Positions 1 to 47,296 of a stretch of 47,296 bases of DNA are shown here, in pieces. Under the pieces are notes generated by a model. That model was not told where the DNA came from. It ran no database searches and saw only the letters and a list, made by a program, of their open reading frames with translations. The position numbers and the translations under genes were made by a program. Origin of the DNA: a virus. Numbering within the stretch: the stretch's first letter is position 1; each line of letters starts with the position of its first letter. The stretch covers positions 1 to 47,296 of the IMG/VR virus record IMGVR_UViG_3300022888_000011; one strand, 5' to 3'.

Positions 1-431
1 TTGGCTAAAGGAATCCCATCGTCATCCAAGCCAGTCATTGAAGTGATGTCAGCATTAGCTCCATCACTCGCAGCATTTGCTACTTTAAGTAATGGAATTC
101 CATCGTTATCTAAGCCAGTCATTGAGGTTATGTCCGTATTAGAGCCTTTTCCAGCATAAAGAGTGTCTAAATAAGTTTTAAGAGTAGCTTTAATATTAGC
201 CCAAGTAAGTTTCTTAAGAACACTAGAAGCAGCACTATCAGAAATACCGATAACATCAGCGTCAACTGGAGTTGTCTTTCCGGTAGCTGTGCTAATTGGT
301 TTTGCTAAAGCATTACTTAAAGTTACTTTTTTCTGTAATGGTGAGCCACCAGGGTCATTGACTACATATATTAAATCATCGCCTGTTGGAGCAGTGTCTT
401 CTGTCAGTGCTGTTAATTTTGAGTCAGCCAT
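1..431 (-). CDS. Tail fibre / receptor-binding protein, N-terminal part (partial)
   Basis: An open frame starts at ATG 431 (minus), preceded by GGAG 5 nt upstream, and runs off the window edge, so only about 143 residues are seen. The start MADSKLTALTED followed by a GDDLIYVVND-type stretch is typical of phage fibre N-termini that attach to the virion. From about residue 85 there is a 28-residue repeat built around ANADITSMTGLDDDGIPL (two copies visible, DNA period 84 bp at about 16 and 100). Such repeats occur in side fibres. It lies directly downstream of the vRNAP gene in the leftward late block. Tail-fibre assignment is by family style; receptor is unknown. Confidence 0.7.
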   Translation of the reverse strand, partial: MADSKLTALTEDTAPTGDDLIYVVNDPGGSPLQKKVTLSNALAKPISTATGKTTPVDADVIGISDSAASSVLKKLTWANIKATLKTYLDTLYAGKGSNTDITSMTGLDNDGIPLLKVANAASDGANADITSMTGLDDDGIPLA

Positions 432-453
432 AATAACTCCTATGTATTAAAAT

Positions 454-3400
454 TTATTTACTAAAAAACATTTTTAAATAATTAACTGGAAGTATGCTAT
501 CAACCGTGTCTATGAAGAAATTAAAAGGATCTCCAAAATTTGAAAACATATTCTTTGTTACTCCTGGGATAGAATTATTAATATTATCTGCACCTATATG
601 TGTAGATAAAAATAAAGCTGCAGCTACATCAAACGGTTTATCCATTGCACTTTCTTTAATTACTTTAAGTATTCTTATCCCATATTTTGTAAAGCGTAGC
701 AAGCCAATAGTATTTAAGTACTCTATCATCCGATGGGTTGGTACTGCAAAATTAACAAATTCTTCTATTGCTTCGGCAACTGCTTCTTCATGAGACATCT
801 GTTCATCACCCCGGGCACTTGAAGTGTAATAATGGTACAACACGTGTCTTGCTACAAAATCGGTCATTTTAACGGCATTGTTAAGAACCTGGTATGCTTG
901 GGTGTCTTGAGTCAGAAACGTAACCTTTCCTACGTTCTGCACGATCTGAGGTAGCTTATCTGTTAGCTTAGTAACTCCCTTCTCAAATTCACTTGGAAAA
1001 TTTGAACCAGAAATAGTAGTATTAACATCATCAATAAACTGAGGCATTAGACCTGCTTCAATGGTTTTTGTTGTTGGGTTAATTTCAATAGTATTTTTAA
1101 GACGCATTATTTGGTTATCCAAGTCAAGTAATAACTGAGGAGCAGCACCTTTACGTTTAGCCAGCATTCTACGTTTTACTTCAAGATCAGCTAATTTCTG
1201 TATATCAGCTTGGTATTTGAGTCCCATAGAGAAAGCTTCCCAAGCTGATTTAATTATAACATTAAAAGGTATTCCTTTGCTTCTAAGTACAAATAAGTTA
1301 CTGCCAAAGTTATTTAATGTAACTGATAGAGACCTTACTATAATATTATTCTTAGCAAGTTTGGCCAACTCAATCATAGCCCCTTCTAAAGTATGTGCTC
1401 GGCGTACTCCTTTTACCTCTCCACCAAACAGACTCACTATGCCAATAAGAAGTCTTTCTAGTTTAGCTCTATCTTCAGGATTCTTTGCAAAGGACTCCAC
1501 TATGTTGTACTGCCGGTAACCAAAAGAAATATCTAACACGTCTTTAGGAATAAACATTGAGGGTCCGCCCCAAACTGTGTCAACAGTTTGTTTGGCTTTA
1601 TCTGGCATCATATGGTATATGTCTCTTAGTTTTGGGTCAGGTGAGTTGGGCCCAATTTCTATGAAACCTCCAGGATTACTCTGGTAATCAGCATCAAACA
1701 TATCTTTTAAAAGGACAATTAGTTCTTCATTAATTATTGGTGTCCTTTCTTTATCAATTATCTGCCCAGCCATGGCACCCATGATTTTATCATACTCATT
1801 AACTTTTTCTAAAAAATTATCTTTAGTAGTTTCAGCCATCATGTATCTGTATTTTGTGGTAATTCCATTTTCATCAACTTGTGGGATCATCTGATTACTT
1901 GGTTTTAATTCAGGCTTAATATTAGGATTAGCCATATCACGAATTATCTTTGCTTTATATTTAATTATTTTAGCATTATTCTTTTTACCTTCTTTAGTGG
2001 ATATATCCATTTGCTGAGCTATTGTAAGTGGATCAGTACCTTTACCTCTGTTACCGGTATAAGAGAAAATAGTTGATAGTAAATCATTTATACGACCCGT
2101 TTGAGCAGTGTACACATAAATGTCTATATGTTTTAATGGATCTGCCTCATCCCGATCAATAGGAAATTCACTTTTACTATAGCCTATTTGTGCAAGTTCC
2201 TCTTCTTCAGCTAAAGTACCATATTGGTAATTAGTACGGGTATTAACGATTTCTTTAGTATACCCTTTAATAAATTTACGCTCATCTCCGTTAAAAGCTT
2301 TCTGTAAAGAGTCCTCTTTAAGAACTTGATGTAATTCAAAGAATTTATTAACTCCTTCAGGATCAGTATCAATTAATTCTTTAAATACCTGCCTGGAAGC
2401 TTTATCGGTATGTTGCAAAGCATATAGTGAACCAAGTTGATTAATTAGTTCTTCAGCCCTTAAAACCTCAGCGGCTGTTAATGGAACTGTTACATCATCT
2501 CTAGCTTTCATTTCAGCAATAACCAGGGCATTCTGAAAAACCTCTTCACCTGTTCTGCCTCTACTATGAATCATAAAATGCCCCATGGCATCGGCTGCTT
2601 GCTTATAATAAGTTAAATGAGGCGCTAGAGCTGTATCAGTTTTAATTTGGTTAAGTACATTATTGATTGCTTTTCTTAATTCATTTGGATCACCTAAAAC
2701 TTTACTAATTCCATCCATACTAAGAGAATCTAATAAAGCAACTGTATCAGGCTTTAAACCAATTTTAGTTACTACTACTTTTTCTGCATCAGTAAGTTTG
2801 GTTTGCTTTGGATCCCGGAACTTAGTAAACAGTTTACCTGCTATACCGGAGTACTGTGCAATAGTAAATTCTTTAGCACTGTCCAACCAAACTCTTCTTC
2901 TGTTCAGTAATTGATATATTAGGGCAAGTCGATCAGTACGTCCTCTTAATTCTGTAACTAAAGATTTAAATAACCCATACTCCAGTCTATCATAATCATT
3001 AGTCATCTTTCGTAGCTGATCACCAGCTAAAGAGTCTTTCTCTTTATGGGTTTTAACTGCAGTCTTTAGACCTTTAACAATTTTTAAAGGCCCTGAAGTA
3101 GCAGCTTTCTTGATATACTCATTAGAGAGATCAGCTACTTTTCTGTATTGTTGTTCAAATTTACTTTGGGTTTCAAATAATTTATTTTTATGGTTCGAGT
3201 CTATTTTAGAAAGTAGAATGGCTAAGCGCTCTAGTTCCCGATCCATTCTTAAGTCATTTTTACTGGCATTAAATTTACTGTAAAAGAAATCAAATATCTT
3301 TTGAGCAATATTAAGAAGAGTCTGTTGGATATTACCTGCCTGAATATCTGACCAAGTACTGGTTGTATACATTCTTTCAGGTAGTGCTATACCAGATAAA

Positions 3401-6400
3401 GCTTTCAAGAAATTTTCATTAGTTAAACCAAGAATAACAAATTCAGCTAAATGTGGAGAGTGTCCTGATTCCCGGGTAATCTTTGTTGCAGTGTCTGTTT
3501 GTTCAGATGCTTTGCGTTGAGCAGCAGTCCTGGTGTTACGAAAGATATAATTATATCTTTTCTGGGCAGCTTCAATTTCATATTGATTTGCAGGATCATT
3601 CAACCAAGCAGCATTTACAGTTGGGTCGTTTAAAAAAGCTCTATAATCAAGCTTTCGGTAAGCCAGTTCATATAAGGTATCCACTTGAGCACCTAATCTT
3701 GCATTAAGGCGTAAACCAGCTTCAAGTACCGGATGTAATAATTCATGGGTGTATACTTCACCAGAAGACATCCGGATACCATTATTTAGGGCCCCAGTTA
3801 TTGGGGCTGCAATTTGATTAGTCATAAAGACCTGACGAGTCTGGGATACAAATTTTCCTTCTGGTTCAGCATAAGGATTAGTTTTCATATACAGATCAAC
3901 CGGCTGGAACACTGAATGTATCAAAGTCTTTAGAATTCGTTGCAGGTGATTATCATGCTGTACACTGTCTGTTACAGTGCTTTCACCCTTAATGTCATTG
4001 TAAACCTCTAATACATTCTTACTGCTTATTTCCTGAGCCCTGCCATATTTAGCTGGATCAATGGAAAGAGTGGAATCATCTTTTGAACCAAGAGAATCGT
4101 TCGAATCTTCTTTAAGCATCTCAGCAATAAAAGCTTCTTCCAGTTCTTGTACAGAAAGATTATAATCAGCAAGAGCTTGTTGGTTAATTGTTGCTTGTGA
4201 GTACAAACCAGGCTCTGTTTTTGTTTCTACTATATTTACACCACCTATACTGGTTTGAGGAGCATTACCAGTTTTCCATGCACCATCTCTATGAAAATAA
4301 TGGTTAAAAGCAGTAACTGCATTCAGAACTCTGGCTTTATTTATTTTGGTTACTCTTACAATTTCCTTAATACCAAATTTCTTTTTACGTTTACCTTTCT
4401 CAGGAACACCATTTACTGTTTCATCCACTACTTGCTGTACTGATTTAGTCCAAGTTTTATTGTTGTAAGAAGAAACACCTTCTGTTAAACCCATTTCTTT
4501 AAAAACTTTTTGAAGTACTCTGTCTTTCTTTTCTTCTCGGGCAGGGTTTTCATTTGCGAATTCTGTAAAAGCTTCTATGGAAGTGGTAAAGGCTTCTACA
4601 ATCTTTTCAGGTATACTGTCCAAAGACATATCGGTATAGAGGCTTTTATTTATAATTTGACCCATTGCGCCACCATTGGTAATGGCAACATAAAAACCAT
4701 CATGAACTCCTAATACACCAACTCCCTGGTTATTGCCCATTGCTCTATTAGCAGAACTAGAATCATAATTTTGCACACTTATAATAACCGGTTTTACACT
4801 GGGATCTCCTAGTGTACTGAGTTTCTTTGCTCTATTATGCATTGGCTGGTAATGTACATTACTACCATCTGGTTGATAAGACTGAGTAGAGGTTCCTTCT
4901 ACAGCAGTAGTATATTCAAGATTTGTAGCAAATTCAGCTAAAGGAACTTTCCCACCTAAAGAAGATTTTAAAACAGGAAAGATTTTCTTTATTCTATCAC
5001 GAATTTGTTGTAATTGCTCTTGGGTCATTACACTACCAAATTTAGCAACATGCTCTTGAACTAACATTTTCTGCGCAGCATTGTAAAAAGCAGCAGCAAT
5101 TGTAATAGCTTTATTCAATGGAGTCCTGGCTTGTTGTATGTCTCCATAGATTTTATCTATAGCCTGAGTTAAGGCCTTACCATGGTATTTATCAGTAAAA
5201 GCAGCAATATCTTCATAGATACTGGGATTAAGTTTAATCTTTAATAAAGCTTCTTTATTTAAATTTCCTTCAACACCAGCAATATTGGCAGGAATAAATA
5301 ATGCTTTTGGGTTATTAGCTAAAGTATTAGTGTAACGAACAAGTTCTCTTAATTCATCAGCTGCAGCTGGACGAGTAGGGTCTTCTAAAATCTTTTCTAA
5401 CTTAGCTTTAATACCATCTTCAATTATTGTAATGACTAAACCTCGTTTAATCTTACCATGACCGGAGCCATATAAAGCACCTACAGCTCTATTCTTAGCT
5501 AATTTACGTACAGCCTTATCTAAGAAGCCTTTACTATCTGTAAGTTTTCCTAATAAGAATTCTGCAGCTTCCATGCGTTTATAAGTTGCAGTATCCTTAG
5601 CAGCGATCATAGTCTTTTTTAATTGGTTCACTAAAGCGCCCCAACCGGCCCCAATAGATTGGTAAGGATCATAAGGAACAGTATCTGTTTCTACAGGATT
5701 CTCAGTAAACACCATACCTTCACTGGCCGCAATACCTAAATTCTTTATAGTGGGTAAACTTAATAATAACTGGATACCGCCAATAGTTGGTCCATTTGCC
5801 TGACCATCAATCTCTACTGGAAGAGAAGTGGTAAATTTACCAGCACCTGCTCTTTGAAATCTTTGGTACTCAAGAAGACCTTTTAAAGTATGAAGGTCTT
5901 CGCCACCTTCTTTAATACCGGCTAAAATATCAGCCTCTAAGTCTGGTTGAGCTTTACGTAAGGCTACCATCTCATCTGGTGAGTACTCTGTATGCTGTTC
6001 TGCGGCTGATAGGAATACATCAATAGCAGCTAAAGCAGATTGTATTACTGGACTTTCTAAAATATCAGTTGTTTTTTGTTGCACTATAGCCATAGATGCT
6101 TCTTTAGTAGGATCCACTCCTAATGAGAGACCTACTGCTGCTTTAAATAATTCAACTACTTGTTCGTCTGATTTATCAAAAGTGGCTTCCCAAGCTTTAT
6201 TTTTAAACAGAAATCTATGGGTCATGCTATTTTGTGGTTGAATAGGACCTGCTTGTTGCATTCGTCCAGTAGCAATAAAATAAGATTGTATAAAGAAATT
6301 TGAAGCATACTTAGCTGTTTCTTTTTTAGCATTGTGTAACCAGAAGCGTACTGCATCCAGATCAAGTTCAATTTTACGATTAATACTCTCTCTGTGTTTA

Positions 6401-9400
6401 TGTCGGTCATGTGTTGCATCATTAATGTTTACTGCACCAGCTGCAGTTCTCTGTCCAGCATTAGTCAGAAAAGTAAATATATTCATAACACCATGGGATA
6501 ATCCATAAGGTTGTTCAATATATTGTTTTAAATTATTGGTTTGAGGGATTGTTGCAAATTCACTTGTTCTGGCCAATGGCCACTTTTCTTTATCATTTTC
6601 CCAGGTGGGTTTGGTAAAAGAGTAGTCTAACGGATCTGCTGTTAATTTAAATAATTGTTCCCAGACACCTTTACCATATTCATAATCTGTTCGTGTCTGG
6701 GTATTTGCATTTGTTAAGGCTTCAAATGAAGTCCCATCTTTTAATGTAACAACCTTACTAGCAATACGAAAGAAATCTACTTTAGTAGTGTCTTTTCTGT
6801 CTATAACATCTTCTTTGGCTACATCTAGTCTTTGATCAGGAAGAATAAAAGTATTTATTAATTGAGGAGAGAGTGGAGCTTGTGGAGTATTTAACATATG
6901 ATTACGTAAACCATAGAATCCTAAAGTAATCTTTTCTGTTTTTACAGGAGTACTGGGTATTCTTCCGGCATTAACTTGAGTACGCTCTACTCGACCCATA
7001 CGATCTAATGTAGCCAATAACAGAGTACCAAGATCTTGTTCAATGAGCTCTCGGTCAAATACACCAATATCTTGAGTAGCCTTGATCTCAAACATCTTAA
7101 TAACATCTTTACCCAGCGTTCCACTCAAATAATCTTTGGAGGCGCCAATACGACTAACCAAAGCTCTAACATCTTCAGAGATTTCCTGACTCTCTTTAAG
7201 ATTAAATATTTTACGAATACTTTTGTCATCATTTATTAAGGTTTTAGGACCTTGAGTTGCTAACCACTTCCAAGCAGTAGCTGACATGGCCATAAGAAAG
7301 TTAGGATTTAGTTCACCATTAACTCTAAAATAATTAACAGCATCTTCATAAAAGAATTTTTCATTTGCTTTTGGTTTAAAAGTTTTAAGTAATGTAGCAG
7401 AGAATTCTTTATTAAACTTCATTAAAGCAATTGCTGCTTTTTCCTGATCTGGATTTAAAGAATGATTTTTAGATAATATCTTTTTACGCATTGCTGCAAC
7501 AAAATCAGGAATCTTATTTAATAAACTCTTAGGGCCGGCTTTACCATAAATTGGTTTAAAAAAAGCTCTAAGCGTATTAACCCATAATCTGTTATTGGCT
7601 AAATCAGTATTATTTGTGTTACCTGGGGTAAGAGATTCTCTATCAATACCTGTTTTATCAGTTAATTGTTCAGCTAAGGGTACATGTTTTTCAGAAGCCT
7701 CAGTCTCGTCTGCTGCGTGAGGCGCAGCATCCTCGGGTTGAGAGGCTTCTTGTTCAGTAGTAGATGGCTCAGACTCAGAAAATGCCGACGCGTCGTCAGC
7801 ATTTTCTTCGGGTTTAGAGCCATCTTCTTTCTTTGGTTTCTTTTCAGTTGCATGCTTTGTTCTAAGTACTGCTTCAATTTCTTGTCTTCTGTCAGTATTA
7901 GTTTTTTCAGTATTCTGATAAAGAGTTTGTAATTCCGCTTTGGTCATTTCTTCTAATGTTAAGAATGTTTCAGATTCATCCTGACCAAAAAAAGTATCTT
8001 CCTCTTCAACTACAAAATCTTCTTGTACTGGTGTAGTTGTTTCAATATCTTGGTCTGTTTTATAGGCTTTTAAACCTAATTCTTGTGCTGTTGCAGTAAG
8101 AACTTTACCTGTATTTGTTTTTATTTCAATACTATAACCAGTAACAGTTTTTACCCCATTAACTATACTGAAGCTATCTGGAATCACATTACCAGTTACC
8201 TGAGCTTTAAAGGTACCAGTGTATTTAGGAAAATCAACAGTAACCCATTTTCCTTTATTTGTTTTAACTAAAGAAGTTATTTCTTGCTCAGCACTCAAAG
8301 GTTGTTCATTACTTCCGACTTCCTCTGAGGAAACATCTTCCGCTGTCGCTGCAGAAATTTCCTCCTCCTCAGTCTCAGACTGAACAACCTTTTCGGCAGT
8401 AGGCTGAGCTTGGGGAGGGGTGATCATATCCTGTGCAACTGAAAGAGCTTCAGACAGAGAATCAGCCTCACGCTCCATGGATTGAATTGAAGCTTCAAAG
8501 TTTGTATTAAAGTCATAATCGGCATTATAACCAATTGATGCACGTTCAGTGTTCAGTTGTTCTAAGAATTTCTGATCAGCCGCAGAGAATGTTTTAATGA
8601 CTGCTTCTTGTTCTTCAGTTGTTTTAGCTTTTGCTTTAATTACTGCATCCTGAAGTCTACGAAATAAATCAGCTTTAATGGCATGTCTTTCAGTGAATGC
8701 CTGAAGATCTGATAACTGAGATTTAGCTAATTTGGTGTCCTTATTTTGTGTTGCAATGGCTATGGATTGCAGGTAGCCCTTGATACCTTTAAATTTATCT
8801 TTGATTCTACCATTGATAATATCTTGGTTCACCTGCACAGATGTCTTATTTATAGGGCTTTTTTGGCCCTCTAGAGTCGCTTTGGCACTTTTCTGATAGG
8901 AGAGTATGCGTTTGAGCTTAACCTTCGTTATACCGTCTATTTTGGGGTTATTCAGGACCTCATTGATATCAGCATCTGTAAAATCACCTTTTGAACCAAA
9001 AACAGTAAGAATAGCTTCCTGGATCTTAACAGAATCAGAACCCTTAAGAATTGTCTTAACTTCTTTGAGTTTCTCAGGTGAAGCAGTCTCTTCTCGGCCC
9101 ATACTATCGATGACCGGTACTATCTGATCTATGATGGCTTTAGAGGCCATGGCTTGTTTCATTGCAGAGACGGCTAACTCACCCTCTTCTTTAGTAAGTT
9201 CTCTTTCTTCTTTAATTGCCTGGTACTTCTGTACTTCTTTAATTTGTTCCTGGAATTCAGCGTCTACTACATTATGGATCTCTATTGCTTTATCATGATT
9301 GGTTATTTTAACCGATGGATCCAGATCTTTCTTTTGATTAATCTGTTGTAATGCTTCAGCTGCCAATACAGGATTATCTTTATGCATGGAAATGTCTTCT

Positions 9401-10704
9401 GTTTCAACAGCAGCTGATAATTTATCTTCATAACCTAATTGTGCTTTAGGATTCGCTTTAACCCTGAGAGCTTTACGTTCTGCTTTACGTTCAGTAGATT
9501 CTTGCTGTTCCTGTTCTGACCGAGTAAATATTCCACCGACACTAACAACCGGTCCACTAGCAGCCCCCATCATACCAGCATCAAACTGTTCTCTACGGGA
9601 ATCAGCAGAGAAAGGATTCTTACCGGTACCCCATTGTTCGATGGCTGTTTGCGCGTACTCTTCAGCAAACTCAACAGGAGCAACTTTACCAGCGGTTACA
9701 CCAACTCTAGTAGCTTTGCCAGCCACACCACTTACTTTCTTACCTAACCCACCAATGGTACTGAAACCACCTTTTAAAGCTTTTACATTAAACAGTAAAT
9801 CTAAGTATTCAACAGCACCAGCAGCTACAGTAGCAGTACCTGCTTTACCTATCTGTGCCCAGGTTGGAGCAGCCTCTTGAGCTAAAGTACCAAAGATTTC
9901 ACCTGCTTCTAAACCAAAACCAGCAGAACCCATACCCAACTGAGTACCTACTTTACTGGTAAAAGAAGCGACTGCAGCTTTAGATACGGCTTCAGTAGCA
10001 GCAAGTTCTTCAATACTTGCAGTAGCAGCTCCCTTTCCTAATTTAGTTTTAGCTATTCTTTTAGCTTCTTTTTGAACCAAACCACTCATAAGTTTACTAA
10101 CGGCTTTCTTGCCTGTAAACTCTACTACATTTTTGATTACTCCTGCGCCTAATAAAAGTCCAGCGAGCTGTCCACCAGTATAACCTACTGCATGGGAAAA
10201 CCAAGCGGTCATGGCGTCAAAGTCACCTTCTTTAGCTTTTTCATAAGAATGTAGAAAGGAATCAGAAGCTTCTGCTTGAGAGCCAATATCTTGTTCAATC
10301 TCGTGATACTTACCAGCAGCTGCTTCTTTAATCTTGGTAGCAATACCACCTTTCCCTACAATCTTTTCAGCAACAAGGGCCCCACCAGCCACTACACCAG
10401 AGGCGAGCATTGGAAAACCTTTTGCGGATTCTACAAGGCCTCTACCTACTCTTTCTATATTAGTTGGTTTAGGGGGAGTAAAAATTGTAGTAGGATCAAG
10501 GGTAATATGTTGATTTTGCTTTTTAGTAGTACGTTGTCCAAGCAAACTCTTTTTAAATTCAGTAGTAGAAATAAGATTATTTTCTTTTTTTGTAAGAGGA
10601 GAAATATCTTGTGGAAAAAATTCTTGTTCTATCTCTTGTTGACGAGCTGGCTCAGCATTTTGAAAATCTGAGTTTGCTCTGAGTTCATCAATAGTAAAGT
10701 CCAT
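454..10704 (-). CDS. Giant virion-encapsidated RNA polymerase (N4 gp50-like vRNAP)
   Basis: About 3416 aa from ATG 10704, which has AAGGA 8 nt upstream; an upstream TTG at 10734 is in frame but overlaps the previous gene. The central part has every single-subunit RNAP motif: a DxxGR-like segment ending GR1481 followed by PQNSMTHRFLF, as in T7 RNAP; motif A EIDGQANGP with D1633; motif B R1733xxxK1737xxxxxxxYG with Y1745; motif C GVHDGFYV with H2001-D2002. Spacing and total length match N4 vRNAP (about 3500 aa), which is ejected with the DNA and transcribes early genes. Hydrophobic segments near the N-terminus (LASGVVAGGALVAEK; LAGLLLGAGVI) may aid ejection. A zinc-peptidase-like HELLH lies at residues 2320-2324. 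Motif reading is direct; injection role is inferred from N4. Confidence 0.93.
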   Translation of the reverse strand: MDFTIDELRANSDFQNAEPARQQEIEQEFFPQDISPLTKKENNLISTTEFKKSLLGQRTTKKQNQHITLDPTTIFTPPKPTNIERVGRGLVESAKGFPMLASGVVAGGALVAEKIVGKGGIATKIKEAAAGKYHEIEQDIGSQAEASDSFLHSYEKAKEGDFDAMTAWFSHAVGYTGGQLAGLLLGAGVIKNVVEFTGKKAVSKLMSGLVQKEAKRIAKTKLGKGAATASIEELAATEAVSKAAVASFTSKVGTQLGMGSAGFGLEAGEIFGTLAQEAAPTWAQIGKAGTATVAAGAVEYLDLLFNVKALKGGFSTIGGLGKKVSGVAGKATRVGVTAGKVAPVEFAEEYAQTAIEQWGTGKNPFSADSRREQFDAGMMGAASGPVVSVGGIFTRSEQEQQESTERKAERKALRVKANPKAQLGYEDKLSAAVETEDISMHKDNPVLAAEALQQINQKKDLDPSVKITNHDKAIEIHNVVDAEFQEQIKEVQKYQAIKEERELTKEEGELAVSAMKQAMASKAIIDQIVPVIDSMGREETASPEKLKEVKTILKGSDSVKIQEAILTVFGSKGDFTDADINEVLNNPKIDGITKVKLKRILSYQKSAKATLEGQKSPINKTSVQVNQDIINGRIKDKFKGIKGYLQSIAIATQNKDTKLAKSQLSDLQAFTERHAIKADLFRRLQDAVIKAKAKTTEEQEAVIKTFSAADQKFLEQLNTERASIGYNADYDFNTNFEASIQSMEREADSLSEALSVAQDMITPPQAQPTAEKVVQSETEEEEISAATAEDVSSEEVGSNEQPLSAEQEITSLVKTNKGKWVTVDFPKYTGTFKAQVTGNVIPDSFSIVNGVKTVTGYSIEIKTNTGKVLTATAQELGLKAYKTDQDIETTTPVQEDFVVEEEDTFFGQDESETFLTLEEMTKAELQTLYQNTEKTNTDRRQEIEAVLRTKHATEKKPKKEDGSKPEENADDASAFSESEPSTTEQEASQPEDAAPHAADETEASEKHVPLAEQLTDKTGIDRESLTPGNTNNTDLANNRLWVNTLRAFFKPIYGKAGPKSLLNKIPDFVAAMRKKILSKNHSLNPDQEKAAIALMKFNKEFSATLLKTFKPKANEKFFYEDAVNYFRVNGELNPNFLMAMSATAWKWLATQGPKTLINDDKSIRKIFNLKESQEISEDVRALVSRIGASKDYLSGTLGKDVIKMFEIKATQDIGVFDRELIEQDLGTLLLATLDRMGRVERTQVNAGRIPSTPVKTEKITLGFYGLRNHMLNTPQAPLSPQLINTFILPDQRLDVAKEDVIDRKDTTKVDFFRIASKVVTLKDGTSFEALTNANTQTRTDYEYGKGVWEQLFKLTADPLDYSFTKPTWENDKEKWPLARTSEFATIPQTNNLKQYIEQPYGLSHGVMNIFTFLTNAGQRTAAGAVNINDATHDRHKHRESINRKIELDLDAVRFWLHNAKKETAKYASNFFIQSYFIATGRMQQAGPIQPQNSMTHRFLFKNKAWEATFDKSDEQVVELFKAAVGLSLGVDPTKEASMAIVQQKTTDILESPVIQSALAAIDVFLSAAEQHTEYSPDEMVALRKAQPDLEADILAGIKEGGEDLHTLKGLLEYQRFQRAGAGKFTTSLPVEIDGQANGPTIGGIQLLLSLPTIKNLGIAASEGMVFTENPVETDTVPYDPYQSIGAGWGALVNQLKKTMIAAKDTATYKRMEAAEFLLGKLTDSKGFLDKAVRKLAKNRAVGALYGSGHGKIKRGLVITIIEDGIKAKLEKILEDPTRPAAADELRELVRYTNTLANNPKALFIPANIAGVEGNLNKEALLKIKLNPSIYEDIAAFTDKYHGKALTQAIDKIYGDIQQARTPLNKAITIAAAFYNAAQKMLVQEHVAKFGSVMTQEQLQQIRDRIKKIFPVLKSSLGGKVPLAEFATNLEYTTAVEGTSTQSYQPDGSNVHYQPMHNRAKKLSTLGDPSVKPVIISVQNYDSSSANRAMGNNQGVGVLGVHDGFYVAITNGGAMGQIINKSLYTDMSLDSIPEKIVEAFTTSIEAFTEFANENPAREEKKDRVLQKVFKEMGLTEGVSSYNNKTWTKSVQQVVDETVNGVPEKGKRKKKFGIKEIVRVTKINKARVLNAVTAFNHYFHRDGAWKTGNAPQTSIGGVNIVETKTEPGLYSQATINQQALADYNLSVQELEEAFIAEMLKEDSNDSLGSKDDSTLSIDPAKYGRAQEISSKNVLEVYNDIKGESTVTDSVQHDNHLQRILKTLIHSVFQPVDLYMKTNPYAEPEGKFVSQTRQVFMTNQIAAPITGALNNGIRMSSGEVYTHELLHPVLEAGLRLNARLGAQVDTLYELAYRKLDYRAFLNDPTVNAAWLNDPANQYEIEAAQKRYNYIFRNTRTAAQRKASEQTDTATKITRESGHSPHLAEFVILGLTNENFLKALSGIALPERMYTTSTWSDIQAGNIQQTLLNIAQKIFDFFYSKFNASKNDLRMDRELERLAILLSKIDSNHKNKLFETQSKFEQQYRKVADLSNEYIKKAATSGPLKIVKGLKTAVKTHKEKDSLAGDQLRKMTNDYDRLEYGLFKSLVTELRGRTDRLALIYQLLNRRRVWLDSAKEFTIAQYSGIAGKLFTKFRDPKQTKLTDAEKVVVTKIGLKPDTVALLDSLSMDGISKVLGDPNELRKAINNVLNQIKTDTALAPHLTYYKQAADAMGHFMIHSRGRTGEEVFQNALVIAEMKARDDVTVPLTAAEVLRAEELINQLGSLYALQHTDKASRQVFKELIDTDPEGVNKFFELHQVLKEDSLQKAFNGDERKFIKGYTKEIVNTRTNYQYGTLAEEEELAQIGYSKSEFPIDRDEADPLKHIDIYVYTAQTGRINDLLSTIFSYTGNRGKGTDPLTIAQQMDISTKEGKKNNAKIIKYKAKIIRDMANPNIKPELKPSNQMIPQVDENGITTKYRYMMAETTKDNFLEKVNEYDKIMGAMAGQIIDKERTPIINEELIVLLKDMFDADYQSNPGGFIEIGPNSPDPKLRDIYHMMPDKAKQTVDTVWGGPSMFIPKDVLDISFGYRQYNIVESFAKNPEDRAKLERLLIGIVSLFGGEVKGVRRAHTLEGAMIELAKLAKNNIIVRSLSVTLNNFGSNLFVLRSKGIPFNVIIKSAWEAFSMGLKYQADIQKLADLEVKRRMLAKRKGAAPQLLLDLDNQIMRLKNTIEINPTTKTIEAGLMPQFIDDVNTTISGSNFPSEFEKGVTKLTDKLPQIVQNVGKVTFLTQDTQAYQVLNNAVKMTDFVARHVLYHYYTSSARGDEQMSHEEAVAEAIEEFVNFAVPTHRMIEYLNTIGLLRFTKYGIRILKVIKESAMDKPFDVAAALFLSTHIGADNINNSIPGVTKNMFSNFGDPFNFFIDTVDSILPVNYLKMFFSK

Positions 10705-10717
10705 AGAATTCCTTGTA

Positions 10718-12775
10718 TTATTTTGAAACAGCAATTTGGTATTGTTTATACTCTTCAGGCGTTAATTGAATACGTTTACCGTTTTTATCTTTAAGAAAAA
10801 AACGAGGTTTACCTGCGTTTTTAATAGTATCCTGTTGAGCTGAAACTACAGAATCACCAAAACCTTTAGCGCTTTTAAGGGGCTGTGTAAGAAACATATT
10901 TTGAGCTGTTTGTAATGCAGGTTTAAGGCCGTGTTTCCAAAAATTAACTAGATCTTTTCCTCCTTTTTTCCATGAATTCATGCTTTCCTGTAACTGATTA
11001 GTAGAATAGCTTATTTTATTATTGCCCGTTTCTACTTCAATTTCCCAATCTGTGATATCTGTTGGTAAATTATATTTTGTTTTTAAGTGCTCTGCTACTA
11101 TTTTCACTGTATTAGGATTAGCTACTCCAGGAATAATAGCAGAAGTATTTGGATTTTTTGAAGGTTCTGTGTGTCTATTAATAAGAGAGTTTTTAAATTT
11201 CTCAGTAGTAGACTTATTTATTGCAGCACTAATATCTTGTTGTTTGGCTTTTTGCCAGCGTTTATTAAAAACATCGCCTAAATAATTTTCTCCAACACCA
11301 GACATTTCTTTTGTAAGAGCCTCAGTTGTTTTACCCTGTCTATTATTATGAGCCGTTATGTTTTCATAATATTGTTTTTGTGCTACAGCAAGATCAGTCC
11401 TAGCGTTATAGTTCTCAATAGCATTACGTGTTAACCTGATTAAATTAGTATTAAAATCTTTTTCATTTAGACCATATGTACCTGCACCTGCACTGCTAGA
11501 AGATAATTTTACAGACTCATTAACAATTGCTAAAGCAGTTCGCTGATTAATAGCACCACTATTCATAGCTGCTTTTAGTTCTTGTTCAACAACATTAGCT
11601 GCTTTTGTTCCAGTAGCTGTAATACTGGGATCAAACATGCTCATGACAGCATTAACAGTTCCGGCAAATAAACCTTTCTCAAATCGTTCTGAAACTGCAT
11701 CTAAATATCCTGAAGGACCTTGTTCTGTTGCTATAGCCTGATCCATAGAACCTTTTGGTAATTCAGTACGATCAATACGAGTCTGTAATTGAGCTGCAGT
11801 ATTCTTATAATTAGCTTCTATTAGTTTACCGGCATTAACCATCTCACCAATGTAACGAGTAAATTCTGCTTGTTCTCGTGGATTAGCTGTAGCAAATTGT
11901 CGATAAGCATTAGTTATCTGGCTGGTTAATCCAGGAACTAATTTACCTGGAACTCCATTTGTTGCAGCCTGAACAGCTGATTCTAAACTGCCTCCGTTAA
12001 GTAACTGCTGTACACCGGCTCCAAAAGAATTATCAGTAATATCTTTTTCTGCTCTAAGTTTTTTAGCCCGGGTATCTGCTTCATCTAATAGTTTATTATT
12101 AAATTTAGTTGTTGCAGCAATAGTTAATGCCTTATCATCAAGGATATTGCCATGTTTACTCTTTAATTGACTTATGTGAGCATCAAGATCAGTACGATTC
12201 TTGAAAAGAGGAATATCATTAATTATACCTTGCGTAAAATCTGTTCTTTCTTTATTAAATCGATTCTGTAATACCCCAGCTCCTTGTTCCCACTTAGAAG
12301 CCTGTTGCAGTGCCCAGTCATTATCAGCGCCTTTAGCAATCAGATTTTCATATACAGCCTTTGAACCAAGAGTAATATCTTTACCATCATTGGCTGCTTG
12401 AGTACCAATCCCAGAGGCAATACTGAGTGCATCGGCCCTTAGATCAGTACGAGTATCTGATATACCTGCTTTAAGTTTTTCCGGAGAGTACATCTTACCA
12501 TATTTTTGTTCCATGGTACCAATGTCAAACTGACCTGCATCTTCTGCTTGGTTCAACTCACCAAGAGATTTTAACTTTTGTAAGTTAGCTTGGATACCAA
12601 TATCAACATTTTCTCCTTGTTGAATAAAATTCTCTTCCTGGAGTTTTTGATGATCGGTAAGTATTTTTTTAAAAGGATCAAACCCACTAATAATATCTTC
12701 ATTAGCATCACCTATTGCTTCCAGTGGTCCTTCAAAGGAGGGTGCATTTACATTCCGCCAAGTAATCTGAGCCAT
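10718..12775 (-). CDS. Large internal virion protein (N4-like structural block)
   Basis: 685 aa, start ATG 12775 with AGGGGG just upstream. Rich in Gln, Asn and Ala, with long predicted helices and no cysteine-rich or catalytic motif that I recognise. It ends 14 nt before the vRNAP start, so the two are very probably made together. In N4 the genes just before vRNAP encode proteins carried inside the head (gp51/gp52), and position is the main basis for this call. A muramidase or lipase motif was looked for and not seen. Confidence 0.6.
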   Translation of the reverse strand: MAQITWRNVNAPSFEGPLEAIGDANEDIISGFDPFKKILTDHQKLQEENFIQQGENVDIGIQANLQKLKSLGELNQAEDAGQFDIGTMEQKYGKMYSPEKLKAGISDTRTDLRADALSIASGIGTQAANDGKDITLGSKAVYENLIAKGADNDWALQQASKWEQGAGVLQNRFNKERTDFTQGIINDIPLFKNRTDLDAHISQLKSKHGNILDDKALTIAATTKFNNKLLDEADTRAKKLRAEKDITDNSFGAGVQQLLNGGSLESAVQAATNGVPGKLVPGLTSQITNAYRQFATANPREQAEFTRYIGEMVNAGKLIEANYKNTAAQLQTRIDRTELPKGSMDQAIATEQGPSGYLDAVSERFEKGLFAGTVNAVMSMFDPSITATGTKAANVVEQELKAAMNSGAINQRTALAIVNESVKLSSSSAGAGTYGLNEKDFNTNLIRLTRNAIENYNARTDLAVAQKQYYENITAHNNRQGKTTEALTKEMSGVGENYLGDVFNKRWQKAKQQDISAAINKSTTEKFKNSLINRHTEPSKNPNTSAIIPGVANPNTVKIVAEHLKTKYNLPTDITDWEIEVETGNNKISYSTNQLQESMNSWKKGGKDLVNFWKHGLKPALQTAQNMFLTQPLKSAKGFGDSVVSAQQDTIKNAGKPRFFLKDKNGKRIQLTPEEYKQYQIAVSK

Positions 12776-12788
12776 TTTGTCCCCCTAC

Positions 12789-13298
12789 TTAGATATTAAT
12801 AGTTTTTTTCTGGTAAGAAGCATTGGCTAGTTTTCTTGCATTTTCACGCCAATTAAAATCTGCCTCAACTAATTGTTTCTGAGCAGCATAGTTTTTATTG
12901 AATGCTTGCTTCTGGAAGTTAAAAGAATCTTCAGCCAGTCCTAGTTTCTTCAAACCAAGATAAACTTTAGCTCCCCCTTCAAGAGCATCAAATGCTCCAC
13001 CAGCCCAACTACCATGTTTCATTTTAGTAAGAGGATCTTGGTATCCGCCAAGGTGTTCCATACCAGTAGCTCTATATCTGCCAAACTCATCAACACCTCC
13101 TTTACCCCAAAACTTAAATCCATCGTAGTCAGGAAGATTAAGAGGATTAGTGTTAAGATTTGCTAAATCTCCTAAACCAAAACCTTGATTAACAAAATTC
13201 TGATTCTGAGAAGACCCATATGTTTTGCCTACATCGGTTTTAAATAAATTTTCATCTATATCAAAATCAAAATTAAATTGACCGTTATTGTTTGCCAT
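12789..13298 (-). CDS. Small virion-block protein, function unknown
   Basis: 169 aa, ATG 13298 with GGGG upstream. N-terminus is Asn/Phe/Asp rich (NNNGQFNFDFDIDEN), the middle Gly-rich, and the C-terminal third helical with basic residues (FNWRENARKLANASYQKK). The last pattern resembles the C-terminal helix of small phage internal proteins that sit beside ejection proteins. It lies between the 685-aa and 738-aa virion proteins in one leftward operon. No firm family. Confidence 0.6.
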   Translation of the reverse strand: MANNNGQFNFDFDIDENLFKTDVGKTYGSSQNQNFVNQGFGLGDLANLNTNPLNLPDYDGFKFWGKGGVDEFGRYRATGMEHLGGYQDPLTKMKHGSWAGGAFDALEGGAKVYLGLKKLGLAEDSFNFQKQAFNKNYAAQKQLVEADFNWRENARKLANASYQKKTINI

Positions 13299-13333
13299 AG
13301 TCAGTCCCCTTATTAAAATTTATTTATTTATTA

Positions 13334-15550
13334 TTAACCTATATTTGCCATATTAGCAAAAGCATAATTATTTGGTTCAGGTAATTTTAAAGACATATCA
13401 AAAAAATTAGGTACGATATCATGTGCAACAACAGTACCTATATTGCCTGCATGAATTGTGTACTCATAAAACTTTTCTGGATCTGTTATAGGATGCTGTA
13501 ATAACCTGGCTGATTGTGCCATTAAAAGATTCTCAGCCAATAAATTAGGTTCAAGTTCTTCTTGAATAAGTGCTAACTCATCCCATTGCTTTTCTGCAGC
13601 CAATAAGAAATTATCATACTCTTGCTTTAGGTTTTCTAACTGACCGGCTATAAACTCATTACTCTTATTTAACAATGCAGGAACCATGGATAATAATATA
13701 TCAGAAGTAAGCATGTCTTTACCGAATACAGATATACCAGAACTGGAGGGCCCTTTAAATGCTGTAATAGCAAAAATAAGAATTGCTAAAATTGCAGCAC
13801 CTTCTGGCCCAATGGCTTCTACAATAAGCTGTACACCATAATTTAAAGCTACTCCAAAAACAACTTGAGGTAGGATAAAATTAATAACGGCCATATAACC
13901 TGCCGAAGCTGCAGTAGCAAGATCTAACAACCAAGGCTGAGCAGACCATAATGCAAAAGCAAGAGATGCAAATAAAAAGATAAATTTAAACAAACTAGAT
14001 TCATACCATTTAAGCTTAACAACATCTACAGCATTAATAACCAGTATAAGTGCTTCTTGATAAAGTTGATTTTGCATTATCTTATTCATATTGAAAGATA
14101 CACCGTAATGCACTGGTACAATAAAGTTTAAATTATCTGCATCATCGATTACATCATTAAGGTAAGTATTAACTGAATGCCCGGTCCATATGTCATTATT
14201 ATGTCTGGGAGCGTATACAGTTACTTCTTTATATAAATTAGCTTCTGTCTGTAATTTGAAGACTACTTTAGAATTATCATCCCAAGAGCTTAAATTATAA
14301 ACATCACCAACAGTATTCCGGGTAAAAGTCTTAGTGGCAGTGCCAATAGCCCCAATTGAACCAACAATAAAAACTGTAGTAATATATAAGAATTCAATTT
14401 TAAGTTTAAGGCCATACTCCACAAGAGAGGTATTCATGGTGTAGGTTTGTTTAGTATTAACATTTACTGTTGAATCTCCATTAAGAATATCATCCACATG
14501 GGTCCAAGCAGTAGCAGTTGTTAAGGCACCAATATGTTCAAAGAATTCTCCAAGGTACCAGATGCCTGCATTACTGGTAGTCTGCATATTAACCCCAAAC
14601 ATTACATAAGCATGATCAATATCATCTTTATCTGGGTTATCATTTATTTGGGTCGCAATCTCATCAATATCTAATTTTATTTTCTTTAGTAAAGCTTTAC
14701 CGGTAATATATTGTTGAGTACTCTGATAGGGTGCAGAAGTTAGATCAATATTTACTCTTCTAATAGGAACCACTGGCATAAAATCAGTAGAAGTTTGTAT
14801 TGTAACGGTACCACTTAAAGCTGGATGTGTGCCATCGGAAAGTTTATATGCCCACCATTTGAGTGGCAGGGTCGTTGCGCCACCAGCATCCAGCTCGTAA
14901 TAAGAGGCCATACAGTATTCAGCACCTAATTCATAGCTGGAACTGATTACCTGGTCTTCATTGTAATAAGTAGCAGGATCTGATTCAACGGTAGCATTAG
15001 CCTTTGAGTGGAGAACAACGTAAGAGGTTAGAATTTTATAAGTAATGGTAACTGTAACATTATCTGCAGCTAAAGACAGTTCATACAAAGTGACTTTATT
15101 AATTGCTAAGGCACCAGTGGAACTAACAGTAGGAATAGTCATTCCTGCAGGAAAGGTAGTTATTTCTTGAGTTAAATAATCATAGGTTCGGTCAGCAGTT
15201 AAAAATGGTAGAACAAGATAGTAGATCGATAAAGGATCTGTGAAGTATGCTTCAACTTGTACTCCAAGGGGTAAGATCATATCAGTAACAATTGCAGCTG
15301 CAACATCAGCTTTAGGGGCGGTAAATAAAGTATCAGTAGTTCCTTGTGGTAAACCAAGAGTATAAAACTGTTCAGCATAGCCCATAAAGCCGGCTACTTT
15401 GGTGGCCATACCACCTAGTACAATATTAGTTAAACTGTTGCTTATATTGTTGCCAGATAAAACGGCAGAAAGGACAGCATTCTCTACAGGAGAATTATCA
15501 GGCTCCATAAGCTGCATTGTTGCGGTTGCTACTGTAACTCTAGTTGCCAT
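13334..15550 (-). CDS. Large virion protein with a membrane-helix cluster (putative ejection protein)
   Basis: 738 aa. The first ~500 residues are mixed beta-rich sequence with many Thr/Val/Asp. Roughly residues 515-620 hold several strongly hydrophobic stretches (FIFLFASLAFALW; AGYMAVINFILPQVVFGVAL; GAAILAILIFAITAF), then a helical C-terminal tail with NEFIAGQLENLKQEYDNFL. A membrane cluster in a structural-block protein next to vRNAP suggests a protein that enters or crosses the host envelope during ejection; that is inference. A GC-rich hairpin sits just upstream of its start. N4 has an unassigned structural protein in this region. Confidence 0.55.
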   Translation of the reverse strand: MATRVTVATATMQLMEPDNSPVENAVLSAVLSGNNISNSLTNIVLGGMATKVAGFMGYAEQFYTLGLPQGTTDTLFTAPKADVAAAIVTDMILPLGVQVEAYFTDPLSIYYLVLPFLTADRTYDYLTQEITTFPAGMTIPTVSSTGALAINKVTLYELSLAADNVTVTITYKILTSYVVLHSKANATVESDPATYYNEDQVISSSYELGAEYCMASYYELDAGGATTLPLKWWAYKLSDGTHPALSGTVTIQTSTDFMPVVPIRRVNIDLTSAPYQSTQQYITGKALLKKIKLDIDEIATQINDNPDKDDIDHAYVMFGVNMQTTSNAGIWYLGEFFEHIGALTTATAWTHVDDILNGDSTVNVNTKQTYTMNTSLVEYGLKLKIEFLYITTVFIVGSIGAIGTATKTFTRNTVGDVYNLSSWDDNSKVVFKLQTEANLYKEVTVYAPRHNNDIWTGHSVNTYLNDVIDDADNLNFIVPVHYGVSFNMNKIMQNQLYQEALILVINAVDVVKLKWYESSLFKFIFLFASLAFALWSAQPWLLDLATAASAGYMAVINFILPQVVFGVALNYGVQLIVEAIGPEGAAILAILIFAITAFKGPSSSGISVFGKDMLTSDILLSMVPALLNKSNEFIAGQLENLKQEYDNFLLAAEKQWDELALIQEELEPNLLAENLLMAQSARLLQHPITDPEKFYEYTIHAGNIGTVVAHDIVPNFFDMSLKLPEPNNYAFANMANIG

Positions 15551-15562
15551 AAGCTCCTACAG

Positions 15563-15589
15563 TAATGGGGGCTAATTAAGCCCCCATTA
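15563..15589 (-). promoter_or_regulatory. Perfect hairpin upstream of the 738-aa gene
   Basis: TAATGGGGGC and its exact complement flank a 7-nt centre, giving a 10-11-bp stem in the 44-nt gap between two leftward genes. No T-run follows on the minus strand, so it looks more like an RNA processing, pausing or stability hairpin than a simple terminator. The ribosome site of the next gene (AGGAGC) begins a few bases after the stem. Confidence 0.6.
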
Positions 15590-15594
15590 GTTAA

Positions 15595-16734
15595 TTAAGG
15601 AATTGGTGTAACATTTGCCCCAGCCAGAAGAACATCCAACATTGCACCAAGATTAGGATCATCTAAACGATTGGCTGATTTAACTGTACCAACACCCATA
15701 GTAGCAGAAACTGACCAAGCATCAACCATAAGCTTAGCTGCTTTCTGTTCTGCATCCCGAGTAAATCCATCAGTCTGAGCTTGGAATAAAGCTTTCTGTT
15801 TACCAATTACTCCAGCAACGGCTACGGCTCCAGCAGTTAAGTCTTGAATCTGTGCCAATTCAGTAGCTTTCTTTTGATCTAACAAAGCCCATTCTGATGC
15901 TGTTTTAATAACTTGAGCAGCAGCTAAACCAGAAATGATAGAAGTGCTGTCCATTTCACCTAATGTTTGTGGTTTAACATCACTGGTATTAGATAGTTCA
16001 GTTACTATTTTTTGCTCAAGTAGACGCTCCTCAGTAATTGAATTTAAAACATCTTGGGTCATTACTGCTACTTCTTGATCAATTTTAGTTTTCTCATTGG
16101 TAACTTTACCAGTTTCAGCAAGCAGTAAAGCAGTTTCCTGATCAACCTTTAATTCCTGGGCTACTAGTAGCAGTGTTTCTTTATCAACTTTTAATTCCTG
16201 AGAATTAATCAGTAAAGCTTCTTGGTCTACTTTTAGTTCCTGGGAAATTATAAGAGCTTTTTCTTCATTAACTTTTAGTTCTTGAGCTGTAATGAGATCT
16301 GTCTCTTCAGTTGTCTTCAGTGTAACTTGTGCTGCTTGAAGTTTTTCTAAAGCCACAAGGCCTTCAACAGCCGTTGAATCATTAAAGCCTAAACCAGCTA
16401 ATATCAGTTCATCAGTCTGGGCAAGTTCAGTAACAGTCTTTTGCCGTACTAAGCCGATTTCTGCCCTTATCCGTTCACTGTTTTGATGGTTGGTTAAAAA
16501 AGCAATTGACTGCTGCATAACAGCACTGAGAGCCCCTAAATAGACCTTAGAGTACTCATCACCAGTAATACGGTCATTATTGTATTCATCAAGCAAATGA
16601 AGCTTAACAACAGCCATAAACTTATCAAATACCCCAGTACCTGTAATACTACTGGTGGTCAGCTGCTCAACATCCGGTACAGCCAAAGTAACATTTGGTT
16701 GTACTTCGATTGGATCAAGTTCTAAGTTTGCCAT
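15595..16734 (-). CDS. Coiled-coil virion protein with tandem 14-residue repeats
   Basis: 379 aa, ATG 16734 with AGGAG upstream. Residues about 150-210 hold four consecutive 14-residue units of the form SQELKVDQEALLI, mirrored by a 42-bp DNA period at about 16140-16300. The repeats and flanks are heptad-like, predicting a long coiled coil. The ends are less repetitive (start ANLELDPIEVQPNVT; C-terminus near LDVLLAGANVTPIP). Placement between capsid-side and ejection genes fits a structural or appendage role. No enzyme motif seen. Confidence 0.6.
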   Translation of the reverse strand: MANLELDPIEVQPNVTLAVPDVEQLTTSSITGTGVFDKFMAVVKLHLLDEYNNDRITGDEYSKVYLGALSAVMQQSIAFLTNHQNSERIRAEIGLVRQKTVTELAQTDELILAGLGFNDSTAVEGLVALEKLQAAQVTLKTTEETDLITAQELKVNEEKALIISQELKVDQEALLINSQELKVDKETLLLVAQELKVDQETALLLAETGKVTNEKTKIDQEVAVMTQDVLNSITEERLLEQKIVTELSNTSDVKPQTLGEMDSTSIISGLAAAQVIKTASEWALLDQKKATELAQIQDLTAGAVAVAGVIGKQKALFQAQTDGFTRDAEQKAAKLMVDAWSVSATMGVGTVKSANRLDDPNLGAMLDVLLAGANVTPIP

Positions 16735-16743
16735 TTATGACTC

Positions 16744-17310
16744 CTAATCTTCTATTCTATTACCCATCGCCTGGCGTTGGGCTAGGTCTTTCAGTTCTTG
16801 TGGAGTTAAGGGATCTAAAATTTCAATTGCAAATTCTTTAACCAAATGGCCTCTTTTCTGTTTCTGGCCATTGGGTAGTTTAATTTCTTTAAAAGCCTGG
16901 TATTTTCGTTCCTGCACCAATCTTAAAATAGCTGCTGGTACATGATATCCGACTTCAGTATTAAAAGGAACAAACTTTTTAATAGTACCAATAACTCGAT
17001 TACTGATACTAAGTATTTCTCCAGGCCAATCTTTTTTGTTTGGATTCATGCATGTTAAATTTATACGAACTAACCGGTTTGCTGTTTTTCTCAACCGGGT
17101 ATTACTTTCCGCTTTACGGGTTGCTTCTGATTTCTGTTTAAATCGAGGCTTGGGTTTCTGTACAACCATCTCTTCTACTTCTTCTTCCGAGTTGAGTACT
17201 GCATTGAGTTTTTCTTTCAAAGACTTTACTCCAATTGAAGGATGAAATTTAATACCCATTAGTGTTGCTCTATCTTTTAAAAGACTTAATTCTGTTGCTT
17301 GCTTTGCCAT
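16744..17310 (-). CDS. Basic virion-block protein, function unknown
   Basis: 188 aa, ATG 17310, GGTGG upstream. It begins with a SAP-like or helical segment (LLKDRATLMGIKFHPSIGVKSLKEKLNAVL), which has the usual pattern of a short LEM/SAP-type or HeH DNA-binding helix pair, followed by a Lys/Arg-rich middle (KPKPRFKQKSEATRKAE) and a conserved-looking C-terminal domain. It lies directly downstream of the capsid gene's terminator hairpin. The nucleic-acid-binding idea is inference from the N-terminus and charge. Confidence 0.55.
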   Translation of the reverse strand: MAKQATELSLLKDRATLMGIKFHPSIGVKSLKEKLNAVLNSEEEVEEMVVQKPKPRFKQKSEATRKAESNTRLRKTANRLVRINLTCMNPNKKDWPGEILSISNRVIGTIKKFVPFNTEVGYHVPAAILRLVQERKYQAFKEIKLPNGQKQKRGHLVKEFAIEILDPLTPQELKDLAQRQAMGNRIED

Positions 17311-17349
17311 TTGTCCACCTTTATTTGTGTCAGGTTACTGTTAAAGAAA

Positions 17350-17375
17350 CTCTTCCCCTAATTAAAGGGGAAGAG
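17350..17375 (-). terminator. Hairpin terminator after the major capsid gene
   Basis: CTCTTCCCC and GGGGAAGAG form a perfect 9-bp stem with an 8-nt loop. Read on the minus strand it lies about 40 nt after the capsid stop codon and is followed by TTTCTTT. A partial terminator here would raise capsid mRNA relative to the genes further left. Confidence 0.75.
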
Positions 17376-17416
17376 AGTAAATTACATTTTACTCAACACT
17401 TAGTGTCAAGTTGATT

Positions 17417-19216
17417 TTACCACTGTGCAACAGTCCACAACACGGCCAACCGTTCTGGGCGCAAAATCATGGAACCGTAGTACCATTTGATACTCATAAG
17501 CCCAGATTCACCGTAAGGATCCTGCGTGGAAACCATCTCTTTACCTGGTTTCTTATGGAAGATGGTAAACTTGGTGCTTTTACCGCTGGTCTGGAAACCA
17601 ATAGTAGTAAATGAAGCATCACCAACAACAAGCATCGGATACGCATCATAATAACCATCAGTTACACGATAACCAGAGTTAACACCCTCAGCGATACCTA
17701 CGGAACCGGCAGCACCGTTATGGTGCATCATCTCAGGAACAACAACAATTCTGAAATGTCCAATGGTACCGATTTCACCATTAATCTCAGAACCAGCAGC
17801 CGCATAATGTGCCAGCGGGATAAATGCCTGGTTACTGAAATGATCAGTCATCTTTTCAATGGTAGGAATCAACTCAGAACCAATATATATAATACGGGCG
17901 GAGTTAATAACCTTTGTATCAACCATTCGGGAACCGGTTATAATCTTGGTGTTCTTAGGACATCTGTTGTTATCAAGATCAATGGAAAGCTTACTTAGAT
18001 CATCATAATCAACTTCAGTCAGGGTAGAAGCAACACCAGACATATCCTCTTTACTTAAAGCATCACCGGCATAACGAATAACACCAGCACCGTTAAGCAG
18101 ATCAATCTGCAGAGCATCCTCGGTAATTTCATTGGCACCAAAGAGCATTTCACGGTTAATATGCATGGCCATCTCAGCATCAGTATCAAAGTCCAGAGAT
18201 TCCTGGGTGTACTCATCAAAGAAACCAAATTTCTCAATAGATCCTTCCAGAGTAATACGTTTGAAACCAACACGGTTAACTCTTCCACCAACCTCGGTCA
18301 GTGCAGGGAGTTTACCGGAGATATAACCAACATCTTTACTGGAACCATAAAGATTACCAGCACCATTTACAGAAGTGTTCAGGGTTGTTTCATAACCCAG
18401 ATCGTAAATAGTATTAGCACCTTCTACAGTTTCTGCAACAGACTCAGTACCAGTACCAGCTATTGTACAGGCTACACGACTAGCCTGATAGCCAGCACGA
18501 TCAAAAGTTGCAGTAAGAGTTCCACCATTAGTACCGGTACCGGTAGCAAGAGCAAGGGTGAAAGGCATAGCTGCGTAGTTTGCAGCATTTGGGGATGCAA
18601 TCAAACCAGCCAGAGCAGCATCAATAGTCTGAACACCAGCCATAGTAAATTCAAGATCTACTCCATCCCAAGTGATAGTAATTACATCATCAGTAGTAAG
18701 AGTAACCAGGGTAATAGTATCAACCTGAATTGCTTCACCGGTAGCTGCCTGAATGGCATAATCGGCTGCAACAGAAGCATGGGCCATGGTTGCATACTGA
18801 TCAGGAAATTGTGATTGGATCCAGGCAACAAAAGCTGTCTTTGCAGCAGTAATAGCTGTTGCATCAACTGATGCATGGTTACCAACAAAATATTCTTTCA
18901 TTCCTGCGCCAAGGGTACCTTCACCGTCCGGACCTGCAACAGTAATGGTAGATTCAAAAGTCGTTGTTGCACCAGCAGCATCCAATCCCTGATCATTGAT
19001 ATTCGCATCATCAAGTAAAGGCATGTAATGGTACCGTTTAATTGTTTTACCCATGTGTTTGGGCATGGCCGTTACATCAGCCAACTGGGAAAAGTACTGT
19101 TCTTTTTTCAGCTCAATAAGAGCTTTTTTCTGATAATACTCAGTTACTAGCTGAGTACCTATATCAGACGCCGCTCCGCCTGTTACAAAGCCTCGTCCAC
19201 CGTCAGGTAGTGCCAT
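17417..19216 (-). CDS. Major capsid protein, N4 gp56 family, enlarged
   Basis: 599 aa, ATG 19216 with AGGAAA upstream. The N-terminal arm (TQLVTEYYQKKALIELKKEQYFSQLA) and the downstream core (KITLEGSIEKFGFFDEYTQESLDFD-like stretch, then LLFGANEITEDALQID-like, and C-terminal FHKKPGKEM, DPYGESGL, KWYYGSMILRPERL) are typical of the N4-gp56 HK97-fold capsid family. Family members are near 400 aa. Roughly residues 95-290 look like added sequence, with a beta-rich piece (ITWDGVDLEFTMAG, GGTLTATFDRAGYQASRV) suggesting a surface decoration domain. It follows the scaffold gene and is backed by its own downstream terminator. Confidence 0.9.
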   Translation of the reverse strand: MALPDGGRGFVTGGAASDIGTQLVTEYYQKKALIELKKEQYFSQLADVTAMPKHMGKTIKRYHYMPLLDDANINDQGLDAAGATTTFESTITVAGPDGEGTLGAGMKEYFVGNHASVDATAITAAKTAFVAWIQSQFPDQYATMAHASVAADYAIQAATGEAIQVDTITLVTLTTDDVITITWDGVDLEFTMAGVQTIDAALAGLIASPNAANYAAMPFTLALATGTGTNGGTLTATFDRAGYQASRVACTIAGTGTESVAETVEGANTIYDLGYETTLNTSVNGAGNLYGSSKDVGYISGKLPALTEVGGRVNRVGFKRITLEGSIEKFGFFDEYTQESLDFDTDAEMAMHINREMLFGANEITEDALQIDLLNGAGVIRYAGDALSKEDMSGVASTLTEVDYDDLSKLSIDLDNNRCPKNTKIITGSRMVDTKVINSARIIYIGSELIPTIEKMTDHFSNQAFIPLAHYAAAGSEINGEIGTIGHFRIVVVPEMMHHNGAAGSVGIAEGVNSGYRVTDGYYDAYPMLVVGDASFTTIGFQTSGKSTKFTIFHKKPGKEMVSTQDPYGESGLMSIKWYYGSMILRPERLAVLWTVAQW

Positions 19217-19239
19217 TTTATATTTCCTTGTTTAATAGA

Positions 19240-20481
19240 TTATTTTACTTTAAAATCATTAGGGTCAATTTTAGCAAAATCATCATCAGACATGGATAAA
19301 GGATTATACGATACGACTGCTGGAGTACCTTTACTCTTAGTAGGGCTAGCAGCCTTCTTGCGTTCTTTCCGTTTTTCCTCTGCTTTAGAATCGATTTTAG
19401 TTGGAGCAATAACTGGTTCAGGTTTAGTTTCTGTTACAGGAGATGTTTCCTCCTTTTTAAACTGCCCTGCTTTGTATAGCTGATCACCCATCTGTTTATA
19501 CGCACGAATATCAGATATCCCAGTTAAATTCCCCATGCTGCGTTCATACTCTACGGCTTTCATGACTTTATCATAGGTCCCATCGGCAACGTGCTCATTG
19601 ATTGTTTTAATAATTTGAGGTGAGTTGGCAATGATGTTACGACTGTCTTGATCCCATACATTCGTTATTACATTCAGGGTATCCTGATAGGTGGGCGTAC
19701 TATGAATATCTTCAAGTACAGCGTCTAAATCAAGTTCTGATTCATTAACAGTATGTTGGGTCGGAGTATATTTACTGTCATCTTTAACATTTACATCCAA
19801 AGGATCCATACCACTGTCTTTAACCAGTTTAGTAATTGCCTCTGGATTTTTGTTGTGTAGATCAATTAAAAAGTTAAGATCATTCTCTTCCATCAGGCCA
19901 TTCTTTTCGAGTAACTTAAGAATGCGCATTGAAGGTTTAAGACCGGCCATCTTCTTATGATAATTGGCTCCCATCTGCATAAGACGGATAGCATCATCAG
20001 TATTCTTTACAGCCATGTCATAACCATTTGCTTTAAATGGAGCAGTGATCTTTTCATACTCAGCTTTATAATCAATCCCCGCTTTATCAGACTTTACTTC
20101 TTTGTCTTCTTTTTTATCTGTTTTAATTTTTTTATCCGAATCCGCCTCAAGGTCAGTTTCAACCTCCTCTTTTTTCTTTTCTGGTTCTGGCTTCTTCAAA
20201 TCTTTATCTTCTTCTGAGAAAACTTTACTGGCTTCTTCAGCTGCAAGCTCTTCAGCCTTTTTATTAGCAGCTGCATCAGCTTCTTCCTGGGCTTTTGCTT
20301 CAGCTTCTGCATCTTCCTCAGCTTTTTTAACTGCATCAGGATCAACCTCTTCTTCCGGCTCTTCCTCAACAATTTTTTCTGTAAGTTCTGGAGGACCCTC
20401 TAATTTAGCAAAGTCTTCATCAGACAATTCCAGTGCCTCAATCGGTGCTTCTTCCATTTTTGTTTCTTCGGCAACAGCCAT
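19240..20481 (-). CDS. Capsid scaffolding protein (probable)
   Basis: 413 aa, start ATG 20481 with GAGGGG upstream. The first half is highly acidic and Ala/Glu/Lys rich (runs such as EEPEEEVDPDAVKKAEEDA), the usual composition of phage scaffolds; the second half is helical, ending in a basic AEEKRKERKKAASPTK segment and a short conserved tail DDDFAKIDPNDFKV, echoed by DEDFAKLEG near the N-terminus. It sits immediately before the capsid gene, the standard scaffold position. No protease motif seen. Confidence 0.75.
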   Translation of the reverse strand: MAVAEETKMEEAPIEALELSDEDFAKLEGPPELTEKIVEEEPEEEVDPDAVKKAEEDAEAEAKAQEEADAAANKKAEELAAEEASKVFSEEDKDLKKPEPEKKKEEVETDLEADSDKKIKTDKKEDKEVKSDKAGIDYKAEYEKITAPFKANGYDMAVKNTDDAIRLMQMGANYHKKMAGLKPSMRILKLLEKNGLMEENDLNFLIDLHNKNPEAITKLVKDSGMDPLDVNVKDDSKYTPTQHTVNESELDLDAVLEDIHSTPTYQDTLNVITNVWDQDSRNIIANSPQIIKTINEHVADGTYDKVMKAVEYERSMGNLTGISDIRAYKQMGDQLYKAGQFKKEETSPVTETKPEPVIAPTKIDSKAEEKRKERKKAASPTKSKGTPAVVSYNPLSMSDDDFAKIDPNDFKVK

Positions 20482-20484
20482 GGG

Positions 20485-20817
20485 TTACCCCTCTTCGGCT
20501 AGGATATTCTCTAGCTCTTGTTCTGCACTAAATAGTGCTTCTCTTGCAGTAACACCAGTCTGTCTCACATTAGCCAAAAATTGCTGTAAACCAGCAACAC
20601 CCGTAAGCTGACACTGAGCATGAGCCTGAACCTTTGGTTCCTGGGCCTGCAAACTAGCAGTAAACGTCAGCATACCCAGAGCAAAGTCCCTTAAATAAGT
20701 CTCAGTAAATAACTTTTTAAAGTGTTTGTTTTTCTCCAGGAAAATCAATGCATCAGCCAGTTCTACTTTGTCCCGTTCTGCTCTAATGTTTAACTCAATC
20801 TTTTCTAAATTTGTCAT
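20485..20817 (-). CDS. Small helical protein between portal side and scaffold
   Basis: 110 aa, ATG 20817 with AGAGG upstream, ending 3 nt before the scaffold start. Predicted all-helical (NIRAERDKVELADALIFLEKNKHFKKLF, then an Ala/Gln-rich middle and LFSAEQELENILAE). The pattern resembles small head proteins made with the scaffold. It is the first gene after the only roomy gap (95 nt) of the late block, where a promoter-like -10 is present. Function not recognised. Confidence 0.6.
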   Translation of the reverse strand: MTNLEKIELNIRAERDKVELADALIFLEKNKHFKKLFTETYLRDFALGMLTFTASLQAQEPKVQAHAQCQLTGVAGLQQFLANVRQTGVTAREALFSAEQELENILAEEG

Positions 20818-20849
20818 AATTTTATTCCTCTTTGTGTCCTCCTGCGATA

Positions 20850-20905
20850 TGCTGCAGTGAGCTATTATAGGTTATACCTGAGTATAAATATACTGGTCAG
20901 GCAGT
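20850..20905 (-). promoter_or_regulatory. Possible host-type late promoter (-10 only)
   Basis: On the minus strand the gap before the 110-aa gene has a perfect TATAAT (20864-20869) but no good TTGACA 17 nt upstream. N4 late genes use host sigma-70 RNAP helped by phage SSB, which tolerates poor -35 boxes, so this fits. It is only one sequence and could be chance in AT-rich DNA. Confidence 0.35.
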
Positions 20906-20912
20906 AGTATTT

Positions 20913-21500
20913 TTATTCATCCGTTAGATTTTGTAGTATATCTTCTGCGTCTTCCGCACCAGTAATTACTTTAAAGGCTTGTAAAGCCGCCATAGCTTTT
21001 GGGCCGAGGAGTTTAGTACCTGCTTTAACAAAACCAACTGCAGGTTTTACAGCTTTTCCTAAACCGCCAGTAAGAGCATTAAAAGGGTCCATTGTCACTC
21101 CTGCTGCTGCCTTTTTAGCTGCGTTCATTTCTTGCCAAGACTGCGTTTGTTTAGCTCTCCAATAATCCTCAGACGATTGCCCTACTTTTTGGATAGCATT
21201 ATTTTCAAAAGTTCTACCTAAAAATTCAATGTTACCCCCGACATTAGCCATAAACTCTTTAGCAACATCTGGACCAAATTCATTAACAGTAAAATCTAAA
21301 AGTTGCTTGCCCACATTAGCATAGTGTTCTGCAATTATAGTGTGCTCTGTTTTGGGATCCACTATACTTTTTTGGTTTTGTGCTATTTCTGGATTACGAA
21401 TCCGTTCTTTAGCTACATCTGTTTCTAATAGTTGCTGCTCTGGAGTGGGTCTAAAAATCCAATCTGGTACTTTTTCATCAGGTGTCTGAAAAATATTCAT
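20913..21500 (-). CDS. Virion-block protein, function unknown
   Basis: 195 aa, ATG 21500 with GGAGA upstream, starting 2 nt after the portal stop. N-terminus NIFQTPDEKVPDWIFRPTPEQQLL; C-terminal part Ala/Gly/Lys rich with helices (GLGKAVKPAVGFVKAGTK, GPKAMAALQAFKVI) ending in an acidic tail AEDAEDILQNLTDE. The amphipathic, Ala-rich C-terminus resembles small internal head proteins. No known domain recognised. Confidence 0.55.
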   Translation of the reverse strand: MNIFQTPDEKVPDWIFRPTPEQQLLETDVAKERIRNPEIAQNQKSIVDPKTEHTIIAEHYANVGKQLLDFTVNEFGPDVAKEFMANVGGNIEFLGRTFENNAIQKVGQSSEDYWRAKQTQSWQEMNAAKKAAAGVTMDPFNALTGGLGKAVKPAVGFVKAGTKLLGPKAMAALQAFKVITGAEDAEDILQNLTDE

Positions 21501-21502
21501 AA

Positions 21503-23674
21503 TTATTCTCCTACTGTATCTGGTTTAACGGTATCGGATATAATTTTAGTAGTCAAATCATTTTGTGCTTTTACATCTAACTTTTCCAACTCTCGGGCTT
21601 GGTTTACCCCGGATTCTTGCTCTAAGTAACTTAAATCTTTGTTATCAGCAGCACTGGAAATATCTCTTGTTTTAGCACCTTCAGTACCTGCTTTTGCCTC
21701 ATTAAGCTTACCCTGAGTAATCTCACGATAACCCTTCTCCCCATTCAATTCCGCTTCAGCAGCATGCTTGGTTGCCAATGCTTCTTCTTTAGCAATCTGA
21801 GCTTTAAGTAGATATATTTCTAATTCTCTCTTTGCTTCTTCAATTGGATCAGGTTTGGGCTCATACTCTTCAATCTTTTTAGCCATACCAGGCATCTTTC
21901 TTAAAGTAGCAATATCAGCAAGAATCATATTCCTTAAATCAGGGTCCATATTATTACCGGTAGTCTGAAGCATGAAAGCTAATTCCTCTGCTTTCTTATT
22001 ATCAGCTTCAGCAGTACTTATGCTTAACTCAAGATCAAAATGACCAGCAAGATCATCTCTACGGATCGGAATGAATCTTTCATTGGTTACTCTAATAATT
22101 TCTTCTTCAGATAAGAATTCAGCATTCATACTGATCATCTTACGACCAATCTGGATTATACCTAATGCAAGGCGCCTAAGTATACCAAATTCACGTTTAC
22201 TAGCTGCATCTAAGGCATCCCTACCACCTCCGACACTATCGCCTAATGCACGGCTATTTATACCCGAATGGAAGGCCTTCACACCGGTAAGACTCTCAGC
22301 ATCAGCATTCTGCATAGCAATCATATTGGGGGCTGAAGCAGGTATTTCCGGAAAGGAGTGCATATATACTGCTTGACGGGGATCCATTACCTGATTAAAT
22401 ACATAATCCTCACCCCTATCAAATTTACGTTTATTAGTAAAATCAAGGAAACCTTGTTGCATACCAGTCTGACTATTAGCTGATCGACCCAAAAGATCAA
22501 TCATACCACGAGTGGTAGCACCAATAATCTGTTGATTCTCAATCAGTAATTCACCATCAGGTTGACCATAAAGGGATTTACGTACTGGTAAATACACTGC
22601 TTTAACAAAGGGATGTTCTTTATCCGGGAAAGGGTTCTCTTCCATACGGATCTTACGATCATTGACCCAAGCAGCAACAATGGGTACTACTGTACCATCA
22701 CCATGGATATCCCAGTCACCCCAGTACTGTTGCACGGTAAACTGCTTACGGGGTTCATCAGTAAAATTAAAAGAATCATTATCAGGTGTCTCTTCATAAT
22801 CCGGATCAGTTAAAGGAGAAGAGGCTTCTTTATTTATATGCTTTAAATTATGATACTTACCGTCTTTCTTTAAACCGGCTACTGAAGCTTTAAAAGTCTC
22901 ACCAATAAAACCTGCCTTACGGATATCACCACCGCAGGACGGATCCATAACAAGATTTTTATGCTCCATCACTTCAAGAACTGGTTGATTCTTTGTTTCC
23001 TTCATTACTTTCTCAATACGAACACCAATTTGATTGGGTGTAACCGCCTGGCCAGTTGTAGCAAATATTTGTAATGTTTGATCCATCCCGGGATTGCTGT
23101 ATTCTTCGTACACATCCCGGTTATCTTTCTTAAGTTGCAATAGCTGAATGTATTTAGGAATAGTTTGCTGCAGTACTTCCGGATCAGTAATAGGAATAAA
23201 TTCGTATTCAGGAATCTCTTCCTCAACTTCCTCTTCTTCTGAATCCCAGCCTACTTTAACAATGACAGTACCTAGATCAACAGCATCCCGGATATAGGCA
23301 TCAATAAAATTTACTTTATCTATCTTAGTATTAAACTGATTATTCAGTACCAGAGCATTTTGTTTAGCCCGGTCTCGGTCACCAGCAGTAATTGGATTTA
23401 CATTAAAAATATCTGAAGTACTTAAGAATGGTTCAGATAAAGAAGAGTACCGCCATTCAGCCTGCTTCCGGATAACCTTGGGCACAACAGAAGATCTACC
23501 TTTTGCAGTGGTAATCTTAGCAGCTCCAGTAATATTTAAATTCTCTAACCAGGTATCAACATTATTGATATGCTTATCATAGTCCGACCGGGCATCATCT
23601 AAATTTTGTTTCAAATCAGCGATAGATGGCTCATTAGCCCAATCAGTAAGTTTTGTTTTAGCTGTATCTTCCAT
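21503..23674 (-). CDS. Portal protein (N4 gp59-like)
   Basis: 723 aa, ATG 23674 with AGGATA upstream. Length is close to the N4 portal (about 760 aa). It has an N-terminal acidic helical start, a portal-type clip and stem region (KVIRKQAEWRYSSLSEPFLS, then FNVNPITAGDRDRAKQNALV), HKNLVMDPSCGGDI, and NQQIIGATTRGMIDLLGRS, and a long Glu/Lys/Ala coiled-coil C-terminus (EEAKRELEIYLLKAQIAKEE) like the barrel/crown helix of podovirus portals. The portal forms the 12-fold DNA gate and the head-tail joint. It is placed upstream of scaffold and capsid as in N4. Confidence 0.85.
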   Translation of the reverse strand: MEDTAKTKLTDWANEPSIADLKQNLDDARSDYDKHINNVDTWLENLNITGAAKITTAKGRSSVVPKVIRKQAEWRYSSLSEPFLSTSDIFNVNPITAGDRDRAKQNALVLNNQFNTKIDKVNFIDAYIRDAVDLGTVIVKVGWDSEEEEVEEEIPEYEFIPITDPEVLQQTIPKYIQLLQLKKDNRDVYEEYSNPGMDQTLQIFATTGQAVTPNQIGVRIEKVMKETKNQPVLEVMEHKNLVMDPSCGGDIRKAGFIGETFKASVAGLKKDGKYHNLKHINKEASSPLTDPDYEETPDNDSFNFTDEPRKQFTVQQYWGDWDIHGDGTVVPIVAAWVNDRKIRMEENPFPDKEHPFVKAVYLPVRKSLYGQPDGELLIENQQIIGATTRGMIDLLGRSANSQTGMQQGFLDFTNKRKFDRGEDYVFNQVMDPRQAVYMHSFPEIPASAPNMIAMQNADAESLTGVKAFHSGINSRALGDSVGGGRDALDAASKREFGILRRLALGIIQIGRKMISMNAEFLSEEEIIRVTNERFIPIRRDDLAGHFDLELSISTAEADNKKAEELAFMLQTTGNNMDPDLRNMILADIATLRKMPGMAKKIEEYEPKPDPIEEAKRELEIYLLKAQIAKEEALATKHAAEAELNGEKGYREITQGKLNEAKAGTEGAKTRDISSAADNKDLSYLEQESGVNQARELEKLDVKAQNDLTTKIISDTVKPDTVGE

Positions 23675-23701
23675 GTGATATATCCTATTTAAATATGTTT
23701 A

Positions 23702-24172
23702 CTATTCTTTTGGAAATCTATTTTTAGCTGAACGACAAACAGCATCATATGCTTTAAGTTGCTCTTTACTTTTTTTTCTTTCTTTTGGGTCATCACTACG
23801 CAATTTAAACTGTATATCTAAATAATCATTTGAATCCGGGTATAACCACTTACGGAAAGTTGTATAGTATTTCTTTTTAAAAGCAACAGGTTCTTCACCT
23901 AAATTAATAATTGCTTTATTAAAATTATCTTCTGAATCTACATATTGTTTTAAACTGAACAAATTAGTAACAGGAAATTCTGGATAAGGTATTGTGGGCT
24001 CTGTAACAACTAAAGTTTCAGGATTAATTATACAAGTTTCTTCATACCTTTGATCACATAAAATTTCTGTGACTGGATCAAAATTAAGTTTAGCTTGATG
24101 AAGCGAACAACCTAAGTATTTTACAACTTTACCTGTTACTTTATTAAAAACTGTATATTCATTATTTTGCAT
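23702..24172 (-). CDS. Conserved-looking protein beside the collagen-like fibre, unknown
   Basis: 156 aa, ATG 24172 with AGGA upstream. It begins EYTVFNKVTGKVVKYLGCSLHQAKLN, has a central Pro-rich stretch, then a compact helical basic C-terminus (KKKYYTTFRKWLYPDSNDYLD, KERKKSKEQLKAYDAV). It follows the fibre gene by 5 nt, a position often used by fibre-assembly or tail chaperone proteins; that role is only suggested by position. Confidence 0.5.
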   Translation of the reverse strand: MQNNEYTVFNKVTGKVVKYLGCSLHQAKLNFDPVTEILCDQRYEETCIINPETLVVTEPTIPYPEFPVTNLFSLKQYVDSEDNFNKAIINLGEEPVAFKKKYYTTFRKWLYPDSNDYLDIQFKLRSDDPKERKKSKEQLKAYDAVCRSAKNRFPKE

Positions 24173-24177
24173 AATTC

Positions 24178-26421
24178 CTACTTATATGAAATCATTACTA
24201 TAATACAAGGATAGCCTGTTGCGCCACCTAAAGTACCCTGTACTTTAAAAGAATATGAACCGGCTGCTACTGTTGACCAAGTTCTGCCACCAGAGTACAT
24301 TCCTCCCTCACCACCAGCAGACCATATGAGTGTTGTACCTGCATAAAAATTAACAGTACAAGTAGTATACCCTACCATAGAAAACTGTACGGATATGTTT
24401 GCAGTAGAATGTGTAGAAAAATTATGAGTTAAAGTGTAATCAGTAGAAAGTCCACTATCTCCAGTAATCTCTGTTGCGGCATTAGCGTCAAGTTTACCAG
24501 TATTAACAGCTAGATCTTGGATATTACCAGTAGCAATAATATCACCGGTAACAGTTAAAGTAGAGCCATTCCAAAGAATACTTTTGGAGGAATTACCAAA
24601 AGCTAATTTATAGGTCCCACCATCATAGCCCATCCAAAAACCAGCAGTTGGATCAGCATGCGAAGTTTTACCCCCTCTAAGGCTTCCAGTGGTTCCAACA
24701 TTCAGTAAACCAGTATTAACAGAAAGAGCGGCTAAATTAGATACATTTATTTGGTTTGCAGTAATAGAATTAGTATAAATCTTTCCGCCATCAATAAAGG
24801 TTTGTCCTGGATATTTCCAGAGTACCGTTGAATTGTAGCCAAGTACCCCATTTGCAGCATCAGCAAGAACTGCAGCACCGCCATTTAATTCCCCAACAGT
24901 TATTGCTCCAGTATTTATTAAACTTGTTTGAATTTTAGTTCCTGAAATAATAGTGCCATCTAGGTTGCTAAAACCAACAGAAGATAAATAAGCCATAGCA
25001 GCTAAACTTAAAGCTGACTTAACAGATGCAGGATCTGCACCAATTGAACCAACAATTAAAGTTGTGGGGATATTTACATAAGTAGAATTTAAACTAATAA
25101 CATCACCAGCTACTGAAAATACAGGATCAGCCGAAGTACTGGTTAACACTTTAAAAGTGTCAGCGTTAACAATAAATTCTGATTTAGTATCATCTGGTTG
25201 AGCTGTCCAATAAGCCGGGTCTACACCAGGAGCATTGCCTGCAGCAGACGTATGAGCCAAAATACAAAGATAAACTACATTACCATAAACAACTTTAATT
25301 TCTAATGGGTAGTCTTCGCCACTGAGCCAAATAGGATTAAGTAATAACTGAAAACCGGTTGCATAAGATTTACCATTACCATCTTCAACAATGTTTACTG
25401 CAAATTGATTAGCCAATAAAGTTTGGGTGGCCTCTAAAGAATATTTTGTTGCACCAAGTTTCGTGCTGTTGACTTGGGAAAGAATTTGATTAGCTGAAAT
25501 TGTAGTTTCTGCAATATTTACTCGACCTGTAACACTATCAGTTGCAATTACTTGTAGATCAATAAGATCTCCTTGAATAGTAAGATTAGCTTGGTTTAAA
25601 AGCATTCCAGCATTAGTAGTAATTCTCTCTGAAGCCTCTAAAACAATACCAGCAGCATTAATATCGATAGAAGACTGCAGTGCAACAATATCACCAGCTG
25701 GTCCATTGATTTGACTTACATCACTTACTAATAATAAAATATCTGCAGCTGTTTGATCTATCCGAGATGTTTGCACAGCCAGATCTCCAGCTGCACTTAT
25801 TTGTAAATCAATAACACTCTGACTAATTTGTGATGCTGTTTGCTCAATACTAGAAGCTCTTACTTCTAACTTGCCAGCAGTATCAGCTTTAATATCAACA
25901 GCAGTACTGGCAATTAGAGCATTAGTCTGTATTACTGAAGTATCTACTAAAGAAACCCCTTGTGGGTAGGTTAATAATAAATCAGTACCAATGGTTGTCC
26001 ATAGAGCAGCTAATTTGTTTAGATCAGTCTCAAGGCTAGCAGTCATCTGAGCTGCTGTTAAGTTATTTCCTAATAATGCTACTAATTGATTGGTAGTATA
26101 CACACCCCCAGCACCAGTAGCTCCAGTAGCTCCAGTGGCGCCTGTTGCTCCGGTATTGCCTGTAGGACCAGTAGGACCAATTGGACCACCAACACTTACT
26201 GTAACAATGGGTTTTTCATCACCAAGAACAGTAACCGGTGTTGCGCCGGTAACAGTAATCTGAGGGGTTACATTGCCTATAACTGTGACTTGAGAGGTAG
26301 AATTATCTGTAACAGTTATTGCAGCAATAGAACTATCAGTAATAGTTACAGTGGGTTGATTACTATTCACTGTAACGGTTACTACTGTTGGGACTACGTT
26401 TACAACAGCTGTATCGCTCAT
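24178..26421 (-). CDS. Collagen-like tail fibre / appendage protein
   Basis: 747 aa. An N-terminal domain of repeating TVTxxxTPxITV strands (residues about 5-85) is followed by a short collagen-type run GPTGPTGNTGATGATGATG (about 85-105), then a long helical, heptad-like region with repeated ISQSVIDLQISAAGDLAVQTS-type units, and a beta-rich C-terminal head (from about 620, ending GATGYPCIIVMISYK). This architecture is that of trimeric phage fibres. The start overlaps the preceding stop by 4 nt (ATGA) and has no strong SD, so translation is probably coupled. The C-terminal head is the likely receptor-contacting part. Confidence 0.8.
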   Translation of the reverse strand: MSDTAVVNVVPTVVTVTVNSNQPTVTITDSSIAAITVTDNSTSQVTVIGNVTPQITVTGATPVTVLGDEKPIVTVSVGGPIGPTGPTGNTGATGATGATGATGAGGVYTTNQLVALLGNNLTAAQMTASLETDLNKLAALWTTIGTDLLLTYPQGVSLVDTSVIQTNALIASTAVDIKADTAGKLEVRASSIEQTASQISQSVIDLQISAAGDLAVQTSRIDQTAADILLLVSDVSQINGPAGDIVALQSSIDINAAGIVLEASERITTNAGMLLNQANLTIQGDLIDLQVIATDSVTGRVNIAETTISANQILSQVNSTKLGATKYSLEATQTLLANQFAVNIVEDGNGKSYATGFQLLLNPIWLSGEDYPLEIKVVYGNVVYLCILAHTSAAGNAPGVDPAYWTAQPDDTKSEFIVNADTFKVLTSTSADPVFSVAGDVISLNSTYVNIPTTLIVGSIGADPASVKSALSLAAMAYLSSVGFSNLDGTIISGTKIQTSLINTGAITVGELNGGAAVLADAANGVLGYNSTVLWKYPGQTFIDGGKIYTNSITANQINVSNLAALSVNTGLLNVGTTGSLRGGKTSHADPTAGFWMGYDGGTYKLAFGNSSKSILWNGSTLTVTGDIIATGNIQDLAVNTGKLDANAATEITGDSGLSTDYTLTHNFSTHSTANISVQFSMVGYTTCTVNFYAGTTLIWSAGGEGGMYSGGRTWSTVAAGSYSFKVQGTLGGATGYPCIIVMISYK

Positions 26422-26807
26422 AATGTTATTTCGCCAGTAACCTTTACTAAGCCAACAAGAATCTTGTCAACCACTTCAGCAACTACCGGAGGTCCGACAA
26501 GAGCATCAGTAACTAGTTCCAGGTCATAACGGCCTTCATTAAAAGTTAATGCAGCCGTGTCAGCTGCAGAAATAAACATAGTAAGAGTAGTGGTTACTAC
26601 TTCAATACCACCATTATCAGTTGTCAACTCTAACAGTGGTACCATTGGACTATTACCATGTTTTTTAATCCAAGCAGGTCTGATCTGCATACGTACCGAA
26701 TCGTAAGTACTAAAATCAATTGCTATTCCTGCAGCATTCTCAGCATTAATACCTACTGAAAATGTACCACCTCTGTAAATTGTAATATCGTAATTACCAG
26801 GTACCAT
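26418..26807 (-). CDS. Phage beta-sandwich structural protein (tail appendage N-terminal type)
   Basis: About 129 aa from ATG 26807 (MVPGNYDITIYRGGTFSVGI); a GTG 12 nt upstream is also possible but lies inside the previous gene. The pattern YDITIYRGGTF ... RMQIRPAW ... EGRYDLELVTD ... VDKILVGLVKVTGEIT is common in small phage structural proteins encoded before fibres, where the last strands read GxVxVxxEIT. It is bounded by overlaps at both ends (12 nt or less), showing a tight operon with the gp67-like protein and the collagen-like fibre. Confidence 0.65.
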   Translation of the reverse strand: MVPGNYDITIYRGGTFSVGINAENAAGIAIDFSTYDSVRMQIRPAWIKKHGNSPMVPLLELTTDNGGIEVVTTTLTMFISAADTAALTFNEGRYDLELVTDALVGPPVVAEVVDKILVGLVKVTGEITL

Positions 26808-26809
26808 AA

Positions 26810-27535
26810 TTAAGTCCACCCATTACTTTCAAATTTTTCGGAAGATTCCTCAGTCTTATCAGCCAAACCAAGTAACTCTATTTTTTTACATGAATTTTCA
26901 TATTGGTACATAAAAGTAGTATAAAGACTTCGCTCACCTTCAGCAGCCTTAGAAGCCTTTCCCTGAAACACCCGGGCAGCAACATAAAGCAATAGGGGCT
27001 CTAGTATCCAACTAGGAAAGAATAATTCTACTTCTTCTGGATTAAAGTCATCTTCTACTACAATTTTGGGATAACTGGCCAAATAGATTAAAGTCAGAAC
27101 TCTTAAAGGATCTTGAGGCGTAAGTCTTATAGTATCAAATGCTTGAGTGAACACCCCCAGATCCGGAAAACGTTTATCATTAAGATGGATTGGATCATCA
27201 TCAGCATCAATAACTTCAGTAATCTTAATTATATCATCTTCAAAGGGATCATCGCTATCTTCAATTAAATAACCATTAGAGGACACAGCAGCTACAGTGC
27301 TGCTAAGGTAATCTGAACGAATTAAATAATGAGTAATACCAGTCTGTTCATAAAGATCAATTCTCTTTTCTTTAAGAGTAAAGCGCTTATAAATCTCAAT
27401 AAGACCTAAATTTACATTACTAACTATCTTGGGATATTTTTCTTCGGTAATAGTGGATAACACTGAATTGCCTAGAGCCAAATTAGAAAATTCTCCAGAG
27501 GCTAAAGTGTCAAAAAACTCTTGTAAGGTAATCAT
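26810..27535 (-). CDS. Head-tail protein, N4 gp67-like (about 28 kDa)
   Basis: 241 aa, ATG 27535 with GAGGG upstream. Sequence features: MITLQEFFDTLASGEFSNLALG start, NVNLGLIEIYKRFTLKEKRIDL, SPVILVIY-type hydrophobic strands, and LEPLLLYVAARVFQGKASKAAEGERSLYTTFMYQYENSCKKIELLG near the C-terminus. The last pattern is characteristic of the N4 30-kDa virion protein gp67 family and resembles gp4-type adaptors. It lies next to the large terminase exactly as gp67 lies next to gp68 in N4. It likely forms part of the head-tail connector. Confidence 0.75.
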   Translation of the reverse strand: MITLQEFFDTLASGEFSNLALGNSVLSTITEEKYPKIVSNVNLGLIEIYKRFTLKEKRIDLYEQTGITHYLIRSDYLSSTVAAVSSNGYLIEDSDDPFEDDIIKITEVIDADDDPIHLNDKRFPDLGVFTQAFDTIRLTPQDPLRVLTLIYLASYPKIVVEDDFNPEEVELFFPSWILEPLLLYVAARVFQGKASKAAEGERSLYTTFMYQYENSCKKIELLGLADKTEESSEKFESNGWT

Positions 27536-27562
27536 GAGTACCCTCTACGTTAAATATTTAGT

Positions 27563-29158
27563 TTACACTACATAAGAATCAATTGTTGATACATTGTCTT
27601 CCTTCTCACTTTCATAAACATTATTTTGGTCTTTATGCATGATCACATTATCACTTGGTCTCCATACTGTCAAACTACTCAACATAGAAATAGTATCTAT
27701 AAAGTCATCGTGTTTACTCTTCATACCGCTCGGAGAAACTAATTGCAACTCATTTATGCACTCTTGCATTGGAGGGGTGTCTTTTAATTCTAAAGGAAGA
27801 TACATTTTTTTAGCCTTGAACCAAGGAACAACAATATTAAATCTAACCATTTTATGGGAGTTAGGTCTTATACCCGGCTGGTTACTATTATTGTCAGTTG
27901 CGAGCATAAAATAAATATTACGATCCATCATTTCACTTTGGATCCAGGGTATAAATCCACCTTGCTGGCCACTCACCTCAACACCTACTGTCTGGGGTTG
28001 CCACTTCTGAGCCAACCTAAATAAGTCATCAATGTTATGGTTCATTAACTGCTTTTTACAAATGCCATCGATCCAAAACCAAAAGCCTTTATTATTCAGG
28101 GCCCACACCGATATAACAGAAAAATCACTAGAACTCTTCTTACTGGTGGCAAAATCAGTAGTAATATAATAATTAAAGGCCCCTAAATTATTTAAGATCA
28201 TTTCATGTTTATACCAACAAATATCTGAATCCTGGATTAACCTGTCTTCCTGAGACATAATTCTCAACATTAACTCCTGGTTAAACGCACTGATCTCACC
28301 ATTCTCTGAGAGAGTATCATACTCCTGCTGTACAAAGTCAAAGGTAAACCTGTCCTCCCAAGCGCCTTTAAAGTCCTCTCTGGCACAGGGAAACTCTTCA
28401 CAGATCGGATATACTCTGGTATTCCAACCACTACTGCCTGCAGCTTCATATAATGGGTCTCTTTGATTAAAAGGGGTACCGGTCCATATAACCATACGCT
28501 TAGCAGGATGCATAGCCTGTCGAGCAGCTTTATATATAATATTCTTTATATCCCGGGTAATAGTAGCTGATTCAGCATTCTTATCACTCATTAAATCGTC
28601 AAAGCCTGCCCAGGATGGCCTGGTCCCATATTCTTTAAATCCTCTCACACCGGTACTGGCCCCGAACCCTCTGACACAAAATCTATGGCCGGCAGCATTA
28701 ATAAACTCCCATCGGACATCAGTAAAGTTTGCAGTAGGAATATAAGTTTTTAAGAATTCAGAATTATTATACCTGAACTCTAAATTCTTACGCATACTCT
28801 TAATACCGTTATCAATGGTGTCACTGATATACATTGCCACTGACACCTCACCAAAATCAAAGAATTCACCATATACTGCAATATATAAAAACATGTACTC
28901 ATGTAGAGCAGTCGTTTTGGCACTGCCACGGAAAGACACAAATAGATTATTATTATTAGCATTTATATTATCGAGCATATCCATATGGAAGACAGGTGAC
29001 TTATTTTCTTCACCTTCAGTACCATTAACTAACTTAATAAAAGTAATATAAGCCAGTGCTTCTTCTGACGGGACATAATGCTCATTGAAAAAAGAATAAT
29101 TAACTTCATTAAGTAATTTTTCTAAAGATGGGTTATCTTTTAATTTATCAGTCATCAT
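27563..29158 (-). CDS. Terminase large subunit (N4 gp68-like)
   Basis: 531 aa, ATG 29158 or 29155. The ATPase half has a Walker-A variant SFRGSAKTT (K81), a Walker-B-like segment PSWAGFDDLMSDKNAES, and coupling motif GTPFNQRDPLYEA. The RNase-H-like nuclease half shows YYITTDFATSKKSSSDFSVISVW, VGVEVSGQQGGF and KHDDFIDTISML (acidic triad). It drives DNA packaging at the portal and cuts concatemers. The start overlaps the upstream gene by 11 nt with a weak SD, which suggests coupled translation. Confidence 0.95.
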   Translation of the reverse strand: MMTDKLKDNPSLEKLLNEVNYSFFNEHYVPSEEALAYITFIKLVNGTEGEENKSPVFHMDMLDNINANNNNLFVSFRGSAKTTALHEYMFLYIAVYGEFFDFGEVSVAMYISDTIDNGIKSMRKNLEFRYNNSEFLKTYIPTANFTDVRWEFINAAGHRFCVRGFGASTGVRGFKEYGTRPSWAGFDDLMSDKNAESATITRDIKNIIYKAARQAMHPAKRMVIWTGTPFNQRDPLYEAAGSSGWNTRVYPICEEFPCAREDFKGAWEDRFTFDFVQQEYDTLSENGEISAFNQELMLRIMSQEDRLIQDSDICWYKHEMILNNLGAFNYYITTDFATSKKSSSDFSVISVWALNNKGFWFWIDGICKKQLMNHNIDDLFRLAQKWQPQTVGVEVSGQQGGFIPWIQSEMMDRNIYFMLATDNNSNQPGIRPNSHKMVRFNIVVPWFKAKKMYLPLELKDTPPMQECINELQLVSPSGMKSKHDDFIDTISMLSSLTVWRPSDNVIMHKDQNNVYESEKEDNVSTIDSYVV

Positions 29159-29822
29159 TCACCAACGTACTCTCAGCAATGGTCTTAACTGAGTGTGAAC
29201 CATTAAGAATAAGCTCTTGCTGTTGCTTAGCTAATTTGAGAGTAGTTTCTCTTAAAGTCCTGATAGAGTCATCCTGTTTTACTGTAATATCTAACTCCAG
29301 TTTAGAGGATTCTGGGGGTTTCAAATGAACCATTACACTGTTGGCTGCATCAGATCTTACTTTCTCTGACTTGGCGTGGTGCATCAGATCAACCTGAGTA
29401 TTCAAAGCATCCTGGTACGCGGGGGCATTCAGTACATGAAAGGGTACTAGTGTCTGTTCAAAAATAAGATTAACTAATTTACTCTTGTTATAGGCAGTGG
29501 TGTAACTCGCAATATCCTTTTGAGCTACACCATCTGCCAGAAAGCCTACATACTTATCCGGAAAGGTTTTGATGTAAGCATCTTTATTTGTATGACCCAA
29601 TAACTTAAAACTAACATATTTCACTGCACTGATATAGCTGGTCATCTTAAACCGGCCTTCAGTCATCACATTGGTATAGCTTAACAGGTTCTCTCGGAAA
29701 TGTTCCAAAGCCTCCGGATTCATCAGCATATCATTAATATCATCAATGATCTGAGGATTAACTAATTTCTTAACCGTTACCGGTAGTGCAGCTTTAAATT
29801 GTTCTTCAGTTATTGGGTCCAT
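29148..29822 (-). CDS. Probable terminase small subunit (N4 gp69-like position)
   Basis: 224 aa, ATG 29822 with AGGAT upstream. Predicted all-helical: ITEEQFKAALPVTVKKLVNPQIIDDIND, GRFKMTSYISAVKYVSFKLLGHTNKDAYIKTF, then helices with QKDIASYTTAYNKSKLVNLIFEQTL, and a coiled-coil C-terminus DSIRTLRETTLKLAKQQQEL. The middle looks like a helix-turn-helix arrangement, and the gene overlaps the large terminase, which is the small-subunit position. There is no catalytic motif. Confidence 0.7.
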   Translation of the reverse strand: MDPITEEQFKAALPVTVKKLVNPQIIDDINDMLMNPEALEHFRENLLSYTNVMTEGRFKMTSYISAVKYVSFKLLGHTNKDAYIKTFPDKYVGFLADGVAQKDIASYTTAYNKSKLVNLIFEQTLVPFHVLNAPAYQDALNTQVDLMHHAKSEKVRSDAANSVMVHLKPPESSKLELDITVKQDDSIRTLRETTLKLAKQQQELILNGSHSVKTIAESTLVNDD

Positions 29823-29830
29823 GGTTTATC

Positions 29831-30355
29831 CTATTTTATAATCATCCAATCATCAGCCAGCATATCAGTCTGTGAAGCTAACCAGCCTGGTAACCATTTC
29901 TTATCAGCAGTCCACATTGCAATATACGGAAGCGTTACAAGGGGTGTGTCTTCACCAATCCATTTTGCGGTTCGATCATTAACCTTTCTATCTGTCCCTT
30001 GTGTTGAGAAAGGAGGTAAAGTCATTCCAGTCATAAGTACCAACCACATATCTTTACCATTCCAACCTGCCCGGGCAACCTTATGCCCAGTTTTAAGTGC
30101 TGCAATAGCTGTTCCAAAGGTCATAGAATCTTCAAGTGATTTATAAGCTGCCTCAAACACATCCATTGGGCTCCATGAGATATAATGACAACCGCTTTCC
30201 AAGGGTCCATCAAATTTACCCTTAGCATTTGGATAACCTACCATATAGCCATCAGCTAATGGTTCATCCGGAACATCCATTCTCTGTGAATCACAGTAAT
30301 CACCAAGAGTCATGGGTGTTGCTTTAATAATTTTTGTACCAATAAACTTTTCCAT
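29831..30355 (-). CDS. DUF2829 / Tad2-type protein with N-terminal phage domain (anti-Thoeris candidate)
   Basis: 174 aa, ATG 30355 with AGGAGG upstream. Two parts: residues 1-75 hold KIIKATPMTLGDYCDSQRMDVP ... GYMVGYPNAKGKFDG ... HYISWSPMDVFEAAY, a small domain often found in phage proteins; residues 78-174 match DUF2829 (MTFGTAIAALKTGHKVARAGWNGKDMWLVLM ... LPYIAMWTADKKWLPGWLASQTDMLADDW, quoted in pieces). DUF2829 proteins include Tad2, which sequesters the gcADPR signal of Thoeris defence; some also bind other cyclic nucleotides. Placement at the end of the late block next to small accessory genes fits counter-defence. Activity here is inferred from the family. Confidence 0.85.
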   Translation of the reverse strand: MEKFIGTKIIKATPMTLGDYCDSQRMDVPDEPLADGYMVGYPNAKGKFDGPLESGCHYISWSPMDVFEAAYKSLEDSMTFGTAIAALKTGHKVARAGWNGKDMWLVLMTGMTLPPFSTQGTDRKVNDRTAKWIGEDTPLVTLPYIAMWTADKKWLPGWLASQTDMLADDWMIIK

Positions 30356-30363
30356 CTTTCCTC

Positions 30364-30567
30364 CTAAGCTGGTTCAAGGTTGTCTTCAAAATACTTACGA
30401 GCCACATACCACTGGTCAGCATGATTCTGTGGATTCCGGGCCACCATACCCATATCATTTTCAGGGTCATCTACTTCAGCTACTGAAATATCTGTTAAAT
30501 CTTCTCCTTTTACATAAGGACGCATCTCAGATAAACCTTTTCTTTTGTACTGTTTAAATTCTTCCAT
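30364..30567 (-). CDS. Small conserved phage protein linked to DUF2829 genes
   Basis: 67 aa, ATG 30567 behind AGGAGGA. Reads KRKGLSEMRPYVKGEDLTDISV then DMGMVARNPQNHADQWYVARKYFEDN. This RPYxxGEDLTxISV ... GxIARNPxNHxDQW pattern is a familiar short phage protein that often sits beside DUF2829 genes; I know no function. Eight nt separate it from the DUF2829 gene, so the two probably share one transcript. Confidence 0.75.
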   Translation of the reverse strand: MEEFKQYKRKGLSEMRPYVKGEDLTDISVAEVDDPENDMGMVARNPQNHADQWYVARKYFEDNLEPA

Positions 30568-30606
30568 CTTTCCTCCTCCTTGGGTTAGTGTATAGGGTAA
30601 GTATAG

Positions 30607-30837
30607 TCAAACATTTCTTAAAAGCAAGTTTTTTATTTTTAACTCTTTTAATTCTATCTCTAATTCCTTTAAAGTATTAAAAATAAAACCATCCTTTCGT
30701 TTTGGGAGTTTAACTTTAAAATCAATACGATCCATTGGGTAATTATAGCGTTGATCAACTTTAAAATTGTAATAACCAAATTGCTGTAACAACCGTCTAA
30801 AAGGCAAAGTATTTTTATATTTAGCATCAGCTATCAT
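30607..30837 (-). CDS. Small basic protein, unknown
   Basis: 76 aa, ATG 30837 with GAGGGG upstream; overlaps the previous gene's stop by 4 nt. Basic and helical: KNTLPFRRLLQQFGYYNFKVDQ, then FKVKLPKRKDGFIF and a Leu/Glu-rich C-terminal helix LKELEIELKELKIKNLLL. No family recognised. Confidence 0.55.
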   Translation of the reverse strand: MIADAKYKNTLPFRRLLQQFGYYNFKVDQRYNYPMDRIDFKVKLPKRKDGFIFNTLKELEIELKELKIKNLLLRNV

Positions 30838-31139
30838 AAAGAATTCCCCTCTATTTTAAAAGCATCTATAGTAAAATTAGCATATTGGGGCTTATTTACC
30901 TTATCCAGCAATAGGTCTTTCATCTTTAATTCGTTATTATGTTTTTTAACAGCCTCAATACATTCTTCTTCTGAACCAAAAATATAAACTAACAGCATAC
31001 CTAAAGACTCAACGTAAGCATGGCATGCACAGCTGGAGTCTTCTTTGTAAACACTGGCCCCAGAACGCTTATGCTTCACAGCAAACAAGCAGTTCCTTTC
31101 CCACTTCTTATCCTGGAATAATTCACGGTTATCAATCAT
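30834..31139 (-). CDS. Small protein with Cys pair, unknown
   Basis: 101 aa, ATG 31139 with AAGGA upstream. Contains KKWERNCLFAVKHKRSG, SSCACHAYVESLGMLLVYIFGSEEECIEAVKKHN. The first part resembles short beta-hairpin phage proteins; no zinc site is convincing. Overlaps the 76-aa gene by 4 nt (ATGA). Confidence 0.55.
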   Translation of the reverse strand: MIDNRELFQDKKWERNCLFAVKHKRSGASVYKEDSSCACHAYVESLGMLLVYIFGSEEECIEAVKKHNNELKMKDLLLDKVNKPQYANFTIDAFKIEGNSL

Positions 31140-31184
31140 TAAATTCCTTTGGTTTAGTTTATTTAAAATAATATTTTTTATTTA

Positions 31185-31289
31185 TACCCCTTGGGAATAC
31201 ACTACGCAATTTACGCCGGACTCTCGCTGCGCTACGCTTGCTCGCCCGGTCTCATTGCTCCGTATTCCCTGCGGGTAATGGGGGTTGGT
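31185..31289. repeat. GC-rich inverted-repeat block
   Basis: GGGAATAC (about 31193-31200) and GTATTCCC (31262-31269) are the core of a 15-nt imperfect inverted repeat (12 of 15 match) that also pairs TACCCC with GCGGGTA. The 60-nt interior is GC-rich and repetitive (CTCGCTGCGCTACGCTTGCTCGC), unlike the AT-rich surroundings. It lies in the gap between two leftward genes. It could be a folded RNA, a REP-like element or a captured bacterial extragenic repeat. Confidence 0.55.
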
Positions 31290-31306
31290 GTCTTACTATA
31301 TAATAT

Positions 31307-31735
31307 TTATTTTTCATTGGTTAATTCTCCTTTATTCTCCCACTGTTCAAGCACATCATCAAAAGTAGAGAAATCTGATAGAACTGCCCGGGGGTTAATC
31401 AAGTAATGCTGCTGTTTAATCCGTCTAACTAATCCCAAACCCTCAAGGGCTTTGTAGGCCACGCTTAACCGATTAATAGCAACTTTACCCTCTGGCCGGT
31501 AAACAGCAATATTAGTGTAAGGGTCTCTTGAATCAACCAACTCCCACCATAGCCAGGCTACCTGCTTAGACATAGCCTGAATGGTCTTATACAAATGTGG
31601 GTAATTCTTAACTCTGGTCTGGTAACGCATATTCCCTCCAATACAATCATAAGATGGTGTTACTACTTTATGCTTAACCTTCCGGCTAATATAAACCTCT
31701 TCATCATCCCCAATAACCTCTACAAACTGTGTCAT
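31307..31735 (-). CDS. Winged-helix DNA-binding protein (RepL/MarR-like)
   Basis: 142 aa, ATG 31735 with AGGGGATA upstream. The middle and C-terminus read KQVAWLWWELVDSRDPYTNIAV ... INRLSVAYKALEGLGLVRRIKQQHYLINPRAV. This is a winged helix: a recognition helix with Leu-x-x-Leu-Gly-Leu-Val-x-Arg followed by a beta wing ending in YLINPR. The last motif is typical of RepL-type plasmid initiators. It is the first leftward gene after the divergence region, a good position for a regulator or initiator. Which it is cannot be told from sequence. Confidence 0.65.
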   Translation of the reverse strand: MTQFVEVIGDDEEVYISRKVKHKVVTPSYDCIGGNMRYQTRVKNYPHLYKTIQAMSKQVAWLWWELVDSRDPYTNIAVYRPEGKVAINRLSVAYKALEGLGLVRRIKQQHYLINPRAVLSDFSTFDDVLEQWENKGELTNEK

Positions 31736-31890
31736 AGTTTATCCCCTTATTTTATGGATAAACACAGCATACCATATAAAACATGTAAGTCAAGGACTAT
31801 TTTCCCATAAAAAGTGTGGTAAGAAATTGCTCATAACTATTTGAAATTATTAGTGATTCGCAGATTGGTGACGTCTATATATATATTATT

Positions 31891-31916
31891 TGCGCGTACA
31901 TGCGCGCGCGTATATA
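31891..31916. other. 26-nt perfectly alternating purine/pyrimidine tract
   Basis: TGCGCGTACATGCGCGCGCG followed by TATATA alternates without error, a composition that favours left-handed DNA or easy melting at the TA end. It lies in the divergence region upstream of the leftward winged-helix gene. Confidence 0.7.
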
Positions 31917-32111
31917 AGAGCATGCTGCGCATACCCATGTTTCGTTACGCTCAACTAAGAGCAACTAAAACTGAACCAAAAAGAAAGAACACAAGATCGG
32001 TAGATCTGTAACCGATTATTAAGGGTGCGCCAGAGGCGCGTAAAAAGAAAAAGGACCGAGTTTACCAAGCCCGATCCTTTTTCAACAACCACTAACCAAA
32101 AGGAGTTTAAC

Positions 32112-32153
32112 ATGTCCCATGAGAAGACATTAACTAAAACCTATACTAATTAA
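32112..32153 (+). CDS. 13-residue mini-ORF with strong ribosome site
   Basis: MSHEKTLTKTYTN-stop, with AAAAGGAGTTT correctly spaced before the ATG. It sits between two terminator-like hairpins. It may be a leader peptide, or the start of a truncated gene. Translation is plausible from the SD alone; function unknown. Confidence 0.35.
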   Translation: MSHEKTLTKTYTN

Positions 32154-32178
32154 ATTTAACTTGCAAGTAATAAAACTA

Positions 32179-32212
32179 AAAAAGAGTAAACTAATTAAAG
32201 TTCACTCTTTTT
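32179..32212 (+). terminator. Hairpin terminator between early leader elements
   Basis: AAAAAGAGTAAAC and GTTCACTCTTTTT pair at 12 of 13 positions with an 8-nt loop, ending in a T-run on the plus strand and, because the stem starts with A5, also on the minus strand. It can work in both directions. Confidence 0.65.
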
Positions 32213-32304
32213 CAGGGAGGTTAAAAAAAGGCCCGTGAGAATCCTTAATATTACTATTATATTATATAATTAACTTAAGCAAGTAATTTTAATTTTTTGC
32301 AACT

Positions 32305-32433
32305 TTTCTCAAAAAATAAAATTTGAGTACACCGGTAGTTCGGTTCCAGGTTTTTGTCAAAAAAATAAATTATGTACAGATGAAGAGTTTGCGAGTTTTT
32401 TAAAAAAATAAAAATTACGTACACCGGTAGTTC
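32305..32433. repeat. Three ~46-bp tandem repeats with GTACACCGGTAGTTC core
   Basis: Each copy is an A-rich block (AAAAAATAAA-like) followed by GTACA: cores at 32327, 32374 and 32419. The first and third share the exact 15-mer GTACACCGGTAGTTC; the middle one has diverged (GTACAGATGAAGAGT). Spacing of 47 and 45 bp places all on nearly the same helix face. This looks like operator, iteron or end-region repeats. Confidence 0.6.
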
Positions 32434-32517
32434 TGCTCTGTAAAGAGCCTACAACACAAACCCACCCCCGGGTGCTTAAAACTTTAGGGCTACGTTTTCA
32501 TCACCCACCATCTGCCT

Positions 32518-32540
32518 GGCCTCTGGCTATATCAATGGCA
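32518..32540 (+). promoter_or_regulatory. vRNAP-type hairpin promoter 1
   Basis: GCC-TCT-GGC (with an outer G.T pair) then TATATCAATGG. Loop centre is 32523, putting the predicted start at A32534. It stands 42 nt before the 85-aa gene. Loop and downstream bases match four other copies in the window. Confidence 0.65.
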
Positions 32541-32575
32541 CTAACGCCACAATCCCTAGCTAGGAGATTACTATC

Positions 32576-32833
32576 ATGTTTCAAAATCTAACTCGTTCCA
32601 TCACCGGCACCACTGACGCACTACTTGATACCTTGGACCTTCTTAAGATCAATGTAACTTCGCTTAAAGCCATAAGCGAAGGCGGTAACATCAAAGCTGA
32701 GGACTTCAAAGCAGCATGTATTGCTGATGCTGCGCTTGCTGCGGACAAGCGTAAGTATGACATCACAAAACAACGTATTGACCTCGATGCCAATATGCAA
32801 GCGCTTCTGGCCACTCCTAAACCTAAGAAATAA
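32576..32833 (+). CDS. Small early protein, unknown
   Basis: 85 aa, ATG 32576 with AGGAGA upstream, between promoter 1 and a strong terminator, so it is a single-gene unit. Helical: LTRSITGTTDALLDTLDLLKIN, then KAEDFKAACIADAALAADKRKYDITKQRID. Base use is more GC-rich and even than its neighbours. Helical hairpin proteins of this size are common phage early host-takeover products; no family recognised. Confidence 0.7.
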   Translation: MFQNLTRSITGTTDALLDTLDLLKINVTSLKAISEGGNIKAEDFKAACIADAALAADKRKYDITKQRIDLDANMQALLATPKPKK

Positions 32834-32841
32834 CCCTAACC

Positions 32842-32878
32842 AGCCATACCCAGTCCATCGGGTATGGCTTTACTCTTT
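32842..32878 (+). terminator. Strong terminator after the 85-aa gene
   Basis: AGCCATACCC and GGGTATGGCT form a perfect 10-bp stem with an 8-nt loop, followed by TTACTCTTTT. It closes the first early unit. Confidence 0.85.
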
Positions 32879-33078
32879 TACTACACAAAGAACACATTAA
32901 GATAGTTGCTTTAAGATTGCTGTTTAGCTCCGTGCGTAAGAGGTCGTAATTACCTGTAATAACACTGTTATTTAAATGTTTACACTGTTTAGCTTGATTT
33001 AACATAGTTCATCACTCCGACCATCGGTCACTATACCTACCCGACATACTAACACCTTCAGTCTGTATCAACACCTCT

Positions 33079-33100
33079 ACCTCCGGTTATATAAACGGAT
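33079..33100 (+). promoter_or_regulatory. vRNAP-type hairpin promoter 2
   Basis: ACC-TCC-GGT then TATATAAACGGA. Loop centre 33083, predicted start A33094. No coding gene follows within 470 nt, only the structured stretch, so its product may be noncoding. Confidence 0.6.
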
Positions 33101-33503
33101 AGTTGTTATAAAGGCAAGTTCATCCATGTGACATATCTCCGTAACGAGATATATGCACGTTGAACCAGCAAAGCATAACAACTGTTCCTTTGCTAGAAAG
33201 ACATTACCGCCGAACGGCAATGAGCGGTAGTATCATGCATCGAAACTATAAATAAAGCCGACAAGCTTAGTGCACTTGGAACTCCCAACGCACTAATTCA
33301 CACCTTGGACCGTGTGTCTTAAATTACTAACCAGTTGGTTAGTCCATTATTTGATTGACCAGAATGGGGAGGTGTTTGAAAAGAATATGCATAGCTCGTT
33401 GCTTAATAACTGCAAGCATATCACCTAAATCTACATTGGTCTAATCATCTTAAAGCTATAACCTCTGGGCAAGGTTAAAAGAATACTGCCCATTAATTTG
33501 CCC

Positions 33504-33537
33504 AACCTCCGGTTATATCAATGGAAGTATTAATACT
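33504..33537 (+). promoter_or_regulatory. vRNAP-type hairpin promoter 3 with 5' palindrome
   Basis: AACC-TCC-GGTT (4-bp stem) then ATATCAATGG. Loop centre 33509, predicted start A33520. The new RNA would begin at once with the perfect palindrome GAAGTATTAATACTTC (about 33524-33539), a likely 5' stability hairpin, then the SD of the zinc-ribbon gene. Confidence 0.7.
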
Positions 33538-33571
33538 TCTTTAAACTTAAATTAAACTATAGGAGCTTATT

Positions 33572-33844
33572 ATGACCAGTTATGAAGTTGCCATGAATGA
33601 TGGCTATTGTACATTATGCGGCGCTCATATGAATGACACATCTCAATGTCCATCATGTGGTTCCATCACTGAAGATCTAACAATTACTTGCCCTACTTGT
33701 TTAAGAAAACATAACCGGGAAGGTGGTGATTGCTTTCTACATTCTTATGAAACTGAATCATCTTGCCCGGCATTTGAGGATCCCACCATTCTTGGTAAAT
33801 GCTATAATTATGCCGAAGTACCTGAATGGGAAATACCTTTCTAA
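33572..33844 (+). CDS. Small zinc-ribbon protein
   Basis: 90 aa, ATG 33572 with AGGAGC upstream. Three CxxC pairs: YCTLCGAH, CPSCGS and CPTCLR, followed by further Cys/His (GDCFLHSY, SSCPAFED, GKCYNY). The first two or three can form one or two zinc knuckles. Small zinc ribbons in phage early regions often bind nucleic acid or host RNAP; which one is not known. Confidence 0.75.
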   Translation: MTSYEVAMNDGYCTLCGAHMNDTSQCPSCGSITEDLTITCPTCLRKHNREGGDCFLHSYETESSCPAFEDPTILGKCYNYAEVPEWEIPF

Positions 33845-33857
33845 TTAAATTATATAA

Positions 33858-33881
33858 GTGTGGGCCTAACCGGGCTCACAC
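33858..33881 (+). promoter_or_regulatory. Intergenic hairpin before the 54-aa gene
   Basis: GTGTGGGCC and GGCTCACAC form a 9-bp stem (one G.T) with a 6-nt loop, placed 14 nt after the zinc-ribbon stop and about 20 nt before the next SD. There is no T-run, so a processing or stability hairpin is more likely than a terminator. Confidence 0.5.
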
Positions 33882-33902
33882 ATTAACCAAAGGAGATAGA
33901 CC

Positions 33903-34067
33903 ATGCGTAACCAAATCGGAGCACGTTACCTACATCACTGCATCAATCGTACTGATAAGTCATTCAATGGCATCATTAACATTGCCAACCGACAATATGT
34001 TAGACTATCAGCAACTACCCTTAAACGCACTAAAACAGGAGATAATCATACCAAAGATAACAGGTAA
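33903..34067 (+). CDS. Small basic protein, unknown
   Basis: 54 aa, ATG 33903 behind a strong SD (AAAGGAGATAGACC). Sequence starts MRNQIGARYLHHCINRTDKSFNG and ends KRTKTGDNHTKDNR. I choose this frame over a longer overlapping frame (33826-34182) because of the SD. Function unknown. Confidence 0.5.
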   Translation: MRNQIGARYLHHCINRTDKSFNGIINIANRQYVRLSATTLKRTKTGDNHTKDNR

Positions 34068-34182
34068 ACTTAAACTTGCTTCTGAAACTTGGATTGAACA
34101 GAATAAACATACTTTATGGTGTAACTATGTTAAACCTTCCGGTGTTATTGATTTATCAATGAGAAGATTTAGCCCCTTTTAA
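34042..34182 (+). CDS. Open frame without standard start, possible gene remnant
   Basis: After AACAGGAGATAATC an open frame reads IIPKITGKLKLASETW ... TLWCNYVKPSGVIDLSMRRFSPF to a stop at 34182. No ATG/GTG/TTG follows the SD-like sequence; an in-frame ATG at 33993 has no SD. It is either a translated overlapping gene with an unusual start or a decayed one. Confidence 0.25.
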   Translation: MIIPKITGKLKLASETWIEQNKHTLWCNYVKPSGVIDLSMRRFSPF

Positions 34183-34309
34183 TGCCATCAAACGGTTAAG
34201 GGATCATATCATGTAAACTTGGCATACAACCCGTATTTCAATCAAATGACACCTTCCTATGATGATCCAGTGAAGGTTTTATATTTTTCTAAAACAGGAG
34301 ACTTAAATA

Positions 34310-34846
34310 ATGGAAAATCATTCAAGCAGTTCAGAAAATACAAAGAAAATAACCAGGTTTTGGGATGACCTTAAATCCGGGCATTTTGCGTCTATGATCA
34401 AGGAATCCAGTAAGGGCAATGCTTTATCAAATGCCCAGGAGGTCTGTAATATCATGAAGCCTTTCTTTGCCAGGCATGACGACATCGAAAAAATGTACTG
34501 TATCTTACTGGATGCCAAAAATCACATCATTGCTATCGAAAAGATGTTTTCTGGCTCAATCACAAGTTCCGCAGTATACCCCAGAGAAATTGTAAAAAAG
34601 GTGTTGAAAAATAAAGCTGCAGCAATAATTTTGACACATAACCACCCGTCGGGCTCCACAAAGCCATCATCTGAAGATCTTATGATTACAGCACGAATTG
34701 GAATTGCACTTTCAAGCATTGATGTAACCTTGCATGACCATCTGATTATTGGAGAAAATTATTACAGTTTTTCTGAACAGGGATGGTTAGAGAAAACAAA
34801 CCAAAAATATCAGGATTTCATCTTTGCCAGCATCATAGCAGATTAA
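34310..34846 (+). CDS. RadC-like JAB/MPN-domain protein
   Basis: 178 aa, ATG 34310 with AGGAGA upstream. Residues 40-170 form the RadC JAB domain: YCILLDAKNHIIAIEKMFSG, then the metal motif THNHPSGSTKPSSED (H110, H112, D123). The usual HhH N-terminal half of RadC is absent, as in many mobile-element RadC proteins. The domain is a predicted Zn peptidase/nuclease fold; activity in phages is unproved, with links to anti-restriction elements. A leader of about 120 nt precedes it and its own terminator follows, so it behaves like an independent cassette. Confidence 0.9.
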   Translation: MENHSSSSENTKKITRFWDDLKSGHFASMIKESSKGNALSNAQEVCNIMKPFFARHDDIEKMYCILLDAKNHIIAIEKMFSGSITSSAVYPREIVKKVLKNKAAAIILTHNHPSGSTKPSSEDLMITARIGIALSSIDVTLHDHLIIGENYYSFSEQGWLEKTNQKYQDFIFASIIAD

Positions 34847-34870
34847 ACCCAGTTCAATAAAAATTAATAG

Positions 34871-34906
34871 AAACCTTTTGGAGTTGTTCCAAAGGGTTTT
34901 TTGTTT
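34871..34906 (+). terminator. Terminator after the RadC-like gene
   Basis: AAACCTTTTGGAG and TTCCAAAGGGTTT form a 13-bp stem (two G.T pairs) with a 3-nt loop, followed by TTTGTTTTT. It closes the RadC cassette. Confidence 0.85.
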
Positions 34907-34933
34907 TTGAATTAATAACCAAGGAGAAGACCA

Positions 34934-35209
34934 ATGGCCAAAAAGCCTCATAACATTAAATTACAAGGCATCCTTCCTGACGGTCATATTGCTAAAACAT
35001 CTGATGCTGACCAAGTATCAGCCTTCGTATCAATTGACCGCAAAGTATCTGTGGTAATACGCCCAGACAGAGCATTCCTTAGAACTCCCAAGGGTCACTA
35101 TCAGCTTACCAAACATAAGAGTGCCAACCGGTACCAAGGCATTGTAGAGGGAAATAAAACCCACATAACCGCCAAAGCAATAGTTGGTAAAGTAATATGG
35201 TGGGCATAA
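34934..35209 (+). CDS. Small beta-rich protein, unknown
   Basis: 91 aa, ATG 34934 with AAGGAGA upstream. Reads KLQGILPDGHIAKTSDADQVSAFVSIDRKVSVVI then KGHYQLTKHKSANRYQGIV. Alternating strand pattern, basic. Family unknown. Confidence 0.6.
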   Translation: MAKKPHNIKLQGILPDGHIAKTSDADQVSAFVSIDRKVSVVIRPDRAFLRTPKGHYQLTKHKSANRYQGIVEGNKTHITAKAIVGKVIWWA

Positions 35210-35232
35210 CTACAACAGCTGGAGGTCGAACA

Positions 35233-35262
35233 GGCCTCCGGCTATATCTTTGGGTATTAATA
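35233..35262 (+). promoter_or_regulatory. vRNAP-type hairpin promoter 4
   Basis: GCC-TCC-GGC then TATATCTTTGGG; loop centre 35238, predicted start T35249. An alternative longer stem AGCTGGAGG/CCTCCGGCT (35218-35243) overlaps it and could end the upstream transcript. It serves the 93-aa gene and the operon after it. Confidence 0.6.
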
Positions 35263-35283
35263 TTAAATAAAGGAGTAATTATT

Positions 35284-35565
35284 ATGGTTCAATCGTTTTG
35301 GGATAGGCCTTCACCGGTTCTTACTCAACAAGAGTTAGAGTATTGTAAAAGTGCCAAAGAATCTATTAGAATTAGGGGAGTAACTAACATATGTCCTTTC
35401 AATGGCAATGGCTGTTATACAAAGTGTAAAGCAATGCTACCAGCCTTAGATATCAATAAAACCTGTCCTTGTGGGTCTCAGTATAAACCCTTGCATCTTA
35501 TCCGCGTACTTAATAAGTTAATCAGAGAGAATACTTACCGATTAAATAAAACAAAAGGAGACTGA
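35284..35565 (+). CDS. Small Cys-rich protein, unknown
   Basis: 93 aa from ATG 35284 (AAAGGAG upstream). An in-frame upstream extension exists but would cross promoter 4, so it is rejected. Residues 35-65 hold VTNICPFNGNGCYTKCKAMLPAL and KTCPCGSQ, a possible zinc site of the CxxC type. It is followed by the DUF4326 operon. Confidence 0.65.
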   Translation: MVQSFWDRPSPVLTQQELEYCKSAKESIRIRGVTNICPFNGNGCYTKCKAMLPALDINKTCPCGSQYKPLHLIRVLNKLIRENTYRLNKTKGD

Positions 35566-35570
35566 ACCAA

Positions 35571-35762
35571 ATGCCAAAGTATAAAATACATTGGACAGAA
35601 ATCAGACAAGTCAGTTATCATACTGAAATAATTGCTGATAATAAGATTAGTGCCCAAAAGATGCTCTTTCATGATACTGATGAAGTTAGATCATCTGTTG
35701 AGAAAGTAGATGAAGACTGCTTTGATTATATATCTAAAATTAAAATAGAGGAGATCAAATGA
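35571..35762 (+). CDS. Small protein coupled to DUF4326 gene, unknown
   Basis: 63 aa, KYKIHWTEIRQVSYHTEIIADNKISAQKMLFHDTDE ... DYISKIKIEEIK. Strand-helix pattern like phage DpnD/PcfM-type small domains (xYxIxxxEIxxxxxxIxAxxxxxA). Its stop overlaps the next start by 4 nt. Confidence 0.6.
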   Translation: MPKYKIHWTEIRQVSYHTEIIADNKISAQKMLFHDTDEVRSSVEKVDEDCFDYISKIKIEEIK

Positions 35763-36091
35763 CTATTGAAATTATGAATTTACGTAACAAACGGCCAACT
35801 TATAACTATGATGTAAAAATTGACCGTACATCTGTTCTTGGTAATCCTTATCACATGCTCAATGAGAAACAAAGAGATCTGGTATGTGCTCAGTATGAAG
35901 ACTACCTGAAAATCAGAGCTGCAGCGGGTCATCTCATGGAGAATAGATCATTTATCAAGGAATTGGAAAGGCTGGTTGAGCTGTATAAAGAACATAAGCA
36001 ACTCAGATTGTTCTGCTGGTGTGCCCCGAAACGTTGCCACGGTGCCTCTATTAAGCGTTGGGTACTAAACGAATGCCATAGTACCAGTTAA
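35759..36091 (+). CDS. DUF4326-family protein
   Basis: 110 aa. TSVLGNPYHMLNEKQRD near residue 25 and LRLFCWCAPKRCHGASIKRWV near the C-terminus are the signature of DUF4326 (LGNP ... L.CWC.P..CHG). The family is widespread in phages and resembles the SLOG/Rossmann type of nucleotide-binding folds, with unknown reaction. ATGA overlap with the upstream gene. Confidence 0.85.
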   Translation: MTIEIMNLRNKRPTYNYDVKIDRTSVLGNPYHMLNEKQRDLVCAQYEDYLKIRAAAGHLMENRSFIKELERLVELYKEHKQLRLFCWCAPKRCHGASIKRWVLNECHSTS

Positions 36092-36145
36092 TCACTTAAG
36101 GGTCTTAAATGGCCCTTTATACCCCCTTAAAAAGGAAATGAATAT

Positions 36146-36598
36146 ATGATGAAAGAATTAATCAAAGAAATCATAACTGATCCAATGAAATTAAAGATAC
36201 CTTGTCGACCAATTGGTAAGCTGCAGAATAATGCTTTGCTTGATGAGATAGTTATGTATCTCACTGATACTTACAAAGCTAACCAGAAGAGATGCTTAGG
36301 TCTTGCAGCTAATCAGATAGGCTACCAGAAGAGAGTTATACTGGTTAGGATAACCCAAGGGTTTGTTATTATGATTAACCCGGTTATTGTACCCAGTCTG
36401 ATCCATGGTCGGATTACCAAGAAAGAGAACTGCTTAAGCTTCCCGGGACAGGTATTCAGAGTTAAACGATATAAACGTATCAAAGTTATCTATCATCCGT
36501 ATACCAAGGAACCAGTATTACAGACTCATAAATATACTGGTCTTGCTGCTCGTATTGTTCAACATGAGGTTGATCATCTTAATGGTGTACTCAGATGA
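36146..36598 (+). CDS. def: Phage peptide deformylase
   Basis: 150 aa, ATG 36146 or 36149 with AAGGAAA upstream. All three PDF motifs are present: GLAANQIG (52-59, GxGLAAxQ), ENCLSFPG (E94-C96-L97-S98, EGCLS with Asn for Gly) and QHEVDHLNG (H140-E141-D143-H144, HExxH). C96, H140 and H144 would bind the metal. It removes the N-terminal formyl group from new proteins. Marine and other phages carry PDF, probably to speed maturation of phage or photosystem proteins; here the benefit is unknown. Its stop overlaps the next gene start by 4 nt. Confidence 0.93.
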   Translation: MMKELIKEIITDPMKLKIPCRPIGKLQNNALLDEIVMYLTDTYKANQKRCLGLAANQIGYQKRVILVRITQGFVIMINPVIVPSLIHGRITKKENCLSFPGQVFRVKRYKRIKVIYHPYTKEPVLQTHKYTGLAARIVQHEVDHLNGVLR

Positions 36599-36837
36599 CT
36601 TTTAAGTGGGAACCAACTGATTCGGGTGGTATGCGAAGAGTCCGAGTATACAATATTTATGAGGCTATTGATTACATCTGGACAAACCAAGACAATGTAA
36701 AAGCTAAAAGTCATTTGCACAGAGATGCTAAAATGTGGAACATACTCTGTCATATTATTGAGAACAGCCCAGATACTGTATTTACTGTGGAACAGCTTGA
36801 TAAGTTTTTACTGGTTTGTGAAGGAGTATACATTTAA
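36595..36837 (+). CDS. Small protein coupled to deformylase gene, unknown
   Basis: 80 aa, ATGA overlap with def. Reads TFKWEPTDSGGMRRVRVYNIYEAIDYIWTNQDN then helical AKMWNILCHIIENSPDTVFTVEQLDKFLLVCEG. No family recognised; ends just before promoter 5, so it closes the def unit. Confidence 0.6.
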   Translation: MTFKWEPTDSGGMRRVRVYNIYEAIDYIWTNQDNVKAKSHLHRDAKMWNILCHIIENSPDTVFTVEQLDKFLLVCEGVYI

Positions 36838-36844
36838 CCAAACA

Positions 36845-36886
36845 GGCCTCCGGCCATATGAACGGGAGTACATTACGTGCTCCTGT
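36845..36886 (+). promoter_or_regulatory. vRNAP-type hairpin promoter 5 with 5' hairpin
   Basis: GGCC-TCC-GGCC (4-bp stem) then ATATGAACGGG; loop centre 36850, predicted start A36861. The transcript begins with GGAGTAC...GTGCTCC (7-bp stem with one G.T), then the SD AAAGGAG of the next reading frame. Confidence 0.7.
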
Positions 36887-36911
36887 TTACATTAAACTAA
36901 AGGAGATTACC

Positions 36912-36995
36912 ATGGCTAAGAAATTTGCATTTAACATTATGTCTACCAGACGGTGGCTCACCCGATGTGTATCAAGCTTATCAAACAAAGATTAG
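36912..36995 (+). CDS. 27-residue mini-ORF behind promoter 5
   Basis: MAKKFAFNIMSTRRWLTRCV...-stop, with AAAGGAGATTACC before the ATG. The SD is strong but the product tiny; the DNA after it (36996-37070) stays open in another frame, so this may be a frameshifted remnant of a longer gene. An alternative is a leader peptide. Confidence 0.4.
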   Translation: MAKKFAFNIMSTRRWLTRCVSSLSNKD

Positions 36996-37077
36996 TTGAT
37001 AAGGATCCTGCAGGGACAAAGTTCACTTTATGCTACAAACATTGGCACCAACAAGAATATAACAGGAGAGGCAACCA

Positions 37078-37274
37078 TGTGTAAGATTATCGGATTTACC
37101 AAAAGAGTTGATGGCTATCGTACTGCTGCTGGTTTCATGAAAACTGAACTGTTTAAAACTGCTTGTAAACGTACAGCTGCAGACACTGAAACCAAACTGA
37201 AAGACCTTTATACCAAACGCCAAGCCAGTAAGTTCCTTAAAGGCAGAGGTATTGTATTTAACCACTTAAATTAA
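37078..37274 (+). CDS. Small basic protein, unknown
   Basis: 65 aa from ATG 37078 (AGGAGAGGCAACC upstream). Sequence MCKIIGFTKRVDGYRTAAGFMKTELFKTACKRTAADTETKLKDLY in pieces; helical and basic. An upstream in-frame extension to 36996 lacks an SD. No family recognised. Confidence 0.55.
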
Positions 37275-37283
37275 GAGGTTCTT

Positions 37284-37421
37284 ATGTTTGATAGATTCTT
37301 GGTACTTGTAGGTATTGTTGGTTTGGTTCTGGCTTGTAATGAATCAAACTATTGGGAAGTTAATGTATTGGGTGTCGTGCTGTTAGCTACTTCAGTAGCA
37401 CTCTTTAACTTTAAAAGCTAA
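37284..37421 (+). CDS. Small two-helix membrane protein
   Basis: 45 aa, ATG 37284, AGAGG upstream. Two hydrophobic segments (FLVLVGIVGLVLAC and VLGVVLLATSVALF) separated by a short polar NESNYWEV loop, predicting a hairpin in the inner membrane. Early phage membrane miniproteins often act in superinfection exclusion or host takeover; here unproved. Confidence 0.6.
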   Translation: MFDRFLVLVGIVGLVLACNESNYWEVNVLGVVLLATSVALFNFKS

Positions 37422-37474
37422 AATGGGAGTATTCGCTCTCTATAAATTCAACCATTAATCAAGGAGTATGTAAC

Positions 37475-37756
37475 ATGGAAAAGAAAGGCAAAAAGAAAGA
37501 CAAACAACGTGCTGCAGCATGGTTTAATTGGGAAGTTGCCCTTGCAAACGGTAACACCCTTAAGTCTGATCGTGGATTCCCTATCTTTCAGAATCCGGAA
37601 TACCCGAATGCTAAAGAGGACATGCTTGTTACAGCAGCTGGTAAGACAAAGAATGGCATTCTTGAATTGACCATGAAAGTTCGTATATGCCTCAATGCTC
37701 CGGAAGAATCTACCATTACTGCCGATGATCTGTTTGCTTCCAATATCGGTGAATAG
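37475..37756 (+). CDS. Small protein upstream of RNAPII genes, unknown
   Basis: 93 aa, ATG 37475 with AAGGAG upstream. Lys-rich start (EKKGKKKDKQRAAAWFNWEV) then beta-rich ALANGNTLKSDRGFPIFQ ... NGILELTMKVRICLNAPEE. It precedes the middle RNA polymerase genes. N4 relatives keep conserved small genes at this place, but I cannot name a function. Confidence 0.6.
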   Translation: MEKKGKKKDKQRAAAWFNWEVALANGNTLKSDRGFPIFQNPEYPNAKEDMLVTAAGKTKNGILELTMKVRICLNAPEESTITADDLFASNIGE

Positions 37757-37827
37757 TGTTCAACCTGAAATTTGTTCTAAATCGGTTTACCGAGATCATA
37801 ATTAATACTGAGGCATAATAAACCGTA

Positions 37828-37857
37828 ATGGGCTATCCTTAATTGGGTAGTCCATTA
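37828..37857 (+). promoter_or_regulatory. 12-bp intergenic hairpin before RNAPII operon
   Basis: AATGGGCTATCC and GGGTAGTCCATT pair along 12 bp (two G.T pairs) around a 6-nt loop, in the 120-nt gap before the 57-aa gene. No clear T-run follows (AAAAATTT), so it may be a weak terminator or processing site. Confidence 0.55.
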
Positions 37858-37878
37858 AAAATTTAAAAGGAGATAAGC

Positions 37879-38052
37879 GTGTTTAAATATAAAATATATA
37901 TTTATATTGAGCAAGAACCAGATGAATACGAATGTGTAGAATACAGTGATAAAAACTGTCCTGATGTTATTGGTTCATTTGATACTCTTAATGATGCAGC
38001 TAAATACCTTAATAATATTTTAAAAGGAGCTAAACATGTTAAACCAGAGTGA
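37879..38052 (+). CDS. Small acidic protein overlapping RNAPII subunit start
   Basis: 57 aa with GTG start at 37879 behind AAAAGGAGATAAGC. Reads MFKYKIYIYIEQEPDEYECVEYSDKN ... SFDTLNDAAKYLNNILKG. The C-terminus overlaps the RNAPII subunit start by 17 nt, so the two are probably translated in sequence. The strand-rich, acidic build is unlike a DNA-binding protein. No family. Confidence 0.55.
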   Translation: MFKYKIYIYIEQEPDEYECVEYSDKNCPDVIGSFDTLNDAAKYLNNILKGAKHVKPE

Positions 38053-38860
38053 ACAATTTGTACTTGACTATATCATTGCTGAAGGTGGGCTCAAAGAGAT
38101 CCCTGAAGCTATTGAACTGATTAGACAATACTGGCGTAAAGACCACTATAAATCTAAAAATATAAGACTTAAACAATGGGCTCCTCATAATGCTGACTCA
38201 TTAGAGATAATTATATCAGTATTTACTGTTACTTTAATGGAAGAGACTATTACTTATCAGGCTATGGTTGGTAAGTTAAACCATTTGATTAAAGTAAAAG
38301 ATAGTCTTGATAGATTTAAGATAATAGCTGATGTGGTTGCTCTAATCAGTCAAACTGGTTTGATAGACATTGTTAGTCCCGGGCAAGGTGCCAGTATACT
38401 CATTAGTACTGATTATGAGATACCTGATATCCCTGAACCCGATAAGCATGTTATTCTTACTCACCGGCCACAACCTATTGAATCTAACTGGGATCCAGAG
38501 CTGGGCTCAATGCTGTTGGGGCATAACATGAACCATCATGATGAGGAGATCTGTTTACAGCACTTGAACCAATTAAATCAAATACCTTTGCAACTAAATA
38601 AGGCTTTTGTAAATATGTATACCGAGGCGCCTAGGAATGCCCCTAATAGTGTAAAAGCTGAACAACAATGGTATCAGTTTATGCATGAATCCTTTGGTAA
38701 GTATCAAGAGATTCTAAACCATAATAATTATTTCTATTTGGGTCATAAATATGATACCCGTGGTAGAACTTATGCTTGTGGTTACCATGTTACTACTCAG
38801 GGTAATTCTTATAAGAAAGCCATTATTGAATTGGCTAATGAGGAATTAGTGGAGGGCTAA
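38036..38860 (+). CDS. RNA polymerase II small subunit (N4 gp15-like)
   Basis: 274 aa, ATG 38036 with AAAGGAG upstream. In N4 the middle-gene RNA polymerase is a heterodimer of about 270- and 400-aa proteins that together equal one T7-type polymerase. This protein carries the DxxGR motif of the first part (YDTRGRTYACGYHVTTQGNSYK, D240-R244) near its C-terminus, and a helical N-terminus with intact hydrophobic heptads. The catalytic palm and fingers motifs are in the 404-aa gene. It transcribes middle genes from ssDNA-aided promoters in N4; that role is inferred. Its tail is followed by a direct repeat and inserted small genes. Confidence 0.92.
   Translation: MLNQSEQFVLDYIIAEGGLKEIPEAIELIRQYWRKDHYKSKNIRLKQWAPHNADSLEIIISVFTVTLMEETITYQAMVGKLNHLIKVKDSLDRFKIIADVVALISQTGLIDIVSPGQGASILISTDYEIPDIPEPDKHVILTHRPQPIESNWDPELGSMLLGHNMNHHDEEICLQHLNQLNQIPLQLNKAFVNMYTEAPRNAPNSVKAEQQWYQFMHESFGKYQEILNHNNYFYLGHKYDTRGRTYACGYHVTTQGNSYKKAIIELANEELVEG
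38829..38848 (+). repeat. 20-bp direct repeat, copy 1 (end of RNAPII subunit gene)
   Basis: AATTGGCTAATGAGGAATTA, identical to 39057-39076. Copy 1 codes for the ELANEEL end of the subunit; copy 2 would encode KLANEEL in the same relative frame. Together they bracket the 62-aa gene. Confidence 0.85.
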
Positions 38861-38864
38861 TATT

Positions 38865-39053
38865 ATGGAACTACCCTACGAAATCATTGAAAAATTATTA
38901 GAGATAGAAATTAAAAAGAGGTTTACACTACATAAACTAAATGTAAATAAGTATAAAAGAAATCCGCTACATCGAGTGCAAATGCTTAATAGTAAAAAGC
39001 GTTGGAAAGATGCTGAACACGCTCTTACTTGGTTTATGCGAAATACATATTAA
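38865..39053 (+). CDS. 62-aa inserted gene between direct repeats, unknown
   Basis: ATG 38865, preceded by GGAGGG near the subunit end. Helical and basic: LPYEIIEKLLEIEIKKRFTLHKLNVNKYKRNPLHRVQML, KKRWKDAEHALTWFMRNTY. It is bracketed by a 20-bp direct repeat derived from the end of the RNAPII small-subunit gene, showing that it was added between the two subunit genes by duplication or recombination. Function unknown. Confidence 0.6.
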   Translation: MELPYEIIEKLLEIEIKKRFTLHKLNVNKYKRNPLHRVQMLNSKKRWKDAEHALTWFMRNTY

Positions 39054-39056
39054 TTA

Positions 39057-39076
39057 AATTGGCTAATGAGGAATTA
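39057..39076 (+). repeat. 20-bp direct repeat, copy 2
   Basis: Exact second copy of AATTGGCTAATGAGGAATTA (first at 38829). It lies just upstream of the 82-aa gene, whose SD is the GAGGAA within the repeat. It is best read as the stranded original 3' end of the RNAPII small-subunit gene. Confidence 0.8.
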
Positions 39077-39080
39077 ATAA

Positions 39081-39329
39081 ATGGTTGATTCAAGAATTAA
39101 AAAGAAAACCTTTGAAGAGAAGCAATTTGAAGAGGCTCGTAGACAGATTATGGAGTTATGCACTAATGCCTTTGAAGAAGGTAAACGTCAACAAATAGGA
39201 ATAGACAAAAAAGGCTTAGGTTATGGTAGAGTAGGTTTTGTGTATACCCCGACTTATAAAATTATTATGAGTCTTAAAACTGTTAATGAACAGATAACTG
39301 AATTACTATTGAAAGGAAAAGGTTTATGA
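39081..39329 (+). CDS. Helical protein between RNAPII genes, unknown
   Basis: 82 aa, using GAGGAA of the direct repeat as SD. Highly charged helices KKKTFEEKQFEEARRQIMELCTNAFEEGKRQQIG, then GYGRVGFVYTPTYKI and a C-terminal helix. Coupled by 4-nt overlap to the 73-aa gene. No family recognised. Confidence 0.6.
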   Translation: MVDSRIKKKTFEEKQFEEARRQIMELCTNAFEEGKRQQIGIDKKGLGYGRVGFVYTPTYKIIMSLKTVNEQITELLLKGKGL

Positions 39330-39547
39330 GAATTAAAGAAAACTCACATTACTGGGCCCTTACTAAAGACTTGAACCCAGAATTACTGGTTGTAATTTGT
39401 ATAGATGCTGATACTGATCAGGGTGCCTTCGATGTATGTGGTGATTGGGATCAGCCAATGGTTGGTGAAAACTTGATAATCCTTGAAGAAATTAATAAAC
39501 CTAAAATTCATCAACATACCCCTTTATATTATGGAGTTAACATATGA
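39326..39547 (+). CDS. Small protein coupled to RNAPII large subunit, unknown
   Basis: 73 aa, overlapping both neighbours by 4 nt (ATGA). Reads RIKENSHYWALTKDLNPELLVVICIDADTDQ then GDWDQPMVGENLIILEEINKPKI. A compact beta fold of the type of small phage KTSC/DUF-like proteins is possible; family not identified. Confidence 0.6.
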   Translation: MRIKENSHYWALTKDLNPELLVVICIDADTDQGAFDVCGDWDQPMVGENLIILEEINKPKIHQHTPLYYGVNI

Positions 39548-40758
39548 GATTGTATACCGGTAAAGAGTACTTACAAATAGATATGGCTAATAATTTTGGT
39601 TTAGATAAATTTCAGTTTGGTGGTCGATTGAAGTGGGTACAAGATAATGAAACTCAACTTGAAGCATTAGTAGAGCAAGCCAAGGAACCCTTTAGATTTG
39701 CTGCTGCACTAATGGCTTACCGCAAGACTCAGGCTGGGCAACCCACTGGTTATTTAGTTGGTTTTGATGCTTGTGCTTCCGGACCACAGATTATGAGTAC
39801 CTGGGTGGGTTGTAAAGTAGGTGCCCGTAATACTGGTCTCACTGGTCAAACCAGAATGGATATTTATAAAGAAACTGTTAAAGCAATGGATAAAATTCTT
39901 GGTAAAAACAGTAACTATAATCGTGATGCAGTGAAAATTAGTTTAATGACTCATTATTATGGTTCAAAGGCTGAACCTAAGAATGCCTTTGGCGAGGATA
40001 CCCCAGAGCTTGAAGCCTTTTATGAGGCACAGAAGATAGTTGCACCTGGGGCAAGTGAATTGATGCATCACCTGTTAAATGCCTGGCAACCCTTTGCACT
40101 ACAGCATACATGGATCATGCCAGATGGTTTCTTTGTTAACAAGAAAGTAAAAGATATGGTTGATGATAAAATTGAGGTAGATGAGCTTGAAGGCCATCCT
40201 TGCTTCATCTATCGGCATACTGAGAATGTAGGCTTAGAAGAAGGTATTTCATTAGCTGCTGATTGTGTCCACAGTGGTGATGGCTTTGTAGTAAGAGAGA
40301 TGAATTACCGATGTAACTATGATCGTACAGCATTGAAAAGAGCTGAACGTATGCTACATTACCGGTTATTCCAAGGCATACCTGCTATAGGTGCTACCAG
40401 TAAGATAGAACGTTTAGCTGATCAGCATCAGTTTATATCTTTGGCTGGTGCACATAACTTGACCCAAGAAAGAGTGAATAGTTATAGTTACGAATATGCT
40501 TACAATTTATTGAAATTAGTTAGGCAGACATTAGCTAAACCCGCATTTCCAATAGTATTCATCCATGATGATTTTAAATGCCATGCTAATAATATGAATA
40601 TAGTTAGACAGACTTATAATGACATATTTGCAGAGATGGCTAATAGCAATATGATTAATGCTATTCTTACAATGATTACTGGTAAACCAACAAATATTAC
40701 TAAATTATCTGATGACTTGTCTGTTGAAATTAGAAGTTCTGAATACTTCCTATCTTAG
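39544..40758 (+). CDS. RNA polymerase II large subunit (N4 gp16-like)
   Basis: 404 aa, start overlapping the previous stop. It holds the palm/fingers motifs of a single-subunit RNAP: motif A YLVGFDACASGPQ with D75, motif B R127xxxK131xxxxxxxYG with Y139, and motif C FIHDDF with H341-D342. Length matches N4 gp16 exactly in style (about 404 aa). Together with the 274-aa DxxGR subunit it reconstitutes a T7-type polymerase for middle genes. It ends the unit; a strong terminator follows. Confidence 0.95.
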   Translation: MRLYTGKEYLQIDMANNFGLDKFQFGGRLKWVQDNETQLEALVEQAKEPFRFAAALMAYRKTQAGQPTGYLVGFDACASGPQIMSTWVGCKVGARNTGLTGQTRMDIYKETVKAMDKILGKNSNYNRDAVKISLMTHYYGSKAEPKNAFGEDTPELEAFYEAQKIVAPGASELMHHLLNAWQPFALQHTWIMPDGFFVNKKVKDMVDDKIEVDELEGHPCFIYRHTENVGLEEGISLAADCVHSGDGFVVREMNYRCNYDRTALKRAERMLHYRLFQGIPAIGATSKIERLADQHQFISLAGAHNLTQERVNSYSYEYAYNLLKLVRQTLAKPAFPIVFIHDDFKCHANNMNIVRQTYNDIFAEMANSNMINAILTMITGKPTNITKLSDDLSVEIRSSEYFLS

Positions 40759-40771
40759 TTAATTGAAGTAT

Positions 40772-40826
40772 ATCCTATAGGGCTCACCTCCGGTGAGTTC
40801 TGTAGGATTATTTCTTATTTTTTTTT
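40772..40826 (+). terminator. Strong terminator after the RNAPII large-subunit gene
   Basis: A 17-bp stem (ATCCTATAGGGCTCACC with its G.T-paired partner) capped by TCC, followed by TATTTCTTATTTTTTTTT. The loop resembles the vRNAP promoter loop but the downstream ATAT..GG is missing, so it is a terminator. Confidence 0.9.
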
Positions 40827-40985
40827 AAGAGTGAAGAAATACTTCTTTCCGATATACTAATAGTTCTGAATTTAGCATTTTTGACTATATACAGACTATA
40901 ACGTAACTGCTATATTTTAGTTAAAACTATATTTTAAGTAAAATCCATAAAATAACACTTTTAGACTTTAATAGGAGGTCCAAAC

Positions 40986-41156
40986 ATGTCAAAAAAATCA
41001 CTAATAGGTTTAATTCCAAGACATATCCACAATGAAAAAAGAATCTGGGAAATTATATTAGCAATAAATCGTTATGCTGCTGTAAGAAAAGTAATTCCAA
41101 ATGAATGGATGGAAGAGTTAAAAGAATTATACCCAAAAGAAGCACAGGAGGATTAA
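40986..41156 (+). CDS. Small basic protein, unknown
   Basis: 56 aa, ATG 40986 with AGGAGG upstream. Helical: SLIGLIPRHIHNEKRIWEIILAINRYAAVRKVI then PNEWMEELKELYPKEAQED. It follows about 155 nt of AT-rich leader after the RNAPII terminator, where a middle promoter is expected but not identifiable. Overlaps the zinc-ribbon gene's SD. Confidence 0.6.
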   Translation: MSKKSLIGLIPRHIHNEKRIWEIILAINRYAAVRKVIPNEWMEELKELYPKEAQED

Positions 41157-41158
41157 TC

Positions 41159-41314
41159 ATGCCAGATAGACAAACCAGTTGTCCAGAATGTGGTGCCAGT
41201 ATTGATGTATTTAATAATAAAGATGGAGATATTTTTCCTTGTTCTGATTGTGGAGAAAGTTTGGAATTAATAAAGAACACTGGAAAAGAACCAGAATTAA
41301 TCTATAATTATTAA
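41159..41314 (+). CDS. Small zinc-ribbon protein
   Basis: 51 aa from ATG 41159 (AGGAGG upstream). CPECGASIDVFNNKDGD then FPCSDCGESLEL form a C2-type zinc ribbon (Cys at about 8, 11, 28 and 31). It is the standard nucleic-acid or protein-binding ribbon found in phage middle operons. Placed 15 nt before the MoxR-type ATPase. Confidence 0.75.
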   Translation: MPDRQTSCPECGASIDVFNNKDGDIFPCSDCGESLELIKNTGKEPELIYNY

Positions 41315-41329
41315 CAGGAGTAATGAGCC

Positions 41330-43268
41330 ATGGGTATGAAGATAAACAGTAAAGAGGCGGTTAAATTTATAATTGCTGCCATGAAAGCAAATCTTGTTAC
41401 CATGATATCTGGTTCCCCGGGTATTGGTAAAAGCGCTATTGTACAACAAATTGCTGATCAATATAATCTTGAACTAATTGATGTAAGATTAAGCCAATGT
41501 GATCCAACAGACCTTAAGTTACAAAGGGCTTCATAAGAGTAATCTTATGTCGAAAACTATCTAAACGGTGAAACACCTTGACTAATGGAAACCCTTAGCA
41601 TATAGTGGGGTAACTATTAATTTTAAAGCGAGGTCAATACCGTGCTAAATACTAATAATGTAAAAGAAGTTTGGGTACCAATTTTAGATTTTGAAAAGAG
41701 ATACGAAATATCTAATTTAGGTAATGTAAGATCCATACAAGACAATCATCATAATTATCGTATTAAAAATATAACAAATTACTTAAGATCTAGAACTTGT
41801 AAATATTTATATGTTCAATTATGGAGAAAAGACAAACCAGTAACTAAAGCAATTCATAGATTAGTTGCCATTGCATTTGTTCCTAATCCCCACAATAAAC
41901 CACAAGTAAATCATAAAGATGGGGTTAAAATAAATAATACTGTAGATCTAAATGATTTATTAGGACCGGGAACAAATATTGAATGGGCTACTTGCTCAGA
42001 AAATCATAAACATGCTTGGGCTACTGGACTAAAAGATCGAGATAAACACACAAAAAGAATGATTGGAACTAAATTTAATGCTGCGTCAAATTACAAAAAT
42101 GTATCTTGGGATAGCTCAAGAAACAGATGGATTGGCGGCGTTAAACATAAAGGAAAAGTCATTAAAAACAAACGCTTCAAAACAGAAATAGAAGCAGCTT
42201 TGCATGTTAACTGGATCATAGATACCTATGGATTAGATAGACCCAAAAACATTATTAGTTAAATTGCGTAACGACCATCCCGCAAGGGAGTACACTCAAG
42301 TGAGTGGAAACGGTAGTCGTCCTACTTATAATAGTAGGATGTTGATATGGTCTATTCTGCATGGTAACATGCAGCAGTTCATAAGAGAACGGATAAAGAT
42401 TAACGAACTTTATCGAATATTAAGTTTGGGCTTTCCTTTTATTAGTGAAGACCGGAAGAAAGCATCTTATGTACCTATGGATATATTTCCATTGGAGAAT
42501 ACTCCGATACCCAAAGGCAAAGTAGGTTTTCTTTTATTCTTGGATGAGATCAATGCATCCTCATTAGCAGTGCAGGCAGCGAGTTACAAGCTGATACTGG
42601 ATGAGAAGGTAGGACAGCATCACTTGCATCCAATGACCAAGATGGTGGCTGCTGGTAACCTTGCTACGGATAAGGCCATTGTGAACCGACAAAGCACTGC
42701 AATGCAGTCCAGACTGGTTCATCTTGAACTGGTAACAGATCCGGAACTATGGCAGGAGTGGGCAGCTAAAGAAGGTATTGATCATCGTATCATTGCTTAT
42801 ATCAACAGTAAGCCAGATGATCTTTATAATTTTAACCCAGAGCATAATGACCATACATTTGCTTGTCCTCGTACCTGGGATTTCCTTTCAAAGATTATTG
42901 GTAGCATTGAAACTAAACAATTGCATACATATTTACCTTTGATTGCTGGTACTGTTAGTGAAGCCATTGCTCGATCATTTGTAATGTTCACTAAAATCTA
43001 CACCAGTATGCCTGATTTCCAAGAAATAATGGCCAGACCAGAATTAGCTCGTTTGGACAATGACCCATCTTTTAGATTTGGTGTATCCCATATGATTGCT
43101 GCTTATACTAAAGCAGATAATATTTCTACTTTAATGACATACATTGAACGCTTACCCCTTGAGTTCCAAACAATTACCCTTCAGAATATTATGCGTAGAG
43201 ATCCAGAAATGATCAAAGAAGATTGTGTTAAGAGGTGGATCTCAGTTAAAGGCCAACAGTTATTTTAA
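41330..43268 (+). CDS. MoxR-type AAA+ ATPase (N4 gp24-like), split by a group I intron
   Basis: Exons 41330-41514 and 42425-43268 join to 342 aa. Exon 1 has the Walker A GSPGIGKSA (28-36) and VRLSQCDPTDL; exon 2 starts LGFPF, has Walker B GFLLFLDEINAS and a C-terminal helical lid. The joined DPTDLLGFPF is the standard MoxR sequence, which fixes the splice point. MoxR ATPases work as chaperones with a VWA protein; the VWA gene lies 0.4 kb downstream, as gp24/gp25 do in N4. N4 gp25 helps RNAPII load on single-stranded DNA. Without splicing the frame ends at 41536. Confidence 0.88.
41515..42424 (+). mobile_element. Group I intron (910 nt) in the MoxR gene
   Basis: Exon 1 ends ...GACCT (U at the splice site); the intron ends with G42424. 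Just inside the intron, CAAAGGG can pair GGG with exon-1 CCU (including the U.G wobble, P1) and CAAA with exon-2 UUUG (P10). The 5' part has a GTGAAACACC...GGAAACCC-type core and the 3' part GTAACGACC...GGTAGTCG with a terminal GTCCTAC...GTAGGAT stem. The HNH gene sits in the middle. Group I is inferred from these pieces; the full fold was not computed. Confidence 0.8.
41642..42262 (+). CDS. Intron-encoded HNH homing endonuclease (NUMOD4/HNH/AP2 type)
   Basis: 206 aa, GTG start at 41642 (GAGGTC upstream). NUMOD4-type N-terminus EVWVPILDFEKRYEISNLGNVRS (9-31), an HNH core IHRLVAIAFVPNP ... QVNHKDGVKINN ... NIEWATCSENHKHA (H72, N90-H91-D93, N121-H122), and a C-terminal AP2-like domain YKNVSWDSSRNRWIGGV ... 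RFKTEIEAALHV. It would cut the intronless MoxR gene and spread the intron. Same strand and inside the intron as is typical. Confidence 0.93.
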   Translation: MLNTNNVKEVWVPILDFEKRYEISNLGNVRSIQDNHHNYRIKNITNYLRSRTCKYLYVQLWRKDKPVTKAIHRLVAIAFVPNPHNKPQVNHKDGVKINNTVDLNDLLGPGTNIEWATCSENHKHAWATGLKDRDKHTKRMIGTKFNAASNYKNVSWDSSRNRWIGGVKHKGKVIKNKRFKTEIEAALHVNWIIDTYGLDRPKNIIS

Positions 43269-43278
43269 GGAGTAACCA

Positions 43279-43455
43279 ATGAAAAGACATATTGCTTTTA
43301 TCGTATACCATGTAGAGCCCTGTAAAATGGGTGATAATCACAGAGTAGTGTTAGAGTTCGTAAATGAATTAGATGCTATAGAATTTTTAAATACTTGGTA
43401 TCAAAAATATGACTTTAATTTTACTTGTTTAGTTTTAATGAAAGTTTTAAGGTGA
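43279..43455 (+). CDS. Small protein between MoxR and VWA genes, unknown
   Basis: 58 aa, ATG 43279 with AAGGAG upstream. Strand-rich: KRHIAFIVYHVEP, DNHRVVLEFVNELDAIEFLNTWYQKYDFNFTCLVLMKVL. Resembles other single-domain phage proteins of beta-alpha-beta type. No function. Confidence 0.55.
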   Translation: MKRHIAFIVYHVEPCKMGDNHRVVLEFVNELDAIEFLNTWYQKYDFNFTCLVLMKVLR

Positions 43456-43459
43456 TCCA

Positions 43460-43675
43460 ATGAATATTTACCCTAATATTAAACAAATAACCTTATCCAG
43501 AATTATCATAGCTAAAGAAACAGCAAAATTAATTGTTAAAGCTGGTGGTAATCTATGGGGAAACCATTCTAAATATCCTACAGAAGATTGGAAAGATGAG
43601 GTTATGGGCGGTAACACTCATCAAGGTTACTGGGAATGGGTATTCAGCCAAATTGAGGCAGAGGAGAATGACTAA
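43460..43675 (+). CDS. Small protein coupled to the VWA gene, unknown
   Basis: 71 aa, NIYPNIKQITLSRIIIAKETAKLIVKAGGNLWGNHSKYPTED ... GYWEWVFSQIEAEEND in pieces. ATG directly follows AAGGTGATCC; its stop overlaps the VWA start by 1 nt (TAATG). Contains the hint of a zinc-independent helix-strand fold. No family recognised. Confidence 0.55.
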   Translation: MNIYPNIKQITLSRIIIAKETAKLIVKAGGNLWGNHSKYPTEDWKDEVMGGNTHQGYWEWVFSQIEAEEND

Positions 43676-44829
43676 TGAGTAAGAAACCAGAAAACCTAGC
43701 CTTAGAAAAAGCTAAGATCCAATTAATGATGATGCCAAATACTGTATTTATTACTACTATTTTATTCTCATTAGTCCAGGAATGGAAAGATGATATTGAG
43801 ACCGCTCAAACCAATGGTACCTTCTTGTATATCAACCCTAAATGGTTTTTAAGTTTAGATGAGAAAGAAAGAGTAGGATTGCTGGCTCATGAAGTAAATC
43901 ATGTTGCTTTCAGTCATATGACTCGTAGGGGCCCTAGAGACCCTGGAATATGGAATGGAGCTGGTGACCAGGTTATTAACCTTGAATTGACAGGTGCTGG
44001 TTATACAATACCTAAAGGTGGTTTATGTGACAGGCAATATCAAAACATGAATACTGAACTGGTATATGATAAATTATTTGAAGAAGCAGAACAGAATCCT
44101 GGTGGTATGTTTGGAGCCAATGGTTCTGGCGTACCTGGAGGACAAGACATATCTTACCCAGAAGACTCTAAAACGCTTGAGGCTACTAAGAAAGCTATTG
44201 CTGATACAGTATTAAGAGCAGTAGTACAATCCCAAGCTGCAAATGAAGATCCAGGAACCATAGCTGGTGAAATAAATATTCAATTACAAAGTGTTATTAA
44301 TCCAAAATTACCCTGGAATATTATTTTACAGAACCATATGCAAAGTATTCTGAAAGATGATTTCTCCTGGCGGAGACCTAATAAACGGTTCATGCCAGAT
44401 TATTATTTACCTACTGCTTTCAGTGAGGCTATTTGTAATATTGCCGTAGCAGTTGATAGTAGTGGTTCAGTTATGCCAGATGAGTTTAGTTTCTTTATTG
44501 TTGAAATTGCTACTATTCAAGAATTAATGAAACCAGAGTTAATTACCTTAATTGACTTTGATACTAAAATACGAAGTATCCAGGAAATTACTGAGGGTAC
44601 TGATTGCTTCCGCGATCTCAAGTTTACTGGTGGTGGTGGGACTGATGTACTGGATATGCTTAAATGGGCTAAAAAGAATAAACCTGATGTATTGTTAGTA
44701 TTTACTGATGGTGAGTTTCATATGCCTAACAAAAAACATTATCCATCCTGCCCAACTATCTGGTTAATTCATGATGATCCCAGATGGAAGAGTGACTTTG
44801 GAGAAGTAGTGCACTACGATATATTTTAA
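43675..44829 (+). CDS. DUF2201-type VWA protein with metallopeptidase-like N-terminus (N4 gp25-like)
   Basis: 384 aa. The N-terminal part has a zinc motif LLAHEVNHVAFSHM (H72, E73, H76), and the C-terminal VWA-like domain has the MIDAS DSSGS (D261-S265), TGGGGTDV (T323) and FTDGEF (D345). This is the DUF2201 plan. VWA proteins pair with MoxR AAA+ ATPases; this one is encoded just after the MoxR gene, as N4 gp25, which recruits RNAPII to single-stranded DNA. The pair probably works in middle transcription or virion remodelling. Whether the HEVNH site is active is unknown. Confidence 0.88.
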   Translation: MSKKPENLALEKAKIQLMMMPNTVFITTILFSLVQEWKDDIETAQTNGTFLYINPKWFLSLDEKERVGLLAHEVNHVAFSHMTRRGPRDPGIWNGAGDQVINLELTGAGYTIPKGGLCDRQYQNMNTELVYDKLFEEAEQNPGGMFGANGSGVPGGQDISYPEDSKTLEATKKAIADTVLRAVVQSQAANEDPGTIAGEINIQLQSVINPKLPWNIILQNHMQSILKDDFSWRRPNKRFMPDYYLPTAFSEAICNIAVAVDSSGSVMPDEFSFFIVEIATIQELMKPELITLIDFDTKIRSIQEITEGTDCFRDLKFTGGGGTDVLDMLKWAKKNKPDVLLVFTDGEFHMPNKKHYPSCPTIWLIHDDPRWKSDFGEVVHYDIF

Positions 44830-44851
44830 TAAACTAATAAGGAGACATAGA

Positions 44852-45721
44852 ATGTCAGAATTAAACGTAAACACAGCCAATATAGCATACATGAATTATT
44901 TAATTAGAACCTATCAGGCAGTTACAAAAGTGATTGCATCCACTAAGAACAGGCTCCAAAGTCTTCCTGGTGACCATCCAGTAAAATTTGATAATATTCT
45001 ACATGGAGAAGACAATGGGAAAAATAAAGAAGTTGGTCTTATAACTATCAAAGGGCGTATTGCCCGAATGGTAGGTAATGAACTAATTCATTGGGATATA
45101 TGGAATTTATGGTTAAAAGATATCCCAGGTATTGGTCCTGTTACTGCGGCTGAACTAATTATGCTGTACTACTATAGGTTCATACCTGTCTGCTCTAAAT
45201 GTAAGACCGACATTGAAAAGATAAACGATACTTACTGGTGCAGTAAATGTGAGAAATCTCTTAAAGGTGATGGCCTTTTAAATTACCGAACTGAAGAAAA
45301 AGATTTTGCAAATATCTCTAAATGGTGGGCTTACATGGGTCGTGATATTAGAGATGGTGCCATGAGAAAAAAGAAAAAGGGTGAGCAAATGAACTGGTCA
45401 GCAGCAGGTAGGAAGTTAGGCTTCCTCATCGGTGAATGCTTCAACAAACAACAACCAGATCATTTGTATAAAAAAGTATGGTTGGAAGAGAGAGCCAAAT
45501 ACCATAAGGTACCAGAAAAGACTCGCTGGACAACAGGCCATATTTATAATGCATCAAAAAATAATACTGTTAAATTGTTTCTGGCTCACTTCTGGACAGT
45601 AGCCAGGACTCTTAGTGGTAAAGATGTAACACTGCCATATGCCATGACAATCATGGGACATACAGGATATGTAGCACCATTTTACTTTGATCCCAAGGTT
45701 GCTAAAGAAATAGCAGCATAA
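44852..45721 (+). CDS. Tas-like protein (IS110-transposase C-domain/Nop-related), nuclease-less
   Basis: 289 aa, ATG 44852 with AAGGAG upstream. N-terminal 80 residues are helical. IPGIGPVTAAELIMLYY (91-107) is the helix-hairpin-helix of the IS110 C-terminal transposase domain; then a zinc ribbon insert CSKCK...WCSKCEK (C114, C117, C130, C133), FANISKWWAYMGRDIRDGAMRKKKKG (152-177), and a C-terminal helical part (AAGRKLGFLIGECF, TVKLFLAHFWTVARTLSG). The DEDD RuvC nuclease half of IS110 is absent and no HNH is present. In TIGR-Tas systems such Nop-like proteins bind dual-spacer guide RNAs; the array starts 22 nt after its stop. This call rests on that context plus the domain. Confidence 0.75.
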   Translation: MSELNVNTANIAYMNYLIRTYQAVTKVIASTKNRLQSLPGDHPVKFDNILHGEDNGKNKEVGLITIKGRIARMVGNELIHWDIWNLWLKDIPGIGPVTAAELIMLYYYRFIPVCSKCKTDIEKINDTYWCSKCEKSLKGDGLLNYRTEEKDFANISKWWAYMGRDIRDGAMRKKKKGEQMNWSAAGRKLGFLIGECFNKQQPDHLYKKVWLEERAKYHKVPEKTRWTTGHIYNASKNNTVKLFLAHFWTVARTLSGKDVTLPYAMTIMGHTGYVAPFYFDPKVAKEIAA

Positions 45722-45743
45722 AATATTAAAGCTACTAACACAT

Positions 45744-46067
45744 TGAAATCTAGGCAAATTATGCGAGTCATAATTGGTTTGAAACCTGTTGTTAAAATAC
45801 AAACTACTCCGGCTATGAAACCTATACTGAGATTGTGAGTTAGAAATATGCTGAAATCTATCTGTGCTGTGCGAGTTACAGGATGATTGAAACCTATTAT
45901 GTTCATGCGAGTTACGATTGACTTGAAATCTATTACCAATATACGAGTTAAAGGAAAAATAAAATCTAAGGATTAAATACGAGTTACCATGCAATTGAAG
46001 TCTATGAACAAACTACGAGCCAAAAATATTCTGAAGTCTAAAATGCGGGTGCGAGCTACTATATGCA
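45744..46067 (+). repeat. TIGR-type dual-spacer array: nine 36-nt units
   Basis: Nine consecutive units of exactly 36 nt start at 45744, 45780, 45816, 45852, 45888, 45924, 45960, 45996 and 46032. Each is 9-nt motif A (TGAAATCTA, TGAAACCTA, TGAAGTCTA; once TAAAATCTA), 9-nt spacer A, 9-nt motif B (TGCGAGTTA, TACGAGTTA; Unit 2 decayed to TACAAACTA), 9-nt spacer B. All 18 spacers differ, e.g. unit 4 TCTGTGCTG and CAGGATGAT. Decayed half-units flank it: TTAAAGCTA at 45726-45734, and TGAAATACA / TGCGTAACA at 46068-46094. A 36-nt unit with two ~9-nt guides is the TIGR arrangement, not CRISPR (repeats too short, two alternating repeats). It is probably co-transcribed with the tas-like gene. Confidence 0.92.
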
Positions 46068-46119
46068 TGAAATACATAAAGAGTTTGCGTAACATTAATT
46101 TTAAAGGAGAATTCATAAA

Positions 46120-46725
46120 ATGAAAAAGAAAAATCTAAAACAGAAATATGAAAAAAAGACTATTGCACAGATTGAGAAATCAATTAAACTGAACTTTGAA
46201 AAGTCCATGGGTCTTAAATTAGAAGCAATGTTAGGCTTATATTTCCTAAAAACATCCAAAAGGTATAAAGAAAATCCTCTATATAAAAAGAGCAGCTTTA
46301 AGGTTTACCTTGAGAGCGTTTACAATATGAGAGAAGGTACATTTGATGATAGTATAAGAGCAGCCTTAAGATTTCCTGATGAAGCCACTAAATATGGAAT
46401 CGGTCTTGTAGCCAAAGTTTTTAGAGATTGTGGTTTTAAAAAAGAAAAAATAGTTTTTAAAGAGATTGCTATTAAAGCCAAACAGCTTAAGACTCCAATC
46501 AAACGAGGGCAGATTGACACCATTATTAAAAAATATGCCAAACCATTACCACCGGCCAAACCTGCATATAAAGAATTATATGTCACTGAAAAAGCTGCTC
46601 ATGATAATCTGATTGCCCAATACAACGATCTCATGACAGCTTATAAGTCTGCCCAGGAACAAATTAAGTTTTTAAAAAAATCAATAGCTAAGTGCCATAG
46701 TCTATTAGGCGAGGATGCAGCATAA
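46120..46725 (+). CDS. Helical basic protein after the array, unknown
   Basis: 201 aa, ATG 46120 with AAAGGAGA upstream, starting about 50 nt after the array. Lys-rich helical N-terminus (KKKNLKQKYEKKTIAQIEKS), a central part with FKVYLESVYNMREGTFDDSIRAALRFPDEATKYGIGLVAKVFRDCGFKKEK in pieces that could be an HTH-like DNA-binding region, and a C-terminal coiled coil (AQYNDLMTAYKSAQEQIKFLKKSI). Position suggests possible association with the TIGR system, or an ordinary replication-block protein. No family recognised. Confidence 0.6.
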   Translation: MKKKNLKQKYEKKTIAQIEKSIKLNFEKSMGLKLEAMLGLYFLKTSKRYKENPLYKKSSFKVYLESVYNMREGTFDDSIRAALRFPDEATKYGIGLVAKVFRDCGFKKEKIVFKEIAIKAKQLKTPIKRGQIDTIIKKYAKPLPPAKPAYKELYVTEKAAHDNLIAQYNDLMTAYKSAQEQIKFLKKSIAKCHSLLGEDAA

Positions 46726-46740
46726 TAGATAAAACAGTTT

Positions 46741-46945
46741 AGCAGGGCACTCCATCGGGGAGAGAGTATATTTTTTAAACGAATGAAATTAACATATCTT
46801 TAGTTTTTACTCATGCCCTGCTAATTTTTTAAATAAACAGTTTAGTTAACATATTAACAGAATGGTCTGTTAACTCACAGGTGGAGTCGAGAAGTTAACC
46901 GGTATACGGGAGCCGTTCCACTACCCGTCTGATAAAATAAGGAGT
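46741..46945 (+). promoter_or_regulatory. Structured intergenic leader before the helicase gene
   Basis: About 225 nt without a gene. AGCAGGGCA (46741-46749) and TGCCCTGCT (46814-46822) are an exact 9-bp pair around a 64-nt loop, followed by AATTTTTT, so together they could end a transcript. Then TTAACAGA...TCTGTTAA (46854-46873) and ACGGG...CCCGT (about 46905-46927) form further stems just before the SD AAGGAG. This may be a terminator followed by a folded leader, or a small RNA. Confidence 0.5.
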
Positions 46946-46950
46946 AACCA

Positions 46951-47296
46951 ATGCCCAATATAACATTGACCCAAGACCAAGATAATGCTCTTAACTCTTT
47001 TCTTGATTTTCTTAATCAACCAAAAGAGAAATACATGATAATCCAAGGAGCTGCTGGATGTGGTAAGAGTACCCTTATTAAATATCTGATGAGAGCACTG
47101 GAAGCTCAATATAAAATGTATGCACTCCTGCTGCAGACCAATAAAAAACAAAGTAAATTTGAAGTAAGGGTTTCAGCAACAACCAACCAGGCAGTCTCAG
47201 TACTTGAAGAATTAACGAACTGTGATGCAACTACTATCCATTCTCTTCTTGGTTTAAAAGTTGTTAATAATATTAAAACTGGTAAAACTGAACTTG
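46951..47296 (+). CDS. SF1B helicase, Dda/RecD2-like (partial, N4 gp37-type)
   Basis: Start ATG 46951 with AAGGAG upstream; 115 residues before the window ends. Motif Q ITLTQDQDNALNSF, Walker A IIQGAAGCGKSTL (33-41), motif Ia VSATTNQAVSVLEE and TIHSLLGL are diagnostic of SF1B Dda/RecD-type 5'-3' helicases. N4 has a Dda-like helicase (gp37) in its replication cluster. The rest of the gene lies beyond the window. Confidence 0.9.
   Translation, partial: MPNITLTQDQDNALNSFLDFLNQPKEKYMIIQGAAGCGKSTLIKYLMRALEAQYKMYALLLQTNKKQSKFEVRVSATTNQAVSVLEELTNCDATTIHSLLGLKVVNNIKTGKTEL

What the first reader, a model, noticed from the sequence alone, without database searches (positions are those of the whole stretch)
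44852..46067. A TIGR-Tas RNA-guided system inside an N4-like phage
A nuclease-less IS110/Nop-like protein is followed 22 nt later by nine exact 36-nt units of two alternating 9-nt motifs and two 9-nt spacers. This is the arrangement described for TIGR-Tas, here in the replication block of a lytic phage beside MoxR/VWA and helicase genes. With no nuclease domain, its likely role is guided DNA binding: silencing host or rival-phage genes, or regulating phage DNA. The array is seen; the system name is from established family knowledge; the function is inference.
Basis: partly seen in the sequence, partly recalled or inferred. Interest (0 to 1): 0.97.

Follow-up and report, generated by a model that had tools for sequence, protein, structure and literature searches.

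The report
Nuclease-less TIGR-Tas in N4-like phage
This uncultured N4-like phage carries a real nuclease-less member of the recently described TIGR-Tas RNA-guided DNA-targeting family, in a variant with a zinc ribbon built into the protein and a second, undescribed conserved gene beside the guide array, which suggests phages use RNA-guided DNA binding without cutting against other DNA.

Summary
The 289-aa protein is a Tas protein: profile E=2e-40 to TasR 9MTY, NCBIfam TIGR_Tas_endo E=1.8e-20, and the seven best Foldseek hits of its AlphaFold model are all TasR or TasH. It has no nuclease domain (TasA type). TGCGAGYYA is the edge repeat, TGAAAYCTA the loop repeat, and both ends are truncated edges, as in published arrays. 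Neighbouring edges covary at both expected pairs in 10/10 guides.

The phage is N4-like (virion RNA polymerase, portal). Other loci in unrelated phage backbones and Desulfobacterales genomes carry the same module. Two features seem undescribed: a four-cysteine zinc ribbon, and a basic all-helical gene (46120-46725) next to the array. In 291 Desulfobacula relatives that gene occurs in exactly the three genomes with this TasA clade.

Guides do not match the phage's own DNA beyond chance, and spacers turn over fast between sister phages. Most likely role: guided binding and blocking of foreign or host DNA. No target was found, so function is inference. It is a new variant of a known kind.

The parts
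44852..45721 (+). tasA: 289-aa nuclease-less Tas protein (N-terminal coiled coil, helix-hairpin-helix, zinc ribbon, Nop/IS110-type C-terminal domain)
   Evidence: phmmer to 9mty E=4e-21; profile 2e-40 to TasR and 6e-11 to TasH; Foldseek top seven hits TasR/TasH; NCBIfam TIGR_Tas_endo 1.8e-20
45191..45250 (+). zinc ribbon inside TasA, C114-x2-C117 ... C130-x2-C133
   Evidence: all four cysteines invariant in 12 aligned relatives; insertion absent from TasR 9mty, Mvi-JY20, Talia1610 and G113 proteins
45726..46094 (+). TIGR array: ten 36-nt guides, edge TGCGAGYYA / spacer A / loop TGAAAYCTA / spacer B
   Evidence: register from truncated ends and relatives; edge-to-next-edge covariation 10/10 and 10/10; run of 10 against 1 in shuffles
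45726..45734 (+). 5'-truncated edge repeat (...AGCTA) that opens the array
   Evidence: sequence; same kind of start in relatives; rule in PMC12045711
46086..46094 (+). 3'-truncated edge repeat (TGCG...) that closes the array
   Evidence: sequence; same kind of end in relatives
46120..46725 (+). partner gene: 201 aa, basic, all-helical, C-terminal coiled coil; no known family
   Evidence: present in 13 of 14 records with this TasA clade; exact co-occurrence in 291 genomes; AlphaFold pLDDT 88.6
46739..46830 (+). stem (TTAGCAGGGCA...TGCCCTGCTAA) followed by T6: likely operon terminator after the partner gene
   Evidence: RNA fold, z -2.4 for the 46726-46950 stretch; the simple terminator scan did not list it because its loop is long; role inferred

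Best explanation
A TIGR-TasA operon in an N4-like phage. The + strand middle/replication operon is transcribed through tasA, the array and the partner gene. The array transcript is cut into ten 36-nt tigRNAs, each running from mid-edge to mid-edge. A TasA dimer holds one tigRNA by its edge and loop box C/D-like repeats, opens an 18-bp site, pairs spacer A with one strand and spacer B with the other, bends the DNA and does not cut it. The bound complex blocks transcription or replication of competing mobile elements or host genes during infection. The partner, a basic helical protein with a coiled coil, acts with the TasA complex, most likely as a DNA-binding co-factor that strengthens or extends the block. 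Shown here: Tas family and fold, no nuclease domain, array register, edge-edge covariation, conserved partner, no self-targeting above chance. Inferred from the published TasR/TasH work: processing and two-strand targeting. Pure inference: blocking as the outcome, the targets, the partner's role.
For: Family. No nuclease domain. Array and its register. Same module in unrelated phages and Desulfobacterales genomes. Own genome not targeted above chance. Rapid spacer turnover between sister phages L013 and L015 while tasA and partner stay 93% and 88% identical. TasR/TasH mechanism and the suggestion that TasA blocks without cutting: PMC12045711.
Against: No target found in 567 kb of related phage contigs, 244 kb of one MAG or three IMG/VR pattern scans. 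No expression or binding data. TasR gave no phage or conjugation block in E. coli in the published tests, only plasmid loss, and it has a nuclease. The partner's role rests on co-occurrence and a predicted fold only.
Confidence: 0.6

Rival explanations
1. The guides regulate the phage's own genes (an RNA-guided switch for timing of phage transcription or replication).
For: The module sits in the replication/middle operon beside helicase and VWA genes and TasA cannot cut, so binding its own DNA would be tolerated.
Against: Best own-genome matches have 3-4 mismatches, the same as shuffled spacer pairings; no 0-1 mismatch match in any phage of the set; spacers turn over between sister phages. TasR tolerates some mismatches, so weak self-sites are not excluded.
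Confidence: 0.1
2. TasA acts as an RNA-guided DNA bender that helps recombination or integration, as Faure et al. speculated from the 180-degree bend.
For: Fold shared with IS110 recombinases; strong bend in TasR.
Against: N4-like phages are lytic by general knowledge; no integrase was noticed among the genes examined near the module; ten guides are more than one site would need.
Confidence: 0.08
3. The complex targets RNA, like box C/D snoRNPs, and modifies or blocks host transcripts.
For: Nop fold and box C/D-like repeats shared with snoRNPs (PMC12045711).
Against: TasR did not act on RNA substrates; no methyltransferase was seen next to the window's module.
Confidence: 0.07
4. The partner supplies cleavage, so the system is a split nuclease.
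For: Tight association with a nuclease-less TasA.
Against: All-helical prediction, no nuclease family or fold match, and no invariant acidic or histidine set in the alignment.
Confidence: 0.05
5. The array is a coding tandem repeat or chance periodicity, not guides.
For: 36 is a multiple of three, so some frames stay open.
Against: Stops in the window's forward frames; ten-unit run against one in shuffles; the same two repeats beside every close relative of the protein; covariation across edges.
Confidence: 0.01

Closest known systems
TIGR-TasA (Faure et al. 2025, PMC12045711), e.g. Flavonifractor plautii FpTasA
   Same: Solo Nop-domain protein beside a dual-repeat array of 36-nt units with two 9-nt spacers; found in phages
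   Different: Zinc ribbon after the helix-hairpin-helix and an associated 200-aa helical gene, neither mentioned in the main text; FpTasA's sequence was not compared here
TIGR-TasR (PDB 9MTY)
   Same: Best sequence and fold match; both repeats begin UG and end in a box C-like triplet, with the extra pair in the edge
   Different: No RuvC domain; zinc ribbon instead of the short link; box C is more varied (CUA, UUA, CCA)
TIGR-TasH (PDB 21KL and related)
   Same: Fold and sequence match
   Different: No HNH domain
TasA with TasParB operons (Faure et al.)
   Same: A second gene beside tasA with arrays before, between or after
   Different: Partner here has no ParB match by Pfam or fold and repeats are 9 nt rather than 10; the TasParB sequences could not be compared
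TasA of Microcystis phage Mvi-JY20 (XAI95461.1, annotated hypothetical)
   Same: Solo Tas with a downstream array using the same edge TGCGAGCCA
   Different: No zinc ribbon, no partner match, terminator directly after the array
IS110/IS621 bridge-RNA recombinase
   Same: Same C-terminal fold family, Foldseek E 0.06-0.16 with probability 0.98-1.00
   Different: No DEDD domain in TasA, arrays instead of a single bridge RNA, no transposon organisation seen

Membership tests
TIGR-Tas | Nop/IS110-type Tas protein | tested here: met
   Profile 2e-40 to TasR, 6e-11 to TasH; Foldseek top seven; NCBIfam TIGR_Tas_endo 1.8e-20, below its curated cut-off for the window protein but above it for L017
TIGR-Tas | Adjacent array of two alternating 8-12-nt repeats with about 9-nt spacers, 5-15 units | tested here: met
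   9/9/9/9 nt, ten units, 4 nt after the stop codon
TIGR-Tas | Array begins and ends with truncated edge repeats | tested here: met
   45726-45734 and 46086-46094, and the same in relatives
TIGR-Tas | Edge-edge base pairs conserved by covariation | tested here: met
   10/10 at both pairs in the window, p=0.012; all loci p=0.002, most of that signal from the window itself
TIGR-Tas | Terminator right after the array (typical) | tested here: not met
   None directly after the array; a stem plus T6 lies after the partner gene instead. Typical, not defining
TIGR-Tas | Processing to 36-nt tigRNAs that guide DNA binding | not testable with these tools
   Needs RNA sequencing and binding assays
TasA subtype | No HNH or RuvC domain | tested here: met
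   Pfam; model begins with the coiled coil
TasParB (for the partner) | ParB-like domain | tested here: not met
   No ParB match in Pfam, PDB sequences or PDB folds; hhalign to two ParB-like phage proteins finds no domain match
IS110 transposon | N-terminal DEDD catalytic domain | tested here: not met
   Absent; NCBIfam IS110 model 0.0032, far below its cut-off
N4-like phage (Schitoviridae) | Giant virion RNA polymerase, N4-type RNA polymerases and portal | tested here: met
   3426-aa vRNAP at 1065 bits, N4-like RNAP, portal; portal matches 474 phage records, best 52.8% identity

The most novel reading that the evidence does not exclude
The partner gene is an obligate second component of a two-protein TIGR system that is specific to zinc-ribbon TasA proteins. 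It turns guided binding into an effect (a spreading roadblock, or recruitment of something else), or it is the missing factor for tigRNA processing or spacer renewal.
Probability: 0.35. Interest if true: 0.8.

Novelty: new variant of a known kind. Interest (0 to 1): 0.66.

Why it matters
TasA is the commonest and least understood Tas type: its function and the source of TIGR spacers are stated open questions (PMC12045711). This module gives a handle on both. It is a portable unit with a second gene whose presence tracks one TasA clade almost perfectly, so it should be tested together with TasA. It also offers sister phages in which spacers change fast while the genes stay put, and an N4-like phage whose infection stages are well understood from cultured relatives. 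It shows TIGR modules in unrelated tailed-phage lineages.

Tried and rejected
Array as coding repeat: rejected by stops and covariation. Self-targeting: matches at chance. Reverse geometry rc(A)+B as control: similar hit counts to the real geometry. Host targets in a Desulfobacula MAG: only 244 kb could be read, nothing at 0-1 mismatches. Three exact-pattern scans of all IMG/VR contigs for guide targets: 17, 21 and 3 hits in several unrelated families; the four contigs compared showed no similarity to the window or L008. Read as chance, because the collection size needed for an exact expectation was not available. Partner as a ParB, nuclease or known family: no match. Rfam: nothing in the window. 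Search for an N4-like relative with an empty site: the VWA query found only the two close contigs that carry the module. The closest cultured VWA neighbours (Vibrio phage VBP47, Pseudoalteromonas phage pYD6-A) have three small genes and DNA polymerase after VWA, so the insertion borders cannot be drawn.

Full report
Observation. The window holds an ORF at 44852-45721 followed by a strictly 36-nt periodic array. A search for the two motifs at the fixed spacing finds a run of ten units in the window and never more than one in 20 shuffled windows. Three facts set the register. First, the array begins with ...AGCTA (45726-45734) and ends with TGCG|TAACA (46086-46094), that is, a 5'- and a 3'-truncated copy of TGCGAGYYA, and Faure et al. 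state that arrays start and end with truncated edge repeats. Second, the A-rich repeat TGAAAYCTA fits the published loop repeat, and TGCGAG carries the extra pair described for edges. Third, base 7 of each edge pairs with base 2 of the next edge, and base 6 with base 3, in all ten guides. Replacements keep the pair: C-G, U-A and U-G at the first, and one A-U at the second where edge TACAAACTA meets TGTGAGTTA. Same-edge pairing fails in two of nine and one of nine cases. A permutation within the array gives p=0.012, and over all 147 guides p=0.002; most of that signal comes from this window, because the other arrays are almost invariant (p=0.26 alone). So there are ten guides and the spacers pair across TGAAAYCTA.

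The protein. phmmer against PDB sequences finds TasR 9mty (E=4e-21) and TasH (6e-4). A 12-sequence profile gives 2e-40 and 6e-11. NCBIfam's TIGR_Tas_endo model matches at 1.8e-20, 73.9 bits, under its curated cut-off for this protein, while the relative in L017 passes it. The AlphaFold model (pLDDT 83, pTM 0.82) hits TasR and TasH in its first seven Foldseek matches and IS621 next. Pfam shows no nuclease domain. Unlike TasR and the Tas proteins of Microcystis phage Mvi-JY20, Arthrobacter phage Talia1610 and genome G113, this clade carries a four-cysteine zinc ribbon right after the helix-hairpin-helix, invariant in all aligned members. The main text of Faure et al. does not mention zinc.

The phage. 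The window is a 47-kb IMG/VR virus record. It encodes a 3426-aa virion RNA polymerase, N4-type RNA polymerases, portal and terminase; the portal matches 474 known phage records at up to 52.8% identity. None of the 50,697 phage records held matches this TasA by tblastn at 1e-5. A 66.6-kb contig (G002) is near-identical to the window, and a 131-kb contig (G001) carries the same array with one spacer base changed.

Relatives. Scans with TasA gave further IMG/VR contigs and a contig of the Candidatus Desulfobacula maris MAG, plus two more close matches among 291 relatives of that MAG. All twelve parsed loci besides the window have 36-nt arrays with the same pair of repeats (one of them, L007, is the near-identical N4-like contig); genome G252 has a long 37-nt array. 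Several relatives are HK97-type phages with the module near terminase or portal genes, others place it beside replication genes. The module therefore occurs in unrelated phages.

The partner. The gene at 46120-46725 is present in 13 of 14 records with this TasA clade, always one copy, next to an array where the context can be read, either after tasA or before it (L021). The exception, G005/L010, is a 40.7-kb contig. In 291 relatives of the Desulfobacula MAG, strong partner matches (E<1e-37) occur in exactly the three genomes with strong TasA matches (E<1e-100), though in G151 the two lie on different contigs. It is absent from genome G113, whose TasA has no ribbon, and gave no match in the Mvi-JY20 and Talia1610 records. 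It is basic (44 K/R, 22 D/E), predicted all-helical with a 50-residue C-terminal helix, and matches nothing known with confidence. It is not ParB-like in these tests, so it is probably not the TasParB of Faure et al., but their sequences could not be read. A stem followed by T6 after the partner suggests that tasA, array and partner form one operon; this is inferred.

Function. By the published rules the target reads 5'-A, 0-2 nt, rc(B)-3' (my derivation from the stated 8-nt 3' overhangs). Own-genome matches are at the level of shuffled pairings. Across 147 guides and 567 kb of phage sequence there are none with 0-1 mismatches, and 22 with two, against 16-27 for shuffled pairings. Between L013 and L015, tasA is 92.9% and partner 87.6% identical, yet only one of 19 spacer pairs is clearly related, with A changed at one and B at two positions. 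Guides with one near-identical spacer and one new spacer also occur within arrays (for example L008, L010, L017), and pairs sharing a near-identical spacer exceed column shuffles (12 against 1-6). This is what guides that track outside, variable DNA would look like. Since TasA has no nuclease, the likeliest outcome is blocking of transcription or replication, as Faure et al. suggested for TasA. That step, the targets and the partner's role are inference.

Judgement. The family assignment is about as firm as sequence and fold can make it. What is new is the variant: a zinc-ribbon TasA with its own associated gene, in an N4-like phage and in other phage backbones.

Noticed in passing
IMGVR_UViG_3300024299_000001 (G001; L024-L030): 131-kb contig made of about 72 kb of N4-like genome (59-131 kb) and about 59 kb with its own portal, terminase, DNA polymerase and ligase; short similar repeats at the joints and 115 identical bases at both ends. 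Assembly chimera or a fused genome.
   Followed up: partly
L002:5211-6190, corresponding to window 47061/47062: About 980-bp insert with an HNH endonuclease gene exactly inside the Walker A codons of the helicase gene, absent from the window: looks like an intron or homing element, but Rfam shows no group I match at gathering threshold.
   Followed up: partly
window 41642-42262 and 42264-43268: An HNH-type ORF sits directly before an ATPase ORF that starts at TTG without an obvious N-terminal part, possibly another homing insertion inside the MoxR-like gene.
   Followed up: no
L022:5659-6384 and 6385-6740 (Microcystis phage Mvi-JY20, XAI95461.1): A cultured cyanophage carries an unannotated TasA without zinc ribbon plus a TIGR array with the same edge TGCGAGCCA and a terminator: an isolate in which TasA could be tested.
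   Followed up: partly
L023:3641-4324 (Arthrobacter phage Talia1610, XKC21660.1): Distant Tas-like hypothetical protein in an isolate phage; no 36-nt array stood out nearby.
   Followed up: partly
L006:1160-1968: tasA split by a frameshift into two overlapping ORFs, with arrays on both sides intact; sequencing error or decaying gene.
   Followed up: no
window 46833-46933: About 100 bases between partner and helicase are replaced by an unrelated stretch with a small ORF in the otherwise near-identical contig G002/L005.
   Followed up: no
L017:7004-7489: Strong tandem repeat (30- and 45-nt periods, over 90% identity), unrelated to the TIGR arrays.
   Followed up: no
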